Shown here: piece by piece, positions 1 to 64,000 of the stretch
How positions within the stretch are numbered: position 1 is the first letter of the stretch
How the letters are laid out: each line of letters begins with the position of its first letter
Program-made: the position numbers and the translations under genes
Assembly: GCF_002979865.1 (NCBI RefSeq)
Contig: NZ_PCPZ01000001.1
Span: forward strand, 310,001-374,000
Direction: 5' to 3'
Source: Arthrobacter sp. MYb214
Lineage (GTDB): Bacteria > Actinomycetota > Actinomycetes > Actinomycetales > Micrococcaceae
DNA: 64,000 nt
The notes under the pieces: model-generated
Told to the model about the DNA's origin: nothing
The model's input: only the letters and a program-made list of their open reading frames with translations
Database searches by the model: none

Positions 1-2138
1 ACCCAGTCGCAGTGGGCTACCACCGCCAGATGATGCTCGATGACCACGACGGTATTGCCTTCATCGACCATCTCGTCGAGCAGGCGCAGCAGGTTCTGCA
101 CGTCAGCCATGTGCAATCCTGTGGTTGGCTCGTCCAGGATGTAGGTACCGGCGCCCTGGCCCAAATGGATAGCCAGCTTGATTCGCTGCCGTTCGCCGCC
201 AGAAAGCGTGTTCAGCCGCTGTCCCAGTTTCAGGTATCCCAGACCCACCTGGTTCAGGCGTTCGAGCGCGGCCTTCGCCTTGGGTACTTTGAGCTGCTCA
301 AGCGCTTCTTCCATGCTCAAGTCCAGGACTTCGGCAATGTTCAACCCATCCAGGGTGTATTCCAGCACATCAGCGGTGAATCGCTTGCCGCCGCACTGCT
401 CGCAAGGCAAGGCCACTCCGGCCATGGATGCCAAGTCCGTATAGGTGTATCCGACACCGCTGCACCCCGGGCATGCTCCGGCCGAATTGGCGCTGAACAG
501 GGCAGGCTTCACGCCGTTGGCTTTAGCAAACGCCGCACGGATCGGATCCATGATCCCGGTATAGGTGGCCGGGTTCGAACGCCGGGAGCCTCGGATGGCG
601 GTTTGGTCCACCACCGCCACGTCATCACGTTTGGCGATTGTCGAATGGATCAGCGTGGATTTGCCGGAACCGGCGACACCGGTGATTGCGCACATCACGC
701 CGGTAGGGATATCCACGGAAACATTCTTCAGGTTGTGCAGGGAGGCACTGCGCACTTGCATGGACCCCTGTGCCTCGCGCGGGTTCGCATTGAGCGCAGC
801 ACGCGTGGTGAAGTGCTTTCCGGTCAGCGTATCGCTGGACAGCAGGCCGTCCACTGGACCGCTGTAGCAAATGGTGCCGCCATGGGTACCAGCGCCCGGG
901 CCCAAGTCGATCACGTGGTCTGCGATGCCGATGACCTCGGGTTTGTGCTCCACCACCAGCACGGTATTGCCCTTGTCCCGAAGGCCAGCCAGCAGCCCGT
1001 TCATCCGCTGGATGTCATGGGGATGCAATCCAACGGTGGGCTCGTCGAAGACATACGTGACATCACTGAGTGCTGATCCAAGATGCCGGATCATCTTCAC
1101 GCGCTGGGCTTCGCCGCCCGAAAGGGTCCCCGCCGGACGGTCGAGGGACAGGTATCCCAACCCCAAATCCACCATGGATTCGAGCACTGCCTTCAAATTG
1201 GTGGTCAATGGCGCTGCATCCGGGATCTGGATCTTCTCGAGGATTTCGAGCAGTTCGGAAACCTGCAGTGCAGTCATGTCCGCGATTCCCAAGGAATTGA
1301 TCTTCGAATCACGAGCGGCCTGGCCGAGCCGTGATCCGGCGCAGGCAGAGCACGGTGCGGTCGTGGAGATGCGTTCGATCCAGGCACGAATATGGGCTTG
1401 CTTGATCTCCCTGCCCGAATGGATGTAGTTGGACTTGATGCGCGTGACCAAACCGGAGTAGCTCATGTTGGCCCCATTGAGCTTGACCTTGCCTGCTTCT
1501 TCGTAGAGCAAGCGGTCAAGCATGGCACTGGGCATGACCCTGAGCTTCATGTCCAGATCTGCTTGCGTGCCGGCAGTCAGCGTCTGCCACAGCCATGAAT
1601 CCGGGGCAAAGTTCGGCGCCTTGATGGCCCCCTCGTTCAGCGACTTGTCCCAATCCAGCAGCTCATCAAGGTCGATGCTCGCCTCGGTGCCGAAACCCTC
1701 GCAGACAGGGCACGCGCCCTGGCCGAGATTAAACGAGTACGCGCCAGCGCCGCCGGCGCTCGGAGTGGAATAACGCGAATACAGAACGCGCAAGAGCGAG
1801 TAGGCGTCGGTCGCCGTGCCCACGGTAGAACGCGAATTCGCGCCCATGCGTTCCTGGTCGACCACGATGGCCGTGGAGAGGTTTTCCAGCACTTCTACAT
1901 CAGGCCGGGGCATCGAGGGCATGAAGCTCTGGATGAAGGTCGTATACGTTTCATTGATCAGGCGCTGGGACTCTGCAGCAATCGTGCCGAACACCAGGGA
2001 GGACTTGCCGGAACCGGAAACACCGGTAAACGCGGTAATGCGCCGTTTTGGAATATCGACGTCAACACCTCGCAAGTTGTTTTCCCGGGCTTGGCGTACT
2101 CGAATGGTGTCATGGCTATCGGCAGGGTGCTGGCTCAT
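1..2138 (-). CDS. UvrA-like ABC ATPase, 3' end beyond window
   Basis: This is a UvrA-family DNA-binding ATPase; 712 codons are visible and the stop lies beyond position 1. Two ABC modules are present. The first Walker A (GVSGSGKSS) is at residues 39-47 and the second (GVAGSGKST) near residue 490. Signature motifs LSGGEAQRVK and LSGGERQRIK and Walker B stretches FDEPTVGLH and LDEPTTGLH are readable. A C-x2-C-x18-C-x2-C zinc finger in the second half matches the UvrA DNA-binding finger. The N-terminus goes straight from Walker A to a short insertion, so the UvrB-binding domain of full UvrA (about 940 residues) seems absent. This is the class II or drug-resistance UvrA type, expected near 750-800 residues. 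Start ATG at 2138 gives MSQHPADSHD; no strong Shine-Dalgarno is seen. Role inferred: repair of or tolerance to DNA-binding compounds, not core excision repair. Confidence 0.9.
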   Translation of the reverse strand, partial: MSQHPADSHDTIRVRQARENNLRGVDVDIPKRRITAFTGVSGSGKSSLVFGTIAAESQRLINETYTTFIQSFMPSMPRPDVEVLENLSTAIVVDQERMGANSRSTVGTATDAYSLLRVLYSRYSTPSAGGAGAYSFNLGQGACPVCEGFGTEASIDLDELLDWDKSLNEGAIKAPNFAPDSWLWQTLTAGTQADLDMKLRVMPSAMLDRLLYEEAGKVKLNGANMSYSGLVTRIKSNYIHSGREIKQAHIRAWIERISTTAPCSACAGSRLGQAARDSKINSLGIADMTALQVSELLEILEKIQIPDAAPLTTNLKAVLESMVDLGLGYLSLDRPAGTLSGGEAQRVKMIRHLGSALSDVTYVFDEPTVGLHPHDIQRMNGLLAGLRDKGNTVLVVEHKPEVIGIADHVIDLGPGAGTHGGTICYSGPVDGLLSSDTLTGKHFTTRAALNANPREAQGSMQVRSASLHNLKNVSVDIPTGVMCAITGVAGSGKSTLIHSTIAKRDDVAVVDQTAIRGSRRSNPATYTGIMDPIRAAFAKANGVKPALFSANSAGACPGCSGVGYTYTDLASMAGVALPCEQCGGKRFTADVLEYTLDGLNIAEVLDLSMEEALEQLKVPKAKAALERLNQVGLGYLKLGQRLNTLSGGERQRIKLAIHLGQGAGTYILDEPTTGLHMADVQNLLRLLDEMVDEGNTVVVIEHHLAVVAHCDW

Positions 2139-2268
2139 GCCCCAAGCCTACTGAGAAATGCTCCAACCGACACCTGCTGGAGGGCGGCGGACTTGCAAAC
2201 GCTGCCGATTCCGGTGGAGTATCGAACCCACAAGGAATCAGCGACCCCCTGCGAGAGCGGAGAAATCC

Positions 2269-2781
2269 ATGCCGGACGCACCTAGGAAACTACTCAAGCT
2301 CAGTTCGGTGGCGGCGCTGGCCGGGTGCCTTGCGCTCGCCGGTTGCGGCAGCACTGCAGGTGGCACCGCAAGCCAGGAGCCGTCAAGTCCTGAAGCCAGC
2401 CCAACGCAGTCCGCATCGCCAACGGCATCCTCTCCCGGGGATGCCGGGGAGTCGGAGCAATCTGGAACTGTCGGAGGCCAAGAGCTGGGCAAGCTCCCAT
2501 CGAGCGCTACCGAGTATGCAGATGCCCTGGTCGTCGCTTGGGGCAATGGAAATGAAGCGCAGATGCAACAGCTGGCCACCGATCAGGTGGTCGCCTTGCT
2601 CACCGGGCATTCGGCGGCGGGCGGACCGAACTGGTCGCAAACGGGCAGCGATGCCGGAGCCGGTTCGGTCTTCGTGAGTTATGAAAATGCCGATGACGGA
2701 TCCGTGCTCAACCTGCGCGTGCAAAGCCAGGTGGTGGGCCAGGGCCAAGAACAAGGCGTGGTCGAAGCGAACTTCGAATAA
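2269..2781 (+). CDS. Putative secreted lipoprotein, Ser/Pro-rich linker
   Basis: The product is a 170-residue predicted lipoprotein of unknown function. Basic residues RK at 6-7 precede a short hydrophobic segment and a lipobox LAGC with Cys26 followed by GS; a second LAGC at Cys20 is less well placed. Residues 27-70 are a low-complexity Ser/Pro/Thr/Glu tether. The remaining 100 residues look like a small globular domain (from SATEYADALVVAWGNGN) of the kind found in short actinobacterial surface lipoproteins. ATG 2269 was chosen because it follows a purine-rich stretch (agcggaga) and places the signal peptide at the very N-terminus. The gene diverges from the UvrA-like gene. Function not recognised. 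Confidence 0.75.
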   Translation: MPDAPRKLLKLSSVAALAGCLALAGCGSTAGGTASQEPSSPEASPTQSASPTASSPGDAGESEQSGTVGGQELGKLPSSATEYADALVVAWGNGNEAQMQQLATDQVVALLTGHSAAGGPNWSQTGSDAGAGSVFVSYENADDGSVLNLRVQSQVVGQGQEQGVVEANFE

Positions 2782-3078
2782 TCAATGAATCCAAGGTGGG
2801 GCGGGACTGCTTAATGGGGCAGATCCGCCCTGCTGCCGTTTAATCGACGAATATTCAGCTCCCGAACCCCCTCCGCACCAGGGATCGAACCTGATTGAGC
2901 GTGTTGCGATTTACGGTAGAGAATATTCGGCAGAAAGGCGTATTCTCGTAACACTCAATCCATTCACAGGATTTCGGTGTAACAAAAATTACGTCTATCA
3001 TGATTGAGGCGTGCGCCACGACACACTTGTGGCCCGTCCAACAGTGCGCTCCGAGCCCGAACCGTTTAAAGGACATTC
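2782..3078. other. Intergenic region upstream of the symporter gene
   Basis: About 300 bases without a convincing gene. The region is AT-richer than its flanks. A possible -10 box TATCAT lies at 2996-3001 and an imperfect GC-rich inverted repeat near 2796-2835 could terminate the lipoprotein transcript. The 73-codon reading frame on the minus strand here has no plausible ribosome site or protein-like composition. Confidence 0.4.
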
Positions 3079-4359
3079 ATGAAGCTGCTGAAATCTATCC
3101 CACTGCTTGGCTGGGTGGTCGTCGCCATTCTGCTGGGTATTCTGCTTGGCCCGGTCATGCCGGTCTGGTTGGGAAGCGTATTCCTGACCTACAACTCGAT
3201 CTTCTCCGGATTCCTTGGCTTCGTCGTGCCTTTGATCATCTTCGGTTTGGTGGCACCCGCTATCGCTGAGCTCGGCAAAGGCGCCGGCAAGTGGTTGGGC
3301 ATCACCGCAGCCATCGCCTACGCCTCCACCCTGTGCGCGGGCCTGCTCGCATACTTCGTGAGCCGTTGGCTATTCACCAAGTCGCTTTCCGGCGGTGGCG
3401 TCGAGGAAGTTGGCGGAGGCGAAGGATCCGGCTTTGAGCCGTACTTCTCCCTGGTCGGCAGCGCAGGCGAATCGGCAACAGAGATCGTGCTGGAACCGCT
3501 GATGGGCGTCATGACCGCGCTGGTCCTGGCATTCATGCTGGGCTTGGGCCTGACCGCCTTCCGTTCCACCGTCCTCTTCCGCGGGGCAGTGGAGTTCCGC
3601 AACATCATCGAGATGGTTATCCGCCGTGTGGTTGTTCCCGCATTGCCGCTGTTCATCTTCGGCATCTTCCTGGATCTGTCCGCTGCCGGTGACGCCGTCA
3701 CCGTAGTGCAGAAGTTCCTCTTCGTTGCCGTGGTCTCCTTCGTGCTCACCCTGGTTGTCCTGCTGGTGCAGTACTCCATCGCTGGCGCGATGAACAAGCG
3801 CAACCCGCTGGCCGCCCTGTGGGGCATGCGCAATGCCTACTTCACCGCATTGGGTACCTCCTCCTCGGCCGCAACCATTCCAGTGACCTTGGAATCTGCG
3901 AAGAAGAACGGTGTTTCCGATGCGGTCGCCGGTTTCGTCATCCCGCTGTGCGCCACCATCCACCTGTCGGGCTCGATGGTCAAGATCACCTGCTTCTCCA
4001 TCGCCGTGCTCCTGCTGACCGGTGGCGACGTTTCCTTCGGCGCCTACTTCCCGTTCATCCTGATGCTCGGCGTCATGATGGTTGCAGCTCCCGGCGTGCC
4101 TGGTGGCGCTATTGCGGCCGCTGCTGGCCTGCTCGCCCAGATGCTGGGCTTCGGCGAGGTCGAAGTCGGCCTGATGTTCGCAGCCTACATTGCCCTGGAT
4201 AGCTTCGGCACCGCAACCAACGTGACCGGTGACGGCGCGCTGGCCATGATCATGCACAAGCTGACCCGTGGCAAGCTCGGCGCCCAGCCCCAGGATCCTG
4301 AGGACGAGGTCGTAGAGCTGGCCGATGGCACCGAAGCTGCGGACCACAAGCTGGCCTAA
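3079..4359 (+). CDS. Dicarboxylate/amino acid:cation symporter (DAACS family)
   Basis: A 426-residue membrane protein of the DAACS (GltP/SstT-like) family, importing glutamate, aspartate, serine or a C4-dicarboxylate with Na+ or H+. The first re-entrant hairpin is shown by the serine-rich TSSSAATIPVT motif. The transmembrane 8 substrate signature D-x-x-x-T-x-x-N-V-T-G-D is present near residues 372-385 (SFGTATNVTGDGA). Around eight hydrophobic segments match family topology. The C-terminus is an acidic cytosolic tail. The ATG at 3079 sits 6 bases after AAAGGA. Substrate cannot be fixed from sequence. The gene is single and is followed by a perfect hairpin terminator. Confidence 0.9.
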   Translation: MKLLKSIPLLGWVVVAILLGILLGPVMPVWLGSVFLTYNSIFSGFLGFVVPLIIFGLVAPAIAELGKGAGKWLGITAAIAYASTLCAGLLAYFVSRWLFTKSLSGGGVEEVGGGEGSGFEPYFSLVGSAGESATEIVLEPLMGVMTALVLAFMLGLGLTAFRSTVLFRGAVEFRNIIEMVIRRVVVPALPLFIFGIFLDLSAAGDAVTVVQKFLFVAVVSFVLTLVVLLVQYSIAGAMNKRNPLAALWGMRNAYFTALGTSSSAATIPVTLESAKKNGVSDAVAGFVIPLCATIHLSGSMVKITCFSIAVLLLTGGDVSFGAYFPFILMLGVMMVAAPGVPGGAIAAAAGLLAQMLGFGEVEVGLMFAAYIALDSFGTATNVTGDGALAMIMHKLTRGKLGAQPQDPEDEVVELADGTEAADHKLA

Positions 4360-4382
4360 ACGGCTTCCATCACTCGCATAGG

Positions 4383-4434
4383 CATCGATGCCCGGTACCA
4401 GACTCGCAGTGGTACCGGGCATCGATGTTTTGCT
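4383..4434 (+). terminator. Rho-independent terminator of the symporter gene
   Basis: Perfect 18-bp stem (arms 4383-4400 and 4410-4427) around a 9-base loop, followed by TTTTGCTTT. Confidence 0.9.
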
Positions 4435-4461
4435 TTGCCCGCAAGGATCGGGGCGAAAGCG

Positions 4462-4515
4462 AAAACCCGCCCAGCAGGCGGACCGTGGCCGGTCCGTGTG
4501 CTGGGCGGGTTTGCT
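4462..4515. terminator. Bidirectional terminator between symporter gene and cysE
   Basis: Arms 4463-4476 and 4499-4512 (AAACCCGCCCAGCA and its complement) are perfectly paired. An A-run on the left and T-run on the right make it usable in both directions. It mainly serves cysE on the minus strand. Confidence 0.8.
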
Positions 4516-4541
4516 TTGCCGCAGTGGCAGCAGCGGTAGTA

Positions 4542-5126
4542 CTAGATCCACATGGCCGGGTCGATGTACTCGGCCGGGTCTACAGCAGGCTTGCGTTCTT
4601 CAGGCCTGCGCGGACGGTTCTGTGCGGGGATTCCGGTGACAATCGAGCCTTCCGGAGCATCCTTGACGACCACGGCGTTCGCACCGATGGCGGAATCGGC
4701 GCCGATGACGATCGGGCCGAGCACCTTGGCTCCGGCACCGATGACCACGCGGTCACCGATGGTCGGGTGGCGCTTGACCTTGGCCAGTGAACGGCCGCCG
4801 AGGGTCACCCCGTGGTACAGCATGACGTCATCGCCGATTTCGGCAGTCTCGCCAATGACGATGCCCATGCCGTGGTCGATGAAGAAGCGGCGCCCAATGG
4901 TGGCGCCGGGATGGATCTCGATCCCGGTCAGGGCGCGGTTCGCCTGGGATAGCAAACGCGCTGGCCACTTCAACGAGGGGTTCTGCCACATCTTGTGGGC
5001 CAACCGGTGCAGCCAGATCGCGTGCAGTCCGGAATACACGAAGAAGTTTTCCGGATCGCTTCGCGCTGCCGGATCGTGCTGGCGTGCGTTGGCCAAATCC
5101 TCACGCAGGCGGGAGAAAAAACTCAT
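4542..5126 (-). CDS. cysE: Serine O-acetyltransferase
   Basis: CysE transfers acetyl from acetyl-CoA to L-serine, giving O-acetylserine for cysteine synthesis. The 194-residue protein is the short bacterial form (EpsC-like). An N-terminal helical part is followed from about residue 70 by left-handed parallel beta-helix hexapeptide repeats. The catalytic-region sequences [16 protein letters not shown] and YHGVTLGG are readable and the tail [12 protein letters not shown] ends in the Ile that docks into CysK in the cysteine synthase complex. It lies downstream of cysK on the same strand, 142 bp apart, the usual cysK-cysE order in Gram-positives. ATG 5126 is preceded by AAGGTAG. Confidence 0.95.
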
Positions 5127-5183
5127 GAATACTACCTTAGGGGTTGCGGTTCGCTCGGGGACAATCCGCAGATGTCACACAGC

Positions 5184-5247
5184 AAATCGGCGCGAGCTGC
5201 ACCGATACAGGTCTCTCTATAGACCCAACAGTGGCTCGCGCCGATTT
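5184..5247 (-). terminator. Inverted repeat between cysK and cysE
   Basis: Thirteen-base perfect arms at 5184-5196 and 5235-5247 with a 38-base spacer lie in the cysK-cysE gap. There is no strong T-run, so this may be an attenuator or partial terminator that lowers cysE expression relative to cysK. Confidence 0.45.
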
Positions 5248-5268
5248 ATTCTGCTTCTGCAAATTTAC

Positions 5269-6204
5269 TTAGCCGCGGATGTCGTCGAAGAGCAGGGTGG
5301 AGATGTAGCGTTCACCGAAGTCAGGGATGATCGCAACGATCTGCTTGCCGGCGTTTTCTTCACGCGCGGCGATCTGTACCGCACCCCAAACGGCTGCGCC
5401 AGCGGAGATGCCGCCGAGGATACCTTCCTTGACGCCCAGCGCGCGAGCGGTCGATACCGAATCCTCGATGCTGGCATCCAGGACTTCGTCGTACAGCTCG
5501 GTGTCGAGCACCTCTGGTATGAAGTTCGCTCCCAGTCCCTGGATCTTGTGCGGGCCGGGCTTTCCGCCGTTGAGGATCGGGGAATCCTTGGGCTCAACGG
5601 CCACGATCTTCAGGTTTGGGTTCTTTTCCTTCAGGTAGCGGCCTGCACCGGTGATAGTGCCACCGGTACCGATGCCGGCAACCAGGACATCGATCTTGCC
5701 TTCGGTATCGGACCAAATCTCCGGACCGGTGGTCTCTGCGTGGACCTGCGGGTTCGCGGTGTTAGCGAACTGCTGCGCCCAGATAGCGTTCTCGGAAGTC
5801 GCAACAATCTCCTTGGCCTTTTCCACAGCCCCGCGCATGCCGTCGGCGCCCGGGGTCAGCACGATCTCGGCGCCGAAAGCGCGCAGCATCACACGGCGCT
5901 CGGTGGACATGGTTTCAGGCATGGTCAAGATGACCTTGTAGCCGCGGGCTGCACCGACCATCGCCAGTGCAATGCCGGTGTTGCCCGAAGTGCCCTCAAC
6001 GATGGTGCCGCCTGGCTTCAATGCACCAGAGGCCTCGGCTGCATCAACGATGGCCACGCCGATGCGGTCCTTGACGGAGTTCGCCGGGTTGTAGAATTCC
6101 AGCTTCACAGCGATGTTCCCTGGCAGGCCCTCGCCGACGCGGTTCAGCTTCACCAGCGGGGTGTTGCCGACGACTTCGGTGACGTTGTTGTAGATCTTGC
6201 CCAT
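5269..6204 (-). CDS. cysK: Cysteine synthase A (O-acetylserine sulfhydrylase)
   Basis: A 311-residue pyridoxal-phosphate enzyme that replaces the acetyl group of O-acetylserine with sulfide to form cysteine. The PLP lysine is Lys45 in NPANSVKDRIG. The substrate loop EGTSGNTG and the phosphate-binding glycine loop GIGTGGTITG are intact, as is the C-terminal SAGAAVWGA segment. Length and motifs match CysK rather than cystathionine beta-synthase, because there is no CBS tail. ATG 6204 follows an AAGGA-like ribosome site. It is the first gene of a cysK-cysE pair; no S-box or T-box riboswitch was recognised upstream. Confidence 0.95.
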   Translation of the reverse strand: MGKIYNNVTEVVGNTPLVKLNRVGEGLPGNIAVKLEFYNPANSVKDRIGVAIVDAAEASGALKPGGTIVEGTSGNTGIALAMVGAARGYKVILTMPETMSTERRVMLRAFGAEIVLTPGADGMRGAVEKAKEIVATSENAIWAQQFANTANPQVHAETTGPEIWSDTEGKIDVLVAGIGTGGTITGAGRYLKEKNPNLKIVAVEPKDSPILNGGKPGPHKIQGLGANFIPEVLDTELYDEVLDASIEDSVSTARALGVKEGILGGISAGAAVWGAVQIAAREENAGKQIVAIIPDFGERYISTLLFDDIRG

Positions 6205-6331
6205 CTTGTATGCAATCCTTACGTGACTCTATGCAGCCGCAGTTAGTTGCGGCGAAATAATTGCCGGAATCTGGCGTAACCGCCGGACACCTATGAGGTT
6301 CACAACTAACCCTAGTAGGCCAAAAGCGCGA

Positions 6332-6952
6332 CTAGGCTTCGTTTAGCCATTGAGCGTAATATTTCCTGACTTTCGCGATCTTTGGATCGATAATCACGCG
6401 GCAATAGCCGACTTCCTGGTTTTCGGAGTAATAATCCTGATGGATTTGCTCGGCAGGATAGAAATCTTTGGACTCTTCGAGCGTAGTGACGATCGGATTG
6501 GGGTATACGCGCGAGAACTTCTCGATGGCGTCCTGGAAGAGATCGCGCTGCTGGTCATCGAGCGGGAACATCGCCGAGCGGTACTGCGTGCCCACATCGT
6601 AGCCCTGGCGGTTCAGCGTCGTCGGGTCGTGCACGGTAAAGAACATGTCCAAGATGACTTCGGCCGGAACCACTTGCGGGTCAAAGATCACGGCGACACC
6701 TTCGGCATGGCCAGTGGTGCCGCTGCAGACTTCGCGGTAGGCCGGATCCTTGGTGTGGCCACCGATGTATCCGGAAATCACGGCGTGGACGCCACGGGTT
6801 CGCTGGTACACGGCATCCAAGCACCAGAAGCAACCGCCGGCTAGTACGAAGGTGCTCAACTTGGTGTCCTGGACTTCCAGGAACGGGCTGAATTGATGAG
6901 GGGACTGAAGGCTGGGAATACTCACACAGTTCACAACGTTGCGGCGTTGCAT
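6332..6952 (-). CDS. msrA: Peptide methionine (S)-S-oxide reductase
   Basis: MsrA repairs oxidised methionine in proteins. The catalytic signature GGCFWCLD places the nucleophile Cys at residue 41, and the Cys of FCVQ-type partners is replaced by the usual actinobacterial layout. GYIGGHTKDPAYREVCSGTTGHAEGV and the substrate-region HDPTTLNRQGYDVGTQYRS stretches are typical. I chose ATG 6952 (MQRRNVVNCV), which has GGGGATGGA upstream. GTG at 6934 or 6925 are alternatives, and the conserved domain only begins about 30 residues in. The gene diverges from the NIF3-family gene with about 40 bp between starts, so the two promoters overlap. Confidence 0.9.
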   Translation of the reverse strand: MQRRNVVNCVSIPSLQSPHQFSPFLEVQDTKLSTFVLAGGCFWCLDAVYQRTRGVHAVISGYIGGHTKDPAYREVCSGTTGHAEGVAVIFDPQVVPAEVILDMFFTVHDPTTLNRQGYDVGTQYRSAMFPLDDQQRDLFQDAIEKFSRVYPNPIVTTLEESKDFYPAEQIHQDYYSENQEVGYCRVIIDPKIAKVRKYYAQWLNEA

Positions 6953-6965
6953 TCTGTTCCATCCC

Positions 6966-6994
6966 CATACCCACCGCGTAGGGTGGTGGGTATG
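6966..6994. promoter_or_regulatory. Palindrome with -10 box over the NIF3-family start codon
   Basis: Ten-base perfect arms 6966-6975 and 6985-6994 flank TAGGGT at 6979-6984, a TANNNT -10 box. The ATG begins 7 bases after the box, so the NIF3 mRNA would be leaderless. The palindrome could also bind a regulator acting on both divergent genes. Confidence 0.5.
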
Positions 6995-7972
6995 CAGAGC
7001 AAGGCAGATAACTCGCAAGACCTGGGGAAGAGCAGCGATTCCCTGGATGCCTCGACGCTCAAGCCCGTTACCGGAGAAACGCCTGAGCAACCGGTGGAAG
7101 ACACCTCGGTTCCGCAGACCACCTTGGGTAACGTCCTTGAAGCAGCTGAGGAACTTTGGCCAAAATCATTGGCCGAAGATTGGGATGCCGTTGGCTTGGT
7201 GACCGGACGTACCAGCCAGCAGATTTCCAAGATCGTGATGGCTGTTGATCCAACGCTGGAGGTGATCGAGGATGCAATCGAGCGTGGGGCCGATCTGCTG
7301 ATCACTCACCACCCATTGCTCCTGCGCGGAGTCACCCAGGTTGCCGCCACCAATTTCAAGGGCGAAGCCATTCACCGCCTGATCGAATCCGGAACCGCAT
7401 TGCTTACGGCGCACACCAATGCCGACAGCGCCATCGGGGGAGTCAACGACGCCCTCGCCGATGCCTTCGGGCTGAAGGACTGCGTGCCGTTGATCGAGTC
7501 CAAGGATGGACTGCCAGAGGAAGGCTTGGGGCGGGTGGGCTTCTTGGAGAAGCCGATGAAGCTCGAGGATTTCGCTGAACGCGTTTACACCGTGCTCCCA
7601 GCGGTGGCTGGCGGTGTTCGTGTCGCCGGAGACCGTACAGGCATCATCCGGAAGGTCGCCCTTTGCGGCGGTGCCGGCGATTCCCTGTTTGACGCGGTGC
7701 GCTCGCACCAGGCCGATGTCTACGTGACTGCTGATCTGCGTCACCACCCGGCAAGCGAAGCACGCGAAGCTGCCAACGGCGGGTTCCCTTACCTGATTGA
7801 TGTCTCCCACTTCGCTTCGGAATGGGTCTGGCTGTCGGCTGGTGCCCGCGCCCTGGGCAATGTGCTCAACGATCTTGGCCACACCGTGGAGATCGAGGTT
7901 TCCCAAGTGAATTCCGATCCATGGGATTTCGTGTTATTAGGATCTGCACCTGAAAAACCTACTTTGACCTAG
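6992..7972 (+). CDS. Nif3-like dinuclear metal centre protein
   Basis: A 326-residue member of the NIF3/YbgI (DUF34) family, toroidal hexamers binding two metal ions, reported as possible GTP cyclohydrolase-like or metal-insertion proteins; the true role is unsettled. The first metal motif DLLITHHPLLLRG (two adjacent His), the TAHTNAD segment and the late DVSHFASEW motif supply the ligands. The first 45 residues (SKADNSQDLGK...) are a low-complexity extension not needed for the fold. ATG 6992 is preferred over an upstream in-frame ATG because it sits 7 bases from a -10 box (leaderless) and avoids overlap with msrA. Confidence 0.85.
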   Translation: MQSKADNSQDLGKSSDSLDASTLKPVTGETPEQPVEDTSVPQTTLGNVLEAAEELWPKSLAEDWDAVGLVTGRTSQQISKIVMAVDPTLEVIEDAIERGADLLITHHPLLLRGVTQVAATNFKGEAIHRLIESGTALLTAHTNADSAIGGVNDALADAFGLKDCVPLIESKDGLPEEGLGRVGFLEKPMKLEDFAERVYTVLPAVAGGVRVAGDRTGIIRKVALCGGAGDSLFDAVRSHQADVYVTADLRHHPASEAREAANGGFPYLIDVSHFASEWVWLSAGARALGNVLNDLGHTVEIEVSQVNSDPWDFVLLGSAPEKPTLT

Positions 7973-8041
7973 GATAACAACTCAAAATCCCGCGGTATAT
8001 TCGGGTGTGTCAGAGCTTGGAAACGGCCTGACTGTAAACGT

Positions 8042-8095
8042 AAAGACCTCACCAGAGTCCAAATAATATTGTGAATTTTGGTTCTGGTGAGGTCT
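8042..8095. terminator. Hairpin between NIF3-family gene and the AT-rich islet
   Basis: Fourteen-base perfect arms AAGACCTCACCAGA (8042-8055) and complement (8082-8095), with a 26-base AT-rich loop and ATTTCAT after the stem. It can end transcripts from both sides and marks the left edge of the AT-richer segment. Confidence 0.6.
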
Positions 8096-8147
8096 TATTT
8101 CATGTTTGCTTCATGGAGGGTCGCGGCCTCGCGAACATACCGCTCAT

Positions 8148-9140
8148 TTAGGATTCCTGATTGCCAGTTACTGTGATCTCGGCTTTGATACGACCTACCC
8201 AATTGGCTCGATGAATCACACGAACAAAATTTGCAGTCGGATCGGACAAAAGATCCGGTCGGCTCCGCTGACTGAGTTCTTTCCAATCATCGAACATCAC
8301 GTAGGCTGCATTCCCATAGCTGAAATTCTCTAATACGACAGCTTTCGGGAAGGTAAATGCAACATACCTTGCAAAGCCGGACGATCCTGAGTAAATCTCA
8401 GTAGGTGATAGGGCTCGCATGGCTTCAAAACGTTCCCTATACGTATCCGGGAGTTGGCGACCCGACTGTTGGGAGAACTTCCTAGCCACAGTATCGAATT
8501 CAGGAAGTTCGGAAGCTTGACCTGCAGGTAGTAATTCCCATGAAACTGACTGAGTGGATTCCCAGTCGGCAACAGTCTGACCCGACGCCAATACCTGAGG
8601 ATATCCAACCGTCTCTCCAACAAGAGAGACAGCCATAAGGAGATCCGAGTCGTTTTCGTCGATGCTAGTTTCGAAAACGAGGTCGCAGAGGAAGGTTACG
8701 ACGGTGGTTTCAGAATCCAAATCCTCGTGCGAAACCGTGATGGGGAATCCCTTACCATGGATGACCTGTTTTCGGTAGGCCATCGTGGATCGCGTGTGGG
8801 TGGAATAACCATACTTTGCGCCGTCGCCAAAGTTTGGCGTAGTTAGTGACCATGAAACTGGGTGTTTGGGTAGGTCTTTGCGAATCTTGACCTGCCCATA
8901 TAGGTTTCGCTTGGCCCAGCGCTTGTTGGGCTCAGGTAAGAATGACTTCTCGTAGTTGAGGTGACCCTCCTGCACCGTGACCCCGGCGTATGCCAGAACC
9001 CCGTCTCTCAGTTCATCCTTACTAAATTTCCGACGGAATCCAATTTGGAATGTAGAGTTGTCGAGCCGTCGAAATTGTTCCACAATGTTTTGAGGAACGG
9101 ACCGAAATCCATGAAGTGCTTTAGCTCTCGGTTCTTTCAC
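8148..9140 (-). CDS. Hypothetical protein, 330 residues, in AT-rich islet
   Basis: I do not recognise this protein. It is 330 residues, soluble, without signal peptide or membrane segments, and with a mixed beta-rich pattern. Readable stretches are the basic N-terminus QIGFRRKFSKDEL, a Trp/Lys-rich region KRWAKRNLYGQVKIRKDL at about 75-92, TVVTFLCDLVFETSIDE in the middle, and a C-terminal strand-rich segment (VRVIHRANWVGRIKAEITVTG). No nuclease, kinase or HTH motif is evident. Base composition is clearly lower in GC than the neighbours. Its ATG at 9140 is 2 bases past the stop of the small YjzC-like gene, so the two are translationally coupled. It looks like a recently acquired accessory pair. 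Confidence 0.7.
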   Translation of the reverse strand: MKEPRAKALHGFRSVPQNIVEQFRRLDNSTFQIGFRRKFSKDELRDGVLAYAGVTVQEGHLNYEKSFLPEPNKRWAKRNLYGQVKIRKDLPKHPVSWSLTTPNFGDGAKYGYSTHTRSTMAYRKQVIHGKGFPITVSHEDLDSETTVVTFLCDLVFETSIDENDSDLLMAVSLVGETVGYPQVLASGQTVADWESTQSVSWELLPAGQASELPEFDTVARKFSQQSGRQLPDTYRERFEAMRALSPTEIYSGSSGFARYVAFTFPKAVVLENFSYGNAAYVMFDDWKELSQRSRPDLLSDPTANFVRVIHRANWVGRIKAEITVTGNQES

Positions 9141-9142
9141 GG

Positions 9143-9334
9143 CTAAGCTCCCCGTCCTGATTTGTTGCGCGTACGATCCACAGGAATGTAAGACTGACCG
9201 GGCTTAGGGGTCGGGGGCAGTTGGGTGCCTTTCGGTACCGTGCGCTCCTGACCGGTGTGTCCTCCACGTGGGCCAATGATCTCCCACTGTGCGGATACAG
9301 TTGCCCGGTTTCCGGGCTTCAACGGCTTTGCCAT
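9143..9334 (-). CDS. Small YjzC-like protein upstream of the 330-residue gene
   Basis: A 63-residue basic protein with features I associate with the YjzC-like family of small proteins: an N-terminal KPGN motif, a Trp/Ile strand, GPRGGHTGQERTVPKG and PPTPKPGQSY, ending in NKSGRGA. Family function is unknown. The ATG at 9334 is preceded by a near-ideal ribosome site (AGGAGG complement at 9344-9349), so it is well translated. It is the first gene of a two-gene unit, with 2 bases between its stop and the next start. Family assignment is from memory of the motif pattern and should be searched. Confidence 0.7.
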   Translation of the reverse strand: MAKPLKPGNRATVSAQWEIIGPRGGHTGQERTVPKGTQLPPTPKPGQSYIPVDRTRNKSGRGA

Positions 9335-9393
9335 TTTGCGAGTCCTCCTAAGGACTGCTTGGAGTTAAGAAGTCACTCCTAGAAAACCTAAGG

Positions 9394-9479
9394 TTCGAAT
9401 ATTCAGTTGCGTTCCATGCCTAGAGTCAACTAGTGTCAGAACGTTCCCGCCAAGGACAATGAATAAGTGAATATTCGAA
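9394..9479. repeat. 12-bp inverted repeat TTCGAATATTCA in islet promoter region
   Basis: TTCGAATATTCA at 9394-9405 and its exact complement at 9468-9479, 62 bases apart. The first arm lies about 60 bases upstream of the YjzC-like start, where a promoter is expected. A paired operator or a recombination site are both possible. Confidence 0.55.
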
Positions 9480-9624
9480 TCTCAGCCTCTCGGTCTAGCC
9501 GTGGGGCTAGATTTTTTGAAGGTGATTTCAGACTCAATACTACATCTAGTGTCTACTCGGTCAAGGTGACACAATATATAGTGGTGAAGTGCTGTGGCAT
9601 CGAAGCTCGACTTTCCACATACCC

Positions 9625-9684
9625 TGTGGATAACCATCCCAGGAATTACCATGAGATTCCGCATAGTTCGAAAGTTTATCCACA
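9625..9684. promoter_or_regulatory. Pair of perfect DnaA boxes
   Basis: TGTGGATAA at 9625-9633 and TTATCCACA at 9676-9684 are both exact 9-mer DnaA boxes, convergent, about 50 bases apart. A weaker relative (CTTTCCACA) sits at 9611-9619. Known DnaA boxes act at origins, in titration sites or in DnaA-regulated promoters; no dnaA, dnaN or rep gene is nearby. Confidence 0.55.
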
Positions 9685-9721
9685 CCTTTAGCAATCTGAT
9701 CTGTAGAAAATGTGCAACAGT

Positions 9722-9737
9722 TGTGATTTATGTCACA
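9722..9737. promoter_or_regulatory. CRP/GlxR-type site upstream of the VOC gene
   Basis: TGTGA-TTTATG-TCACA is a perfect match to the TGTGA-N6-TCACA consensus of CRP-family regulators such as GlxR. It lies 50 bases before the VOC start, with possible -10 TAAGAT about 10 bases downstream. Confidence 0.6.
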
Positions 9738-9786
9738 TCAATATTGTAAGATGCATTCGTGGGACTTCGTGCTGACTCCGTAGTCA

Positions 9787-10194
9787 GTGAGTTCCATGCT
9801 GCATCATCTGGAAATATGGGTTGAGGATTGGGCAGCCAGTACAGCTTCCCTGGGCTGGCTGCTCACTCGCCTTGGCTATGTGGTGGATTCCCAATGGGCT
9901 GATGGCATCAGCTATGCCCGCGATGGATTCTATATAGTCCTGGAATCCGGACCGGATGCCAAAAGGCAGCGGCATGACCGCCTGGCTCCCGGGCTGAACC
10001 ATTTGGCTTTCCATGCTGGAACCAGGCAGGCGGTGGAAACGTTGGCTGCCCAGGCGCTGGATCACGGGTTCACCCTGATGTTCCCGGAGCTGCACCCGTA
10101 CGCCGGGGGACCAAAGCACTACGCGGCGTATTTGGAAGATGCTGCCGGTTTCGAGATTGAGCTAGTAGCGGCCCTGACACAAGCTGAAGTGTGA
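9787..10194 (+). CDS. VOC-family (glyoxalase/bleomycin resistance) protein
   Basis: A 135-residue single-domain vicinal oxygen chelate protein. Candidate metal-site residues are in HHLEIWVEDW near the N-terminus, PGLNHLAFHAG in the middle and AAGFEIELVA near the C-terminus, the His/His/Glu pattern of the family. The substrate cannot be predicted: lyases, isomerases and resistance proteins share this fold. The start could be GTG 9787 or ATG 9796; an in-frame TAG at 9781 limits extension upstream. A perfect CRP/GlxR-type site upstream suggests control by carbon source. The gene stands alone and is followed by a strong terminator. Confidence 0.8.
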   Translation: MSSMLHHLEIWVEDWAASTASLGWLLTRLGYVVDSQWADGISYARDGFYIVLESGPDAKRQRHDRLAPGLNHLAFHAGTRQAVETLAAQALDHGFTLMFPELHPYAGGPKHYAAYLEDAAGFEIELVAALTQAEV

Positions 10195-10198
10195 ACCA

Positions 10199-10253
10199 GC
10201 AACCGGTGCGATCCAGGAAATACCCAATCCCGGATCGCACCGGTTGCTTTCTT
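10199..10253 (+). terminator. Terminator of the VOC gene
   Basis: Sixteen-base perfect arms (10199-10214 and 10232-10247) then TTTCTT. It stands between convergent VOC and sialidase genes. Confidence 0.85.
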
Positions 10254-10314
10254 CAGGGTGCTGGCAGCAGCCGGATAGATCTGCCGCGGCCTCCTCGCGC
10301 ACTTTTACGAGGTC

Positions 10315-12594
10315 CTAGCGCTCCGCCAGCTTCACCTCGGCCAGCGAATACTCGGCTTCAACTTCTCTGTGCCCGTTGCTGGCAGTTGCAAGCAACGAAC
10401 CCTTGGTCAGTTTTCCTTCCGAGATTTCCAGGCTGGTTAGCAATCTGCTGATGGTTGCAGTCCTTGACTGCCCGGCCGCCAATTCGACGACGCTGAACCC
10501 CGGTCCTTCTAGATCGGTCAATCGCACGTTGCCTGTGTTGGTGACAGTCACCTCGAAGTTGACCCAAGCGCCGGCCCTCGAAGAGGAGTTCCCCGTACGG
10601 TCCGCTACTGCCGGCTCGGATACTTCAACGCTGAAGGCCGGTTGGCGATCCAGCAGATCTACTTCCTCGCCGGTAACGGTGTATTCATCCACAACGCTGG
10701 TGTATTCGCCGATGCGGCCTGAAGTCCAGCGGGTCTGAGGAACGAAATAACCGTCCGCTAGTTCCTGATCCGTCACCTCGTGGCGCGGGGTTGCGCAGGT
10801 GTAGGCCTTGTCAGCACCGAGGTTTGAGTAGCGGCAATTCCCTGCTGGACTGGATTCGCCTACCGGCTTGGCGGCAAACGGTGAGAAATTGCCTTCTGCG
10901 GGAACTACCCATTGATTGATATTGCCGATGTTGCTCACGCGGAAACTGTATGGCACCTTTTCACCCACCGCGTAGGGATCTGCTGCCAGGTCGCGGCTCG
11001 CATCGCCGCGCTGGCCGACTACCTCGATGCCGGTGACTTCTTGGCCGGCCACCTGAGCTGCGATGGTGGCCTGCGAAGTGCTTCCGGACGCACTCGTGAA
11101 CTGCAGCTGCAATGATTGGGCGCCGAGAGCTGTCGCCGCAATGGTTATGGGCACGTTAACGGTGGTGCTCTGGCCCGGTGCAAGATCGGTGACCTGGGTA
11201 GCTGCCGCATTGAACAGGTTCGATGCACCGACGTCTATGGTTCCCGAAATGGTTTGGGCTTCCTGGTTGGTGATGGTGACCGGCACATCCACGGTCGTTC
11301 CAGCATCGGCTTTGAATGTGCTGGCTTGCATTGGGGCGCAAACGTAATTCAGCCACTCTTCATCAAAGGATGCGAATTGCATGCTGTCGGTATAGCCGGC
11401 CTCGTAGAACACACCGAACTTGCCCCCATCGAGCGCACCTGCCACCGAATAGGCAGACAACCCTCGGCGGATCGTGCGAAGCCCCGGCCAGGTCTTGCCG
11501 TCATCGCAGGAGATCCTCGCCGAGACGTTGGAGCGGGAGGCCTGCGAGTTGGCTCCGGTGTATAGCAGCTTCTTGGCCTGGCTGCTGTTGATTTCGGCAT
11601 CGGGGAACATCTGCGTGATGTGGGCATTATTGGTGGGGTCAGGCAGGTTCCTGTCCTGAGTGACCGATGAATAGCTGTGGCCGCCATCGGACGAAATTGC
11701 GACCTTGCGGTAGCCGCCGCCGCTGTTATCGCGGGAGTTGAGCAGCAAGCGGCCATCAGAAAGCTCAACGACCTTGTTCTCGTCCATGGCTTTCACGGTG
11801 AATTCGCCACGCTGCCAGGTAGCCCCGTGGTCATCCGAGTACACTGAATAGGCTTGGATAGCCCGCGATCCATCGGCTTGCATGACATCACCGGCATATT
11901 GCTGTACCAAGCGGCCGGCGTATTCACCGCGAGTGAGCTGGATTCCTTGGCCAGAGGTGGCAAAGGTGGTGCGGACCGCTCCGGGTACTGCGTGGTCGCC
12001 GGGCTTGACCACATCGGTGATCAACCGTGGCTTGCTCCAGGTAGCACCGTCATCAGTGGACTCGACCACCGCGGCGCTGATGACCTGGCGGTTCCCGTCA
12101 TCGTGACCCCAGGTGCTGCCATGGAAACCTTGATCCTTTGAATAGACGAAGAAGGCGAATACCTTCCCCACCTCTTCATCCACCACGTAGCTTGGGTCGG
12201 AATAGCCGTATTTTCCTTCGTCAGCGGAGCCGGGGAAGCCGGCGGCGATGGTGGTCATCGCGCCCCATGTGGCACCGTTGTCGGTGCTCTTGCGTTGCAC
12301 GATGCTGTTTGGATTCGGAGCGTCGGCGGCGCTGCCGGGGCGGGCATCCCAGGCAGCGATGATAACGCCATTGCCCAGATGGGCCATCGCCGGAATGCGG
12401 TAGAAGAAGTTCTGGGCAGTGCGGTCGGAACCCAGATTGATCTCGGAGAAGTTTCCGGGAGGTGCACCGGGATCAGCTTCGTCCAACGTGCTTGCCGCCA
12501 GCGCCCCGTGGGCGCTGATGACCGGGATGGCTAGGGAGATGGCGATGGCAGCCGCCAGGGTTTTTCCATGATGAAGCCTAGAGCGAATTCGCAT
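10315..12594 (-). CDS. Secreted exo-alpha-sialidase (GH33)
   Basis: A 759-residue extracellular sialidase that removes terminal sialic acid from glycoconjugates. A Sec signal peptide (RSRLHHGK, hydrophobic core, cleavage near ALA-AS at residues 33-34) precedes the beta-propeller. The sialidase YRIP motif is at 65-68, and five Asp-box-like repeats are readable: STDNGATW, STDDGATW, YSDDHGATW, SSDGGHSY and SCDDGKTW. After about residue 430 two or three Ig-like NEW3/CARDB-type beta domains follow, which may bind substrate or envelope. There is no LPXTG anchor. ATG 12594 has GAGGAA upstream and puts the signal peptide first. Upstream elements match those of the nan operon at 48.5 kb, so it should be induced by sialic acid. 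Confidence 0.93.
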   Translation of the reverse strand: MRIRSRLHHGKTLAAAIAISLAIPVISAHGALAASTLDEADPGAPPGNFSEINLGSDRTAQNFFYRIPAMAHLGNGVIIAAWDARPGSAADAPNPNSIVQRKSTDNGATWGAMTTIAAGFPGSADEGKYGYSDPSYVVDEEVGKVFAFFVYSKDQGFHGSTWGHDDGNRQVISAAVVESTDDGATWSKPRLITDVVKPGDHAVPGAVRTTFATSGQGIQLTRGEYAGRLVQQYAGDVMQADGSRAIQAYSVYSDDHGATWQRGEFTVKAMDENKVVELSDGRLLLNSRDNSGGGYRKVAISSDGGHSYSSVTQDRNLPDPTNNAHITQMFPDAEINSSQAKKLLYTGANSQASRSNVSARISCDDGKTWPGLRTIRRGLSAYSVAGALDGGKFGVFYEAGYTDSMQFASFDEEWLNYVCAPMQASTFKADAGTTVDVPVTITNQEAQTISGTIDVGASNLFNAAATQVTDLAPGQSTTVNVPITIAATALGAQSLQLQFTSASGSTSQATIAAQVAGQEVTGIEVVGQRGDASRDLAADPYAVGEKVPYSFRVSNIGNINQWVVPAEGNFSPFAAKPVGESSPAGNCRYSNLGADKAYTCATPRHEVTDQELADGYFVPQTRWTSGRIGEYTSVVDEYTVTGEEVDLLDRQPAFSVEVSEPAVADRTGNSSSRAGAWVNFEVTVTNTGNVRLTDLEGPGFSVVELAAGQSRTATISRLLTSLEISEGKLTKGSLLATASNGHREVEAEYSLAEVKLAER

Positions 12595-12638
12595 GGGCCA
12601 GTTCCTCGCAGGTGAGTGGGATCCTGTAATCAGGAAGG

Positions 12639-12663
12639 ACGTATGACGTAGGATGTCATACGT
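12639..12663. promoter_or_regulatory. Palindromic operator upstream of sialidase (shared with nan operon)
   Basis: ACGTATGAC-N7-GTCATACGT, a perfect 9-bp palindrome with spacer GTAGGAT. GTATGACGTAGGATGTC within it matches 16 of 17 bases of the element before the nan operon (48546-48562, opposite strand), in the same orientation relative to each gene. It lies 45 bases before the sialidase ATG. Confidence 0.8.
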
Positions 12664-12671
12664 GAAGCCTA

Positions 12672-12687
12672 AGTGAACTGCATCACA
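12672..12687. promoter_or_regulatory. CRP/GlxR-type site upstream of sialidase
   Basis: Read on the minus strand it is TGTGA-TGCAGT-TCACT, nine of ten consensus bases. It sits just upstream of the palindromic operator, consistent with activation by cAMP-dependent GlxR/CRP. Confidence 0.5.
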
Positions 12688-12804
12688 TTTGGAAGGGGTC
12701 TGCATGGAATAACGAAGCCCGGGGTGCTGCGAGGCCGGCGGTTGCAGTCAGGATTCTTCGCGTGGCAACGCCGGAGGGGTAGTGGACTGCAAATCCTGAT
12801 TGGG

Positions 12805-13629
12805 CTATTTGGCGGTGGTGAACTGGTGGTCTTCCGGCAGCAGGATGTTCAGCGCCAAGCCCTTCTTGTCTTGGACGAGGGACGCTTCCCACTTGGTCTG
12901 GACCAGTTCGAGCAATTCTCCAGGGTTTTCCGGTGCGACCGGTTGCTGGACCAGGAAACCGGCGACCTCTCCGCGGGTGTGCTTGGCAAAGTGCGAGACC
13001 ACCTTCGGGATCCCATTGCGCATCTGGAAGACGTTGACCGCAACGGTGTTGCCATTGGCCGGCTTGTAGGCGGCCGCATAGGTGCTCGACCGCGCGTCAA
13101 CGATCAGCTGGTCGCCGGCCGCCGCATCCAGCACCGGAGCCAGGCGCTTCTTCCACCAGGTGGCCAGCTTGCCCAGCGGCTCGAGCTTGACCGACATGGA
13201 TAAGCGGTAGGGCGGAATGCGATCGCCAAAACGCACGGCACCCCACAGGGCGGAGACCACGATGATGGATTCATCGGCGCGCCGCTGCGCTGCTTCATCC
13301 AGGCTTGCGTAGTCCAGGGCCTCGAAGAGCACCCCCGAGTAGATATCGTGCGCCTTGGCTGCGGGCTCGGTGTGCAGATTGATATTCCGCGCTACTTCCT
13401 TGGCCAGCGAGGCTCCGACTCCCAGCAGGTCCATGGCATCTTCGCGTGCTGAGACTTCAGCAAGGGCGTCAAGCACCAGGCGGCGTTCCCCGGAAAGCTC
13501 CGGAAAAGACAGGTCCTCGATTTCGAACGGAGAACCTTCGGCGTGGGCGGTCTTGCCTTCGGAAGGCGGCAACAGAATAAGCACGCGTTCCAGCTTATCG
13601 GAGTTCACCTGATCTTCTGCCCAGGGCAT
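12805..13629 (-). CDS. yaaA: Peroxide stress protein YaaA family
   Basis: A 274-residue member of the YaaA (UPF0246) family, DNA-binding proteins that lower free intracellular iron and limit oxidative damage in E. coli. The family hallmark LILLPPSEGK begins at residue 17, followed by SALWGAVRFGDRIPPYRLSM and the late SHFAKHTRGEVAGFL stretch. Start is uncertain: ATG 13629 gives MPWAEDQ, while GTG 13608 gives VNSDKLERV with weak AGAAG upstream. It diverges from the flavoprotein gene at 13702, so both may share control regions, which would suit a redox-stress pair. That link is inference. Confidence 0.88.
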   Translation of the reverse strand: MPWAEDQVNSDKLERVLILLPPSEGKTAHAEGSPFEIEDLSFPELSGERRLVLDALAEVSAREDAMDLLGVGASLAKEVARNINLHTEPAAKAHDIYSGVLFEALDYASLDEAAQRRADESIIVVSALWGAVRFGDRIPPYRLSMSVKLEPLGKLATWWKKRLAPVLDAAAGDQLIVDARSSTYAAAYKPANGNTVAVNVFQMRNGIPKVVSHFAKHTRGEVAGFLVQQPVAPENPGELLELVQTKWEASLVQDKKGLALNILLPEDHQFTTAK

Positions 13630-13701
13630 GTACCCGCAGAGCAGATCTGGCTAGGCTGAACCCACTACCCAGCAGCGCTTCACGCAGAGCAAGGACAGAG
13701 C

Positions 13702-15144
13702 ATGCCCCAGCAGAACTCAAGAGCTAGCCAAACTGCCTCCGGGCAGCACTGCGACTTCGATGTGATCGTGATCGGCGCCGGGCCGGCCGGGGAGAACGCC
13801 GCCGACTATGCCACCCGGCAGGGCCTGAAGGCGGCCATCGTCGAATCCGAGCTGGTGGGCGGGGAATGCTCGTATTGGGCATGCATGCCTTCCAAGGCCC
13901 TGTTGCGCAGCGGCGATGCGCTGCGCGCGGCACGCCGGGTTCCCGGGGCCCGCGAAGCGGTGACTGGTGCGCTGGATCCCGAGGCGGTGCTCGCGCGGAG
14001 GGACGCCTTCACCAGCAACTGGGATGATGCCGGGCAGGAACGGTGGCTGCGCTCGGCGGGCATCGAGTTGATCCGCGGCCGGGCGCGGCTTTCCGGGCGC
14101 GGCCTGGTGCAGGTGGCGGATCGCGAGTACTCGGCCCGGGCCGTAGTCCTGGCCACCGGATCCACTCCAGTTCTGCCTGGGATCGAGGGATTGGCTGAAG
14201 CCAGGCCGTGGGGCACCCGGGAGGCCACTGCGGCCAAGGCGATCCCGCCAAGGCTGGCCATCATCGGTGGCGGAGTTGCCGGGGTGGAGCTGGCATTCGC
14301 CTTCGCCTCCCTCGATTCCAAGGTCACCATCCTTGCCCGCGGGTCGCTGCTGGGCCGCGAAGAGCCGTTCGCCGGCGAGCTGGTGGCCCAGTCGCTGGCC
14401 GAGGCCGGGGTAGTGGTGCACCAGGACACCACTCCGTTGCAGGTCCACCGCGATGAGCACGGGATAGCCGGCCTCCAGCTGCCCGGAGGATCCCTCGTGG
14501 AAGCCGAGGAAGTGCTCGTCTCCACCGGGCGGCGGCCGGACATCGGGAACCTGGGACTCGAAGCACTCGGGGTGGACCCGTCCCGGCGGTTGCAGGTCGA
14601 TGACACGATGCTCGTGGCGGGCACCGACTGGCTCTACGCCGTGGGAGATGCCAGCGGGCGCAGCCCGCTGACCCACCAGGGCAAGTACCAGGCCCGGGCC
14701 GCGGGCGAGGCCATTGCCGCGAGGATCAATGGAACCGGGGTTCTCGATGCGCCCTGGGGCAGGCATGCGGCCACGGCGGACCACCATGCGGTGCCGCGCG
14801 TGGTCTTCAGCGATCCGCAGATCGCCGCGGTCGGACTCACCGAACGCCAGGCCCGCGACGCCGGTCTGCAGATTTCGGTTATCGAGCACGATCTGGGTGC
14901 GGTGGCCGGGGCGAGCCTGCACGCCGACGGGTATTCCGGGCGGGCCAAGCTGGTGATAGACCAGGCGCGTTCGGTGATCGTCGGCGCCACTTTCGCTGGC
15001 CAGGATGCCGCGGAACTGCTGCATGCGGCCACCATTGCGATCGTCGGCGAGGTCAGCCTGGACCGGCTGTGGCATGCGGTCCCCGCCTATCCGACGATCA
15101 GCGAAATCTGGTTGCGGTTGCTTGAGGCGCTGCGGTTCGGGTGA
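13702..15144 (+). CDS. FAD-dependent pyridine nucleotide-disulfide oxidoreductase
   Basis: A 480-residue class I flavin disulfide reductase resembling dihydrolipoyl dehydrogenase and mercuric reductase. The FAD-binding GAGPAGENAA follows VIVIG; the redox disulfide is in GGECSYWACMPSK (C-x4-C, residues about 56-61); the NAD(P) loop IGGGVAGVELA and the second FAD motif WLYAVGDASG are present. In true E3 enzymes the C-terminus carries the base in H-P-T-x-S-E; here the sequence is PAYPTISE, so the His is Tyr. No lipoamide E1/E2 genes are near. Electron acceptor is therefore unknown. ATG 13702 starts a gene with a 15-residue polar leader. Confidence 0.85.
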   Translation: MPQQNSRASQTASGQHCDFDVIVIGAGPAGENAADYATRQGLKAAIVESELVGGECSYWACMPSKALLRSGDALRAARRVPGAREAVTGALDPEAVLARRDAFTSNWDDAGQERWLRSAGIELIRGRARLSGRGLVQVADREYSARAVVLATGSTPVLPGIEGLAEARPWGTREATAAKAIPPRLAIIGGGVAGVELAFAFASLDSKVTILARGSLLGREEPFAGELVAQSLAEAGVVVHQDTTPLQVHRDEHGIAGLQLPGGSLVEAEEVLVSTGRRPDIGNLGLEALGVDPSRRLQVDDTMLVAGTDWLYAVGDASGRSPLTHQGKYQARAAGEAIAARINGTGVLDAPWGRHAATADHHAVPRVVFSDPQIAAVGLTERQARDAGLQISVIEHDLGAVAGASLHADGYSGRAKLVIDQARSVIVGATFAGQDAAELLHAATIAIVGEVSLDRLWHAVPAYPTISEIWLRLLEALRFG

Positions 15145-15213
15145 ACCTGGCTGTGACCGAATCAGCGTTCGGAAGTGGTCTGCAGGCCGCGCCCAACGCA
15201 TTAGACTGGTAGT
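15145..15213. other. Short spacer before rnpB
   Basis: Holds the presumed rnpB promoter; TTAGACTGGTAGT at 15201-15213 contains a TAGACT -10-like box about 7 bases before the RNA. Confidence 0.4.
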
Positions 15214-15571
15214 GAATGGGATGGCCAGACGGTCGCGTGGCAAGCAATTGCCCCGAGGAACGTCCGGGCTCCGCAGAACAGGGTGGTGGGTAACGCCCAC
15301 TCGGGGTAACCCGCAGGCTAGTGCCACAGAAAATAGACCGCCAGGTTTTCCTGGTAAGGGTGAAACGGTGGTGTAAGAGACCACCAGCACCCCAAGCGAT
15401 TGGGGTGGCTAGGTAAACCCCACTCGGAGCAAGGTCAGACAGACTGCGTCATGAGGGCTGTTCGCCCCATGCAGTCGGGTGGACCGCTAGAGGCTGCCGG
15501 CAACGGCAGTCGTAGATAGATGACCGTCCCGCTTCGGCGCGACAAAACCCGGCGTATCGGCCATCCCATTC
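15214..15571 (+). ncRNA. rnpB: RNase P RNA (class A)
   Basis: Catalytic RNA of ribonuclease P, which matures tRNA 5' ends. The ends pair to form P1 (GAATGGGATGGCC with GGCCATCCCATTC). The conserved core GAGGAACGTCCGGGCTCC (P3-P4), ACAGAAA near 15325, and the closing AGATAGATGACCGTC block at 15513-15527 are all present and in order. About 358 nucleotides, normal for actinobacteria. Confidence 0.93.
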
Positions 15572-15791
15572 ACACTCTTCCTCCCTGCGATTGCGCCGGC
15601 ATCAGCCTTTAGTGCGCTGGTGAGATGATTCACAGTCCCCGATCCTCAGTTTTTCTGCGCACGGTCTAGAATGGATCATGTACTTACGAGGATGATCCTG
15701 TTACCTCGTGCCACCGCAAAAGCAATGGTGCTTCCCACGGTGCCAACCGACTTTATGGATCTGCGAGTCGGCTGAATTGGAAGGATTTTCT

Positions 15792-17249
15792 GTGACCCAG
15801 CAGTCTGTCGTTGCCCAGCAAGAATGGAGCGGGCGCGAAGAGCTCGCCGAGGCCATGATCCCACTGATCGGACGTCTGTACCGCAAGAACAATGTGGTGA
15901 CCTCCGTCTACGGCCGCAAGCTGATCAACCAGTCCGCCATCGACATCATCAAGGCCCACCGCGTAGTGCGCCGCATCGATGGCGAAGAGCTCGACCTGAA
16001 CGACACCAAGGCCATCCTGGATGCCATCGAGGCCCTGAACGTCGGTTCGGTAGCAGTTGACCTCGGCCGCGTGAACAAGAAGTTCAAGGAATCCGGTTCC
16101 GCTGATTTGAACGCTTTCCTGGCTGATGAATTGGGCGAGAAGGTTGGCCAGGCCGGCGCAACCGACGCTGAACCCCAGGACGTTGTCCTCTACGGCTTCG
16201 GCCGCATCGGACGCCTGCTGGCCCGCATCCTGATCGAGCGTGGCGGCTACGGCCTGCGCCTGCGCGCCATCGTGGTCCGCAAGGGCTCGGATGACGACAT
16301 CGTCAAGCGCGCTTCGCTGCTGCGCCGCGACTCGGTGCACGGCCGCTTCGAAGGCTCGATCACGGTCGACGAGGAAAACAGCACGATCCTCGCCAACGGC
16401 ACCCTGATCAAGGTCATCTACTCGAATGACCCGACCACCGTCGACTACACCGAACACGGCATCGACAACGCCATCGTGGTGGACAACACCGGCCGCTGGC
16501 GCGATGAGGCCGGACTGTCCCAGCACCTGGCCGCCAAGGGCGTTTCCCGCGTGCTGCTGACCGCACCGGGCAAGGGCGATCTGAAGAACATCGTCCACGG
16601 CATCAACGATTCGTGGATCACCGCAGAAGACAAGATCGTCACCGCTGCCTCGTGCACCACCAATGCCATCACCCCAGTGCTCAAGGCCCTGAACGACAAG
16701 TTCGGTGTCACCCACGGGCACGTCGAGACCGTTCACTCGTTCACCAACGACCAGAACCTGATCGACAACTTCCACAAGGGCGAGCGCCGCGGCCGTTCGG
16801 CAGCGCTGAACATGGTGATCACCGAAACCGGTGCCGCCAAGGCAGTGGCCAAGGCCCTGCCGGAGTTCGAAGGCAAGCTGACCGGCAACGCGATCCGTGT
16901 ACCGACCCCGGATGTCTCCATGGCGATCTTGAACTTGAACCTGGAGAACGGGACCACCAAGGAAGAGCTCAATGCCTACCTGCGTGAAACCTCGCTGACC
17001 TCCAGCCTGCACAAGCAGATCGACTACATCGATTCGCCTGAGGTTGTCTCCACCGACTTCGTCGGCTCGCGCCGCGCCGGCATCGTTGACGGCCTGGCCA
17101 CTATCGTGTCCGGCAAGAACGCTGTCGTCTACGTTTGGTACGACAACGAGTTCGGCTACTCCTGCCAGGTTGTGCGCGTCATCGAATCGATGGCCGGCAC
17201 CCACCCGGCTGCAGTGCCTGCAGTGAAGGCTGAAGCCGTCACCGCCTAG
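15792..17249 (+). CDS. gap: Glyceraldehyde-3-phosphate dehydrogenase, long form
   Basis: A 485-residue GAPDH, oxidising glyceraldehyde-3-phosphate to 1,3-bisphosphoglycerate. It carries the roughly 130-residue N-terminal extension typical of the long actinobacterial/gamma-proteobacterial GAPDH, followed by the Rossmann motif YGFGRIGRLLAR and the active-site Cys in AASCTTNAITPV. The substrate-loop HSFTNDQNLIDN and C-terminal WYDNEFGYSCQVVR are also clear. GTG 15792 is supported by GGAAGGA seven bases upstream; an upstream extension in the frame is not protein-like. In organisms with two GAPDHs the long form is usually used in gluconeogenesis; that is family knowledge, not shown here. Confidence 0.95.
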   Translation: MTQQSVVAQQEWSGREELAEAMIPLIGRLYRKNNVVTSVYGRKLINQSAIDIIKAHRVVRRIDGEELDLNDTKAILDAIEALNVGSVAVDLGRVNKKFKESGSADLNAFLADELGEKVGQAGATDAEPQDVVLYGFGRIGRLLARILIERGGYGLRLRAIVVRKGSDDDIVKRASLLRRDSVHGRFEGSITVDEENSTILANGTLIKVIYSNDPTTVDYTEHGIDNAIVVDNTGRWRDEAGLSQHLAAKGVSRVLLTAPGKGDLKNIVHGINDSWITAEDKIVTAASCTTNAITPVLKALNDKFGVTHGHVETVHSFTNDQNLIDNFHKGERRGRSAALNMVITETGAAKAVAKALPEFEGKLTGNAIRVPTPDVSMAILNLNLENGTTKEELNAYLRETSLTSSLHKQIDYIDSPEVVSTDFVGSRRAGIVDGLATIVSGKNAVVYVWYDNEFGYSCQVVRVIESMAGTHPAAVPAVKAEAVTA

Positions 17250-17269
17250 GACCTCGCTGCTTGCAGCTG

Positions 17270-17314
17270 AAGGGACCATCCCAACGCATTGCGCGCTGGG
17301 ATGGTCCCTTTTGC
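17270..17314 (+). terminator. Terminator of gap
   Basis: Perfect 14-bp arms 17270-17283 and 17297-17310, then TTTTGC. Confidence 0.9.
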
Positions 17315-17571
17315 TATTCCATCCGGGTGGCACGAAGCCCTCCAAAGGACCTTCCGGGTCCAGGGGGCCAACGAGAACCAGTACCTGGCCAGCACCTCTC
17401 CAGCAAAGTCCAGGCAGGTCTCGACCTTTGCGCGCATCCGGGCGTGGAGGTCCGCTTGAGCCTGCGCCGTCCCTGCGTCAACGGCGGCTGCAGGTGCGCC
17501 GCTTCGCGGGCATCTCTGGACCCCCGCACTGCTAGGCTTTAGGCCATCAAGCATTGGATCGAGGTTGGTTA
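17315..17571. other. GC-rich intergenic stretch after gap
   Basis: About 250 bases with no supportable gene. The overlapping frames on both strands are Arg/Pro-rich and lack ribosome sites. The last 20 bases contain the GAGG ribosome site for the next gene. Confidence 0.4.
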
Positions 17572-18618
17572 ATGGACAGTACCCGGACGCTGGCGGCGCG
17601 CATGGCGAGCCAGCTGCTACTGGAGCCGGCAGAATCCGTACTGCAGGCCGCAGAACACATGCTCGCGTTCCAGTCCCAGGACTTCGCTGCAGGACGCTAC
17701 GCGCTGGCTCAGCGCTCCGCAGCGCAAGAATCCCGCCAGCAAGTCGATGCGCTCTTCAGCGACGGCCGGCTCGTGCGGTCATGGACCATGCGGGGCACGC
17801 TGCATATCTGCTTGGCCGAAGATGCGCGCTGGATGACTCGCGCAACACGTGAACGCACCTTGCGCTCCTCGGCCACACGGATGCGGGGACTGCAGATCGG
17901 CACCCAGGACATTGACCAGGCAGCTGGCATCATCAGCGCGCATCTGCAGGAGCACGGGCAAGCCAGCCGCTCCGCGCTCTTCAAGGCACTGAACCAGAAT
18001 GGAATGGAGACCGGCCAGCAGCGAGGACTGGTTATCCTGCAGGTCCTCGTCCTGGACGGGTTGATCTGCCAGGGGCCCATTCCACAAGACGCGAAACTCA
18101 TCGCGCAGGACTTCGTGCTCGTGGATGAATGGATTGCAAGTCACCGGGAACCAGGAGATCCGTTGGCGCAACTCTTGCGCCGGTACCTGCACTCGCATGG
18201 GCCAGCTACCCTTCGCGACGCAGCCTGGTACACGGGACAGACGCTGACCACCATGAGAACCGCCGCAGAAGCACTCGGCGGCTTGCTGTCCAGCGCAGGA
18301 AGCGATGAGCGCGGGGAGGGCTACTGGGTCATCGCCGGCAGCCGCGCCCACCGGGAGCTTGAAGCGATGGAGCCCACCGGGCTGCCACTGCGCCTGCTCG
18401 GTCCCTTTGACGAGTACTACCTGGGCTACGCGAATCGCACGCTGGTAGCCGACGAGCAGATGGCTGCGCAGATCCTGCCCGGCAAGAACGGCATGTTCCT
18501 GCCCTTCTGGCTAGAACAAGGCAGGGCTTCGAAGCTCTGGAACGCAGAAACAGCGCCCACCGGCAAAATCGGTGCGGCGCTGCATCAGCGGTATCTGGAC
18601 TTCAAGACTGCCCGGTAG
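17572..18618 (+). CDS. Winged-helix DNA-binding protein, HTH_42/AlkZ-like
   Basis: A 348-residue protein of the HTH_42 (YcaQ/AlkZ-like) family, which includes DNA glycosylases for interstrand crosslinks and bulky N-alkyl adducts. The AlkZ catalytic region (Q-x-Q or Q-x-D) aligns with AFQSQDFAAGRYAL at about residues 33-46, and the conserved RSWTMRGTLHICLAED block follows near 70. Three tandem winged-helix units are expected across the rest, with the conserved PFDEYYLGYANR near the C-terminus. Many members have no proven glycosylase activity. ATG 17572 is chosen over an upstream TTG because GAGG lies 7 bases before it. Single gene, convergent with def. Confidence 0.8.
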   Translation: MDSTRTLAARMASQLLLEPAESVLQAAEHMLAFQSQDFAAGRYALAQRSAAQESRQQVDALFSDGRLVRSWTMRGTLHICLAEDARWMTRATRERTLRSSATRMRGLQIGTQDIDQAAGIISAHLQEHGQASRSALFKALNQNGMETGQQRGLVILQVLVLDGLICQGPIPQDAKLIAQDFVLVDEWIASHREPGDPLAQLLRRYLHSHGPATLRDAAWYTGQTLTTMRTAAEALGGLLSSAGSDERGEGYWVIAGSRAHRELEAMEPTGLPLRLLGPFDEYYLGYANRTLVADEQMAAQILPGKNGMFLPFWLEQGRASKLWNAETAPTGKIGAALHQRYLDFKTAR

Positions 18619-18630
18619 GCGGCGGGAGGC

Positions 18631-19203
18631 CTAGTGGCCGAATGGATCCTCATCGGTACCCGGCAACCAGGTGTTGCCAGGCACGCCCCAACCCAGAGCC
18701 TTCTTGGCCTTCTTCCACTTCTTCTCCCAGCGTGGCTGCAACTTGTCCACGTAGAGGTAGCCATCAAGGTGGTCGTACTCGTGCTGCATGATGCGCGCGA
18801 ACCAGCCGTGCGCTTCGAAAGAGATCGGATTGCCGAACTCGTCGAAACCCTCCACCTTCGCATAGTCGGCACGCTGCAGCGGGTAGTTCAACCCGGGCAC
18901 GGACAAGCAGCCCTCGGAGTCGTCATCAGCATCTGCGGGAGCCTGCGACACCTTTGAAAGCGTCAGCTTGGGGTTGATCACTACGCCCCGCTCGGGAGCA
19001 TCGTCCTGGTCCGCGAAGACGTAGGTGAACATGCGCAGGCCCAAACCGATCTGCGGAGCCGCCAGGCCCACGCCATGCGCTTCATCCATGGTGAGGTGCA
19101 TATCGGCAACGAGCTCGCGCAAGGCGCCATCAAACTCGGTGACCTCCACCGCACGCTTGTGAAGTACAGGTTCTCCGTAAACAGTGATCTGCCGAATAGG
19201 CAC
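18631..19203 (-). CDS. def: Peptide deformylase
   Basis: Removes the formyl group from N-terminal formylmethionine. All three PDF motifs are intact: GVGLAAPQ, EGCLSVPG and QHEYDHLDG, which give the Cys and two His metal ligands and the catalytic Glu (Gln-His-Glu form). At 190 residues it is a type I actinobacterial PDF with a Lys/Trp-rich C-terminal tail (RWEKKWKKAKKALGWG). GTG 19203 is preferred because AAAGGA lies 9-10 bases upstream; a TTG 18 bases earlier would overlap that site. It is followed on the same strand side by the acyl-CoA dehydrogenase gene upstream, 25 bp away, so the two may be co-transcribed. Confidence 0.95.
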   Translation of the reverse strand: MPIRQITVYGEPVLHKRAVEVTEFDGALRELVADMHLTMDEAHGVGLAAPQIGLGLRMFTYVFADQDDAPERGVVINPKLTLSKVSQAPADADDDSEGCLSVPGLNYPLQRADYAKVEGFDEFGNPISFEAHGWFARIMQHEYDHLDGYLYVDKLQPRWEKKWKKAKKALGWGVPGNTWLPGTDEDPFGH

Positions 19204-19227
19204 GTGATCGGTTCCTTTCAAAAGTGC

Positions 19228-20376
19228 TTAGAGTGCTCGTCCAATAGTTTCACGCATGATCTCGCTTGTGCCACCAAAGATGGTCAGCAAGCGGGAGGCA
19301 GTGAAGGACTGGGCAATCGGGTACTCCATGATGTAGCCATAGCCGCCATGCAGCTGCAATGCCTGATCGGAAAGCTTTTTAGCGCTCTCACTAGCCCAAA
19401 GCTTGACCTCGGCAGCCTCGGAAGGATCCAGCTCGCCGTCGTTGAATGCCAGGACGGCCCGGTCCACGAAGCTCTGGGTGACATGCGCCTCAGTCTTCAG
19501 GTTAGCCAGTTCGAAACGGGTGTTCTGGTACTCGGTCAGCGCCTGGCCAAAGGTCGAGCGGTTCTTCGCATGCTCCAGCGCCTGCTCGAAGGACGCGGTG
19601 CAGATCGCCGAGGCAGCCACGGCAATAGCCAGACGGGCCTGGGGAAGCTGCGCCTTGACATAGGACAGGCCCTGTCCAGCCTCGCCAACAAGATCCGCAG
19701 ACGAGACGCGGACATCGTCGAAGAACAGCTCAGCGGTATCAGAAGCCCGCAGCCCAATCTTGTCGAAGGGGCTGCCGTTGGTGTACCCCTCGGAACGCTC
19801 GACCATGAACAGCGAGAATGACTGCTCGCCCGCACGTCCGCTCTCGCCATCGGTGCGCGCAAGCACCAGAGCGGCATCGCCAAACGCAGCATTGCCGATG
19901 AAAGTCTTCTGGCCGCTAATCAGCCAGTCATCCCCATCGCGGACCGCCTTGGTGCGCACCGCGCGCAGGTCAGATCCAGCGCCAGGCTCGGTAAACGCGC
20001 AGGAGGTAATGGTGGAGCCATCGACCATGCGTGGAAGCCACTTGGCCTTGAGCTCGGCAGAGCCGTAGGAGAGCAGGTACGGCAGCACCAGGTCGTCGTG
20101 CAGGTGGAAGGCCAAGGCTACGGACAGATGCCCCGAACGCACGAGCTGCTCATCAAGCACTACACGGAAGCGGTAATCATCGATGCCCATGCCACCGAAC
20201 TGCTCAGGCACTGCAAGACCCAGCAGGCCGTTTTCACCGGCAGACTGCCACACCTCGCGGGGGATCTGATGATCCTTTTCCCACTGAGCGTATTTACCGG
20301 AAATCTCCCGGGCGTTGAATTCCGTAGCCAGTTCACGGAACTGCTCGTGGTCCTCTTCAAAGAGCGCGCGTTTCAC
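19228..20376 (-). CDS. Acyl-CoA dehydrogenase family protein
   Basis: A 382-residue FAD enzyme of the long-chain acyl-CoA dehydrogenase subgroup. N-terminal helical domain (KRALFEEDHEQFREL), FAD-binding CAFTEPGAGSDL and the C-terminal LHGGYGYIMEYPIAQ plus FGGTSEIMRETIGR are diagnostic. The position of the MCAD base is Gly (FGGTS), as in LCAD, whose base sits in LPQERL; here that stretch is LPQARL, so the usual glutamate is missing at both sites. GTG 20376 gives the canonical start and has GAAAGG upstream; ATG 20442 or 20412 are longer options. Electron-transfer flavoprotein would be the partner. Substrate unknown. Confidence 0.88.
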   Translation of the reverse strand: MKRALFEEDHEQFRELATEFNAREISGKYAQWEKDHQIPREVWQSAGENGLLGLAVPEQFGGMGIDDYRFRVVLDEQLVRSGHLSVALAFHLHDDLVLPYLLSYGSAELKAKWLPRMVDGSTITSCAFTEPGAGSDLRAVRTKAVRDGDDWLISGQKTFIGNAAFGDAALVLARTDGESGRAGEQSFSLFMVERSEGYTNGSPFDKIGLRASDTAELFFDDVRVSSADLVGEAGQGLSYVKAQLPQARLAIAVAASAICTASFEQALEHAKNRSTFGQALTEYQNTRFELANLKTEAHVTQSFVDRAVLAFNDGELDPSEAAEVKLWASESAKKLSDQALQLHGGYGYIMEYPIAQSFTASRLLTIFGGTSEIMRETIGRAL

Positions 20377-20570
20377 AGGGGGAGTACCTTTCGGTGGATG
20401 GAACGAAGGCATAAAGCTCACTGGCTTGCCGAAGTACATCATCCATTATGGTCGCTCAGGCCAATGCGTGCCTATTCGCCAGGGCAAACAACGATTCAAG
20501 TCACTAGATAACGCAAAAAGTCTCGAAAAACACGGGGGTAGACCCCAAAACACAACGCATTCGAACATAG

Positions 20571-20586
20571 TTTCGAATCCGTGTTC
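20571..20586. promoter_or_regulatory. LexA/SOS-box-like palindrome
   Basis: TCGAAC-ATAG-TTTCGA differs from the actinobacterial SOS box TCGAAC-N4-GTTCGA by one base, and the symmetry extends outwards (ATTCGAA...TTCGAAT). No obvious damage-response gene starts next to it; the nearest start is the acyl-CoA dehydrogenase, 195 bases away. Confidence 0.35.
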
Positions 20587-21162
20587 CTAGCCACCGAAAT
20601 ATGACTTAACACCGCATCCGGGCAGCACTGCGCTCGCCGGCAGGTTCGAACTGCCTGTTCAATCGGTCCTGTCGGCGACGAATCTGCAACCGGCATCCGT
20701 GCGTGATGGCGTTGGCTTCACCGGAGACAGTGATACTTCGAATAGGGGCCTAGGGGAGGCAAGTGGCTCGTTATGCAGGGGCGGGCAGTGCCAATAATGC
20801 AACCCTGGACTGTCCCGCGGGTTGCGGATCACTCCACGCGAAATCGACCCGGTTGCCGCTTGATGGAATCCGCTTGTTTCGAGACTGCTGGCAGGGTTGC
20901 GTGCGATCGCGTCGAGGCGCCCGACCTGTGCCATGGAAGCGATCTTTTCGGCGTCGGCAGGGTGCCTGGGCATCTGGTGGTTCCATGCGGTGGCAATTGC
21001 CGGCGGTGAAGGCGGGTTGGCGGCTAGCGGCGCGATGCTGAACGCCGTGTCGGATTCGCTGGCGGGGACTGGTGGCGAGTGCCTCTGGATTCCAGATGTT
21101 CGGTCTGGAATCAACGAGGCCCGGTGCCTTGCTGATTGCGCTTCAAGGCGTCGGAAACGAGA

Positions 21163-21202
21163 AAAGACCTGGTTCGGAATTTCCATTCCGAACCAGGTCT
21201 TT
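21163..21202 (-). terminator. Terminator of first tRNA-His
   Basis: Perfect 18-bp stem with a 4-base loop, then TTCTCG on the minus strand. Confidence 0.85.
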
Positions 21203-21207
21203 CGATC

Positions 21208-21284
21208 TGGGGTGAGTAACGGGGTTTGAACCCGCGACCTTCTGGACCACAACCAGACGCTCTACCGACTGAGCTATACCCACC
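21208..21284 (-). tRNA. tRNA-His (GTG), copy 1
   Basis: Full cloverleaf on the minus strand: acceptor GTGGGTA/TACTCAC, D-arm AGCTCAGTCGGTAGAGC, anticodon loop TTGTGGT (anticodon GTG), T-arm GCGGGTTCAAACCCCGT, and the identity-specific extra G-1 opposite discriminator C73. CCA is encoded. Confidence 0.97.
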
Positions 21285-21615
21285 ATGTCTACTTCGTTAC
21301 TAGTCAGAAGCTGTAGTGCTCATGATCTCGTACCGGGCAACGAGAAATACTATACACGTATCCAGGCCGGAAATACCAATTCGCATGGAGCCATTTCCGG
21401 GATTGTGACGGGATGCTCATTATTCATGGCCGTGGGGCTGTTGCTCGCCGCTGAACTGCCTCATGAGATGGATCCCCGTGCCGTGATCATCCCTTTGCTT
21501 GCAGTACCTTAGGGAATGGCTTTGCCGCGGGTCCGGGGCACAGCTGCGCTAGGCATCGACGGTGGAAGCCGATATAGTTCGAGCCACCGTGAAGAATTGA
21601 TGATGGGGGGAATTC
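21285..21615. other. Upstream region of tRNA-His copy 1
   Basis: About 330 bases without a gene. The 22-base block at 21336-21357 is identical to 22405-22426 before the second tRNA-His. On the minus strand it holds TATAGTAT, a likely -10, about 65 bases before the tRNA. Confidence 0.6.
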
Positions 21616-22179
21616 TTGGGCATTGACGATCTTCTGGAAGCCTTGAATGCTGGCCAGAGAATTACCGCCGGTTCGCCGCTGCATGCGCTCATGCATAGCA
21701 CAAGCCAGGACGCGCTGCGCATTTGCGCGGAGCTGAACGACGGCTACCGCAGCCCAGGGCAAGTGCGGGATTTGCTGCGGCAGCTGACCGGAACGAACGT
21801 TGACGACTCGGTGGTGCTATTCCCGCCGTTCAACTCGGAGTTTGGCCGCAATATCGAACTGGGGAAAAACGTCTTCATCAATGCTGGCTGCAAATTCCAG
21901 GACCAAGGCGGCATCAGTATCGGGGATGAGTGCTTGATTGGGCACAACGTCGTTGTGGCAACACTTAATCACGATCTTGAACCTGCTCGGCGGGCGGATA
22001 TGATTCCGGCTCCAGTGATCATTGGGCGCAACGTCTGGATTGGCGCGAACGCGACCATACTTTCCGGTGTCACGATCGGCGAGAACGCAGTTGTCGCTGC
22101 CGCCGCGGTCGTAACGAAAGACGTACCTGCCGGCGCTGTTGTGGTTGGCTCGCCAGCCAGGGTGGTGCGCACGGTCTAA
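21616..22179 (+). CDS. Maltose/galactoside O-acetyltransferase-like (LbH) protein
   Basis: A 187-residue acetyltransferase of the NodL/LacA/Maa type. The N-terminal capping helix region (EALNAGQRITAG...) is followed by left-handed beta-helix hexapeptides. The catalytic His is in ATLNHDLEP, the loop IGRNVWIGANATILSGVTIG and the end AVVVGSPARVVR are diagnostic. The acceptor (sugar or other hydroxyl compound) is unknown. The start is TTG 21616, preceded by GGGGGAA; no better start exists. The gene lies between two tRNA-His copies and is transcribed against them. Confidence 0.85.
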   Translation: MGIDDLLEALNAGQRITAGSPLHALMHSTSQDALRICAELNDGYRSPGQVRDLLRQLTGTNVDDSVVLFPPFNSEFGRNIELGKNVFINAGCKFQDQGGISIGDECLIGHNVVVATLNHDLEPARRADMIPAPVIIGRNVWIGANATILSGVTIGENAVVAAAAVVTKDVPAGAVVVGSPARVVRTV

Positions 22180-22231
22180 TTCTGCGGCTCGTCAGCTGAG
22201 CGGCGGCGTTGCCAGGCGTGCGGGTAAAGCA

Positions 22232-22271
22232 AAAGACTCGATCCGGAACTTTCGTTCTGGATCGAGTCTTT
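22232..22271 (-). terminator. Terminator of second tRNA-His
   Basis: Eighteen-bp stem with one G-U pair and loop TTTC, homologous in position but not in sequence to the first tRNA terminator. Confidence 0.8.
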
Positions 22272-22276
22272 GTCTC

Positions 22277-22353
22277 TGGGGTGAGTAACGGGGTTTGAAC
22301 CCGCGACCTTCTGGACCACAACCAGACGCTCTACCGACTGAGCTATACCCACC
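22277..22353 (-). tRNA. tRNA-His (GTG), copy 2
   Basis: Identical to copy 1 over the full tRNA including encoded CCA and G-1. The flank on the 5' side (ACTAGTCAGAA and the 22-base promoter block) is also shared, so the repeat unit is about 1069 bp long with the acetyltransferase gene inside. Confidence 0.97.
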
Positions 22354-22404
22354 ATGTTTGCTTCGTTACTAGTCAGAACGCTTTTGCGAACCAATTCCGT
22401 ATCT

Positions 22405-22426
22405 GGCAACGAGAAATACTATACAC
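22405..22426 (-). promoter_or_regulatory. Conserved promoter block of tRNA-His copy 2
   Basis: Same 22 bases as 21336-21357; TATAGT on the minus strand is the likely -10. Confidence 0.6.
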
Positions 22427-22452
22427 ACAATTCCGCGCTTGGTGCCAATCGG

Positions 22453-22500
22453 AAGGCCCCTGGGACACTGTGCAGTGCATCACCAATGCGCCGGGGCCTT
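22453..22500 (-). terminator. Terminator-like hairpin after orn
   Basis: AAGGCCCC at 22453-22460 pairs with GGGGCCTT at 22493-22500, with a 32-base loop. Confidence 0.5.
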
Positions 22501-22510
22501 CGTTTAGCGG

Positions 22511-23122
22511 TTAGCCGGCGCTTTGGGTGATCCCGGCGGCGATCTTCCTGGCCTCATCGGAGGTTGGCCCCGGCGCCGGCACCATGATGGCGTCGCGGTA
22601 GTAGCGAAGCTCGTTGATCGAATCCTGGATGTCGCCCAGTGCGCGATGGTTGCCGGTCTTGGCTGGAGCGCCGTAGTGCGCCTTCGGGAACCAGCGGCGG
22701 CTCAGCTCCTTCAAGGTCGACACGTCGATAATGCGGTAGTGCAGGTGCTCAATGACCTCAGGCATATCGCGTGCCAAGAAGTTCTTGTCGGTGCCCACCG
22801 AGTTGCCGCCCAGCAACGCCTTGTTCGGCTCCGGAACGTGCTTCTTGATGTAGTCGACCACCAGGCGCTGGGCTTCCTCCATGGAAATGCCGTTCTCCAG
22901 CTCGGGCAGCAGGCCGCTAACCACATGCATATTGCGAACGAAATCATCCATCTGCGCCAGAGCTGCCGGCTCGGGCTTGATGACTACCTGGATGCCCTCG
23001 TCGACGATCTCCAGATCGGAGTCGGTAATGAGCACTGCTACTTCGATCAATGCGTCGTTAACCAGATCCAAGCCGGTCATTTCGCAATCGATCCATACAA
23101 TTTTTTCTGAGTTACTAGCCAC
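22511..23122 (-). CDS. orn: Oligoribonuclease
   Basis: A 203-residue DEDDh 3'-5' exoribonuclease degrading the last di- to pentanucleotides of RNA decay, including pGpG from c-di-GMP. Exo I is IVWIDCEMTGLD, Exo II GGNSVGTDKNFLARDMPE and Exo III HRALGDIQDSINEL, giving the four acidic metal ligands and the His. Start is GTG 23122. No ribosome site is present, but TAGATT lies six bases upstream on the minus strand, so the mRNA is predicted to be leaderless. Stands alone, divergent from the mannosyltransferase pair. Confidence 0.95.
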   Translation of the reverse strand: MASNSEKIVWIDCEMTGLDLVNDALIEVAVLITDSDLEIVDEGIQVVIKPEPAALAQMDDFVRNMHVVSGLLPELENGISMEEAQRLVVDYIKKHVPEPNKALLGGNSVGTDKNFLARDMPEVIEHLHYRIIDVSTLKELSRRWFPKAHYGAPAKTGNHRALGDIQDSINELRYYRDAIMVPAPGPTSDEARKIAAGITQSAG

Positions 23123-23306
23123 GTAACCAATCTACACTTCAAGCAGCGCTGTGGGGGAGCGCACCCTCGTCGCACGGCGGAAGGACAGTGTTTCAACCGG
23201 CCTGGACGCGTGCTCGATGCTAAAATCGTCTGAGATTTCCGGCTGTTGAATTGCCTGCTTGCAAGGGCGCGGCACATGCGACGCTGGCTTAATTACTCTC
23301 GAACTC

Positions 23307-24857
23307 ATGTCCGTTACAGCCCGAGGTGTCAGTGTGTCAGCCAGCAAGCCAGCAGCAGTGAGCTCCCCGCCCTACGCTGGAGTGAATAGGACCCTTCTCA
23401 GCGGCGTCATCGGTTCCTCCCTGATCCTTTTCGGATCCTTCGGTACCGGGTGGCTGGCCAGCGTATCCCCGCTGAACCGCGACCCGTTCTTCATCATGCT
23501 GCGCACCGAACCCGCCGGCGTGATCACCTGCGTGATCCTGCTGGCCCTGGGTTGCTGGGTCCTCTTCCGTTCCTGGTGGCGCCTGGGCCAGAAGCTCAAG
23601 GGCTGGGGCGAGGGTTCGCTGAAGGTGGTCCGCCGTGCGGTCTGGCTGTGGAGCATCCCGATGTTCGTCACGTTGCCGATCATGAGCCGGGACGTGTTCG
23701 CCTACATCGGCCAAGGCCGGCTGGTGGATGCCGGGCAGGATCCTTATGTTGACGGAATATCCTCGCTGAATAACTGGTTCCAGCTCGGTGCCGACACCAT
23801 GTGGGCGCAGGACGGCACCCCTTACGGCCCGCTCTACCTGAGCATCGAATTCCTCGTGGTCAAGCTGACTGGCCCTTCGACCGACGCGGCGGTCCTGGCC
23901 TTCCGCGCCATTGCATTCATCGGCGTGCTGCTCTGCCTGCGCTACGTGCCCAAGCTTGCCGAACTGCACGGTGTCTCCGGGGCCAAAGCCGCCTGGATGA
24001 CCGTGGCGAACCCGCTGTTCCTGGTGAACTTCGTGGCCAGTGCGCACAACGATGCCCTGATGACCGGCCTGTCGGTCTGGGCTGTCTACCTGGCATGCAA
24101 GCGCTACGGCTTCTGGGCCATCGTGGTGCTGGCGGCCTCGGTGGGGGTCAAACCGATTACCCTGGTACTGCTGCCGTTTATCGGCCTGCTCTGGGCAGGG
24201 CCTAATGCTGCCTGGCCGCGCCGCATCCTCTACTGGTTCTACACCGGCATGATCTTCCTGGCCCTGATGACCGTGGTTGGGTGGCTCAATGGCTACTGGT
24301 TCGGTTGGCTGAAGGTCATGCTCTTCACCGGTACCGGATACTCCATCTTCTCCCCGGTAGGCATTGCGGTCATCGCGCTGAGCGGGCTGGTCTCCGCCAT
24401 CGGGCTGTCCACCGAGTGGATCCTGCCCGCGGCCAAGCTCTTCGGCCGCCTGGTCGGCGTAGCCATCGCCTTTGTCTTGATCTTCCGAGGAAAGCACTCG
24501 CACCTGGTGCAGCGCATGGCCATCGCCTTCGCGGCGATTGTCGTGCTCTCCCCGGTGATCCAGCCGTGGTACCTCCTGTGGCTGCTGCCGTTCTTCGCCG
24601 CGACCGGCCTGCGCGATGACTGGCAGATGCTCTGGCTGCACCTGACCACCATCTTCTTCCTGGCCTACCAGGCCGCTGACCAGATCTTCGTTTGGCAGTT
24701 CCTGCAGGATTCCCTGGTTCCACGCGTCCAATTGATTTCCTGGGGCATCTCCATCGCCTGCGCCCTGTACCTTGTCTTCTTCGATCCGAAGACCAAGAAC
24801 ATCTGCGCTGATCTGCTCAGCTCGACCAACTGGCTGAAGAAGAGCAAGAAAGCCTAG
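23307..24857 (+). CDS. MptB-like polyprenol-phosphomannose mannosyltransferase 1
   Basis: A 516-residue multi-spanning GT-C enzyme resembling MptB/MptA, which use polyprenol-phosphate mannose to extend alpha-1,6-mannan of lipomannan. Around twelve hydrophobic segments are visible. The GT-C acidic motif on the first extracytoplasmic loop is SRDVFAYIGQGRLV, followed by G-x-DPYVDG and the conserved GTPYGPLY; SVGVKPITLVLLPF and PVIQPWYLLWLLPF are further family blocks. ATG 23307 is used; a GTG at 23331 with GAGGTG nearby is an alternative. The stop overlaps the start of the next gene by one base, so both are co-translated and probably partners in lipoglycan synthesis. Confidence 0.85.
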   Translation: MSVTARGVSVSASKPAAVSSPPYAGVNRTLLSGVIGSSLILFGSFGTGWLASVSPLNRDPFFIMLRTEPAGVITCVILLALGCWVLFRSWWRLGQKLKGWGEGSLKVVRRAVWLWSIPMFVTLPIMSRDVFAYIGQGRLVDAGQDPYVDGISSLNNWFQLGADTMWAQDGTPYGPLYLSIEFLVVKLTGPSTDAAVLAFRAIAFIGVLLCLRYVPKLAELHGVSGAKAAWMTVANPLFLVNFVASAHNDALMTGLSVWAVYLACKRYGFWAIVVLAASVGVKPITLVLLPFIGLLWAGPNAAWPRRILYWFYTGMIFLALMTVVGWLNGYWFGWLKVMLFTGTGYSIFSPVGIAVIALSGLVSAIGLSTEWILPAAKLFGRLVGVAIAFVLIFRGKHSHLVQRMAIAFAAIVVLSPVIQPWYLLWLLPFFAATGLRDDWQMLWLHLTTIFFLAYQAADQIFVWQFLQDSLVPRVQLISWGISIACALYLVFFDPKTKNICADLLSSTNWLKKSKKA

Positions 24858-26338
24858 TGGCAGTGGAGCAGCCGAAGCTGGCACCGCAGCGCGCAAGCCT
24901 GCGGTCACTATCATGGCAAGGGTTCACCGCCTCGGCCATGATTACCGTCGCCTCCTGGGGGATCGGCTGGTTCCCGCGCAACCAGCTGTCCCCGCTGGCA
25001 CGCAGCGGCTTCTTCATAGAATTCCGAACCGAAGTGCCAGGTGTCATCAGCTGCATCGTGCTGATGGCCGTGGGAATTGTCTGGTTGACCCGAACCTGGA
25101 TCCTGGCCCGGCCATGGGTCCAGGCTGCCGGTGAGATTACCGGGCGGGAACTGGCCCGCGTGCTGGCCATGTGGTCTGCTCCGCTGATGCTCAGCTTCCC
25201 GATCCTCAGCCGCGACGTCTACTCCTACCTGGCCCAGGGCCGCATGCTGCACGCCGGCAAATCCCCGTACGCCGAAGGCGTGTCCGCGCTTCCGGGCTGG
25301 TTCGATGGCGGATCCGACAGCCTGTGGGCGCAATCGCCCTCGCCCTATGGTCCGTTCTTCCTCGTGCTCGCCCGCATCATCTACTTCGCCTCCAACGGCA
25401 TTCCCGAAATCGGCGTGGGCCTGCTGCGCGTCATTGCCGTGCTCGGTGTCTGGGGCTGCTATCACTTCACTGCGAAGCTGGCGCAGAAAATGGGGCAGAG
25501 CGCGAACTGGGCCAACTGGGCCATCGTGGGCAATCCGCTGTTCCTGCTGACCATGATCGGCGGCGTCCACAACGACGCGCTGATGATCGCCGGTGTCTTC
25601 AGCGCCTTCGCCTATGCCTACGACCGCCGTCCCATGGCCGCCACGATGGCGCTGGCCATAGCCGTGTCGGTCAAGCCGATCGTGCTGCTGGCGCTGCCTT
25701 TTATCGGCTTGGTCCTGCTGGGCAGGAGCCCGTCGATGCGCGAGAGGTGGAAAATCTGGGCCAAGGTCGCGGCCCTCTCCCTGACCTGGCTGCTTTTGAT
25801 CGGTGCGGTCACCAACCTCTGGTTCGGCTGGCTGCTTGCCATGTTCACCGCGGGCGATGCGGCGTTCCCGTACGCTCCCGTGGGACTGATCGGCTGGTCC
25901 CTGAGCAATCTCGCTGGCATATTCGGCGCCGATATCTCCTTGGTGAATGCCATCGTGGTGGGCGTCTTCCAGGTCATCGCGCTGGCCATTGTGGCGCGCC
26001 TGGCGCTGGCCAAGGACACCTCCAGCCCGGTGCGCCTAGCGGCGTGGGCGCTCTCGGCGGTGGTGCTGCTGGCTCCGATTATCCAGCCGTGGTACATCCT
26101 GTGGCTGATGGCGCTGTTCGCCATTTCGCACAAGGTGTCCTGGGGATCGGAAAAGCTGATGATCTATGTATCCAGCCTGATCCTGGTGGCGGTTTTCGTC
26201 GACCAGCTCTCCATCGAGCAGTGGCACTCGGCCTGGCTGATGAAGACCCTGGCTGGCGTGCTCGTAGCGGGCTTGTTCATCGGCCTCTTCACTGCCGATG
26301 CCAGAACCAGGAAAGTGCTGCGCGGGCCGAAAGCATAG
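24857..26338 (+). CDS. MptB-like polyprenol-phosphomannose mannosyltransferase 2
   Basis: A 493-residue paralogue of the preceding gene. It has the same order of blocks: LSRDVYSYLAQGRMLHAG, SPSPYGPFFLVLAR, SVKPIVLLALPFIG and PIIQPWYILWLMALF. The Asp-containing loop is intact, so it should be active. Start GTG 24857 overlaps the previous stop (TAGTG), a sign of coupled translation. Such tandem pairs are usual in Micrococcaceae; each may act on a different stage of mannan elongation (inference). A VanZ-family membrane gene follows after 57 bp. Confidence 0.85.
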   Translation: MAVEQPKLAPQRASLRSLSWQGFTASAMITVASWGIGWFPRNQLSPLARSGFFIEFRTEVPGVISCIVLMAVGIVWLTRTWILARPWVQAAGEITGRELARVLAMWSAPLMLSFPILSRDVYSYLAQGRMLHAGKSPYAEGVSALPGWFDGGSDSLWAQSPSPYGPFFLVLARIIYFASNGIPEIGVGLLRVIAVLGVWGCYHFTAKLAQKMGQSANWANWAIVGNPLFLLTMIGGVHNDALMIAGVFSAFAYAYDRRPMAATMALAIAVSVKPIVLLALPFIGLVLLGRSPSMRERWKIWAKVAALSLTWLLLIGAVTNLWFGWLLAMFTAGDAAFPYAPVGLIGWSLSNLAGIFGADISLVNAIVVGVFQVIALAIVARLALAKDTSSPVRLAAWALSAVVLLAPIIQPWYILWLMALFAISHKVSWGSEKLMIYVSSLILVAVFVDQLSIEQWHSAWLMKTLAGVLVAGLFIGLFTADARTRKVLRGPKA

Positions 26339-26395
26339 CCAAGGTCACATTCTGCAGCCCAGCTTTCTCCCGGAATATTCCGCTTAGATAGAAAT

Positions 26396-27499
26396 ATGCA
26401 AACAATGTTCTGGCCAGCGGCAATCGCCATTCTCGGCGGCGCCCTCTTCTTGGCGTCCGCCGGCGTTTTCCTGCTGGCCGTGCAATACCGCCGGCATGGA
26501 CGGTTGTCCTGGCGCCGCACCATTACCACCGCAACCGCAGCGGTCTACGGATTCGGCCTCTTCAGCTACACCATGCTTCCGCTGCCGGCCACGCGCGACG
26601 AATTCTGCCGTCCCGGGGTGGCCATCCCGCAACTGGTGCCCGGCCGTTTCGTCGACGACTTCAGGGTGGCCATCGTGGAGCGCGGGCTGAGCGGCTTCGC
26701 CACCAGCTTCACGCTGTGGCAGGTGCTGTTCAACATCATCTTGTTCATGCCCCTGGGCATCTTGGCCGTGCGCTGGCTGCGCGGCAACATTTTCACCGGC
26801 GTCTTGCTGGGCTTCGCGGCCTCGTTGGCCATCGAGCTGACCCAGTACACCGCTATTTGGGGGTTGTACACCTGCGCCTACCGCGTGGCCGACGTCGATG
26901 ACCTGATCACTAACACTGCCGGCGCGCTGCTGGGCGCGATGATCGCCTACCTTCCGATGTTCCGCTTCCTGTCCGGTCCGGTGGAAGCGGACGCGGCCAA
27001 CGCGCCGGCGCGGCCGGTCACCCGCGCCCGCCGCGCACTGGCCAACATCTTCGATGCAGGCTTCACCTCGGCCGTGCTCTTCGTCATCGGCGCTGCACTG
27101 GAACTCCTGGAGCGCTTGGGTGCCCCGGAGTTCGGCCAACAGTGGATGAACTTCTGGCTTCCGCTGCTCGTGGTCTTCTGCGTCTTCTGGCTGCCGAGCC
27201 TGGCGCCGGGACGGGCTACCCTCGGCCAGCGCTGTGCCTGGCTGATGCTCACCGACGGGCAGGGGCAACCGGCTCCGGCCGGCCGGGCCTTGCTGCGCAG
27301 CCTGCTCGGATTTGGCGGGATTAACTTCCTCTTCCAGATTTCCACCAGCATGGTCGACTTCACGCCCTACCCGCTGCTGAACATGCTCGTTGTGATCTAT
27401 ATCGCGATCAGCGCCTTCTACTTCATCTTCGAGGCGAATCACCGGGGGCTGGCCGGAAAAATCAGCGGTACCGGTTTCATCGACCGTCGCGCCCTTTGA
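26396..27499 (+). CDS. VanZ-RDD fusion membrane protein
   Basis: A 367-residue integral membrane protein in two parts. Residues 1-190 show the VanZ pattern: TMLPLPATRDEFC, WQVLFNIILFMPLGILAVRWL and SLAIELTQYTAIWGLYTCAYRVADVDDLITNTAGALLG, the last being the VanZ signature. Residues from about 210 (ARRALANIFDAGFTSAVLFV) form an RDD-type domain with a further three helices. VanZ members give low-level teicoplanin resistance in enterococci, but most actinobacterial VanZ-RDD proteins are uncharacterised. Start ATG 26396. No clear terminator separates it from the mannosyltransferases, so it may share their transcript. Confidence 0.85.
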   Translation: MQTMFWPAAIAILGGALFLASAGVFLLAVQYRRHGRLSWRRTITTATAAVYGFGLFSYTMLPLPATRDEFCRPGVAIPQLVPGRFVDDFRVAIVERGLSGFATSFTLWQVLFNIILFMPLGILAVRWLRGNIFTGVLLGFAASLAIELTQYTAIWGLYTCAYRVADVDDLITNTAGALLGAMIAYLPMFRFLSGPVEADAANAPARPVTRARRALANIFDAGFTSAVLFVIGAALELLERLGAPEFGQQWMNFWLPLLVVFCVFWLPSLAPGRATLGQRCAWLMLTDGQGQPAPAGRALLRSLLGFGGINFLFQISTSMVDFTPYPLLNMLVVIYIAISAFYFIFEANHRGLAGKISGTGFIDRRAL

Positions 27500-27629
27500 G
27501 CCAAGGCGCCCCAGCAACGCAAGGCGCACGCTAAAATGGAACGCGGTGGTCTGCGCCTGGGGTGCGGTCCAGCAAACTCGCGTTTGAAGACATACCGATA
27601 ATTCCCAAAAGTTAGGTCTGCTCAGCAGC

Positions 27630-28400
27630 ATGGAAGATAACAAACCAGAGGTCCCGGCCGAACCGCACCGCGCCGTCCTAGGCACGGCCGTAGGCGCGAC
27701 GGTCCTCATTGCCATCGGCGCATTCGTGCTCTCGTTCGCTGCATTGACCGACCTGGCCGAACGCTCGGGCATCAGCCCGCGCCTGGCCTGGATCTGGCCA
27801 ATCATCATCGACGGCATGATCGTGGCCGCCACCGTGGCCATCGTGGCCCTGAACGGCTTCCATCGCAAGGCCATGATCTACCCGTGGTCGCTGCTGTTCT
27901 TCGGTGCGATCGTTTCCACCGCGGCGAACTCCACCCACGCAATCCTGACCGTGGACTCGATCGAAAACGGAGTGCCGCCGCTGGTTTCCGCGCTGGTTGC
28001 CGCCATGCCGCCAATCGTCTTGCTGGCCATCACCCACCTGACCGTGCACATGTACCAGAAGAAGTCCGAAGCCGCGAAGCTGCGCGCTGAGCTGGAATAC
28101 AACGAAGAGCAGGAAAACGCCGAGAAGTACGGCGTCGCTTATGATGATGGCTACAACGCTGCGCTGACCGACACCAAGACCGCCGAGGAAGAACGCCTAT
28201 CGGTCCTGGAACAGGATCACCAGGACGCGCTGGCCCGAGCCCGCGCCGAAGGCATCGCGGCCGGCCGATCGGACTCGAAGGTCACCCCGATCAAGCAGAA
28301 CGCGCAGCCAGCCAAGGAAACCAAGCCTGCAGCGCAGAAGAAGACCGAGGACAAGGCGCCATTGTTCGACGACATGGCTAAGCGCCTTTCCCGCCCATAA
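27630..28400 (+). CDS. DUF2637 membrane protein
   Basis: A 256-residue protein with a DUF2637 domain at residues 12-140: four hydrophobic helices including TVLIAIGAFVLSFAALTDLA and the typical AWIWPIIIDGMIVAATVAIVAL, then NSTHAIL and PPIVLLAITHLTVHM. The C-terminal 110 residues are charged, Ala/Glu-rich and probably coiled, ending with FDDMAKRLSRP. DUF2637 proteins in actinobacteria are often near conjugation or chromosomal transfer genes (SpdB-like), but no such genes are adjacent here. Function unknown. It has its own upstream region of about 130 bp. Confidence 0.8.
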   Translation: MEDNKPEVPAEPHRAVLGTAVGATVLIAIGAFVLSFAALTDLAERSGISPRLAWIWPIIIDGMIVAATVAIVALNGFHRKAMIYPWSLLFFGAIVSTAANSTHAILTVDSIENGVPPLVSALVAAMPPIVLLAITHLTVHMYQKKSEAAKLRAELEYNEEQENAEKYGVAYDDGYNAALTDTKTAEEERLSVLEQDHQDALARARAEGIAAGRSDSKVTPIKQNAQPAKETKPAAQKKTEDKAPLFDDMAKRLSRP

Positions 28401-28484
28401 GGGCCGTCGCCGCACCCGGCTGGCGCCAGGGCATGAGCATGAGGACAGCATTTTCAGGAACGCTTTAGCATCCAGGAGGCATCA

Positions 28485-29588
28485 ATGATGGATCCGGCGC
28501 AGGGCCAGGCGAACGACGAGTTCTCCGAACAGATTGCGGCCGCCGTTGAGCAGTACAAGTCTGTGACCGGCGAACTCAATACCGTCATGTCGGCCATGAA
28601 GGCGAAGATCCGCCGGTTGTTCGCGAATTCCGAGGTGCAACCGCTGTTCATTACCGGCCGGGTGAAATCGCCGCAGTCCTTCGCGGCCAAGGCCTCGCGC
28701 CGGCTGCAGGAAAGTTCCGAGACCGCCCCGGTGCTGGAATTCCCCAACCCGCTGCGCGAAATCCACGACATGGTGGGCATCCGCATCATCGTGATGCTGC
28801 CCCATGAAATCCAGCAGGTGGCCAGCCTGATCAAGTCGCACCGCGACTCCTTCGACTGCCGCAGCGACCGGGAGAAGGACATCGGCTCGGTGGAGTCCGG
28901 CACCTACGGCTACTCCTCGCGCCACCTGCTGCTCAAGACCCGCAGCGAGCCGATCGTGCGCAAATTCCAGGAGGCCTTGGGCAAGCCGGTGGTAGCCAGC
29001 GGCAACTTCGTCTTCGAAGTGCAGATCCGCACCGTGCTGCAGCATGCCTGGTCCGAAATGGAGCACGACATCCGCTTCAAGCATCCCGGCGAGGCCGCCT
29101 GGAATCCGCAGATCGACCGCCACTTCACCGCCACCGCGGCGATGCTGGAAACCGTGGAGGACTACTTCACGGACATCGACGAGCTGTACCACCGCCTGAA
29201 CGGCTACCACGACCAGCAGGGAGCCGGATCCGAGCCGTTGACCGGCGAGAAGATCGGCGAAATATGGCAGACGCTGTTGCCGCACGTGGACCGCAAGCGC
29301 GATGACGATTGGTCCTGGGCCGCCGAGCTGCTCGGCTCCCACGGCATCGACCAGACCTGGCAGCTGGCGCAGCTGCTGGATGCGAATGTGGTCACCGATG
29401 TGCGTGCGGCGCTGGACCACCGGTACTCGCCGGGGCCGGACCGCTTGCTTGACGACGTGCTGCTCTGGCGCTTCGGCAAGGACCACATCGACAAGACCAG
29501 CGGCGGGGACCTGCGCCGCGAAGCCTCCTTGCGCCGCCGCCTGATCCAGATGATGGATTACCGATCGCAACCCAGCGACAAGGAATAA
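28485..29588 (+). CDS. RelA/SpoT-domain small alarmone synthetase-like protein
   Basis: A 367-residue protein with a (p)ppGpp synthetase (RelA_SpoT) domain and no HD hydrolase, TGS or ACT domains. Synthetase blocks in order: LFITGRVKSPQSFAAKASR, EIHDMVGIRIIVML (substrate Asp), ESGTYGYSSRHLLL and FEVQIRTVLQHAWSEMEHDIRFK. The last motif carries the Glu/Gln that orient the acceptor nucleotide. The C-terminal 150 residues (from about 245) are a helical extension not found in RelP/RelQ. ATG 28485 follows a strong AGGAGG at 28474-28479. Families of this class include housekeeping alarmone synthetases and toxic toxSAS enzymes; no partner antitoxin ORF is seen next to it, so a housekeeping role is more likely. 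Confidence 0.8.
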   Translation: MMDPAQGQANDEFSEQIAAAVEQYKSVTGELNTVMSAMKAKIRRLFANSEVQPLFITGRVKSPQSFAAKASRRLQESSETAPVLEFPNPLREIHDMVGIRIIVMLPHEIQQVASLIKSHRDSFDCRSDREKDIGSVESGTYGYSSRHLLLKTRSEPIVRKFQEALGKPVVASGNFVFEVQIRTVLQHAWSEMEHDIRFKHPGEAAWNPQIDRHFTATAAMLETVEDYFTDIDELYHRLNGYHDQQGAGSEPLTGEKIGEIWQTLLPHVDRKRDDDWSWAAELLGSHGIDQTWQLAQLLDANVVTDVRAALDHRYSPGPDRLLDDVLLWRFGKDHIDKTSGGDLRREASLRRRLIQMMDYRSQPSDKE

Positions 29589-29598
29589 TTTCGATTCG

Positions 29599-29644
29599 AA
29601 GCCCGGATTTCCACTGCGGTGGAAGTGCGGGCTTCGATTCTTTA
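29599..29644 (+). terminator. Terminator of the alarmone synthetase gene
   Basis: Arms 29599-29607 and 29629-29637, inner stem TTCCAC/GTGGAA, then ATTCTTT. Confidence 0.75.
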
Positions 29645-29774
29645 GCCAGCTCAACCCCAAACTGTTAGTTTGTGCACGTTCCGCAGGCCACGGCGTGGTT
29701 GGCCGGTAGAATAGTCAAGTTGCCCAATTTGTGGGCCGCACAATTCTTGTACCCGCATGAAAGGGCCACACCAT

Positions 29775-31376
29775 ATGATTTCCGTAGCCAACCTTGAGCT
29801 ACGCGTCGGCGCCCGCTTGCTGATGGACGAAGTGAACTTCCGCATCGACAAGGGCGACAAGATCGGACTGGTGGGACGCAACGGTGCCGGCAAGACGACG
29901 ATGACCAAGGTCCTCGCCGGCGAGACCCAGCCAGCCTCGGGTGAGGTCACCTTCAAGGGCTCCATCGGCTACCTGCCGCAGGACCCCAAGACCCCTGACA
30001 TGGAGCAGCTGGCGCGCAATCGCATCCTTGGCGCCCGCGGCCTGGACGTGGTGGTCACCAAGCTGGCCCAGAACCGCGAGGACATGGCCAGCGAGGACGC
30101 TGCCGTCTCCGCCAAGGCCATGCGCCAGTACGACCGGTTGGAAGCAGAATTCATCGCTGCCGGTGGCTACGCTGCCGAATCCGAAGCGGCCGCCATCTGC
30201 GCCAACCTGGATCTGCCGGACCGCATCCTGGACCAGCCGCTGCGCACCCTGTCCGGTGGACAGCGCCGCCGCGTCGAGCTGGCCCGCATCCTCTACTCGG
30301 ACGCCGAGACCCTGCTGCTCGATGAGCCGACCAACCACCTGGACGTCGATTCGATCATGTGGCTGCGCGACTTCATCAAGAACTACCCCGGCGGCGTGCT
30401 GATGATCAGCCACGATACCGGCCTGATGGAATCCACCGTGAACAAGGTGCTGAACCTCGACGCGAACCGCGGCGTGGTGGATGTCTACAACATGAACTGG
30501 AAGCGCTACAAGATCCAGCGCGAAACCGATGAGCGTGCCCGCAAGCGCGAGCGCGCCAACATCGAGAAGAAGGCTTCGGTCCTGCTGACCCAGGCGAACA
30601 AGATGAAGGCCCGCGCCTCCGGCGCCTCGGCGGCGCAGTCCATGCTCAAGCGCGTGGATCGCATGCTTTCCGGGCTGCAGGAAGAGCGTGCCTCCGACAA
30701 GGTCGCAGCCCTGCGCTTCCCGGATCCGGCTCCCTGCGGCAAGACCCCGCTCATGGCCGAAGGCCTGTCCAAGGCCTATGGCTCGCTGGAGATCTTCAAC
30801 GATGTCTCGCTGGCCATCGACCGCGGCTCGAAGGTTGTCATCCTGGGCCTGAACGGTGCCGGCAAGACCACCTTGCTGCGCATGCTCGCCGGTGTCTCCG
30901 AACCCGATACCGGAAAGATCATTCCGGGCCACGGCCTGAAGATCGGCTACTTCGCCCAGGAGCATGACACCTTGGATCCGGAAGCCAGCGTGCTGGAGAA
31001 CATGCGCCGCAACGCGCCTGACCACCTGAACGATGCCGACGTCCGCTCGATCCTCGGCTCGTTCCTGTTCGTCGGCGACGACGTGACCAAGCCGGCCGGC
31101 GTGCTCTCCGGCGGCGAGAAGACCCGTCTGGCCCTGGCCACCATCGTGGCTTCCAGCGCCAATGTGCTGCTGCTTGATGAGCCGACCAACAACCTCGACC
31201 CTGCCTCGCGCGCCGAGGTGCTGGGCGCGCTGTCCACCTTCCCGGGTGCCGTGGTCATGGTGTCCCACGATGAGGGCGCAGTGATGTCGTTGCAGCCTGA
31301 GCGCGTGGTCATCCTGCCTGATGGCGATGAGGACCTCTTCAACGAGGATTACCTGGAATTGGTTTCGCTGACTTAA
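29775..31376 (+). CDS. ABC-F family ATPase
   Basis: A 533-residue duplicated ABC protein without membrane segments, of the ABC-F group that acts on the ribosome in translation or antibiotic protection. Walker A motifs GRNGAGKTT and GLNGAGKTT, signatures LSGGQRRRVEL and LSGGEKTRLAL, and LLLDEPTNHLD and LLLDEPTNNLD are intact. The interdomain linker (RARKRERANIEKKASVL, LTQANKMKARASG) is long and basic, as in P-site-reaching ABC-Fs. Start ATG 29775 is preferred; an ATG 18 bases earlier overlaps the AAAGGG site. A TAGAAT -10-like box lies at 29708-29713. No resistance-specific signature can be assigned. Confidence 0.9.
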   Translation: MISVANLELRVGARLLMDEVNFRIDKGDKIGLVGRNGAGKTTMTKVLAGETQPASGEVTFKGSIGYLPQDPKTPDMEQLARNRILGARGLDVVVTKLAQNREDMASEDAAVSAKAMRQYDRLEAEFIAAGGYAAESEAAAICANLDLPDRILDQPLRTLSGGQRRRVELARILYSDAETLLLDEPTNHLDVDSIMWLRDFIKNYPGGVLMISHDTGLMESTVNKVLNLDANRGVVDVYNMNWKRYKIQRETDERARKRERANIEKKASVLLTQANKMKARASGASAAQSMLKRVDRMLSGLQEERASDKVAALRFPDPAPCGKTPLMAEGLSKAYGSLEIFNDVSLAIDRGSKVVILGLNGAGKTTLLRMLAGVSEPDTGKIIPGHGLKIGYFAQEHDTLDPEASVLENMRRNAPDHLNDADVRSILGSFLFVGDDVTKPAGVLSGGEKTRLALATIVASSANVLLLDEPTNNLDPASRAEVLGALSTFPGAVVMVSHDEGAVMSLQPERVVILPDGDEDLFNEDYLELVSLT

Positions 31377-31444
31377 ATCCTGACAACGCGCAATAGCTCT
31401 CGTAGGCTTGGCAGATCACCATCTTCAAAGGGAGCTGCCAAGCC

Positions 31445-31891
31445 ATGAGTGTTTTTGGACGCAAATTACCGCGGATCGCAGGCGCTGGGCTGCTGCTTGC
31501 CAGCGCGCTGGCCGGCTGCGCCGCACAGGTTCACGATGAGGTCAACGCCCAGTGGACGCTGCTGGACCCTGCCGGGGTGAACGCGTCGAGCACCAGCCTC
31601 GACCTCGGGGTCATGCGGCTTGCCTGTTCCTCCGGGGTGACCGGCGAGGTGACCGCCACCCAGGTGGAGCTGTCCAAAGACCAGATCGCCATCGGGATCG
31701 TGGTTGAACCGCTGGAAGGCGAAGCGCATGCCTGCCAGGGCAACGAGACCGCGCCCTACACGCTGGAACTGCAGGAGCCGGTGGGGGACCGCACCCTCAT
31801 CGATGCCTCCTGCCTCGAAGGCGAGGGGCACAAGACTCCTGGGTGCAGCGACAGCGGGATCCGCTGGACTCCGCCGGCCAACGGCAGCTGA
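31445..31891 (+). CDS. Hypothetical lipoprotein, 148 residues
   Basis: A small predicted lipoprotein. RKLPR, then a hydrophobic stretch GAGLLLASALAGC places the lipidated Cys at 25. The mature part is acidic with four Cys (ACSSG, HACQG, ASCLEG, PGCSD), probably forming disulfides. No family was recognised. ATG 31445 lies about 11 bases after AAAGGGAG. It is read in the same direction as the ABC-F gene, 68 bp apart, and convergent with the SURF1 gene. Confidence 0.75.
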   Translation: MSVFGRKLPRIAGAGLLLASALAGCAAQVHDEVNAQWTLLDPAGVNASSTSLDLGVMRLACSSGVTGEVTATQVELSKDQIAIGIVVEPLEGEAHACQGNETAPYTLELQEPVGDRTLIDASCLEGEGHKTPGCSDSGIRWTPPANGS

Positions 31892-31913
31892 AAGAAAACT
31901 GCATTAAGCAGAG

Positions 31914-31953
31914 AACCGCGCGGCAACTGGAATATTCCAGCTGCCGCGCGGTT
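31914..31953. terminator. Bidirectional terminator between lipoprotein and SURF1 genes
   Basis: Arms AACCGCGCGGCA (31914-31925) and complement (31942-31953) enclose a second palindrome CTGGAATATTCCAG. T-run follows on the plus side. Confidence 0.8.
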
Positions 31954-31969
31954 TCCTTGTTTCCCGCAG

Positions 31970-32878
31970 CTACTTCGGGAGGCCCCCTGGCGTGTGGTCG
32001 GCCTGGTCGAGCAGCGCATCCTCGATGGCTTCATCGGTCGGCGTGCCGTCACGGCGGAACTTCTTATCCGGCTTGGCGCGAATCTTGCGCACCTTGTGCA
32101 GCGGCTCGTCCAGGCCCAGCGCCTCGGCTTCGGCTTGCTCGGCGGCATCCTCGGCGTTCAGCTTCTTCTGCTGGCGAGCGGCATACCAGAAGCCGATGAA
32201 GGCCAGCACGCCAAAGATGTACCACTGGATCTCGTAGGAAAGATGCGGACCTTCATCCATATCCGGAGCGTCCAGCTGCAGTGGCGCAGTGGCCGGGGCC
32301 GGATCCTCTTCATACATCAGGCCGTAGGCGCCCTGGGCGATCTCGTAGTCCAGGAGCTTGGCGTAGTCTTCGAGCTGGATCGAAGCCAATTGGCCCTCCG
32401 GGGCGCCGCGGTCCAAGCGGATTTCCGATGGTTTCAAACGCACATCCACAGTGACTTCTCCGGCAGGTGGCGCTGGAACAGCATCCGGGTGGCCGTCTTC
32501 CTGGTTGCCGATCGGCAGGTAGCCGCGGTTCACGACGACAGTTCCGCCCTCGTTGGTCCTGAACGGCACCAGCACCTCGTAGCCGGGGCTGCCGGCCTTG
32601 ATGCGGTTGCGCACGATCATGGTATCCGCGGGCAGATATTGGCCGGTGAGCTGCGCGGTCATCCAGGTCTTGTCCTCGTCCAGGTCCTGGAAATTCTCCA
32701 GGGCCTGCGTGCCGGTGACCGGCTCTGCGAAGTAGTTGCGGTTGACCCGTTCGATGCCCTCGAGGACTTCGGCACGGCGGTCGGCTTGCCAATTGCCCAA
32801 GCCAATGCAGGCGGCGGCGAAGATCGCCACCAGAATGAGCCAGCCGACCCACCGGGTACTGGCCAGAAAACGATACAT
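31970..32878 (-). CDS. SURF1-family cytochrome oxidase biogenesis protein
   Basis: A 302-residue SURF1/Shy1 protein, helping haem insertion or assembly of aa3-type cytochrome c oxidase at the membrane. The fold is two membrane helices around an extracytoplasmic domain: helix 1 WLILVAIFAAACIGLGNWQ at 13-31 and helix 2 IQWYIFGVLAFIGFWYAARQ at about 220-240. In between come GSPGYEVLVPF, VVVNRGYLP and the conserved region LKPSEIR. The C-terminal tail of about 60 residues is charged and cytosolic. Its start directly follows the stop of the upstream 81-residue gene, forming an operon with DUF3099. Confidence 0.88.
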   Translation of the reverse strand: MYRFLASTRWVGWLILVAIFAAACIGLGNWQADRRAEVLEGIERVNRNYFAEPVTGTQALENFQDLDEDKTWMTAQLTGQYLPADTMIVRNRIKAGSPGYEVLVPFRTNEGGTVVVNRGYLPIGNQEDGHPDAVPAPPAGEVTVDVRLKPSEIRLDRGAPEGQLASIQLEDYAKLLDYEIAQGAYGLMYEEDPAPATAPLQLDAPDMDEGPHLSYEIQWYIFGVLAFIGFWYAARQQKKLNAEDAAEQAEAEALGLDEPLHKVRKIRAKPDKKFRRDGTPTDEAIEDALLDQADHTPGGLPK

Positions 32879-33124
32879 CTACTTGCTTTCTCCTTCATTG
32901 CCCGGCATCGGCAGCGTTTCCTTGTAGAGCAGGCGTTCCTTCAGATACGTTTCGAGCCAGTCGCGGTGCTCTTCGCAGGCCAGCCAGATTTTGCGCCGGT
33001 CCGGGGTGTGGATCTTCGGATTATTCCACAGCAGCTGGTGGCTGGCGGCGTTGCGGCAGCCCTTTCGCGAGCACTGGATTTCGGCGGCGGCAGGGGAGCC
33101 GCCGAGCGAACCTAGCAGATCCAC
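32879..33124 (-). CDS. Small Cys/Trp-rich protein (often misnamed acetone carboxylase)
   Basis: An 81-residue protein conserved beside SURF1 in Actinobacteria. The pattern C-x4-C (QCSRKGCRNAA) followed by LLWNNPKIHTPDRRKIWLACEEHRDWL gives CxxxxC...C...H, a likely small zinc site. Databases often label it acetone carboxylase, which nothing in the sequence supports. Start is GTG 33124, sharing a base with the upstream stop (TAGTG). The stop abuts the SURF1 start, so the three genes DUF3099, this gene and SURF1 are tightly coupled. A role in respiratory assembly is inference from position. Confidence 0.75.
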   Translation of the reverse strand: MDLLGSLGGSPAAAEIQCSRKGCRNAASHQLLWNNPKIHTPDRRKIWLACEEHRDWLETYLKERLLYKETLPMPGNEGESK

Positions 33125-33546
33125 TAGTCCTCCTTGGGAGCAGTTGTTGGCTGTTGCACCGGATCAGCTTCTTCGGCGAAGCTTCCGTCGATCACTTCTG
33201 GTTCCGGTGCCTGCTGCGCGGCCGGCGCGGTTTCGTCCGGTGCGGCGATAGCCTCGGCGCCGGGAGCCTTGTAGAACTCGGCGGGCGGTTCGCGTTTGGT
33301 CAGATCCGCACCGCCGTTGGCGATCACCACTGCGATATAGGGAAGGATAATTGCGCCCGCGAGCAAGACCCAGCGCAGCCAGCCATCGAAGAAGAAAGCG
33401 AGAACGAAGCAGATCAGGCGCACGGTCATGGAAATCGTGTATTTGCGCACACGTGAATCGCGCTCGGTGGTATGGGACTCGCGCGCTTCGGTAATGCGGT
33501 GAACTTCCGGTTGGCTGGAACCGTGATTCGTGGGCTGTGGGGACAT
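33124..33546 (-). CDS. DUF3099 membrane protein
   Basis: A 140-residue protein with the DUF3099 domain. The N-terminus (EVHRITEARESHTTERDSRVRKYTISM) is the family hallmark, then two membrane helices, VRLICFVLAFFFDGWL and WVLLAGAIILPYIAVVIANG. The C-terminal 60 residues are acidic and Pro/Ala-rich. ATG 33546 is chosen because the conserved domain begins soon after; an upstream ATG at 33585 is possible. Function unknown. First gene of a coupled three-gene unit ending with SURF1. Confidence 0.78.
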   Translation of the reverse strand: MSPQPTNHGSSQPEVHRITEARESHTTERDSRVRKYTISMTVRLICFVLAFFFDGWLRWVLLAGAIILPYIAVVIANGGADLTKREPPAEFYKAPGAEAIAAPDETAPAAQQAPEPEVIDGSFAEEADPVQQPTTAPKED

Positions 33547-33658
33547 GTAAAAGACTTCGCTTCGCAGTACGGGATCTGCTCCCATTGTCTCACCTGCGGC
33601 ACGAAGAGTGTAATTTCTACGCGCTGTCGAAGCGGTAAAACTGGGTAGTAACTAATAG

Positions 33659-34486
<828 letters not shown>

Positions 34487-34520
34487 AAGATTTAAGCAAG
34501 AAATCCAAAGGAGTACCACC

Positions 34521-35270
34521 ATGAGTGAATTCAAAGGTGCCGTTGTAACCGGTTCCTCGCGCGGCATCGGTGCGGTGACCGCGCAGCTGCTGGCCGAGCA
34601 GGGCGTTGGCGTAGTGGTCAACTACCGCGCCAAGGCCCCGCGCGCCAACAAGATTGTTGCCGCTATTGAAGAAAAGGGCGGCAAGGCCGTTGCCGTGGGC
34701 GCCGACCTGACCACCGTTGAGGGTCCGCAGGCTCTGGTTGACGCGGCTGTTGAGAACTTCGGCTCGCTGGATGTTGTCGTGCTCAACGCTTCGGGCGGCA
34801 TGGAAACCTCCATGGGCGAAAACTATGCGCTGCGCTTGAACCGCGACGCGCAGGTGGCCATGCTGGAAGCCGCGCTGCCCCAGTTGAGCGAGGGCGGCCG
34901 CGTGGTCTTCGTTACCAGCCACCAGGCGCACTTCATCAACGAAGTAACCACCATGGATGCCTACGACGCTGTGGCCAAGTCCAAGCGCGCCGGCGAAGAT
35001 GCACTGCGTGAAATGATCCCGAAGCTGGCCGAGAAGAACATCACCTTCGTGGTGGTCTCCGGAGACATGATCGAAGGCACCATCACCGCAACCCTGCTCA
35101 ACCGCATGGAGCCAGGTGCTATCGACGCCCGCCGCGAAGCTGCCGGCAAGCTGTACTCCGTCGAGGAGTTCGGCGCCGAGGTAGCCAAGATGGTCTTCGC
35201 CGACGTCGAGACCGGCCACACCGAGCTGGTTGGCGGCGCAGGCGACTTCCTGGAGCAGTCGGGCAAGTAA
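34521..35270 (+). CDS. SDR with Tyr-x6-Lys motif, candidate enoyl-ACP reductase
   Basis: A 249-residue short-chain dehydrogenase following fabG. The nucleotide loop is VTGSSRGIGAV (residues 9-19) and an NAS motif replaces NAG at 89-91. It lacks the classical Tyr-x3-Lys: relative to Lys155, the -4 residue is Val151. Instead Tyr148 is seven residues before Lys155 (YDAVAKSK), i.e. Tyr-x6-Lys, the spacing of FabI, InhA and FabL enoyl-ACP reductases. The GSSRGIG loop is closer to FabL than FabI. ATG 34521 follows AAAGGAG. With fabG it would supply both reductive steps of fatty acid elongation (inference). A terminator follows. Confidence 0.8.
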   Translation: MSEFKGAVVTGSSRGIGAVTAQLLAEQGVGVVVNYRAKAPRANKIVAAIEEKGGKAVAVGADLTTVEGPQALVDAAVENFGSLDVVVLNASGGMETSMGENYALRLNRDAQVAMLEAALPQLSEGGRVVFVTSHQAHFINEVTTMDAYDAVAKSKRAGEDALREMIPKLAEKNITFVVVSGDMIEGTITATLLNRMEPGAIDARREAAGKLYSVEEFGAEVAKMVFADVETGHTELVGGAGDFLEQSGK

Positions 35271-35291
35271 GCCCCCGCAGCAGCGCGCATC

Positions 35292-35338
35292 AGCTGGCGG
35301 CAGTTACCCCGTGCAGGGGTTCCGACCGCCAGCTTTTC
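35292..35338 (+). terminator. Terminator of the fabG-SDR pair
   Basis: Arms AGCTGGCGG (35292-35300) and complement (35326-35334), followed by TTTCC. Confidence 0.75.
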
Positions 35339-35365
35339 CGTGCCTGGGGCAAAATGCGCAGGGTT

Positions 35366-35416
35366 AAGCGAAATCGCCGGGCACCTCCGAAAGGGAGGCG
35401 CCCGGCGATTTCGCTT
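35366..35416 (-). terminator. Terminator of the VanW-family gene
   Basis: Seventeen-bp perfect arms (35366-35382 and 35400-35416) with an inner CCTCC/GGAGG stem. Confidence 0.85.
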
Positions 35417-35419
35417 GGA

Positions 35420-37168
35420 TCAGTCCTTGGGCTTGTCGCCGCAGACGATCTTGTGCCATGGGCTGTAGGTCCAGCTCTTGGTTTCAGCTGGCAGCTTCTT
35501 GGATCCATCGAAGGCTTCCCGATAGCGGGTGATATCGATGCTGAAGCCCTTCTTGCCACCAGATTCCGAGACGCACTTTTCGGCCGGGTTGTACTTGGTT
35601 TCGGGGTTGGTCTGGTTGTACTTGCCCGAGCTCTTCTGCGAGACATCCCAGTACTTGGTGGACCACAGGCGGGTATTGACCTTGTCGCCCGAAACCCAGG
35701 CCTGGATCATCACGCCGTAGGGGGTGTTGTTCTCCCAGATCATGTCGATCTGGCCTTCCCACAAGGTGGCTTCGCGTCCTGCGGGGTAGCGCTCGAACCA
35801 GCGAGAATGCGGCTTGTGGGTGATGTCGTCGTATCCGGCCAGGAAGCCGACGTTGTACATCTGGGTGGAGATCTGCGAGAGTCCGCCGCCTACGGCTTCG
35901 GTGCTGAAGCCGCTTTCCACGACCCCGGAGCTGTAGTAGCCGTTGGCCACGGTGATCGGGCCCAAGGCCTGCAGCAGCGAGAAGCGTTCGCCGGGCTTGA
36001 TGATATCGCCATTGACGCGCGCCGAACCGGCATGCAGGTTCTTGGTGCGTACGGTATCGGAAGCCGGGTAGGGAGTGGAGAAGGTGACGATCGGTTCCTT
36101 GATGCCGAGCTTCTTCGCATCTGCGGTGGTGAAGTCGGCTTCCTTCTCGGTCATCTCAACTTCGGCAGTGCGGTTCTTGGAAGCGGTGGCGGCCAGGACC
36201 TTGGCGCCCAGGCCCTTGGTCTCCAGCGAGATGCCCTTGGAGGACTTGATGATGGACGGCTTGCCGTCCTTCAAGACGATCTGCGCATCCTTGGCAGTGC
36301 TGGAAAGATCTGAATTCTTCGTCGCAGCCTTGTAGAGCTTCTCGTCATCCAATGCGATCGCTGGGGCGCCATCCTTGGGCGCGTACTTTGCCGCCGCGGC
36401 AATAGACGCGGCCGAGATGGACGCCTTCTTGTCATCCGATGCCAGGATGACCTCGTCCTTCAGCAGCGCCTTGACGTCCTTGTCGTAGAACGCCTGCAGG
36501 GCGTCGGCAGAGATTGCCGGCTTGCTGACCTCGGCAGGCAGGTCGATCGCCGCGCCGGCAATTTCCCATTCCTCGCTGATCAGTGTGGCGGCTTCTTCGG
36601 TCTTCAGCGCTACGCCGTCAACCGGCTTGGTCAGCTTCGAGGTGCCATCCTTGAAATCGATGGTTCCTTCGGCGACCTCGGCATTGGCCTTCTTGGCCAG
36701 CGCTTCAAGCTGCGCGCCCAGTTTTTCCTGATCTACGTCGACCGCTGGGGTGACGTGGAATTCGCCGGTGAGCCGCTCGTAGAGCTTGGCCGGGTTGATT
36801 TCGTAGGAAGTCAGTTCGGTAATGGTTTCATCAACGTTCAGTTCCAGGCCGGCCTTGGCCGGATCCAGGGTGTACTTTTCACCGTTGACGGTGACATCCA
36901 TTGGCTTTTCAGCCAGGGGGAGTACCTCGCGTTCCAATTCGGCGCGAGCCTGGTCCTTGTTCATGGATCCGATGTTCACGCCCGCAATTGACGCGTTGGC
37001 TGGAACCTGGGAACTGACATAGGCGGCTCCGCCGAAATATGCTGCGGCTACGGCTGCAACACAAGAACCGGTAATGATCCAAGGCTTGGCCTTGCTCTTC
37101 GGCTTCTTCTTGTCTTGTGCGGAGTGCGTAGGCGTAGTTGAGGAACTGTCCGGGGAGGGGGTCTGCAC
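35420..37168 (-). CDS. VanW-family cell-envelope protein
   Basis: A 582-residue envelope protein. N-terminal cytosolic tail rich in Lys (KKPKSKAKP) precedes one membrane helix (IITGSCVAAVAAAYFGGAAYV, about 33-53). Then come tandem PG_binding_4-like segments (ANASIAGVNIGSMNKDQARAELE; a second one near 240), and the VanW domain from about residue 370: GERFSLLQALGPITVANGYY, GGGLSQISTQMYN and HSRWFERYPAG. VanW proteins occur in glycopeptide-resistance clusters and in general cell-wall loci; the biochemical role is unknown. Here there is no van cluster, so it is a house envelope protein. ATG 37168. Confidence 0.85.
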   Translation of the reverse strand: MQTPSPDSSSTTPTHSAQDKKKPKSKAKPWIITGSCVAAVAAAYFGGAAYVSSQVPANASIAGVNIGSMNKDQARAELEREVLPLAEKPMDVTVNGEKYTLDPAKAGLELNVDETITELTSYEINPAKLYERLTGEFHVTPAVDVDQEKLGAQLEALAKKANAEVAEGTIDFKDGTSKLTKPVDGVALKTEEAATLISEEWEIAGAAIDLPAEVSKPAISADALQAFYDKDVKALLKDEVILASDDKKASISAASIAAAAKYAPKDGAPAIALDDEKLYKAATKNSDLSSTAKDAQIVLKDGKPSIIKSSKGISLETKGLGAKVLAATASKNRTAEVEMTEKEADFTTADAKKLGIKEPIVTFSTPYPASDTVRTKNLHAGSARVNGDIIKPGERFSLLQALGPITVANGYYSSGVVESGFSTEAVGGGLSQISTQMYNVGFLAGYDDITHKPHSRWFERYPAGREATLWEGQIDMIWENNTPYGVMIQAWVSGDKVNTRLWSTKYWDVSQKSSGKYNQTNPETKYNPAEKCVSESGGKKGFSIDITRYREAFDGSKKLPAETKSWTYSPWHKIVCGDKPKD

Positions 37169-37329
37169 TGGTCTGGTAGCTCTTTCGAAAGCGATAGGGG
37201 CTACGCGCGCGGCTAGGACTTATGCCGCCAGCCGTTAAACGCGTCAATAGAAATACTAACCGCTGGAACAACCGATCAAGTTACCGAAAGCCGCTATCGG
37301 CAGAATTGTTATGCAGTTGTTGGATTCCG

Positions 37330-38250
37330 CTAAGCCAAATCATTGAGTACTAGGTCGGCGATGACGTCCAGGCGCGAGAAGTCCAGGCGCACGTCCGCCT
37401 CATCGCGCAGGGCAGGCTTCGCATTGAAAGCCACGCCCAAACCCGCGGCAGCAACCATGGCCAGATCATTGGCGCCATCACCGGCGGCGACGGTTGCCGT
37501 CATCGGGATGTGATGTTCCTCGGCCCAGGCGCGCAGCATCGTTTCCTTCATGCCACGATCGACGATCTGGCCGTGAACGGTTCCGTCAAGAATTCCCTCG
37601 GAAATGCCCAAGGTGTTAGCCAGCGCATGGTCCAGGCCCAGATGGGCAGCCAACGGATCCAGGATCTGCTGGAACCCGCCGGAAACTACGCCGACCTTGT
37701 GCCCAGCAGCGTGGAACCGCTTGACCAGGGCTTCGGCGCCGTCCGAGAGGACAATGCGCTGGCCTACCTCGGCAAGGACAGTATCTGGCAGATCCTTCAA
37801 GGTAGCTACGCGCTGGATCAAGGACTGGGCGAAATCCAGTTCACCGCGCATCGCGGCTTCGGTCACCGCAGCCACTTCTTCTTCCCGTCCAGCGTGAGCG
37901 GCGAGCAGTTCGATGACTTCCTGCTTGATCAAGGTGGAATCGACATCCATCAGCAAGAGCAGCTGCGGAGCATCGACGAGTTCGGCCGGTACCACCGCTA
38001 CGCACATGTCCGCGTATTCCAGTGCGCCGTCGGCGACCTGCGCATCGACGAATGCCGCAGCAGCCTGCTGCAGCTTCGCCGGATCGGCCTGTTCAAGGCG
38101 GAACTTGGCGACCAGCCGCTCTTCGCTGGCTTTGATCTGGCTCTCGTCCGCGGCGGGAATGAGCCCGGCGGCGGCCGCTTGCTGCAATACAGCGTTGAAG
38201 TCGGTGCGGGAGAAAGCGGGGCGGGATGCGAAAACCAATGATGAAGCCAT
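37330..38250 (-). CDS. serB: Phosphoserine phosphatase
   Basis: A 306-residue HAD-family enzyme removing phosphate in the last step of serine synthesis. Motif I LLMDVDSTLIKQE contains the nucleophile Asp and acid/base Asp, motif II VGVVSGGF the Ser, motif III Lys in VDRGMKE and motif IV AAGDGANDLAMV the metal Asps. An N-terminal regulatory region of about 90 residues (SRPAFSRTDFNAVLQQ) precedes it. ATG 38250 is my choice; ATG 38265 is 15 bases upstream and cannot be excluded. It diverges from the ABC ATPase gene with about 190 bp between them. Confidence 0.92.
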   Translation of the reverse strand: MASSLVFASRPAFSRTDFNAVLQQAAAAGLIPAADESQIKASEERLVAKFRLEQADPAKLQQAAAAFVDAQVADGALEYADMCVAVVPAELVDAPQLLLLMDVDSTLIKQEVIELLAAHAGREEEVAAVTEAAMRGELDFAQSLIQRVATLKDLPDTVLAEVGQRIVLSDGAEALVKRFHAAGHKVGVVSGGFQQILDPLAAHLGLDHALANTLGISEGILDGTVHGQIVDRGMKETMLRAWAEEHHIPMTATVAAGDGANDLAMVAAAGLGVAFNAKPALRDEADVRLDFSRLDVIADLVLNDLA

Positions 38251-38423
38251 GCAACCATTTTTCATTGCTTCGGTGTTTACGACCAAACATGACGTGTTGG
38301 CGCAAAGTCGCTGACCAGGCCTGGGGGAGCGAACTAGTATTGCCGTTGGACGCAATACAGGTCAATCCGGCGATCTCAGGCCCCGTTCGGCATTTCCAAT
38401 TAGTGAAACAGGGGCGAAAAGTC

Positions 38424-38437
38424 TAATCTTGAATACC
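38424..38437 (+). promoter_or_regulatory. -10 box of a leaderless promoter
   Basis: TAATCT at 38424-38429 lies 8 bases before the ABC ATPase ATG and no ribosome site is present, so the transcript should start at or next to the ATG. Confidence 0.55.
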
Positions 38438-39223
38438 ATGAGCGAAGTGCTAACTTTCAAAGATGTCAGCGTTGTACGCGGGCGAAAAGACCTGCTCAAG
38501 GACGTGTCCTGGGAAGTCAAAGAAGGACAGCGGTGGATTGTGATCGGCCCCAACGGCGCCGGCAAGTCGACCTTGATGAACATTGCGGCCACCCGGCTGC
38601 ACCCAACCCGCGGTACCGCGGATATCCTTGGCGAACGTTTGGGCAAGGTGTCGGTCTTCGATCTGCGTCCGTTGATCGGCCTGAGCTCAGCCCTGGTGGC
38701 CAACTCCATTCCAGCCAACGAAACCGCGCTGAACGTAGTACTCACCGCGGCTTACGGCATGACCGGTCGCTGGCGCGAGAAGTACGAGAAGCTCGATGAG
38801 CGCCGTGCTTTCCATCTGCTGCACAACTGGGGCATGTCCACCTTCATGAACCAGCCTTTCGGCAAGCTTTCCGAAGGCGAGCGCAAGCGCGTGCTGATCG
38901 CCCGTGCCTTGATGACCGATCCCGAACTGCTGATCCTCGATGAGCCTGCAGCAGGCTTGGACCTTGCCGGGCGCGAAGACCTGGTTGGCAAGCTGGCGGA
39001 ACTGGCAGCCGACGAGGATGCCCCGGCGCTGGTTCTGGTAACCCACCACCTTGAAGAGGTGCCAGCGGGATTCACCCACATCCTGATGATGCGCGACGGC
39101 GAAGTTGTCGCTGCCGGCGAGATCGAATCCACGCTGAACGAAGCGAACCTGGAAGCAACCTACGGCATGCCGCTGAGCCTGCGCCGTGAAGGTGGACGCT
39201 ACTCTGCTTTCGCACGCAGCTAA
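38438..39223 (+). CDS. Stand-alone ABC transporter ATPase
   Basis: A 261-residue ABC ATPase. Walker A is IGPNGAGKS, signature LSEGERKRVLIARAL and Walker B ELLILDEPAAGLD, followed by the H-loop VTHHLEEVPAGF. A variant signature LSEGE replaces LSGGQ. The insert RWREKYEKLDERRAFHLLHNWG is typical of the ModF/YlmA-like group, which lack an adjacent permease. No permease is adjacent in this window: the next gene is a TauE/SafE exporter that is not an ABC subunit. ATG 38438 is preceded by a leaderless-type promoter; an upstream TTG at 38429 overlaps the -10 box and is unlikely. Confidence 0.85.
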   Translation: MSEVLTFKDVSVVRGRKDLLKDVSWEVKEGQRWIVIGPNGAGKSTLMNIAATRLHPTRGTADILGERLGKVSVFDLRPLIGLSSALVANSIPANETALNVVLTAAYGMTGRWREKYEKLDERRAFHLLHNWGMSTFMNQPFGKLSEGERKRVLIARALMTDPELLILDEPAAGLDLAGREDLVGKLAELAADEDAPALVLVTHHLEEVPAGFTHILMMRDGEVVAAGEIESTLNEANLEATYGMPLSLRREGGRYSAFARS

Positions 39224-39251
39224 CAGCAATAACTAAAGGGGAAAATTCCAC

Positions 39252-40049
39252 GTGATCGAATTTTGGCGCGAAGCCCTGGTCTTCATTGGTGGACTGTGGG
39301 CCGGAACTATCAACACCGTCGTCGGTTCGGGCACGTTGGTCACTTTCCCCATTCTCGTGGCGTTGGGCATGGCTCCGGTGAATGCCGTCGTCTCCAACGC
39401 CATGGGTCTGGTTGCTGGTGGCTTCTCCGGTGCCTGGGGGTACCGTCGAGAAGCTGCCAGCGTCAAGAAGACGCTGCTCAAACTCGTGCCGGTTTCACTG
39501 ATCGGCGGGTTGATCGGTTCCTTGCTCCTCCTGAACCTGCCGGAGTCCGTCTTCGGCATCGTTGCGCCGGTGCTGCTGGTTTGCGCGCTGGTGCTGGTGA
39601 TCTTCCAGCCCCGTCTTGCCAAGTGGGCGAAGACCCGGCAGGCCGCTTCCGGCGGCACCGACCCGGATGATGCCGATCGCGCCCAGATTCCAATGGTCCT
39701 CTACATCCTGGTGTTCATCATCGGTGTCTACGGCGGCTACTTCACCGCCGCGCAGGGAGTCCTGCTGATGGCGGTATTCGGCGTGTTCTTGCAAGCATCC
39801 CTGCAGCAGTCCAATGCAATCAAGGTCATCCTCTCCCTGATCGTGAATCTCGTGGCGGCCGCGATGTACCTGATCATTGCGCCGGAACGCATCAATTGGC
39901 TCGTCGTCCTGCTTATCGCTGTCGGCTCGCTGATCGGCGGATTTGCCGGCGCCAAGATTGGCCGCAAGCTCTCGCCTGGGCTGCTGCGCCTGGTCATCGT
40001 CATCCTGGGCCTGGTCGCCCTGGGCAACATGCTCTACAAGTTGGTGTAG
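39252..40049 (+). CDS. TauE/SafE-family sulfite or anion exporter
   Basis: A 265-residue integral membrane protein with about eight helices in two repeats of four, the TauE/SafE (DUF81) fold. The hallmark G-x-G-x-x-P-type segment is visible at AGTINTVVGSGTLVTFPILVALG and its second-half counterpart GVYGGYFTAAQGVLLMAVFGVFL. Members export sulfite, sulfoacetate or other organosulfur anions; the substrate here is not predictable. GTG 39252 lies after AAAGGGG. Gene is 28 bp after the ABC ATPase and 4 bp before the RNA methyltransferase gene, so these three are probably co-transcribed. Confidence 0.85.
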   Translation: MIEFWREALVFIGGLWAGTINTVVGSGTLVTFPILVALGMAPVNAVVSNAMGLVAGGFSGAWGYRREAASVKKTLLKLVPVSLIGGLIGSLLLLNLPESVFGIVAPVLLVCALVLVIFQPRLAKWAKTRQAASGGTDPDDADRAQIPMVLYILVFIIGVYGGYFTAAQGVLLMAVFGVFLQASLQQSNAIKVILSLIVNLVAAAMYLIIAPERINWLVVLLIAVGSLIGGFAGAKIGRKLSPGLLRLVIVILGLVALGNMLYKLV

Positions 40050-40053
40050 CTTC

Positions 40054-40887
40054 GTGGCTGAAATTCTCAACCCTGAACGGATCCTGCCGGTCGCGGATCT
40101 GGCCGATTCCCGCCTCGACGAGTACCTCCGGCTCTCCGAAGCGAACCTGCGTATGCGCACTGACGTGGAAAACGGGCTCTACATTGCCGAGAGCACCAAA
40201 GTGGTGCAGCGTGCGATCAACGCGGGCCACGTGCCGCGCAGCTTCTTGCTCGCCGAAAAGCATCTGGACCAGCTAACCGAGGAGTTCAACCGTTTCCCAG
40301 ACGCGCCGATTTTCATTGGGGATGATCGGCAGCTCCAGGATCTGGTCGGCTTCCACTTGCACCGCGGCGCCATGGCAGCGATGAATCGTCCCGAACCGCT
40401 GGATCTGGACGAAGTGCTTGAAGCCAGTTCGCGCGTCGCCATCTTGGAAGACATCGCCGACCATACTAACCTCGGCGCAATTATCCGTTCGGCTTCAGGG
40501 CTCGGCGTTGACGCCGTGCTGCTCACCCCCAAATGCGTGGACCCCTGGTACCGTCGCAGCGCCCGCGTCTCAATGGGGACGGTCTTCGACCTTCCTTGGG
40601 TACGCATGCTGTCGTGGCCAGAGGACATCCAGACCTTGAAGAAGCATGGCTACGAGATGCTCGCCATGGAACTGACCGAGGACGCGATCCCGCTAAACGA
40701 AGTAGAGATCAAGTCTGGCCAGAAGGTCGCCATGATCTTGGGCAACGAAGGCAGGGGAGTTACCGATGAAGCTCTGGCCGCCGTTGACCGGACCGTGATC
40801 ATCCCTATGTACCGCGAAGTGGATTCCCTGAATGTTGGTGCCGCTAGCGCAATTGCATTCTGGCATTTGTGCTCCGCGCCACGCTAA
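40054..40887 (+). CDS. TrmH/SpoU-family RNA 2'-O-methyltransferase
   Basis: A 277-residue SPOUT methyltransferase. Motif 1 DHTNLGAIIRSASG, motif 2 MILGNEGRGVTDE and motif 3 IPMYREVDSLNVGAASAIAFW form the knotted SAM site. The N-terminal 120 residues resemble the substrate-binding domain (L30e/L7Ae-like) found in 23S rRNA or tRNA ribose methyltransferases. Target nucleotide cannot be assigned. The start is GTG 40054; upstream codons in the frame are out of phase with TauE coding. Only four bases separate it from the TauE stop. Confidence 0.9.
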   Translation: MAEILNPERILPVADLADSRLDEYLRLSEANLRMRTDVENGLYIAESTKVVQRAINAGHVPRSFLLAEKHLDQLTEEFNRFPDAPIFIGDDRQLQDLVGFHLHRGAMAAMNRPEPLDLDEVLEASSRVAILEDIADHTNLGAIIRSASGLGVDAVLLTPKCVDPWYRRSARVSMGTVFDLPWVRMLSWPEDIQTLKKHGYEMLAMELTEDAIPLNEVEIKSGQKVAMILGNEGRGVTDEALAAVDRTVIIPMYREVDSLNVGAASAIAFWHLCSAPR

Positions 40888-41033
40888 GAAGGTTTCTGCC
40901 GCCGCCGCTTTTGCGATAAGATGGACTGTCTGTGCATTGAGGTCTCTTCATGGAGCCCTGAATGCGGGACACAATTTCCGAGTAAGTAGCTACTGGCAAA
41001 ATCCAGTGGCCATAAACAAAAAGGTGTATAGCT

Positions 41034-41291
41034 ATGAAGGCTGATATCCATCCACAGTACGGCCCAGTTGTCTTCAACGACCTGGCATCCGGCGAGAAGA
41101 TCCTGACCCGTTCGACCGCTAAGTCGGACAAGACCATCGAATGGGAAGATGGCAACACCTACCCAGTAATCGACGTCGAAATCTCGGCAGCTTCGCACCC
41201 GTTCTACACCGGCAAGCAGCGCATCATGGACACCGCTGGTCGTGTCGAGCGCTTCAACGCCCGCTTCAAGGGCTTCGGCGGCAAGAAGTAA
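41034..41291 (+). CDS. rpmE2: 50S ribosomal protein L31 type B
   Basis: An 85-residue L31 paralogue without the zinc-binding CxxC motif (C- form). [20 protein letters not shown], the central [25 protein letters not shown] and the KGFGGKK tail are diagnostic. In other bacteria the zinc-free form replaces the zinc form under zinc limitation and is repressed by Zur; I looked for a TGATAATGATTATCA-like Zur box in the 146 bp upstream and did not find one. It may be the sole L31. A perfect terminator follows. Confidence 0.95.
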
Positions 41292-41314
41292 TACTTCGCC
41301 CCTAGCAAGCTTTC

Positions 41315-41356
41315 GCGGCGTGTTTCCAGTATTTGGAAACACGCCGCTGCTGCTTT
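41315..41356 (+). terminator. Terminator of rpmE2
   Basis: Arms GCGGCGTGTTTCCA (41315-41328) and complement (41334-41347), then GCTGCTTT. Confidence 0.88.
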
Positions 41357-41377
41357 AACAGCACACCTGTCCATCAG

Positions 41378-42012
41378 TGACTGAAAAATGTTTTCACGGA
41401 ACCGTCTAAGAGGATTCGTTTTTCGCGCCACGATACGCATCGCGGCATCTTGGCAGTTTCCTGGATGTGCCAGTGACTGAAAAATATTGTCAGCAGCGTC
41501 CGCCCCAGCGTCTTCCGGCTCAATAGCCGTCGGGGCGGCAGGAGATGACTGAAAAATGCTCTCACTTAACTGACTAGGAGGATTCCTTTTTCGCGCCGTG
41601 ATGCGCTAGTGGCATTTTGGTAGTCGTCTCGATGCGCCAGTGACTGAAAAATATTGTCAGCAGCGTTCGCCCCAGAGTCGTTCGGCGCAATAGCCGTCGG
41701 GGCAGCCGGGGATGACTGAAAAATATTTTCACGGAACTGTCGTAGAGGTCCCGTTTTTGGCACAGCGGTGCGCATCGGGCATTTTGGCAGTTGCCTGGAG
41801 GCGCCATAGACTGAAAAATATTGTCAGGAGCGTTTGCCCAGAGCTTTTCGGTGCTATAGCCGTCGGGGTTTCCAGTGGCGGCTGAATAAGGATTCGCTGA
41901 CTCGTCGAAGCAGACGTCTTGGCCGCACTGCTCCGAGCAACTGGCTCCATCGCCGTTGCGTGAATGGTGTTATTGGTGGTGTGGAGGTGCTGGTGACTGA
42001 AAAATTCTGTCA
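41378..42012. repeat. Seven-copy 19-bp repeat array in 167-bp higher-order units
   Basis: The 19-mer TGACTGAAAAATATTGTCA or a close variant starts at 41378, 41474, 41546, 41641, 41713, 41808 and 41994. Ends are symmetric (TGAC...GTCA in the majority form). Spacings are 96, 72, 95, 72, 95 and 186 bases: two kinds of spacer alternate, giving a 167-base repeat with two sub-units. The 95-base spacers contain related text ending with GGCATTTTGGCAGT-like sequence; the 72-base spacers share CAATAGCCGTCGGGGC. Many minus-strand frames run open through the array but their products are just repeats of FFSH-type peptides. There is no gene in this 750-bp region. Confidence 0.9.
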
Positions 42013-42042
42013 CCCAAAAACCGGTCAATCGGGATAGCGTCC

Positions 42043-43641
42043 TCAGCCTGTTTCCTTCTGGCCGTCATCTGGCGGCGATTCAGGACCGGGATCCTCGTCT
42101 GGAATGTCGACGCGAGGCTTGAGCCCAAGTACCCTGCGTACTTCTGCCGTGAGTCGAATATGCGGCAAAGGAATGACCTTAGGGCGCTCTGGGCAATGAT
42201 CATTTACATGATCGAATTGGTCCACACGCTTGACGCTTTCCGGAATAACGAGTGCGCTCAGCCCGTGTGGAGTCACCCACATCTTGGATCCGTCAGGACG
42301 CGGAACGACTTTCCAACCCAATGCATGCTTGAACATTTGATGCTGCTTGCACAGCAGATGCGTATTGTCCCTGGTCGTATGCCCTCCGTGAGCCCAGCCA
42401 TTTATATGGTCAATCTCGGAGCGGTCAGCTGGACGGCGACAGCCGGGGAAGCAGCAATGCTCATCGCGGTGCCGTAACAGATCCTTGAGGCTCTGCGAGG
42501 GCCGGTAGCGCCTTCGCTCGACATCTATCGCGGCGCCAGTCCATGGGTCGGTCAGCACGCGCTGGAACGAAGGCGCATCCTTTGCCAACACCAATGCGAC
42601 CCCCAGTGGGATGGGGCCGTAGCCTTCCAGGTCAGCCACGGTCCTTGTAGGATCCGCCAGCATTTCCACCGCGGGAATCGTGATGGATACCCGTGGCTTG
42701 AGGGGCGTGCCTTCCCGGTCCGGCCAGCCGTTGAGGATGATGTCTGCAAAGGCGTCCGCTTCTATTTGCTCCCGGGTGCGGGGATCCTGCGGATCGTTAT
42801 GCTGATCAGCTAGCCACTTCACGGAGTTCTTGATGGAATGAATCACTGCGGCACTGTTGTAGTACTTGAGGGTGGACATGCCATTTTCGTTATCCCATAG
42901 CGTGAGCTTGCGATTCTTTTCAGACTTCTTGTGCCTTTGTTCGGCGGCCTCCGGGCACATCCTGTCATGGAACCGGCGTGCGCGTTGGTATATCGCGTCA
43001 TCAGACGCAGTCTTCGCCATGGGCAACAGCACGCGTTGCATCTGCATGATTTGTTCGGGGAGCAAGTCCTGCGAATACTTCACGATGCCATGCGCTGCCT
43101 TGGACGTGATCTCTCCTGCAGCCAGAGCCGTGAGGGTTTCCTTGCAGGCGTAGCGAAGACCCTTGGCATAGAACATCCGCTTGCCTACCATGCGAGGGGT
43201 CTCACGCAGCGCGACAGCCGCTTCTGCGATGAAGTTGGAGTTGATGACCTGGTCACTGCCGCGGTCAACGCCATAGTATTGAGCACTTTTCCGAGCCTCG
43301 CGTTCCTCCTCCTCGGTAGTGGTCCCCGCGGTGGCGATCATATCGGCAAATGATTCACTGACTTGTTCTACTGAATCGGCCAGCAGCACAGATGTCATTG
43401 CATCGAGGGTGCTCTGAATGCGTTGGATCTTCTTCAGCCGTTCGAGGGCGTCGTCGGGGCCATTGAGCGGGCCCGCGTCGTAGAGCTCATCTGCCAATTG
43501 CTTCAGCGGACCATGGAACAGGTGATGTTCGAGATGGTCGCTGAATAACGAATCCTTGTGGGATTCTGTGCGAGTGCCAGCTGGGGGCAACGGTAGACGA
43601 TGTTCATCATCGTCGTCATGGATGAAATCGGGTATAGCCAT
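42043..43641 (-). CDS. DUF222/HNH endonuclease domain protein (13E12-repeat type)
   Basis: A 532-residue protein with the DUF222 domain (about residues 60-330) and a C-terminal HNH nuclease, the architecture of the mycobacterial REP13E12 family. HNH motif region: HCCFPGCRRPADRSEIDHINGW, AHGGHTTRDNTHLLCKQHQMFKH, containing the two Cys, the DH and the N-H pair. The N-terminal region carries RMFYAKGLRYACKETLTALAAGEITSKAAHG. C-terminus is Pro/Asp-rich. Such proteins are present in many copies in actinobacteria, with no proven function; they are thought to be mobile or nuclease-related. ATG 43641. Seven-copy repeats lie immediately downstream of its stop. Confidence 0.9.
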   Translation of the reverse strand: MAIPDFIHDDDDEHRLPLPPAGTRTESHKDSLFSDHLEHHLFHGPLKQLADELYDAGPLNGPDDALERLKKIQRIQSTLDAMTSVLLADSVEQVSESFADMIATAGTTTEEEEREARKSAQYYGVDRGSDQVINSNFIAEAAVALRETPRMVGKRMFYAKGLRYACKETLTALAAGEITSKAAHGIVKYSQDLLPEQIMQMQRVLLPMAKTASDDAIYQRARRFHDRMCPEAAEQRHKKSEKNRKLTLWDNENGMSTLKYYNSAAVIHSIKNSVKWLADQHNDPQDPRTREQIEADAFADIILNGWPDREGTPLKPRVSITIPAVEMLADPTRTVADLEGYGPIPLGVALVLAKDAPSFQRVLTDPWTGAAIDVERRRYRPSQSLKDLLRHRDEHCCFPGCRRPADRSEIDHINGWAHGGHTTRDNTHLLCKQHQMFKHALGWKVVPRPDGSKMWVTPHGLSALVIPESVKRVDQFDHVNDHCPERPKVIPLPHIRLTAEVRRVLGLKPRVDIPDEDPGPESPPDDGQKETG

Positions 43642-43812
43642 AGTTAATTATCCTGCCGGCAACAGACAGTTTGGCCCGGAAATCCGCGGAATGTGGAAGT
43701 ATTATCGAATATTTATTCGATTGTTATCCGGCGTCGAATGTTGCCACTGCGAACCACCGAATCCGGGGGCGCGTGGATTCGACTAGTGGGCAGCCGGGGA
43801 TAGAATGAAACC

Positions 43813-44868
43813 ATGAAGCATCATGGTGAATACAAGGTAGTCGGTGGCAAATTAGTCGTTGTAGATCTGGATACTTCCGATGGCGTGATCACCGAAGTGT
43901 CATTGAATGGCGACTTCTTCCTGGAACCAGATGATGCACTCGATGACTTGAATGATGCGCTACGCGGTTTGCCAGCGGACGCCAGCCACAGCACCATACG
44001 CAATGCGGTAACCGACAATCTGCGTGAAGGCGCAGTGATGTTCGGTTTTGACGAAGACGCCATCGCGCGCGTCGTCCGCCGCGCGCTGGGACACGCCACC
44101 AAGTGGGAAGACCACGAGTGGGAAGTCCTGAGCCCGGAGATCATTCCAATCACCGAGCAAGTGGCGCTGGATGAGGTGCTGACCCGGCAAATCGCCAAGG
44201 GGACCCGCAAGCCGACCATCCGTTTCTGGGACTGGAGCGAAGGTGCCGTCGTGATCGGATCCTTCCAGTCGCTGAAGAACGAAGTGGACATGGAGCAAGC
44301 CGAAAAGCACGGCATCCAGGTGGTTCGCCGCATTTCCGGAGGCGGCGCGATGTTCATGGAAGCTGGCAACTGCATTACCTACTCGCTCTACGCTCCTGAA
44401 TCCCTGGTGGACGGCATGAGCTTTGCCGATTCCTACCCGTACCTGGACGCCTGGGTCATGGAAGCGCTGGAAAGCATCGGCCTGGAAGCGTACTACAAGC
44501 CGCTGAACGACATCGCGACCCCTGCCGGCAAGATCGGCGGCGCAGCGCAAAAGCGCCTGGCCAACGGTGCGATGCTGCACCACGTCACGATGAGCTACGA
44601 CATCGACGCGGAGAAGATGACCCAGGTGCTGCGCATTGGCCGGGAGAAGATCTCCGACAAGGGCATCACCTCAGCGGTCAAGCGTGTGGATCCGCTGAAG
44701 TCGCAGACAAAGCTGGATCGCATGGAGATCATCAACGTCATGATGGACACCTTCGCCAAGCGCACCGGGGCCAAGCCGGCGCAGCTGGATGCCGAATCCC
44801 GTCTGGCGGCGAAGGAATTGGCCGAGGCCAAATTCGCTACCGCGCAGTGGACCGCGCGGGTTCCGTAG
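43813..44868 (+). CDS. Lipoate-protein ligase with N-terminal LplB-like domain
   Basis: A 351-residue lipoate ligase (biotin/lipoate A/B protein ligase fold) that attaches lipoate to the E2 and GcvH lysines. The catalytic domain begins near residue 110: IRFWDWSEGAVVIGSFQ, VVRRISGGGAMFMEAGNCITYSL, and the lysine motif PAGKIGGAAQKRL with HHVTMSYD. The first about 85 residues (GEYKVVGGKLVVVDL, VSLNGDFFLEPDDALDDLNDALRGL) have the sequence character of the LplB/C-terminal accessory domain, so the accessory part is at the N-terminus, opposite to E. coli LplA. ATG 43813. Residue 1-100 homology is from pattern recall and should be searched. Confidence 0.85.
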   Translation: MKHHGEYKVVGGKLVVVDLDTSDGVITEVSLNGDFFLEPDDALDDLNDALRGLPADASHSTIRNAVTDNLREGAVMFGFDEDAIARVVRRALGHATKWEDHEWEVLSPEIIPITEQVALDEVLTRQIAKGTRKPTIRFWDWSEGAVVIGSFQSLKNEVDMEQAEKHGIQVVRRISGGGAMFMEAGNCITYSLYAPESLVDGMSFADSYPYLDAWVMEALESIGLEAYYKPLNDIATPAGKIGGAAQKRLANGAMLHHVTMSYDIDAEKMTQVLRIGREKISDKGITSAVKRVDPLKSQTKLDRMEIINVMMDTFAKRTGAKPAQLDAESRLAAKELAEAKFATAQWTARVP

Positions 44869-44990
44869 CGAGCCAAGATCCAAGGGGCTGTTCTCGATCA
44901 AGTTCGAGGCCAGGCCCATGTTTTGCTTGAGGCCATGGTTGCTGTGGCCCTGCCATCTCCGCTGCGCCGGCAGCGTGTAGCGGCACGGAA

Positions 44991-45028
44991 AAGCCGGCCC
45001 GCTGCGTGGATAAGCAGCGGGCCGGCTT
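44991..45028 (-). terminator. Terminator of pepN
   Basis: Fifteen-bp perfect arms 44991-45005 and 45014-45028, with TTTTCC following on the minus strand. Confidence 0.85.
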
Positions 45029-45042
45029 CGGAGGGCCAGCGC

Positions 45043-47691
45043 CTAGCGGCTGGTGCGGCTGTAGGCCTGGGCCTTCAGCGAGCGTTCCAGTTCTGCGCGT
45101 TCCTCAAGCAGGATGCGCTTGAGGGCGGCCGGTGCGCTCTCATGGCGTTCCAGCCATGCGGTAGCGGTAGCCAGTGCATGGTTCTGCTCGATGGCGCCCT
45201 GGAGATCCTGGTGCCCTGGATACAGCCCCTCGATCACGCGCGTGGCGAATTCCATGCCCATGGTCTCGAAGACCGGCAGGATCGCGGCCCAGTAGCGTTC
45301 CTCGAACGGTGCCAGCAGGGCGGAGGAACCCATGGTGAAGCCCAGCGCGGTGGCCGAGAGGGCATCGTTGGACAGCTCCCCGTGTTCATCGCGCGCCATC
45401 AGCACGGTGTCGAAAGCGGTGTCCTTGGCCTGCGGATCCGGGCGCGCCGCCAGCGCGGTGCGAACCGAATTCTGCGCCACGCTGGTGGGGTTGGCCTTGG
45501 CCGCTTCGTGCATGGATGCCTCGGCGGCCTCGTCGAGCCGGCCGGAAGCGGCCAGCGCGATGTAGGAACCCCACAGCAGCTGCTCATCGACGGTGACCTG
45601 GTAGGCATTGGGCTGCTCGCCCAGGAAGGCGTCGAGCACCTCCGGAGCCACGCCGGCACGGGCCAGGCGAACCAGGGTGCGCGCGGTGGTGGTCTGCTGG
45701 TCTCCGCCGGCCTCGAACCGGGTGAGCCATCCGGTGAGCGTCGCGGCGGCCTTCTGGCGCAGCTCCGCGCGCAGCTCGGGGGCAACGTACTTGGAAATCG
45801 AGGTGGCCAACTGGTCGGTAAGCACCCCGAAGACGCCCGCGTCGGTGACGGCGTGCGCGTGATCGAGGATCGCCTGCACGTAGCTTTGCGCATCCAAGGT
45901 GGCCGAACGCACCGCATCCCACAGCGACGCCCAGCAGGTGGCGCGGGGCAGCGAGTCGCCCAGGCCCGAGAGGTGGCCGAGCAAGGTGGCACGCGAAACC
46001 GGGTCGAATTCGATCAGCGCATAGGTCTCATCGCCGTCGTTGGGCAGCAGCAGATCCGGGATCCGGCGTCCGACCAGGAAGTCCAGGGCCGCCGATTCGC
46101 CGGAGAGCTCCACGTCCACCGAGTCGGTGCGCACCAGCTGGCTCCCGTCCAGCTGGTAGGCGCCGACCGAAAGCACATGCGGGCGGGCGATCTTCTGCCC
46201 GGTGACCGGATCGGTGCCCGACTGGATCAGCGATGCCGCGGTGATGGTGCCGCCGGCATCGGTGGTGTACTCGACGTGCAGCTTCGGCACGCCGCTGGTC
46301 TTCAGCCAGGCATCCGCCCACTGGCCCATATCGCGGCCGCTGGCCGCTTCGAGCGCTTCGAGGAAGTCATCCAGCGAGGTATTGCCGTAGGCGTGCTTGC
46401 GGAAGTAGGCGCGGGCGGCGTCGCGGAAGGCCTCGGCGCCGACAAAGGCGGCCAGCTGCTTGAGCACGCTGGCGCCCTTGGCGTAGGTGATGCCATCGAA
46501 ATTCTGGTCCGCGGCCAGCAGGTCAGGGATGTCGGCCACGATGGGGTGGGTGGTGGGCATCTGGTCGGCCACGTAGGCCCAGGCCTTGCGGCGCGCCGCG
46601 AAGGTGGTCCACGCGGTGGTGAAGTCGGTGGCTTCGTCGTTGGCCAGGGTGCCGATGTAGTCGGCGAAGGATTCCTTGAGCCACAGGTCATCCCACCACT
46701 TCATGGTGACCAGGTCGCCGAACCACATGTGCGCCATTTCGTGCATCAGGGTGTTGCCGCGCTGCTCGTACTGGCCTTCGGTGGCGTGCGAGGTGAAGAC
46801 GTAGCGTTCGGTGAAGGTGACCAGGCCCGGGTTTTCCATGGCGCCGAGGTTGTACTCCGGCACGAACGCCGAGTCGTACTTGCCCCACGGGTAGGGGTAG
46901 TCGAACAGCTGGTGGTAGTAGTCCAGGCCCTGGCTGGTCAGCTTGATGATCTCGTCGCCGTCGAAGTGCCCGGCCAGCGAGGCGCGGCAGGTGGCGGCCA
47001 TCTCGATGCTCAGCTCTTCGCCGTCATCCAGCCGCTGGAGGTGCTCGCCGCGCACCACGTGGTACGGTCCGGCCAGCACCGCGGTGATGTAGCTGGAGAT
47101 CGGGGGAGTCGGGGCGCAGGCCACGGTCTTGGTGCCGTCATCGTGCAGTACCTCATCGACGATCGGCTGGTTGCTGGCCAGATGCCAGGCTGCCGGGCCG
47201 GTGAGGGTGAAGCGGTAGCTGGTCTTCAGGTCGGGCTGCTCGAAGCAGGCGAAGACCCGGCGCGCCTCGGAAGGCTCGAACTGGGTGTAGAGATAGGTTT
47301 GGCCATCCTGCGGATCCACGAAGCGGTGCAGGCCCTCGCCGGAGCGCGAGTAGATCGCCCGTCCGGTGATCTTCACGGTGTTCGGCACGTCGGTGCGCAG
47401 CTGATCGAGGTAGATGCGTGCATCGAGCACTGCGGATTCCAGGTCGATCGCGGTGCCGTTGACCAGTACCTCGTCCACGGATTCGTGGATGAAGTCGATG
47501 AAGGCTGCCGGATCCTTGGAGCTGAAGTTCAGCGTGGTGATCGAGCTGAAGCTGGTGGCTGTGCGATCGGTGGCATTGGAAAGATCGAGCTGGACCTCGG
47601 CGAAGTGCCATTCGATATTCCGTGCGCGCCAGGCCGCTTCGTCGCGCCTGAGGTTTTCATTGGGTGCATAGCGTTGAAGTGTGTCCACCAC
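45043..47691 (-). CDS. pepN: Aminopeptidase N (M1 metallopeptidase)
   Basis: An 882-residue M1 zinc aminopeptidase that removes N-terminal residues from peptides. The exopeptidase motif GAMENPGLVTFTERYVF and the zinc site HEMAH (317-321) with E340 (H-E-x2-H-x18-E) are complete. The N-terminal beta-domain starts at about residue 20 and the long C-terminal alpha-helical domain covers about 420-882, the actinobacterial TIGR02412-type length. Start is GTG 47691. Cytosolic: no signal peptide. It lies next to the nan regulator gene but is on its own transcription unit with a terminator. Confidence 0.93.
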   Translation of the reverse strand: MVDTLQRYAPNENLRRDEAAWRARNIEWHFAEVQLDLSNATDRTATSFSSITTLNFSSKDPAAFIDFIHESVDEVLVNGTAIDLESAVLDARIYLDQLRTDVPNTVKITGRAIYSRSGEGLHRFVDPQDGQTYLYTQFEPSEARRVFACFEQPDLKTSYRFTLTGPAAWHLASNQPIVDEVLHDDGTKTVACAPTPPISSYITAVLAGPYHVVRGEHLQRLDDGEELSIEMAATCRASLAGHFDGDEIIKLTSQGLDYYHQLFDYPYPWGKYDSAFVPEYNLGAMENPGLVTFTERYVFTSHATEGQYEQRGNTLMHEMAHMWFGDLVTMKWWDDLWLKESFADYIGTLANDEATDFTTAWTTFAARRKAWAYVADQMPTTHPIVADIPDLLAADQNFDGITYAKGASVLKQLAAFVGAEAFRDAARAYFRKHAYGNTSLDDFLEALEAASGRDMGQWADAWLKTSGVPKLHVEYTTDAGGTITAASLIQSGTDPVTGQKIARPHVLSVGAYQLDGSQLVRTDSVDVELSGESAALDFLVGRRIPDLLLPNDGDETYALIEFDPVSRATLLGHLSGLGDSLPRATCWASLWDAVRSATLDAQSYVQAILDHAHAVTDAGVFGVLTDQLATSISKYVAPELRAELRQKAAATLTGWLTRFEAGGDQQTTTARTLVRLARAGVAPEVLDAFLGEQPNAYQVTVDEQLLWGSYIALAASGRLDEAAEASMHEAAKANPTSVAQNSVRTALAARPDPQAKDTAFDTVLMARDEHGELSNDALSATALGFTMGSSALLAPFEERYWAAILPVFETMGMEFATRVIEGLYPGHQDLQGAIEQNHALATATAWLERHESAPAALKRILLEERAELERSLKAQAYSRTSR

Positions 47692-47732
47692 CCCAGCTTA
47701 GCTGTGAAAGGAATGCTTTAGGGTTCTTTTTG

Positions 47733-48446
47733 CTAAACTTCCCGGCTCGCCAGCAGGGCGCGAATGCCGTGGAAGTGCTCGGAGATCAGCTGCCGGGCGG
47801 TTTCCACGTCCTTGGCGCGTACCGCGTCGAGGATATCGCGGTGGTCCTGGGCGGTCTTGGCCGGCTGGGTGATTTCCAGATCGGAGTCGATCGCATCGTA
47901 GATGGTGCGGTAGACATCCCAGAACACTCCGAGCAGGTTGGTCAGCAGCTGGTTGCCCAGCGGCTCGAAGAGGATGCGGTGGAAGGCCTTGTCCTGCTCG
48001 ACGAAGGTCTCCTCACGCGCCGCGTGCTGCTCCATCTGGCTTACGCACTGCTCCAAGGCCTCCAGGTGCTCGTCGGTGACCGCGCGGATGGCCAGGCCGA
48101 TCAGGCCGGTTTCCAGTGCCTGGCGGACATCGACCAGCTCACTGGCCTCATGACCATGGTGGCGCAGCGACATCTGCCCGCGGAAGGCGAGGGAGTCATG
48201 CAGGGCGTTGAGGTTTTCCTGGGCCACGAACATGCCGAAACCGTGGCGGGTGTCGATGATGCCCAGGGCCTGGAGCACCTTGATCGCCTCGCGCAGGGAG
48301 TTGCGCCCCACACCCAGCTCGGCCATGAGTTCCTGCTCGGTGGGCAGCGGGTCCCCGGGCAGCAATCCGCGTTCCAGGATCAGCGCGGAGATGTCATTGG
48401 TCAGCGCGCGCAGGCGGGCACGGGCATCTGATCGGCGGGCTGGCAT
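47733..48446 (-). CDS. FadR-type GntR regulator of the nan operon
   Basis: A 237-residue one-component regulator, the likely sialic-acid repressor. The N-terminal winged helix is RARLRALTNDISALILERGLLPGDPLPTEQELMAELGVGRNSLREAIKVLQALGII split over residues 8-60, with recognition-helix text GVGRNSLREAIKVL. The C-terminal FCD helical domain (from about 90) has metal/ligand residues in DVRQALETGLIGLA and ISEHFHGI at the end. ATG 48446 was chosen; a TTG at 48455 has a better-spaced AGGA upstream and GTG 48524 is the longest possibility. It diverges from the transporter operon, and the operator candidate at 48545 lies in the shared region. Named NanR only by context. Confidence 0.85.
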   Translation of the reverse strand: MPARRSDARARLRALTNDISALILERGLLPGDPLPTEQELMAELGVGRNSLREAIKVLQALGIIDTRHGFGMFVAQENLNALHDSLAFRGQMSLRHHGHEASELVDVRQALETGLIGLAIRAVTDEHLEALEQCVSQMEQHAAREETFVEQDKAFHRILFEPLGNQLLTNLLGVFWDVYRTIYDAIDSDLEITQPAKTAQDHRDILDAVRAKDVETARQLISEHFHGIRALLASREV

Positions 48447-48490
48447 CGTGCTCAACGGATCCTGCTTTCCTCGGCGGGCGGAGAAGTTCA

Positions 48491-48530
48491 TGTGACGCAG
48501 TTGACCATGCGGCGTGACGTCCACTACAGT
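48491..48530 (+). promoter_or_regulatory. Promoter of the nan operon
   Basis: TTGACC at 48501-48506 and TACAGT at 48525-48530 are separated by 18 bases. TGTGACGCAGTT at 48491-48502 overlaps the -35 and resembles TGTGATGCAGTT upstream of the sialidase gene (half a CRP-like site). Confidence 0.6.
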
Positions 48531-48544
48531 CTAGACCATAGATC

Positions 48545-48562
48545 GGACATCCTACGTCCTAC
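48545..48562 (+). promoter_or_regulatory. NanR-type operator of the nan operon
   Basis: GACATCCTACGTCCTAC (48546-48562) matches the sialidase element GACATCCTACGTCATAC in 16 of 17 bases. It lies downstream of the predicted start of transcription, 33 bases before the substrate-binding protein ATG, so binding would block elongation. Confidence 0.75.
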
Positions 48563-48594
48563 AACACTCACTCATTTTCCTGGAGGTGGCAAGA

Positions 48595-50205
48595 ATGGCT
48601 TTGAACGAAGTAGCCAACAAGCCCTTTGCACGACGAGATTTCCTGAAGATCACCGGCATGGTTGGCGCTGCTGCGGCATTCTCGGCCAGCCTGGCCGCCT
48701 GCTCCCCAGGAGCCAGCGGCGGCGCGGGCAGCACCGCAGCTGCCGGCACGGGCACCATCGAGGCAGGCATTTCCTACGCCCTGTCCACCGGTTTCGACCC
48801 GATGACCTCCTCCGGCGCGACCCCGTTCGCCGCCAACATGCACATCTTCGAAGGCCTGGTGGACCTGCACCCGGCCACCCGTGAACCGTACCTGGCGCTG
48901 GCAGCGGCGGAGCCGAAGCAGATTGACGACACCAGCTGGGAAATCACCCTGCGCGACGGGGCCACCTTCCACAACGGGGAAGCGGTCACCATCCAGGACG
49001 TCGTCTACTCCTTCGAGCGGGTGCTGGACACCGGCAACGCCTCGTTGTTCGCCCAGTTCATCCCCTTCATCAAGTCGGTGAAGGCCAAGGACGAGAAGAC
49101 CGTGGCGTTCACGCTGAACTACGCCTTCCCGCTGTTCCCGACCCGCATCTCGGTGGTCAAGATCGTGCCGAAGGCCGTGGCTTCCAAGGACCAGGCCGCC
49201 TTCGACGCCGCGCCGATCGGCACCGGCCCGTACAAGCTGGTCTCGGCCACCAAGGACGACAAGATCGTCTTCGAGAAGTTCGAGGACTACAACGGCAAGT
49301 ACCCGGCGACCGCCAGCGGCATGACCTGGTTCCTGCTCTCCGATGCGGCGGCCCGCGTGACCGCCATGGAATCGGGCCGCGTGCAGGCCATCGAGGACGT
49401 GCCGTACCTCGACATGGACCGCCTGGCCTCGAAGGCCACGGTGAAGAGCGCCGATTCCTTCGGCCTGCTGTTCCTGATGTTCAACTGCGCCAAGAAGCCA
49501 TTCGACGACGCCCTGGTCCGCCAGGCATTGCACTACGGCCTGGACACCGAGTCGATCATCAGCACCGCGCTGCTGGGCAACGCCAAGGCCGCCAGCTCCT
49601 ATGTGCAAGAAAGCCACCCGCAGTACATCAAGGCGGACACGGTCTACGGCTACGACGCGGCGAAGGCTGCGGCGCTGCTGGCCGAAGCCGGCGTGGACAA
49701 GCTGGAATTCGAGCTGCTGACCACCGACACCTCGTGGGTCAAGGACATCGCCCCGCTGATCCTCGAGTCCTGGAACAAGATCCCGGGCGTGAAGGTCACC
49801 ATGAAGAACCTGCAGTCCGGCGCGCTGTACACCGACAACGTGGACAGCGGCACCTTCTCGGTGGTGGCCGCCCCGGGCGACCCATCGGTCTTCGGCAACG
49901 ACCTGGACCTGCTGATGAGCTGGTTCTACCGCGGCGATGTCTGGCCGAAGAACCGCTTCCGCTGGAACGATACGCCCGAATACAAGGAGCTGCAGAAGCA
50001 GCTGGACGCGGCCATCCAGACCGATGATTCGAACAAGGCCATGGCGGCGTGGGGCAAGGCGATCAACATCGTCGCCGACCAGGCCCCGCTCTACCCGGTG
50101 CTGCACCGCCAGCTGCCATCGGCCTGGGACGAAAACGCCCTGGAAGGCTTCGCGCCGCTGCCAACCACCGGCATCTCCTTTGTCGGCGTGAACCGCAAGG
50201 CCTAG
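48595..50205 (+). CDS. Sialic acid ABC transporter, substrate-binding lipoprotein
   Basis: A 536-residue SBP_bac_5 (dipeptide/nickel-type) binding protein. Twin-arginine motif ARRDFLK at 12-18 and lipobox LAAC with Cys36 suggest Tat export and lipid anchoring. Domain text is typical: [50 protein letters not shown] and [12 protein letters not shown]. Although the SBP family usually binds peptides, the operon position with nanA, nanK and nanE says the ligand is N-acetylneuraminate (inference; SatA of Haemophilus ducreyi is a precedent). ATG 48595 is placed by GGAGG at 48582-48586. First gene of the operon. Confidence 0.88.
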
Positions 50206-50313
50206 CCGGCCCCGGCCCCGCGCAGCAGGCCGGGAGGCACGGCACCCATGCCGTGCCTCCCGGCCCGCCCAGCGCAATGACCTGCACACTTCGATACTCG
50301 ACGGAGCTACTCC

Positions 50314-51270
50314 ATGGGGAATTTCCTCAACCTGCTCTTACGCCGCCTGGCCGCGCTGCCGGTGATGGTCCTTGGCATCTCCGCCATGGTCTTCATCATC
50401 ATGAAGCTGGCCCCGGGCGATGAAGCCACCTCCGCGCTGGGCGAGGGCGCCTCCGAGGCCGCCAAAGAGGCCTACCGCGAGGAACGCGGCCTGAACGACG
50501 CGCTGGTGGTCCAGTACATCAGCTTCATCGGCCGGCTCATCCGCCTGGACTTCGGCCTGACCACCCCGCCAGCCCAATCGGTCTCCCAGATGATCGCCGG
50601 CGCATTCCCGCTGACCTTGCAGCTGACCTTCCTGGGCGTGGTCATCGCCGTGGTCATCTCGCTGGCCTTCGGCCTGCTCGGTGCACTGTACCGCGATGGC
50701 TGGCCGGACCAGCTGGTCCGCATCTTCTCCATCGCGGCGATCGCCACCCCGTCCTTCTGGCTGGGCATCCTGCTCATCCAGTGGTTCGCCCTGGGTTCCA
50801 GCCCGCTGTTCCCCTCCGGGGGAGCGGCCCCCGAAGGATCGGACCCGGGCACCTGGCTGCTGCATATGGCGCTGCCGGCCCTGGCCCTGGCCATCCCGGT
50901 CTCCGCCTCGCTCACCCGCGTGGTGCGCACCTCGATGGTCGAGGAACTGGACCGCGACTACGTGCGCACCGCCATCGGCAACGGCGTGCCGCGCGGCGAA
51001 GTGATCTCCAAGAACGTGCTGCGCAACGCCCTGGTCACCCCGGTGACCGTGCTCGGGCTGCGCATTGGCTACCTGCTGGGCGGTGCGGTGGTCATCGAGA
51101 TGATCTTCTCCCTGCCCGGCATGGGACAGCTGATCATGAACGGCATTACCAACAAGGACACCAACCTGGTCCAGGGCGTCACGCTGACCATCGCGATCAC
51201 CTTCGTGCTCGTGAACATCATCGTCGACTTGCTCTACCTGCTGATTAACCCGCGAATTAGGACGGTGTAG
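50314..51270 (+). CDS. Sialic acid ABC transporter, permease 1
   Basis: A 318-residue DppB-type permease of the dipeptide/nickel family. Hydrophobic helix 1 (LAALPVMVLGISAMVFIIMKLAPGD), then the DppB-specific extracytoplasmic stretch with AAKEAYREERGLND, then five more helices. The coupling EAA loop reads DYVRTAIGNGVPRGEVISKNVLRNAL. ATG 50314 is preceded by CGGAG. It is 108 bp after the binding-protein gene and 2 bp before the fused permease-ATPase gene. Confidence 0.9.
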   Translation: MGNFLNLLLRRLAALPVMVLGISAMVFIIMKLAPGDEATSALGEGASEAAKEAYREERGLNDALVVQYISFIGRLIRLDFGLTTPPAQSVSQMIAGAFPLTLQLTFLGVVIAVVISLAFGLLGALYRDGWPDQLVRIFSIAAIATPSFWLGILLIQWFALGSSPLFPSGGAAPEGSDPGTWLLHMALPALALAIPVSASLTRVVRTSMVEELDRDYVRTAIGNGVPRGEVISKNVLRNALVTPVTVLGLRIGYLLGGAVVIEMIFSLPGMGQLIMNGITNKDTNLVQGVTLTIAITFVLVNIIVDLLYLLINPRIRTV

Positions 51271-51272
51271 GG

Positions 51273-53294
51273 ATGAGCATCATGGCCCCACGCAACAACC
51301 TCGTGAACCGCCTTTCCGAGTCCGGCGCCCGCTTCAAGGCGCTGCCGGCAGGCTCCAAAATCGCCTTGGCCTTCCTGCTGGCCATCGCCGCGGTGGCCCT
51401 CTTCGCCCCGCTGATTGCCCCGCACGACCCGCTGGCCACCGGAATCCCGGCGCAGAAGCCGAGCGCCGAGCACTTCTTCGGCACCGACCGGCTGGGCCGC
51501 GACATCTACTCGCGCCTGCTCTTCGGCGCCCAAGCCTCGCTGCTGGTCGGCCTGGGGTCGGTGGCGCTGGCACTGGTCATGGGTGGGCTGCTCGGTGCGT
51601 TGGCCGCCACCAGCGCCAAATGGGCCAATGAGACGATCATGCGCATCATGGACATGGTGATGGCCTTCCCGGGCATCGCCCTGGCCGCCGCGCTGCTGGC
51701 TTCGCTGGGCAACACCTTGCCGGTGATCATCTTGTCCATCGCGATCATCTACACCCCGCAGATCGCCCGGGTGGTCCGTGCCAACGTGCTGGCCCAATGG
51801 GGCGAGGACTATGTGCGCGCCGAACGCGTGATCGGCGCCGGGCGCTTCTACATCCTGGGCACCCACGTGCTGCGCAACTGCGCGGCCCCGGTGATGGTCT
51901 TCGCCACCGTGATGGTGGCCGACGCCATCATCCTCGAAGCATCCCTGTCCTTCCTCGGCGCAGGCATCCAGGATCCGGCCCCGAGCTGGGGCAACGTGAT
52001 CTCCTACGGCCGCACCCTGGTGCTCAACGGCGCGTGGTGGGCGACCACCTTCGCCGGCCTGGTGATCCTGCTGACCGTGCTGGCGCTGAACATGCTGGCC
52101 GAAGGCATGACCGATGCGCTGGTGAACACCAAGGGCTCGGCCAGGAAGCAGGCGAAGAAGAACGGCGAACCTGCGCTGGCCAAGGCCAAGGCGGCCGCGG
52201 ACCCGCAGGCCGCCGAGCGGCTGCGCGGGGAACTGGACCTGCTGGCAGCGGCCGAGGCCCAGCGCACCGACCGCCTGGTGCTCGATACCTCCCAGGGCGC
52301 GCCGCGCACCATCCTGGAGGTCAAGAACCTGTCCATCCGCTTCCCGGAGCGCTACGGGGACACCCCGATCGTGCAGGATGTCTCCTTCGCGGTGCGCGAG
52401 GGCGAAACCATGGCGCTGGTGGGCGAATCCGGCTGCGGCAAGTCCATCACCTCGCTGGCCATCATGGGGCTGCTGCCGGGCAGCGCCCAGCTCTCCGGTT
52501 CCATCACCTTCGAGGGCAGGGAACTGCTGCCGGCTACCTCCGATGGCGGCACCCGGGCCGGGGACGACAAGGTCTACAAGGGCCTGCGCGGCGAGCAGAT
52601 CGCGATGGTCTACCAGGACGCGCTGTCCAGCCTGAACCCCTCGATGCTCGTCGGCGACCAGCTGCGCCAGCTCACCCGCCGCGGCGGGCGCAAGACCCCC
52701 GAGGAACTGCTCGCCCTGGTCAAGCTGGACGCCAAGCGCACCCTGCGCTCCTACCCGCATGAGCTCTCCGGCGGCCAGCGCCAGCGCGTGCTGATCGCCA
52801 TGGCCCTCTCGCGCAGCCCCAAGCTGGTGGTCTGCGACGAGCCGACCACCGCGCTGGATGTCACCGTGCAGAAGCAGGTGGTCGACCTGCTCAACGAGCT
52901 GCGCGAGCAGCTGGGCTTCGCGATGGTCTTCGTCTCCCACGACCTGGCACTGGTGGCCTCGCTGGCCCACCGGGTCACCGTGATGTACGCCGGCCAGGTG
53001 GTGGAGTCCGGTCCGATCAGCGAGGTGCTCTCGGACCCGCATCACGAATACACCCAGGGCCTGCTCGGCGCGGTGCTCTCCATCGAGTCGAAGGCCGAAC
53101 GCCTGCACCAGATCCCGGGCACCGTCCCCAGCCCGTACGATTTCGCCGCCGGCGACCGCTTCGCCGAGCGTTCGCAGCGTGCCGGCGCCGACCCGGACCA
53201 GCACCTGTCCTTCGTCCCGGTGGACGCCGGCAGCGAGCACCGCTGGGCCAGCCACCAGGGCAATGGCAGCCACCTTCAAGGAGCCAGCAAATGA
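51273..53294 (+). CDS. Sialic acid ABC transporter, fused permease 2-ATPase 1
   Basis: A 673-residue fusion of DppC-type permease (1-285) and DppD-type ATPase (about 345-673). The permease has the HFFGTDRLGRDIYSRLLFGAQ signature, five to six helices and the EAA loop DYVRAERVIGAGRFYILGTHVL. A charged linker (KQAKKNGEPALAKAKAAADPQ) leads to Walker A GESGCGKS, signature LSGGQRQRV and Walker B VCDEPTTALDV, ending in the OppD-type tail TQGLLGAVLSIES. In most bacteria these are separate genes. The fusion is known in actinobacteria for this family. Its stop overlaps the next start by four bases. Confidence 0.92.
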   Translation: MSIMAPRNNLVNRLSESGARFKALPAGSKIALAFLLAIAAVALFAPLIAPHDPLATGIPAQKPSAEHFFGTDRLGRDIYSRLLFGAQASLLVGLGSVALALVMGGLLGALAATSAKWANETIMRIMDMVMAFPGIALAAALLASLGNTLPVIILSIAIIYTPQIARVVRANVLAQWGEDYVRAERVIGAGRFYILGTHVLRNCAAPVMVFATVMVADAIILEASLSFLGAGIQDPAPSWGNVISYGRTLVLNGAWWATTFAGLVILLTVLALNMLAEGMTDALVNTKGSARKQAKKNGEPALAKAKAAADPQAAERLRGELDLLAAAEAQRTDRLVLDTSQGAPRTILEVKNLSIRFPERYGDTPIVQDVSFAVREGETMALVGESGCGKSITSLAIMGLLPGSAQLSGSITFEGRELLPATSDGGTRAGDDKVYKGLRGEQIAMVYQDALSSLNPSMLVGDQLRQLTRRGGRKTPEELLALVKLDAKRTLRSYPHELSGGQRQRVLIAMALSRSPKLVVCDEPTTALDVTVQKQVVDLLNELREQLGFAMVFVSHDLALVASLAHRVTVMYAGQVVESGPISEVLSDPHHEYTQGLLGAVLSIESKAERLHQIPGTVPSPYDFAAGDRFAERSQRAGADPDQHLSFVPVDAGSEHRWASHQGNGSHLQGASK

Positions 53295-54085
53295 GCAACG
53301 CGATCATCGAGCTGCAGGATATCCACGTGCACCACAAGATCCGCGGCGGCAAGCTGTTCTCCCCGCGCCTGATCAAGGCCGTCAACGGGGTGGACTTCGC
53401 GGTGCGCCGCGGGCAGACCGTGGGCATCGTGGGCGAATCCGGTTGCGGCAAGTCCACCCTGGCCTCGGTGCTGGTGGGACTGCAGGAACCCACCAGCGGG
53501 CAGGTGCTGTTCAACGGCAAGCCGGTGGGCAAGCGCAACGCCGCAGGCCGCAAGGAGTTCGGGCGCAGCGTGGGCGTGGTCTTCCAGGACCCGGCCACCG
53601 CGCTGAATCCGCGCATGTCGATCATGGACACGCTCACCGACCCGCTGCGCGTGCATGGCATCGGCAGCGATGCTTCGCGCAAGGCCAAGGCGCTGGAACT
53701 GCTTGAGGTGGTGGGCCTGCCGGCTTCGGCGGCCTCGGCCCTGCCCAGCCAGGTCTCCGGCGGCCAGCGCCAGCGCGTGGCCATCGCCAGGGCGCTGGCC
53801 CTGGAACCTGCGGTGATCGTGGCCGATGAGCCCACCAGCGCGCTGGATGTCTCGGTGCGGGCGCAGGTGCTGAACCTGCTCACCGACCTGAAATCCGAGC
53901 TGAACCTGGGCATGGTGTTCATCTCCCACGATATCCAGACCGTGCGCTATGTTTCGGACACCATCTGCGTGATGAACTCCGGGCAAATCGTCGAGCGAGG
54001 CGATGCCGCACAGGTATTCGACGCGCCCACCAATGACTACACCCGCACCCTGTTGGGTGCTGCCCCGGCACTGCTGGAGCACTAA
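53291..54085 (+). CDS. Sialic acid ABC transporter, ATPase 2
   Basis: A 264-residue DppF-type ATPase. Walker A GESGCGKST, signature VSGGQRQRVAIARALA, Walker B VIVADEPTSALD and H-loop ISHDIQTVR are present. It overlaps the fused permease-ATPase gene by four bases (ATGA), so it forms the second half of the ATPase heterodimer. Start ATG 53291. Confidence 0.92.
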   Translation: MSNAIIELQDIHVHHKIRGGKLFSPRLIKAVNGVDFAVRRGQTVGIVGESGCGKSTLASVLVGLQEPTSGQVLFNGKPVGKRNAAGRKEFGRSVGVVFQDPATALNPRMSIMDTLTDPLRVHGIGSDASRKAKALELLEVVGLPASAASALPSQVSGGQRQRVAIARALALEPAVIVADEPTSALDVSVRAQVLNLLTDLKSELNLGMVFISHDIQTVRYVSDTICVMNSGQIVERGDAAQVFDAPTNDYTRTLLGAAPALLEH

Positions 54086-54128
54086 CCAATCGCCGCAATT
54101 GCGGCACCTAGAGAAAGACCGAATCCCC

Positions 54129-55076
54129 GTGGCTTACACGAACAACCCGAAGTACTCCGGCGTCATCCCGCCGGTCATCACCCCGCGCACCGCCGATGGC
54201 GCCATTGACGCCGCCGGCCTGGATGCCGTGGTGGAACACCTGATCGACGGGGGAGTGGCCGGCCTGTTCGTGCTCGGTTCCTCCGGCGAGGTGCCCTACC
54301 TGGCCAATGCAGAACGCGACGCGGTACTCGCCCGGATCGTGGCCGCCAACGCCGGCCGCGTGCCGGTGCTGGTCGGTGCCAGCGAGCAGACCACCGCCCG
54401 CGTCATCGACGAGGGCCAGCGGCTGATCGCCCTGGGCGCCGACGCGCTGGTGGTCACCACCCCGTTCTATGCCATCTCCAACGGCCCGGAGATCGAAGCG
54501 CACTTCACCGCCATCCACGACGCCCTGCAGGTCGACATCTTCGCCTACGACGTGCCGGTGCGCACCCACCACAAGCTGCCGCTGGATGTGGCCATCCGGC
54601 TGGCGCAGTCCGGCGCCATCGTGGGCGTGAAGGACTCCTCGGGCGACGACGTGTCCTTCCGCCAGCTGCTGCTGGCCACCAAGGACATCGAGGGCTTCTC
54701 GGTGTTCACCGGCCATGAGGTCGTCGTCGACGGGGCACTGCTGGGCGGAGCCCACGGCGTGGTCCCGGGCCTGGGCAACGTGGACCCAGCCGGCTACCGC
54801 CGCCTGTTCGACCTGGCCGTGGCCGGCGACTGGGCCGGCGCCGCGGCCGAGCAGGACCGCCTGGCCCGCGTCTTCGACATCGTCTACACCCCGGATGCTT
54901 CCCGGGTGTCGCCAGGGGCTGCGGGCCTGGGCGCCTTCAAGACCGCCCTGGTGGAACTGGGCATCATCGCCAATAACGCCATGAGCGCCCCGATGGCGTC
55001 GCTGGATGCCTCCGAGGCCGCCGCGATCCGCGGGATCCTGGCCGAAACCGGCCTGCTGCCGGTGGCCGCCAAGTAG
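54129..55076 (+). CDS. nanA: N-acetylneuraminate lyase-like (DapA family) protein
   Basis: A 315-residue TIM-barrel aldolase of the DHDPS/NAL family; by context it cleaves N-acetylneuraminate to ManNAc and pyruvate. Motif GSSGE (50-54) is the pyruvate carboxylate loop, Tyr140 (YDVPVRT) the proton relay and Lys168 (GVKDSSG) the Schiff-base lysine. Sequence alone does not separate NanA from DHDPS or other members, but dapA proper is not expected between a sugar transporter and nanK-nanE. GTG 54129 follows GAGAAAGA; the upstream frame is not coding-like. Confidence 0.85.
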   Translation: MAYTNNPKYSGVIPPVITPRTADGAIDAAGLDAVVEHLIDGGVAGLFVLGSSGEVPYLANAERDAVLARIVAANAGRVPVLVGASEQTTARVIDEGQRLIALGADALVVTTPFYAISNGPEIEAHFTAIHDALQVDIFAYDVPVRTHHKLPLDVAIRLAQSGAIVGVKDSSGDDVSFRQLLLATKDIEGFSVFTGHEVVVDGALLGGAHGVVPGLGNVDPAGYRRLFDLAVAGDWAGAAAEQDRLARVFDIVYTPDASRVSPGAAGLGAFKTALVELGIIANNAMSAPMASLDASEAAAIRGILAETGLLPVAAK

Positions 55077-55087
55077 GCCCTGGCCCA

Positions 55088-56023
55088 GTGCAAGAACAAC
55101 TAGCAGGCGCCGGCGAGGTGCTCGCCCTGGATCTGGGCGGCACCAAAATCGCCGGCGCCGTGGTGCGCCGCGATGGCACCATTACCGCGCGCAGCCAAGC
55201 ACCCACACCGGCCCGAGAAGGCGCCGCCGCAATCATCGCGGCCATGGCCGGCGTGGTGCAGCAGCTGCGCGGTGCATGCTCGGCGCAGCCGGCCGGATTG
55301 GGTATCGGCGCCGCCGGGGTCATCGCCCCGGAAACCGCGAAGGTGGTATCGGCCACCGATACCCTGGCGGGCTGGGCCGGCACCGACATGGCGGCCGAAC
55401 TGGGACGGCTCACCGGACTGGAAGTCCGGGCGGTCAATGACGTGCACGCCCACGGTTTGGGCGAGGCCCGCTTCGGCGTGGGCCGGGGAACCGGCCAGGT
55501 GATGCTGTTGGCCATCGGCACCGGAATCGGCGGAGCCTACCTGCACGGCGGCCAGCTGGTCACCGGCTTCCACCACGTGGCCGGGCATATGGGGCACATC
55601 GATTCGGCTTACGCCACCGGGCTGGAATGCTCCTGCGGACGCACCGGGCATGTGGAGGCGATCGCCGCCGGGCCGGCGATCCACCGGCACTACCAGCGAC
55701 TGGCCGGCAACCCGAAGGTGCGTGACACCCAGGCGGTCACCGCGCTGGCCGAAGCCGGCGACGCCTTGGCCTATCGGGCATTGCATACCGGAGGCCTGGC
55801 CGCAGGCGCCGCCGCCGGATCGCTGGCCAACGTGCTGGACCCGCAGAAAATCGTCATTGCCGGCGGGATGGCCGGGGCGGGGAGAATCTGGTGGGAGGGT
55901 CTGCGCGAGGGCTTCGCCGCCAGCGCCATCGACCTGGTGCGCGGCACCGCGCTGGAACCTGCCCGTTTGGGAACCGATGCCGCCCTGATCGGGGCGGCCA
56001 GCCTATTCTGGCCACAAGACTAA
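55088..56023 (+). CDS. nanK: N-acetylmannosamine kinase, ROK family
   Basis: A 311-residue ROK sugar kinase, predicted to phosphorylate ManNAc to ManNAc-6-phosphate. ATP site LALDLGGTKIAGAVV, sugar site NDVHAHGLGEARFG, and GTGIGGAYLHGGQLVTG are intact, with catalytic Asp in NDVHA. The ROK zinc motif C-x-C-G-x2-G-C-x-E reads CSCGRTGHVE: Cys181 and Cys183 are present but the third Cys is His188. GTG start at 55088, 11 bases after nanA. The substrate is inferred from its neighbours; the ROK family also contains glucokinases. Confidence 0.85.
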   Translation: MQEQLAGAGEVLALDLGGTKIAGAVVRRDGTITARSQAPTPAREGAAAIIAAMAGVVQQLRGACSAQPAGLGIGAAGVIAPETAKVVSATDTLAGWAGTDMAAELGRLTGLEVRAVNDVHAHGLGEARFGVGRGTGQVMLLAIGTGIGGAYLHGGQLVTGFHHVAGHMGHIDSAYATGLECSCGRTGHVEAIAAGPAIHRHYQRLAGNPKVRDTQAVTALAEAGDALAYRALHTGGLAAGAAAGSLANVLDPQKIVIAGGMAGAGRIWWEGLREGFAASAIDLVRGTALEPARLGTDAALIGAASLFWPQD

Positions 56024-56035
56024 GAGGAGAAAGAC

Positions 56036-56722
56036 ATGTTGCTTTCGGCAGCAGCACTGCAAGCCCTGCGCGGAAGGCTGATCGTTTCGGCGCAAGCCTA
56101 TCCGGGGGAGCCGATGCGCCACCCGCAGACCATGGCGCAGGTGGCTGCCTCGGCGGTGATCGGCGGCGCCGGCGCCGTGCGCGTGCAGGGCATCGCGGAT
56201 ATCCAATTCACCCGTTCGGCCGTCGAGGTGCCGGTCATCGGGCTGTTCAAGGACGGCCATGAAGGCGTGTTCATCACCCCCACCATCCACCACGCCTTGG
56301 CGGTGGCCAACGCCGGGGCGCACATCGTGGCCCTGGACGGCACCCGCCGCGAACGGCCCGACGGCAAGAGCCTGGAACAAACCATTAGCGCGGTCCACGA
56401 ACAGTCTGCCGCCTTGGTGATGGCCGACTGCGGGTCGCTGGACGACGCGCTGGCCGCCGCCGAAGCCGGGGCCGATCTGATCGGCACCACGCTGGCCGGC
56501 TACACCGGGGAACGGGGCAAGACCGAGGGGCCCGACCTTGAGCTGCTGGAACAGATCGCAGCAGCGGGCCTGGAGCCGCCATTGATTGCCGAGGGCCGGA
56601 TCCACACCCCGGCGCAGGCCAAAGCCGCGCTGGATGCCGGCGCGTTCGCCGTGGTGGTGGGCACCGCGATCACCCATCCGGCGAGCATTACCGGATGGTT
56701 CGACGCCGCCCTGCGAGGCTAG
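56036..56722 (+). CDS. nanE: N-acetylmannosamine-6-phosphate 2-epimerase
   Basis: A 228-residue TIM-barrel epimerase converting ManNAc-6-P to GlcNAc-6-P. NanE signatures: LRGRLIVSAQAYPGEPMRHP, GAGAVRVQGIADI, VPVIGLFKDGHEGVFITPT and the catalytic Lys/Glu region LVMADCGSLDDALAA. The late GTTLAGYT and LIAEGRIHTPAQAKAALDAGAFAVVVGTAIT match. ATG 56036 has AGAGGAGAAAG upstream. Last gene of the operon; nagA and nagB needed for the next steps are not in the window. Confidence 0.93.
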   Translation: MLLSAAALQALRGRLIVSAQAYPGEPMRHPQTMAQVAASAVIGGAGAVRVQGIADIQFTRSAVEVPVIGLFKDGHEGVFITPTIHHALAVANAGAHIVALDGTRRERPDGKSLEQTISAVHEQSAALVMADCGSLDDALAAAEAGADLIGTTLAGYTGERGKTEGPDLELLEQIAAAGLEPPLIAEGRIHTPAQAKAALDAGAFAVVVGTAITHPASITGWFDAALRG

Positions 56723-56798
56723 GCGTTTTCTTCGTGGCTGGTAACTGGCCTACGCTTAAGCGCAGAACCTAATTCCTGCAGAATCGGAGAATCACCCC

Positions 56799-57359
56799 GT
56801 GGACGTCTTTATCAAGGGCCCTTCCAAGCGCGATGTAGCCGGCATGAAAGCGGCCTTCGGCGAGGTGGAAGCCGGAGACGTGATCTCGGTGCTCTACAAG
56901 ACCGCCCGCTTCGGCAACTTCCTGATCACCGGCGCCGCGCACGCCACGGTGCTCGACGACGTCATGGTCGGCGGGCTGAACGCGGCCGCTGCCAAGAAGA
57001 AAGCCAAAGACGCCGACGGCGGCGAAACCATGGCCCGCCAGCCTGATAAGGACGTGCGCGCCTTCCCCGCAGTCTTCGAAGGCGAGTTCGCCCCGGAAGA
57101 CGTCGAAGTTTCCGAGCTGTCCCACGGCGATTTGGTTGCCGCATCCTTCAGCCAGGAACCCTACGGTGATTTCGTGATTACCGGCGTGGTCACCGAAGCC
57201 GAAAATGATCGCGGCTACCTGATGGTCGGTCCGTGGATCCTGCAAACCGCCGACGGGGCGCCGCCGCGGTTGCTGTCGGTTCAGCGCGTGGCGGCCAACG
57301 GCACGCACGTGGCCCCGGTGCCTACGCGCCGCGGCCTGGTCGAGGTAGACGGACTGTAG
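56799..57359 (+). CDS. Hypothetical protein with internal duplication
   Basis: A 186-residue protein, not recognised. Two segments of about 35 residues are similar to each other: GDVISVLYKTARFGNFLITGAA (about 27-48, then V-MVGG) and GDLVAASFSQEPYGDFVITGVV (about 109-130, then LMVGP). Both have the pattern G-D-x-V/I-x6-7-F/Y-G-x-F-x-I-T-G. The linker is Lys/Ala-rich. This suggests a repeated small beta-fold. GTG 56799 lies 12 bases after GGAG. Gene-specific terminator follows, so it is a single-gene unit. Confidence 0.7.
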   Translation: MDVFIKGPSKRDVAGMKAAFGEVEAGDVISVLYKTARFGNFLITGAAHATVLDDVMVGGLNAAAAKKKAKDADGGETMARQPDKDVRAFPAVFEGEFAPEDVEVSELSHGDLVAASFSQEPYGDFVITGVVTEAENDRGYLMVGPWILQTADGAPPRLLSVQRVAANGTHVAPVPTRRGLVEVDGL

Positions 57360-57376
57360 CCAGCAAAGAGTTCGAC

Positions 57377-57421
57377 AGGCCCCGGTGGATGAAATTATTT
57401 TTCATTCACCGGGGCCTTCTT
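57377..57421 (+). terminator. Terminator of the duplicated-domain gene
   Basis: AGGCCCCGGTG at 57377-57387 pairs with CACCGGGGCCT at 57407-57417, then TCTTTCT. Confidence 0.8.
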
Positions 57422-57437
57422 TCTACTTCCGGAAAGG

Positions 57438-57506
57438 AGGCGGGTTCTCACGGTCGTTGCAACACCTTGATCAAACAGGAGTTGCAACGACCGTCAGAAC
57501 CCGCCT
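57438..57506. repeat. 26-bp inverted repeat hairpin at the island edge
   Basis: Arms 57438-57463 and 57481-57506 match in 25 of 26 bases (single difference at the eleventh base) with a 17-base spacer. Long arms and lack of a T-run argue against a terminator. It resembles the abutted ends of an insertion sequence but no transposase remnant is seen. Confidence 0.6.
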
Positions 57507-57697
57507 TGTACGACTTGGTCCGGCATTTATCACTCCACGCGTGCACGACTAGGAGAAGGGCAGCACTATCGATGGTGTTTCAGGTCGTATCTGTGGCTCC
57601 CATGGTAATGGGGTCAATTTGCCTTGGCGGCGGTATGCCGTCTCAAGCGGGATTCTTATAGACCCAGGCACCGCTAGAACTTACTATGGTAGATAAC

Positions 57698-57711
57698 ATC
57701 TTCCGGAAGAT
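57698..57711. promoter_or_regulatory. Palindromic operator candidate of the ABC operon
   Basis: ATCTTCCGGAAGAT is a perfect 14-bp palindrome, lying 66 bases before the first gene and next to TATGGTAGAT, which holds a possible -10. Confidence 0.5.
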
Positions 57712-57776
57712 ATAACCGACACAGGTGGGTTGAGATATGAGTACATCTCCCCACCTGCCAAATGTGAAAGTGTACC

Positions 57777-58682
57777 TTGCGATCAAAACCCATAATTCTG
57801 GTGCTCGCGTTTGCCGGATTGTTGCTGTTGTTGGATCTAGCGATGCTGTCTTATCGCGCCATACAGGCTGCCACCCTACAGGAGGCAAACTCACTATATA
57901 CGAACAGAGCTATCGAGTTGAGCGGTGATCCATCGACAGCAATCGATTACGCTCGGGGCGATGGGTTGGATGTAACCATCTTCCAACCGCTCGCTGACGA
58001 TGATCATATTCGTGCCGTATTTTCGACAACGGACGTGTCTGGATCTTTACCACTGCACGATATCCGTTGGAATGTATCCGATAGTCGTCCGGGGGCATTA
58101 GTAGGGGCCAACCTCCAAGCTGTGGGCGCCGAGATCGTAATACTGGGAAAAGAATATGAAGTTGCTGGTTTATTAGGGGCACGGGACAAGAGCCTGTTAG
58201 CCGACGAAATCGTTATTTACGATCCACAGTTGTTTGAGGAGCCAGGTGAGCGTCGATTCGTCGTTGACGGACCAGACGCCGATCGGATTACTGAACGTTT
58301 CGAGAATACGCGTGCGATTGAATCAGGTCTCTCCAGGCGAACTAATATTGATTTCATTTCTCCCATCATGAATATGCTTACTGTGGTTTTGCTAATCACT
58401 GGGACAGGTATTTTAGGGTATCTAACGCATACCTGGGGTGCAGCGCGTGATTCGGTAGATCGGTTGTGGGGACGCACCCGCGCATTTTTGTTGTCACGAC
58501 ATATTCTCTCGTACACGACAGTCTGGATCGTGGCGGCAATAGTACCGACGCTAATTCTATTTAGTGCGGGTCGAGCTAGCTTATTGTTTCAAGATTTTCT
58601 CTACTCGCATGTGCTTCTGACATCTATGTTCATTCTCTCTTTCACGACGTCGTTTGTGGTTAGGAACGGAGGAATGAAATGA
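57777..58682 (+). CDS. MacB/FtsX-like ABC permease subunit 1
   Basis: A 301-residue membrane protein with one N-terminal helix (ILVLAFAGLLLLLDLAML), an extracytoplasmic domain of about 165 residues, then three helices at about 200-225, 240-262 and 272-292. This 1+3 layout is that of FtsX/MacB/LolC-type permeases. It has no family signature strong enough to name the cargo. Start TTG 57777 follows GTGAAAG; an in-frame TGA lies just upstream. Codon use (Leu TTA, Ile ATA) and low GC differ from the flanking chromosome. The ATGA overlap with the next gene shows coupling. Confidence 0.75.
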   Translation: MRSKPIILVLAFAGLLLLLDLAMLSYRAIQAATLQEANSLYTNRAIELSGDPSTAIDYARGDGLDVTIFQPLADDDHIRAVFSTTDVSGSLPLHDIRWNVSDSRPGALVGANLQAVGAEIVILGKEYEVAGLLGARDKSLLADEIVIYDPQLFEEPGERRFVVDGPDADRITERFENTRAIESGLSRRTNIDFISPIMNMLTVVLLITGTGILGYLTHTWGAARDSVDRLWGRTRAFLLSRHILSYTTVWIVAAIVPTLILFSAGRASLLFQDFLYSHVLLTSMFILSFTTSFVVRNGGMK

Positions 58683-59950
58683 ACGAGTTCATTTTTGATC
58701 TACGTCGAAACTGGCTTGCTATTGCAACAAAAGCTGTTATCGTAGTGCTGTTTTTAACGGGTTTATACAGCACTATCAGTTTCTCAGCGTCAACGCAGAA
58801 CGCGATTATCAAAAGCTTTAGTGATGGAAACAATCAAGATCTCTACCGTGTGACAGATACTTTTATCGATGCCAATGAGTTCACAGAAGTTCGTCAAAGC
58901 CCAGAAAAACTAGATCAAATTGGAGAGTTTTACGAGAAACTCAATGAGAGCAAGCTCGTGAACTTATTGTCGTCTTTCAATCAACCTATACCGATTGCTG
59001 ATTTTAAAGGCAGTGAGTCTTTCGATGCTTGGGCTGGGGGAGACTATGTTAATGGCGGCGTTTACGTCGATCAGCTGACAGGGCGCGAGACACTGGAGGT
59101 TCGGTCAATGCAGATGAGTAAGGAAGCGTTTGAATTTTCGCATTTGACGGTCGACGAGGGGCAACTTCCTGATTGGGAGAATATTGACTACAGTTCTGGC
59201 CAGATCCCAGTGTTGCTTGGTGCGGACTACAGGGGTATTTACAGTGTCAATGACACACTTGACGGCATGTTCTACATGGAACCGTTCTCACTCAAAGTTG
59301 TTGGATTCCTTGAGCCGCACTCTTCGATGTTCTACCAAGACGATATAGACCACTTCCTTGATGACACCATTGTCATCCCGTATCCAAAAACACTACGTGG
59401 GATAGCGAAGACGAATCTAGATTTTGGTGGGATATTGTCCTTCGCAATGATCAACAGCGATTTTACTGCCTCGAAAGACATGTCCGGTAACGATATCCTC
59501 AAGCATCTTGACCAGATCGGGCGGGAAACTGGATTCACGAACTATGCACTTATAGGTGTGCCTCAATATTTAACTCAATATTCCCTGATGCGAACAATGC
59601 TATTTGATAATGTATGGCTAGTCGCCTTCCTTCAAGTTGCTTTAGGAATAGTTGGCGGACTCGTGTTGTGCGCGCTGAGTGCATTCAATTTCCGTCGTCG
59701 GCGTACTGTCCTCAATTTACGGTGGATAATTGGAACTTCTTGTTTGGAGTTGCAGAAGTGGATGGGGATGATTGTGCTCATCGAATGGGCCGCAATCGGA
59801 CTGTTGTTCCTCACTGTTTATCAAGTTTTACCCAATGAGGGTTCATCAGCCGTCGGCTGGATTATTCTAATTTTTGCCGTTGCTGCTTGTGTTGATATTG
59901 CTGCTGCTACCAGGTCGACCAAACTGTACTTTCAAAGAAAGATTGCATAG
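58679..59950 (+). CDS. MacB/FtsX-like ABC permease subunit 2
   Basis: A 423-residue protein with the same topology: N-terminal helix (about 14-36, VIVVLFLTGLYSTISF), a large acidic extracytoplasmic domain (37-305), and three helices from about 310 (VALGIVGGLVLCALSAF, MGMIVLIEWAAIGLLFLTVY, VGWIILIFAVAACVDIAAA). Its size is larger than subunit 1, so the pair would form an asymmetric transporter. The FtsX-type loop RRRRTVLNLRWIIGTSCLELQKWM lies in the cytosol. Low GC. ATG 58679 overlaps the previous stop by four bases. The export or immunity cargo is unknown. Confidence 0.75.
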   Translation: MNEFIFDLRRNWLAIATKAVIVVLFLTGLYSTISFSASTQNAIIKSFSDGNNQDLYRVTDTFIDANEFTEVRQSPEKLDQIGEFYEKLNESKLVNLLSSFNQPIPIADFKGSESFDAWAGGDYVNGGVYVDQLTGRETLEVRSMQMSKEAFEFSHLTVDEGQLPDWENIDYSSGQIPVLLGADYRGIYSVNDTLDGMFYMEPFSLKVVGFLEPHSSMFYQDDIDHFLDDTIVIPYPKTLRGIAKTNLDFGGILSFAMINSDFTASKDMSGNDILKHLDQIGRETGFTNYALIGVPQYLTQYSLMRTMLFDNVWLVAFLQVALGIVGGLVLCALSAFNFRRRRTVLNLRWIIGTSCLELQKWMGMIVLIEWAAIGLLFLTVYQVLPNEGSSAVGWIILIFAVAACVDIAAATRSTKLYFQRKIA

Positions 59951-59954
59951 AGAC

Positions 59955-60620
59955 ATGACAAGAATCGAACTTCGAGGCCTATCCAAAGGGTTTCGTGAGG
60001 CTAACGGCACACCCCATACACTGTTCCAGAACACGAACTTTGAAGCAGATGAGAACGATGCTTCAATTGCCGTCCTCGGACGCAGTGGTTCGGGAAAAAG
60101 TACCTTACTTAAAATTTTGGCCGGTCTTGATACTCATTATATGGGGGAATTTCGCTTTAACGAAGAAATTCTCCAGCATAAGGAATCGAGGATGGCGGCC
60201 TTTCGCAAGGCGAATGTCGGCGTAATTACGCAACGCTATGATCTGCTACCTGAGCGGACCGCCTTACAAAATGTCATGTTGGGACTAGGCGGGAATAAGA
60301 ACGCCTTCCGCGACCCGGCAGCAGACGCACTCGGTCATGTAGGTCTTAGTAAGTACGAAAATCATAGAGTCGGCAGACTCTCAGGTGGCGAAGCTCAGCG
60401 TGTGGCGATTGCCCGCGCAATCGTTAAATCTCCAGCAATTCTAATTGCGGATGAGCCAACCGGGGCGCTCGACGAGCAGACGGAAAATGAAGTGTTGGAT
60501 CTATTCGACATTCTTCGCGCTCGTGGAAGTTTGCTCGTTATTGCAACCCATAGTGAACGAGTAGCTCAACGTTGCGCCAGGCAGGTAGTTATCACAGGTA
60601 AGAAAGTAGTTGAAGTCTAG
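59955..60620 (+). CDS. LolD/MacB-type ABC ATPase of the acquired operon
   Basis: A 221-residue ATPase. Walker A is LGRSGSGKST, Q-loop GVITQRYDLLPERT, signature LSGGEAQRVAIARAI, Walker B ILIADEPTGALDE and H-loop IATHSERVA. The DEPTGALD and the short length are typical of MacB, LolD and Bce-type ATPases. ATG 59955 is 5 bases after the stop of the permease gene; the upstream frame overlaps it. The three-gene set resembles systems for export or immunity against lipids or peptides, but no bacteriocin or peptide gene was recognised in the island. Confidence 0.85.
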   Translation: MTRIELRGLSKGFREANGTPHTLFQNTNFEADENDASIAVLGRSGSGKSTLLKILAGLDTHYMGEFRFNEEILQHKESRMAAFRKANVGVITQRYDLLPERTALQNVMLGLGGNKNAFRDPAADALGHVGLSKYENHRVGRLSGGEAQRVAIARAIVKSPAILIADEPTGALDEQTENEVLDLFDILRARGSLLVIATHSERVAQRCARQVVITGKKVVEV

Positions 60621-61033
60621 TGTCGATTCTAATCGATAATCCTAGGCTAAAGAACTATTCTGATTAATAAATTCCTAAAACATCACGGCATTATTCCGAT
60701 GCATAACACTAGATTGGTTTATTTGAGATTTCCGTATCTGATTTCTCGCGGTCGAGTCTCTTCTCTGGGCTTATTTTTTGTCAGAGAATTTATCTTCTTG
60801 CATCGAAACAAATGCTTTCAGTTCATATTGTGTTATTTTCAAGCTAATTGACGGCTGGAATATTCATATATAACCAGAAATGCAACACTTATGTATCAAT
60901 CTGAATGCTGCAACGGTGGCGAATGCCTTGCAGGACTTGTCGCTTTGATGATCGCTGGAGCCCTATAGGCACCCCACGGCCCTCGCACAGCCCTACGAAG
61001 ACCAGGTATGTTGGTTAGCCCTTCGCATTGGAC
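60621..61033. other. 413-bp AT-rich non-coding end of the island
   Basis: No gene, RNA or insertion sequence was recognised. The AT-rich text ends at about 60930, where GC rises again, marking the right edge of the acquired segment. A weak hairpin TCGAT-TCTA-ATCGA lies at 60622-60635. Confidence 0.55.
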
Positions 61034-62437
61034 CTAGGCGCGCAGCACCTGGCCGATGATCTCGACGCCCTGGTTGAAGGCTCCAGGGTTCGGGCCGGCA
61101 AAGTTCAACCGCAGAAAGCGTCCGGTCGGTTCCGCGGGGAACCAGCTGTCTCCGGCCGAGATGGCCACGCCGCGCATTTCGCAGTCGCGGACCAGCTGCA
61201 CCAGATTAGTGGCATCCGGCAACCTTGCCCAGAGGTTCAGCCCGCCCAGCGGGACCTGCTCGACATGTGCTTCGGGCAGATGCTGCGCCAGGGCGTCGAG
61301 CACCAGATCCCTGCGCGTTGCTAGCTGCTGGCGCACCGAGCGCAAGTGGGTGCGCCACCCGGGCTGGGTGACCACGTCAAGCGCGACGGATTGCAGCGCA
61401 CCACTGACATACATGGATTGGGCCTGGTTATCGGCCAAGATCCGTTCCCGTGCTGGCCCTCTGGCAATGACGCCGGCAACACGGACCGCCGGGGACACGC
61501 TTTTGGTCAGGGAGCGCAGATACACCACATGGCCGCTGTCATCTCTGGCGGCCATCGGTGAAGACTCGGCATTGATCCCCAAATCCTTCGCCCAGTCATC
61601 TTCCACCAGGAAAGCGCCACGACTCTTCAGGATTTCCAGCACCCGCTGGGAAACTTCGGGCGACCACTGGGCCCCGGAAGGGTTGGCAAAATTCGGGTGG
61701 GCGTAGAAGGCGCGGGCCCCGGTTTGCTCGAAAGCGCGATCCAACTGCCCGGTGTCCGGGCCGTGGGGACCGGCGGGAACGGGGACGAGCTGCACGCCGA
61801 CTTGCGCGGCCGCGAGGATAGCACCCCAGTAGGTGGGCGATTCGATGAGCATCGGCTTGCCGGCCCCAACCAGTGAGCGGAAGATCGAGCCCAGCCCGCT
61901 TTGGCTGCCGGGCAGGACGACGACGTCGCTGGCCGCCGGCGCGCTCAGCCCAGGGGCGGTGATGGCGCCGAGCTCGGATGCGAACCAGCTCTGCAGATCA
62001 GGCAGCCCCGCGGCCGGGGTGCGCTGGAGCACCGCATCGCTGCGCGCGACCCGCGAGAAGGCGCTGCGCACCAGTCGTTCTGGCAGCAAGTCTCGATCCG
62101 GATAGCCCGACTGCAGGGATATGACGTCATTGGGCGTAGCGCGCTGGGCGGAGGCGAGTTCAGGCAGGGGCCGTTGCACAACGCCCAAGGCCGCGGTTTG
62201 CCAGGCATGGTCGTGCGCCCGGGCCACCGGGTGGCTGCGAACGAAGGTGCCGATACCCGGACGCGATTCAATGATGCCCTGGCCGGTGAGGATCCGCAGC
62301 GCTTTCTGCACGGTGACCGGGCTGACTTCATAATCCGCCACCAGAGTACGGGTGGAGGGCAGCTGGCTCCCGGCGGGGGCTGTCGCAATCCATTCGCGCA
62401 GTACCGCAACCAGGCGCTCACTGCTACTGTTAAACAT
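61034..62437 (-). CDS. MocR-type PLP-dependent regulator
   Basis: A 467-residue MocR/PdxR-class regulator: GntR winged helix at 1-75 (SERLVAVLREWIATAPAGSQLPSTRTLVADY, VTVQKALRILTGQGII) fused to an aminotransferase fold I domain. The PLP-binding Lys is in YLRSLTKSVSPAVRVAG, with AHPNFANPSGA and YGAF-type substrate residues before it. MocR proteins usually control an adjacent divergent transporter or PLP/GABA/taurine pathway. ATG 62437 overlaps the start codon of the divergent DMT gene; TACTAT eight bases upstream suggests a leaderless mRNA. The longer upstream frame is not used because it covers the divergent gene. Confidence 0.88.
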   Translation of the reverse strand: MFNSSSERLVAVLREWIATAPAGSQLPSTRTLVADYEVSPVTVQKALRILTGQGIIESRPGIGTFVRSHPVARAHDHAWQTAALGVVQRPLPELASAQRATPNDVISLQSGYPDRDLLPERLVRSAFSRVARSDAVLQRTPAAGLPDLQSWFASELGAITAPGLSAPAASDVVVLPGSQSGLGSIFRSLVGAGKPMLIESPTYWGAILAAAQVGVQLVPVPAGPHGPDTGQLDRAFEQTGARAFYAHPNFANPSGAQWSPEVSQRVLEILKSRGAFLVEDDWAKDLGINAESSPMAARDDSGHVVYLRSLTKSVSPAVRVAGVIARGPARERILADNQAQSMYVSGALQSVALDVVTQPGWRTHLRSVRQQLATRRDLVLDALAQHLPEAHVEQVPLGGLNLWARLPDATNLVQLVRDCEMRGVAISAGDSWFPAEPTGRFLRLNFAGPNPGAFNQGVEIIGQVLRA

Positions 62438-62449
62438 GAAACTAGATAG
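62425..62449. promoter_or_regulatory. Overlapping divergent leaderless promoters
   Basis: On the plus strand TACTGT (62425-62430) is five bases before the DMT ATG (62436). On the minus strand TACTAT (62446-62451 complement region) is eight bases before the MocR ATG (62437). The start codons share the bases 62436-62437. Confidence 0.55.
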
Positions 62450-63380
62450 TACCGCTACTCTCATTTCGCGGCAACCGCTATCCTCGGGCGTTACCGGGCT
62501 GATCTGGGGATTGCTGGGCGTGCTCGCCTTCTCCTTCACCGTGCCCTTCACCCGCATCGCCGTGGAAAGCGGCCATCTGCAACCGCTGTTCGTCGGCGCG
62601 GGGCGATCCGTTATCGCCGCAATGCTGGCTGTTGCCGTGCTCTGGAGCACCGGCCAGAAACTTCCGACACGGTCGCAATGGTGGCGGCTGCTGGTCGTCG
62701 CCGGGGGAGTTATCGCAGGTTTCCCCCTGCTGACATCCTTTGCGATGACCACGGCTCCGGCCAGCCATGGCGCGGTAGTGATCGCCATCCTGCCTGCAGT
62801 GACGGCCGCAGCCGCTGTGCTGCGAACCAGGGAACGCCCCAGTGCCAGATTCTGGATCGCGGCTGGTTCTGGGGCATTGGCAGCCTTGGCGTTTGCCGCT
62901 TTGCAAGGAGGCGGGCTGGGCAGCTTGCACGGGGCCGACTGGTTGCTCTTCGGGGCGGTGCTCGCTTGCGCTATCGGCTATGCCGAAGGCGGCCTGCTCT
63001 CGCGGGAGCTTGGTTCATGGCAAACGATCTCATGGGCGCTGGTCCTGGCCTCACCGGTAATGATCACCCTCACGACCGTCTCGGCGCTCCAGCATCCGCC
63101 CACGGCAACATTCAGCGAGTGGGCGGCATTCGCCTATCTTGGCGTCGTGAGCATGTTCCTCGGCTTCATTGCGTGGTATCGCGGATTGGCCATCGGCCCG
63201 ATGGCGCAAGTGAGCCAGGTGCAGCTGGCGCAGCCGGTGATGACGATCTGCTGGGCCGGGATGCTGCTGCACGAACAAATCGGTTGGCCCACCGTGGTTG
63301 GCGGCTGCGCGGTCATCGCCTGTGCCCTGCTGGCCGTAAGATCGAGGAACCAGCACATGAGACAGGATGGCGCATCATGA
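62436..63380 (+). CDS. DMT-superfamily (EamA) transporter
   Basis: A 314-residue drug/metabolite transporter with ten predicted helices in two EamA repeats, starting with VTGLIWGLLGVLAFSFTVPFTRIAVES and, in the second half, GADWLLFGAVLACAIGYAEGG to AFAYLGVVSMFLGFIAWYRGLA. Exports or imports small solutes; substrate unknown. MocR proteins commonly regulate such a neighbour. ATG 62436 is the only start before helix 1. Its stop overlaps the next ATG (ATGA). Confidence 0.88.
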   Translation: MKLDSTATLISRQPLSSGVTGLIWGLLGVLAFSFTVPFTRIAVESGHLQPLFVGAGRSVIAAMLAVAVLWSTGQKLPTRSQWWRLLVVAGGVIAGFPLLTSFAMTTAPASHGAVVIAILPAVTAAAAVLRTRERPSARFWIAAGSGALAALAFAALQGGGLGSLHGADWLLFGAVLACAIGYAEGGLLSRELGSWQTISWALVLASPVMITLTTVSALQHPPTATFSEWAAFAYLGVVSMFLGFIAWYRGLAIGPMAQVSQVQLAQPVMTICWAGMLLHEQIGWPTVVGGCAVIACALLAVRSRNQHMRQDGAS

Positions 63381-64000
63381 AATCATCAACGAAAACTGGC
63401 GCAGTGCCAGTCACCGCTTTGACCGGGCTCAGCGCCTTCCCGCTGACCCCAATGAATGATGACCAACTCGATGAACCTGCATTCATCGGATTGGTGCAGC
63501 GACTGGTTGCGGCCGGGGTGGATTCAATTACCGTCCTGGGCTCGACCGGTTCGTACATGTACCTGGACCGCGCGGAGCGCGAACGCGTCATCGGGTTGGC
63601 GGTGCAGCATGCAACGGGGATCCCGGTGCTGGCTGGAGTCGGCGCCATGCGCACGGCCCACGTCCTGGCGCATATTGACGACGCCAAGGCCGCCGGTGCG
63701 GCCGGCGTTCTGCTCGCCCCGGTGGGCTACCAGCGGCTGGACGATGATGAAGTCTTCGCACTGTTCAGGGCGGCGACCGAACGCAGCGACTTGCCGGTCG
63801 TTGTCTATGACAACCCTGGGACAACGCATTTCACCTTCAGCAACGGGCTTTATGCGCGCATCGCGCAGTTGCCGGGGATCATTTCCATCAAGATTCCGGG
63901 GGTTCCGGCCGATCCGGTGGATGCGCTGGCGCATGTCGCGGCGATTCGGGCGGTGCTTCCCGATCACGTAGGCATCGGGGTATCGGGCGATGCGTTCGGG
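63377..64000 (+). CDS. DapA-family aldolase, cut by window edge
   Basis: A second DHDPS/NAL-family TIM barrel, 208 codons visible, no stop. Pyruvate loop LGSTGSYMYL, Tyr in VYDNPGTTHF and Schiff-base Lys in ISIKIPG are intact. It overlaps the DMT gene by four bases, so both form one operon under the divergent MocR regulator. It differs from nanA in the cluster (GSTGS against GSSGE), so it probably acts on another keto-acid adduct. Start ATG 63377 has no close ribosome site apart from coupling. Confidence 0.85.
   Translation, partial: MKSSTKTGAVPVTALTGLSAFPLTPMNDDQLDEPAFIGLVQRLVAAGVDSITVLGSTGSYMYLDRAERERVIGLAVQHATGIPVLAGVGAMRTAHVLAHIDDAKAAGAAGVLLAPVGYQRLDDDEVFALFRAATERSDLPVVVYDNPGTTHFTFSNGLYARIAQLPGIISIKIPGVPADPVDALAHVAAIRAVLPDHVGIGVSGDAFG

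Follow-up and report, generated by a model that had tools for sequence, protein, structure and literature searches.

A 1.84-kb islet inserted into the 3' end of a NIF3 gene in Arthrobacter sp. MYb214, carrying a protein with a predicted ZorC-like C-terminal domain

The window analyzed in this report is a 64-kb (64,000-nucleotide) stretch of DNA from Arthrobacter sp. MYb214, and in it an islet of 1838 bp (1.84 kb, from the core repeat at 7922 to the core repeat at 9760) lies between two conserved genes, one of the NIF3 family and one of the VOC/glyoxalase family. It was inserted site-specifically into the NIF3 gene, at its 3' end. It holds a gene for a small, basic, YjzC-like protein and a gene for a 330-residue protein whose C-terminal part, judged by profile comparison and a shared motif and more weakly by predicted fold, is a ZorC-like EH domain. 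The reading we favor, with somewhat better than even confidence, is that of an integrase-less cassette at the NIF3 site whose cargo is accessory and probably acts against phages or plasmids, the defensive role and its mechanism being the parts that we infer. The initial annotation of this DNA had described two adjacent genes 2 bp apart and a strong ribosome site before the small one; both descriptions hold, with an ATG start for the 63-residue ORF and a GTG start for the 330-residue ORF. The coordinates of all features are given in Table 1.

Table 1. Features of the islet and of the genes that flank it (positions in the window)
Feature	Position	Strand	Remarks
NIF3-family gene	6893..7972	+	host gene and insertion target; PF01784, E 3.8e-72; new tail ...VLLGSAPEKPTLT (then stop) from the inserted element
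Left junction and left end of element	7914..7968	+	76% identity with the G111 element over 55 bp
Left core repeat TGGGATTTCGTGTT, attL-like	7922..7935	+	12/14 bases identical to 9760-9773, spacing 1838
Hairpin	8043..8096		22-nt arms, 86% complementary; between the convergent NIF3 and EH genes
330-aa stand-alone EH-signature protein (predicted), cargo	8148..9140	-	GTG start; predicted C-terminal EH domain ~199-330; E271, H310
63-aa YjzC-like basic protein	9143..9334	-	11 K/R, 3 D/E; phrog_3202; gene common to the G111 element
AGGAGG ribosome site of small gene	9344..9349	-	9 nt before ATG
Inverted repeat	9388..9485		arms 9388-9408 and 9465-9485 (21 nt), 86% complementary, 56 nt apart
TTATCCACA	9625..9633	-	DnaA-box consensus
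Right end of element	9657..9782	+	82% identity with the G111 element over 126 bp
TTATCCACA	9676..9684	+	retained in G111
Right core repeat and displaced ancestral NIF3 3' end	9760..9783	+	TGG GAC TTC GTG CTG ACT CCG TAG = WDFVLTP (then stop)
VOC/glyoxalase-family gene	9796..10194	+	PF13669, E 9e-8; adjoins NIF3 in relatives

Insertion of the islet at the 3' end of NIF3

The VOC gene was present in all 18 genomes of the host's genus that were searched, and 16 of these could be assessed for the islet; the two left out were the window's own genome and G230, in which the match was a fragment and NIF3 lay outside the stretch. The islet is absent from all 16 relatives. Their NIF3 and VOC genes are ≤21 bp apart or overlap in the alignment in 12 cases, are 64 bp apart in one, and are separated by 382 to 593 bp of unrelated DNA in three (L091, L093, and L096). 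The NIF3-VOC junction may be an insertion hotspot. The junction DNA of the last three relatives holds a short ORF resembling a zinc-finger protein.

All 16 relatives have a NIF3 protein that ends in WDFVLTP or WDFILTP before the stop (14 recognized by pattern, L089 and L093 by eye). The NIF3 protein of the window ends in VLLGSAPEKPTLT, and the ancestral ending WDFVLTP is displaced 1838 bp onward, to a position just before the start of the VOC gene. The displaced 24-mer (9760 to 9783) occurs once in the window, as an exact match, with 0 occurrences expected in shuffles. Its first 14 bases form the right core, TGGGACTTCGTGCT, which agrees with the left core at 12 of 14 positions. The start of the VOC gene was moved from a GTG at 9787 to an ATG at 9796. 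NIF3 is convergent with the gene pair on the left side of the islet, and the VOC gene is divergent from it on the right. Both flanking genes are conserved, as the initial annotation had stated.

A second insertion was found at the same place in NIF3 in G111, a genome from another genus of the same family (region L127). This insertion is 1188 bp long, as measured from core to core, and the two cores, TGGGACTTCATTCT, match at all 14 bases. Its left end is similar to that of the window element and includes the same replacement NIF3 tail, GSxxEKPxLT; its right end is directly adjoined by a gene for a small protein that is 92% identical to the one in the window. The cargo behind that gene in place of the EH protein is a 177-residue protein with a likely membrane segment, by reading of its sequence, and no copy of it was found on plasmids. 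Thus, what these two genomes share is the ends and the small gene; the second gene is exchanged. The empty sites in the relatives, the att-like repeats, the displaced NIF3 end, and the presence in G111 of an element with the same ends at this very site show that the islet entered the 3' end of NIF3 by site-specific recombination.

SCC elements and SaPI are genomic islands located at the 3' ends of conserved genes. Like them, the islet is inserted into a conserved gene at its 3' terminus, is bounded by direct repeats, supplies a new gene tail, and displaces the old one; unlike them, it has no recombinase, spans only 1.2 to 1.8 kb in its two examples, and targets NIF3. No recombinase or integrase ORF was found in either the 1.84-kb islet of the window or the islet of G111. 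The right-end sequence is present in a single copy in its own genome, and no copy of it was found on the plasmids or in the viral contigs searched, so that present-day mobility of the cassette is hypothetical. The right end contains the sequence TTATCCACA, the DnaA-box consensus; it occurs twice in the 64-kb window, both times in the islet and in opposite orientations, compared to 0.16 expected, and two occurrences were reached in 2 of 100 shuffles.

The small protein was recovered in 10 of the 395 genomes of the host's family that were searched, and a DNA search with positions 9335 to 9771 gave matches in eight family genomes at E ≤ 0.001, most of them short. In one further genome, G156, the small gene is 75% identical, and there is a partial match (71%) to the central part of the right segment. 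The YjzC-like gene of G156 (L128, 5740-10952) lies in a low-GC island that also encodes a membrane-type protein of 179 residues with an ending like that of the G111 cargo; ~1.5 kb away is a resolvase-like ORF, recognized by reading of the translation. This island is possibly a recombinase-bearing relative of the cassette.

The proposal that the two genes form a foreign, accessory module is strongly supported by the empty site in the assessable relatives, the displaced NIF3 tail, the att-like repeats, and the finding of the EH protein in just four of the 395 family genomes, one of them its own. Other parts of the initial annotation fared less well. The segment of 450 bp that it took for regulatory is largely the right end of the inserted element, including the displaced NIF3 3' end. 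Of the two genes said to be low in GC, the large one is (49.6%, a value equaled or undercut by 4.8% of 993-bp window segments, compared to a window mean of 61.2%), and the small one, at 59.9%, is not; the EH gene of the family member G060 is likewise below its host (60% versus 72%). Nor is the islet unique in its AT content, since positions 57.5 to 61 kb of the window are lower still. That second, deeper AT-rich islet (57500-61000, 44 to 50% GC) contains two ORFs (57777-58682 and 58679-59950) with no Pfam or PADLOC match and a third (59874-60620) that encodes an ABC-type ATPase (PF00005, E 4.8e-29). The hairpin that had been placed at 8042-8095 is present one base further on, between convergent genes, and is probably a bidirectional terminator. 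At 9494-9516 (+), the sequence TCTAGCC-GTGG-GGCTAGA followed by T's resembles a terminator hairpin by eye and is absent from the scan output. Elsewhere in the window are the RNase P RNA (class A, 15217-15572) and two equally scoring tRNA genes (21211-21283 and 22280-22352).

A stand-alone protein with a predicted ZorC-like domain

As had been noted initially, the 330-residue protein is not placed in any family by its own sequence: used as a query it had no match in Pfam, NCBIfam, PADLOC, or PHROGs, and single-sequence scans with it returned nothing in genome or viral contigs. An alignment of seven members, used as the query, recovered both genome loci and viral contigs. The scan of species genomes gave at least 36 loci, an undercount because it used one peptide pattern, and four viral contigs were found; tblastn added 17 plasmid records and one phage record. 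The 36 loci are distributed over the Actinomycetota, Pseudomonadota, Bacteroidota, Acidobacteriota, Thermomicrobiota, and CPR groups. Residues invariant in all 36 aligned sequences include W201, R237, G252, Y259, E271, Y275, G276, N277, A278, Y280, W286, R294, R307, H310, and W314, among others. The set used below comprises 55 loci, the window included, with the fragments L050 and L051 outside it; the tree omits L012, L044, L048, and L049, which are fragments or carry frameshifts. No paper dedicated to this stand-alone EH-domain family was found among literature titles.

The likeness to ZorC, a component of type I Zorya, came to light through the relatives. The PADLOC ZorC1 model was matched by three of 16 relatives (L007, L009, and L015, which represent both subfamilies) with E values of 6e-4 to 2.5e-3, always on the C-terminal segment; the window protein itself was unmatched. 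For profile comparison, a set of ZorC sequences was fetched with the PADLOC model, which was found in 13 of 299 genomes, and seven sequences were aligned; EH_Signature was present in the two that were tested, and the set is related to the solved ZorC structure 8r68 (E 3.9e-62). Comparison of the EH family with these seven by hhalign gave an E value of 1.7e-5 for an alignment of 16 members, 6.8e-5 for one of 36, and 1.5e-5 for the C-domain, with probabilities of 63 to 79%. The E, GNA, H, and W of the EH protein are aligned with those of ZorC, giving a C-terminal block in the same order with the shared motif E...GNA.Y...H...W, in which E271 and H310 correspond to ZorC E400 and H443, positions that were obtained by counting along the alignment with 8r68. 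In the Zorya structure work of Hu et al., ZorC mutants at E400 and H443 reportedly lose defense.

The 330-residue protein is nonetheless, on this evidence, a stand-alone EH-domain protein and not ZorC, because EH_Signature (PF15611) was matched by 0 of 16 members, only ~60 C-terminal columns align, and the N-terminal half is different, the long N-terminal region of ZorC being absent. The two also differ in length (330 compared to ~560 residues), and no ZorA or ZorB was seen adjacent, either among the annotated neighbors or in the best 25 families of the PADLOC neighbor scan. No PF15611 match was found in the window's own genome at E ≤ 10. A search for ZorC in 197 family genomes gave no match, but the controls were also unmatched, and hence this result carries little weight.

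Structure prediction gave a full-length model with a mean pLDDT of 86 and a pTM of 0.63, for which no PDB or viral structure matched at E ≤ 1e-3 and the best VIA match had Z 4.6. A START/Bet v1-like fold for residues 27-187 was considered, but with Z of only ~2-3 it was not relied on. The C-domain modeled alone had a pLDDT of 86 and a pTM of 0.83. Foldseek placed ZorC (8r68) at rank 12 among the matches to this model, a non-significant result, and VIA aligned 115 residues of it with residues 306-470 of 8r68 (Z 4.2, rmsd 4.6). The top structural match was the C-terminal domain of the Tn7 protein TnsE (5d17; Z 6.3, rmsd 3.2, 101 aligned), and a domain of T4 MotA was also recovered (Z 5.1, rmsd 3.2, 78 aligned); all three of these Z values are within the range that the tool calls common. 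The TnsE C-terminal domain also has a conserved E and, near its C terminus, a mostly kept H. However, TnsE serves transposition targeting and not defense, it has no detectable sequence similarity to the EH protein, and an outgroup of six TnsE sequences gave profile values of 0.12 to 0.43 against either the EH protein or ZorC. The profile test does not support homology of the C-domain with TnsE, and the models give only a hint of a common fold.

Neighbors of the EH and YjzC-like genes

Upstream of the EH gene on the same strand there is no single partner. Across the 55 loci, this gene is YjzC-like in three (the window, G060, and a Dyadobacter plasmid), encodes KTSC in two, a 54-residue small protein in three (one of them also KTSC), and DUF2188 in one. 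At six loci it encodes a protein of 227 to 241 residues, separated from the EH gene by 4 to 15 bp and containing the invariant motif RNxLxHRxAPGR. One of four such proteins scanned reached the Pfam family HEPN_Cthe2314 with E 0.013, below the cut-off, and we tentatively regard these proteins as HEPN-like. The tight units of HEPN-like and EH genes (L023, L029, L030, L032, L033, and L036) occur in Pseudomonadota and CPR bacteria, with Alphaproteobacteria among the hosts. The tree unites the six EH proteins linked to them with L025 in one starred clade of seven, with members from the Pseudomonadota and CPR; placements elsewhere in it are uncertain owing to several long branches.

Some other neighbors are of defense type. 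Gabija genes lie beside EH genes at L008 and L011, GIY-YIG at L035 (E 8e-5) and, by similarity, at L038, and PDC-M36A-like candidates at L004 and L045 (E 2e-21 and 1e-17). On a Lactococcus plasmid (L014:2746-8384), a gene for a type ISP restriction enzyme is followed after 17 bp by an EH gene, and nearly identical EH genes are present on plasmids of another Lactococcus and of Latilactobacillus. Genes labeled as terminase by reading adjoin the EH gene in three of the four viral contigs. A small protein of the form MAKNTG...RSQ...KPFKGV precedes the EH protein at L022:7755-7919, L034:411-710, and L011:5073-5249, in Hymenobacteraceae and Deinococcus; the one that was scanned had no family above the cut-off. 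At many EH loci a recognizable defense neighbor is absent, and the PADLOC scan, which covered 142 of 158 neighbor proteins and was read for its best 25 families with no control set, is not taken to indicate enrichment. The initial suggestion of a phage-defense-like role thus draws indirect support from the ZorC-like C-terminal domain and, in some relatives, from Gabija, R-M, GIY-YIG, PDC-M36A, or HEPN-like neighbors.

The small protein belongs to phrog_3202 (E 2.3e-11 over residues 1-58), which bears out one side of its YjzC-like label; on the other side, it had no match to Pfam YjzC (PF14168), and small proteins from related loci stay below the cut-off of 25 for that family (L002, 6e-4 and 20.5 bits; L072, 0.13). 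It is linked to a changing second gene. The small gene was found on 36 plasmid records, and identity reaches 68% in plasmids of 4 to 9 kb from E. coli and Klebsiella; only the Dyadobacter record among 10 that were opened has an EH gene beside it. Its other neighbors in these 10 are an HTH gene together with ImmA/IrrE (in E. coli and both Klebsiella), GNAT with DUF1778, DUF1883, and others. Eight of the 10 family genomes that carry the small gene have it without EH. Where the two genes are adjacent outside the window, they overlap by 4 bp (G060) or are separated by 57 bp (the Dyadobacter plasmid). The YjzC-like protein is probably not a dedicated antitoxin of EH, because among the opened plasmid records its gene adjoins EH only in Dyadobacter.

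Possible function and alternative explanations

According to the proposed explanation, the cassette entered the NIF3 3' end by site-specific recombination and, having no recombinase, would either be moved in trans or be what is left, now fixed, of a larger element. Both insertions have the YjzC-like gene beside the right end, and the gene behind it differs between the two. The EH protein would act against incoming DNA, its EH domain binding or processing nucleic acid by means of the conserved E271/H310 pair and its N-terminal domain, or a partner protein, giving recognition; the YjzC-like protein would be an accessory or regulator. A reusable sensing or DNA-handling part of this kind would fit the finding of EH genes beside partners as different as HEPN-like and PDC-M36A-like proteins, restriction enzymes, and Gabija.

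The islet could instead be a relic: an ordinary genomic island would have lost its integrase and become fixed, and its genes would have no conflict-related role. A 1.84-kb element with no integrase, cores that differ at 2 of 14 bases, and a single copy in the genome are all consistent with this, but both ORFs are intact, residues of catalytic type are conserved across phyla, and the same small integrase-free layout recurs with different cargo in another genus; we consider such a relic rather unlikely. An explanation that seems to us unlikely is a selfish function of phages or plasmids, i.e., anti-defense, superinfection exclusion, or DNA packaging or maintenance, in place of host defense. The terminase genes beside EH in the viral contigs, the many EH copies on plasmids, and the phage family of the small gene would agree with it. 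Cargo genes are, however, also commonly placed next to terminase, no phage gene is present in the chromosomal cassette, and other EH copies adjoin Gabija and R-M genes.

The pair as a toxin-antitoxin module, with the 63-residue basic protein as antitoxin and the 330-residue protein as toxin, was one of the initial suggestions, and the small gene in first position, the 2-bp gap, and the strong AGGAGG, an arrangement that would favor antitoxin excess, are as expected for it, as is the adjacency of the two genes in G060 and on the Dyadobacter plasmid. An obligate two-component pair is not supported by the loci at large: the genes are paired in only 3 of 55 EH loci, EH is present in 2 of the 10 family genomes that have the small gene, the G111 element retains the small gene with other cargo, and 9 of 10 opened plasmid records lack EH beside it. 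We therefore regard a toxin-antitoxin system as very unlikely. We hold it to be highly improbable that the C-terminal domain is a DNA-binding domain of the TnsE/MotA type with no relation to ZorC; the TnsE and MotA structural matches point that way, but their Z values are of the common range, the TnsE profile values contrast with 1.5e-5 for ZorC, and the matches would be compatible with the ZorC view if ZorC and TnsE have a fold in common. The initial annotation had named a widespread syntenic core gene, a known enzyme fold, and a pair that never occurs together as findings against an accessory module, and none of the three was seen.

Beyond the favored reading of an integrase-less NIF3-site cassette with accessory and probably defensive cargo, a broader one is possible, if doubtful: that there is a class of minimal integrase-less mobile cassettes with the NIF3 3' end as their only address, a fixed YjzC-like gene, a right end bearing DnaA boxes, and one swapped cargo gene, which here encodes a stand-alone ZorC-type EH protein that would be reused in many unrecognized defense modules, the tight HEPN-like and EH unit of Alphaproteobacteria and CPR bacteria being one example.

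With these results, a family of proteins that is widely scattered but has no name can be set beside ZorC, and two candidate residues, E271 and H310, are offered for testing. A further prediction is that the ends of this very small, cargo-swapping cassette can recombine; if they do, the contents of NIF3 3' ends elsewhere would list more cargo genes. Should the EH domain prove to handle nucleic acids in defense modules generally, the poorly understood role of ZorC would become testable in one small protein.

What the first reader, a model, noticed from the sequence alone, without database searches (positions are those of the whole stretch)
41378..42012. Seven 19-bp repeats in a 167-bp alternating array beside a DUF222/HNH gene
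TGACTGAAAAATATTGTCA or near variants recur seven times at spacings 96/72/95/72/95/186. The regular alternation of two spacer types means the array grew by duplication of a 167-base unit. The 19-mer ends TGAC/GTCA are dyad symmetric, like a binding site of a dimeric protein. The array starts just after the rpmE2 terminator and ends 30 bases from the stop of a 13E12-family DUF222/HNH protein, whose family in mycobacteria is itself tied to a repeated genomic element. An iteron-type target or recognition array of the nuclease, or a REP-like mobile element, are candidate explanations. Not explained by any gene.
Basis: partly seen in the sequence, partly recalled or inferred. Interest (0 to 1): 0.65.

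Follow-up and report, generated by a model that had tools for sequence, protein, structure and literature searches.

The report
Nuclease gene with matching palindrome array
In Glutamicibacter bacteria, a common nuclease gene of unknown function carries, just past its end, a small array of near-palindromic DNA sites whose sequence changes together with the protein; gene and array are gained, lost and copied together, which suggests that the protein recognises its own array and gives a first testable lead for a large family (DUF222/HNH) whose role is unknown.

Summary
The link to the DUF222/HNH gene is real and general. In the genome, the only other good copy lies just 3' of a paralogous DUF222/HNH gene. 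Across 25 array-bearing loci in Glutamicibacter, 88 near-palindromes lie within 900 bp 3' of the gene, against 5 in 209 kb of upstream and coding DNA (about 160-fold). Site sequence tracks the protein clade (53/54 clade A and CGG sites), not the genome or chromosomal place; seven genomes hold two such genes with two different site types. Gene plus array is absent as a block from three chromosomal places in relatives, and one genome shows recent copying between loci with one tract end inside the array. The protein's central domain resembles the ParB/Noc helix-turn-helix (sequence profile E=6e-4; best PDB folds are ParB, Spo0J and Noc), which binds palindromic sites; an intact HNH nuclease motif follows. 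Best reading: a ParB-like nuclease with its own cis recognition array, probably a homing/gene-conversion module. Binding is well supported by inference; cutting and copying by the nuclease are inferred only. An RNA role was tested and not supported.

The parts
41378..43777 (-). Whole module (array plus gene plus about 135 bp upstream): the block absent from the rpmE2-lplA interval in relatives
   Evidence: empty-site comparison; the outermost site starts at the left edge of the block
41378..41396 (+). site 1 TGACTGAAAAATGTTTTCA
41474..41492 (+). site 2 TGACTGAAAAATATTGTCA
41546..41564 (+). site 3 TGACTGAAAAATGCTCTCA
41641..41659 (+). site 4 TGACTGAAAAATATTGTCA
41713..41731 (+). site 5 TGACTGAAAAATATTTTCA
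41808..41826 (+). site 6 AGACTGAAAAATATTGTCA
41994..42012 (+). site 7, gene-proximal, TGACTGAAAAATTCTGTCA; its counterpart lies 21-33 bp after the stop codon in most homologs that have an intact stop
41444..41777 (+). two 167-bp duplication units (78% identical)
42043..43641 (-). DUF222/HNH protein, 532 aa
   Evidence: Pfam PF02720 and PF01844 above cut-off
42904..43284 (-). ParB/Noc-like helix-turn-helix domain (residues 120-246)
   Evidence: Spo0J profile hit; model, pLDDT 89; fold matches ParB/Spo0J/Noc
42307..42504 (-). HNH nuclease region (residues 380-445), DH..N..H and zinc Cys/His residues conserved
43692..43698 (-). TTCCACA, degenerate form of a conserved TTATCCACA (DnaA-box-like) element about 59 bp upstream of the start codon
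41315..41347 (+). rpmE2 terminator hairpin, outside the module

Best explanation
The array is a set of cis recognition sites for the protein encoded next to it. A dimer of the DUF222/HNH protein binds each imperfect palindrome through a ParB/Noc-like helix-turn-helix, much as ParB binds parS, and its HNH domain nicks or cuts DNA at or near the array. The break is repaired from another locus that carries the module, so gene plus array is copied or spread as a unit (homing-like gene conversion), and the same repair duplicates or loses array units. Shown: the cis linkage, conservation of sites above spacers, site type following protein clade, gain and loss of gene plus array as a block, one recent intragenomic copying event, the ParB-like fold prediction, an intact HNH motif. 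Inferred: that this protein binds these sites. Inferred and less certain: that the HNH domain cuts there and that the cut drives copying.
For: Cis linkage: 88 sites in 22.5 kb of 3' flank against 5 in 209 kb upstream plus coding; leave-one-locus-out, 24 of 25 loci have 2 or more 3' sites and 0 of 25 have 2 or more 5' sites. Site type follows the protein tree, not the place: the clade A genes L062 and L064, which lie in the neighbourhood that holds the CGG clade in seven other species, have clade A sites; 53/54 sites have their nearest non-orthologous site in the same clade. Six genomes hold an A array and a CGG array and a seventh (G006) a GAAC array and a CGG site, each matching the adjacent gene, which a single host DNA-binding protein would not explain. 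Sites 75% against spacers 61% identical between orthologs, p=1e-13. Module absent as a block at c1 (rpmE2-lplA), c2 and c3 in relatives. Recent copying: in G001 two copies with unrelated flanks are 96.8% identical while orthologs between G001 and G010 are about 90%; the shared tract runs from -78 bp into the array; G010 has an orphan array at that place and G005 neither array nor gene. ParB-like HTH: Spo0J is the top PDB profile hit, E=6.3e-4, and the domain model's best fold matches are ParB, Spo0J and Noc (Foldseek probability up to 0.98, 2.5 A over 87 columns). REP13E12 (DUF222/HNH) loci are gene-conversion hotspots in M. tuberculosis (PMC13061034).
Against: No binding or cleavage data. Most paralogs beside the SRP RNA keep the gene but lack an array, so the array is not essential to the protein. 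54 more distant DUF222/HNH loci in other genera show no such array by the same scan. Foldseek E-values are weak (0.46) and a profile-to-single-sequence comparison with the host ParB is not significant. Residues that separate clades A and CGG are not concentrated in the HTH. A classical homing nuclease spares its own locus, whereas here the sites sit beside the gene. Vertical descent of gene and array together would also give part of the site-clade correlation.
Confidence: 0.5

Rival explanations
1. The array is bound by its own DUF222 protein, but for control or containment: it autoregulates the gene or its neighbour, anchors the protein in place, or titrates a potentially harmful nuclease. 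Copying of the module is ordinary homologous recombination between paralogs.
For: The same cis-linkage and clade-matching data; ParB/Noc-type proteins usually act by binding and spreading, not cutting; in contexts c2 and c3 the array also lies upstream of the next gene.
Against: Sites lie 3' of the gene and not in its promoter (0 of 25 loci with 2 or more 5' sites); at c1 the neighbour is convergent; the HNH motif is conserved in all copies, which suggests catalysis matters.
Confidence: 0.27
2. The sites belong to another host DNA-binding protein (regulator or nucleoid protein) or act as bidirectional terminators, and the DUF222 gene merely sits beside them.
For: A few dispersed CGG-type palindromes occur elsewhere, some as long hairpins between convergent genes.
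Against: Seven genomes each hold two arrays of different type, each matching the clade of the adjacent DUF222 gene; orphan occurrences are rare; there is no T-run after the sites and no terminator call on them.
Confidence: 0.1
3. The array is transcribed and works as an RNA (hairpins in the 3'UTR, or a guide-like RNA as with IscB).
For: Gene-strand fold of the window array has z=-3.1 against 20 shuffles; weak HNH similarity to IscB.
Against: Over 22 arrays, sense and antisense folding z-scores do not differ (-1.7 against -2.0, p=0.44); no excess of G-U over A-C at palindrome mismatches (27 against 44); no Rfam match; no RuvC domain.
Confidence: 0.06
4. Hitchhiking repeats: neutral duplications carried along with the gene.
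For: The window and L069 arrays did grow by unit duplication.
Against: Sites conserved above spacers within and between genomes; dyad form and TGA/TCA ends kept across clades whose spacers no longer align.
Confidence: 0.04

Closest known systems
ParB-parS / Noc-NBS (centromere and nucleoid-occlusion DNA-binding systems)
   Same: ParB/Noc-like HTH, several imperfect palindromes clustered near the gene, site specificity that diverges between sister proteins (compare PMC7383237)
   Different: No ParB N-terminal CTPase domain and no ParA neighbour found, 19-bp sites unrelated to parS, and an HNH nuclease domain attached
Homing endonuclease genes (free-standing HNH)
   Same: Nuclease gene gained, lost and copied between loci together with its presumed recognition DNA
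   Different: Does not interrupt its recognition site; sites are tandem and remain beside the gene; no intron, intein or phage context seen
REP13E12 / 13E12 repeat family of mycobacteria (DUF222/HNH)
   Same: Same protein family; multi-copy loci that undergo gene conversion (PMC13061034)
   Different: No cis palindrome array has been reported, to my knowledge; mycobacterial loci were not examined here
RAYT transposases with REP sequences
   Same: A protein linked to short palindromes beside its gene that co-vary with it
   Different: No HUH/Y1 transposase, and the palindromes are not spread over the genome in large numbers

Membership tests
DUF222/HNH (13E12) proteins | PF02720 domain followed by an HNH motif | tested here: met
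   PF02720 E=2e-18 and PF01844 E=8e-5, both above cut-off
ParB/Noc family | ParB-type HTH DNA-binding fold | tested here: met
   Spo0J profile hit E=6.3e-4; fold matches ParB/Spo0J/Noc, prob 0.69-0.98, but E 0.46-2.3; comparison with the host ParB alone not significant. Met at the level of prediction only
ParB/Noc family | N-terminal ParB/sulfiredoxin CTPase domain | tested here: not met
   No such Pfam domain among the best-matched families of 68 members scanned
ParB/Noc family | parA beside parB and a parS consensus | tested here: not met
   Neighbours are rpmE2 and lplA; site consensus TGAnnnAAATTTnnnTCA is not parS
Homing endonuclease | Presence/absence polymorphism and copying between loci | tested here: met
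   Empty sites at c1-c3; recent copying in G001
Homing endonuclease | Insertion disrupts the recognition site | tested here: not met
   Intact sites lie beside the gene in array-bearing loci
Homing endonuclease | Cleaves its site | not testable with these tools
   needs protein
RAYT/REP | HUH/Y1 transposase domain | tested here: not met
   Pfam scan
Plasmid iteron origin | Rep protein and closely spaced direct repeats | tested here: not met
   No Rep domain; spacing 72-186 bp
IscB/OMEGA RNA-guided nuclease | RuvC plus HNH and an omega RNA | tested here: not met
   No RuvC; IscB model far below cut-off; no Rfam hit

The most novel reading that the evidence does not exclude
DUF222/HNH proteins are ParB-derived site-specific nucleases that carry their own parS-like array, and the pair is a self-copying DNA module that spreads by nuclease-driven gene conversion and changes its specificity by co-evolution of protein and sites; this would explain the gene-conversion behaviour of the REP13E12 family.
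Probability: 0.35. Interest if true: 0.85.

Novelty: new variant of a known kind. Interest (0 to 1): 0.7.

Why it matters
DUF222/HNH genes are abundant in actinobacteria, including the REP13E12 loci of M. tuberculosis, described in 2026 as lacking a defined biological function (PMC13061034). A matched set of proteins and palindromic sites in at least six types, and a predicted ParB-like DNA-binding domain, turn an unknown family into one whose target can be tested directly. If the nuclease acts on its array, it would be a minimal self-recognising, self-copying element built on a partition-protein fold.

Tried and rejected
A palindrome in gluQ beside the SRP-linked paralogs was dropped: it is fixed by the coding sequence VNEFSVH. 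Zur-type or host-regulator boxes were considered because rpmE2 is often Zur-regulated (own knowledge), and rejected because the site type follows the DUF222 clade within single genomes. Coding of the array: the unit length of 167 is not a multiple of 3, so repeats change frame. RNA roles: no strand preference, no G-U excess, no Rfam match. Arrays in other genera: none found at 54 loci; two-copy palindromes there are not clearly commoner 3' than 5'. Vehicles: viral contigs gave no relative; plasmid and phage records hold only relatives below 40% identity; no plasmid matches the array. PADLOC: no hit. Recognition-helix co-variation: strict clade-separating residues are not concentrated in the HTH (3 of 27); only K154, in all clade A proteins and absent elsewhere in the aligned set, is suggestive.

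Full report
Check of the observation. The seven 19-mers, their coordinates and their spacings are as described. The array grew in part by duplication of a 167-bp unit, and the sites are better kept than the spacers between units (91% against 72%). In the 3.72-Mb genome the motif occurs only in this array, once next to a second DUF222/HNH gene (C14:241881), and in two weak matches.

The association is general. All 18 genomes of the genus carry DUF222/HNH genes of this family; the genus is Glutamicibacter. Forty gene regions were fetched, and a further G. uratoxydans locus (L141) came. Apart from the SRP-linked group and one copy cut by a contig end (L099), the gene is followed by dyad-symmetric sites of about 19 bp, the first usually 21-33 bp after the stop codon. 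A symmetric weight matrix finds 88 sites in 25 loci (22.5 kb of 3' flank) and 5 in 209 kb of upstream and coding sequence. Re-detection with each locus and its identical sites left out gives 24 of 25 loci with two or more 3' sites and none with two or more 5' sites.

Site types. The invariant frame is TGA ... AT-rich core ... TCA; the letters between vary by protein clade: TGAc(A/T)..TTTTCagTCA (clade A, with the window), TGACGGAaatttTCCGTCA (CGG clade), TGAACATATTTTTCGTTCA (L069), TGAcTgAaATTTTCAtTCA (L077/L078), TGATCAAA... (L079/L080) and TGAACA...TGTTCA (L097/L098). A maximum-likelihood tree shows that site type follows the protein and not the chromosomal place. L064 lies about 1.5 kb, and L062 about 9 kb, from the transporter gene that neighbours the CGG-clade gene in seven other species, yet both have clade A proteins and clade A sites. 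Six genomes carry a clade A array and a CGG array, and a seventh (G006) carries the L069 type and a CGG site. Of 54 clade A and CGG sites, 53 have their nearest non-orthologous site in the same clade. Between orthologs, sites are 75% and spacers 61% identical (p=1e-13). Part of the clade correlation could come from joint vertical descent; the genomes with two types and the shared neighbourhood are the stronger arguments.

A unit of gain and loss. The window module lies between the rpmE2 terminator and lplA; in G013 and most other relatives these are adjacent with a short spacer, so about 41378-43777 is an insertion (or was lost elsewhere), and the outermost site lies at its very edge. G. nicotianae shares the insertion, with 3 sites instead of 7. 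Contexts c2 and c3 are likewise empty of gene and array together in some species: about 2.1 kb is replaced by 175 bp in G013 at c2, and about 2.2 kb by 370 bp in G003 at c3. In G001 two copies lie in unrelated surroundings. They are 96.8% identical over 1292 bp from 78 bp upstream of the start, although G001 and G010 orthologs there are about 90% alike, and the shared tract ends inside the array. At the second place G010 has an orphan array without the gene, and G005 has neither. The direction of copying could not be settled. The assembly is broken inside the repeat, so the middle of the second copy is inferred from contig ends.

The protein. It has an N-terminal helical region, a domain at residues 120-246, a beta-rich part and an HNH motif with conserved metal and catalytic residues. 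The whole-protein model has no significant fold match. A profile of residues 120-246 finds Thermus Spo0J (ParB) as its best PDB hit, E=6.3e-4, after E=0.005 with the whole-protein profile. The separate model of that domain (pLDDT 89) matches ParB (prob 0.98), Spo0J (0.91) and Noc (0.87) at about 2.6 A over 80-90 residues. Foldseek E-values are weak (0.46 at best), and a comparison with the single host ParB is not significant, but sequence profile and predicted fold point to the same family. ParB and Noc bind palindromic parS and NBS sites, and a few substitutions in this region switch specificity (PMC7383237). Strictly clade-separating residues are not concentrated in the HTH, so how specificity is set here is open.

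Alternatives tested. RNA: no strand preference in folding over 22 arrays, no G-U excess, no Rfam match. Terminators: no T-run after the sites. Host regulator: see the genomes with two types. Phage or plasmid vehicle: none found. A few CGG-type palindromes occur elsewhere in some species; some are long hairpins between convergent genes and may be terminators, others are unexplained.

Conclusion. The best-supported function of the array is as cis recognition sites for the adjacent ParB-like HNH protein (I put that step alone at about 0.75). That the nuclease cuts there and drives copying of the module is the most likely purpose but is inferred (overall 0.5). The array is limited to this genus-level subfamily as far as searched, and most SRP-linked paralogs have lost or never had it.

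Noticed in passing
upstream of DUF222/HNH genes, e.g. L062 and L092-L095; window 43692-43698 (degenerate): A DnaA-box-like TTATCCACA (one mismatch allowed) lies within 250 bp upstream in 17 of 41 loci, mostly at -59 (or reversed at -46) from the start codon, about 20-fold above flanking DNA; it may be part of the promoter.
   Followed up: partly
L198, L204, L206, L211 near position 2501: Dispersed CGG-type palindromes in other species; some form long hairpins at gene ends or between convergent genes.
   Followed up: partly
L199 and L216 at 2501: A near-palindrome of this general form is found in the upstream region of an mshA-like glycosyltransferase gene in two species.
   Followed up: no
L117:3199-3969: G. 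creatinolyticus (G009) has an HNH-only fragment of the family beside lplA, lacking the HTH domain; no palindrome is evident in the short stretch after it.
   Followed up: partly
L266, after about position 3378: In G010 an orphan array is followed by a different gene in place of the DUF222/HNH gene.
   Followed up: partly
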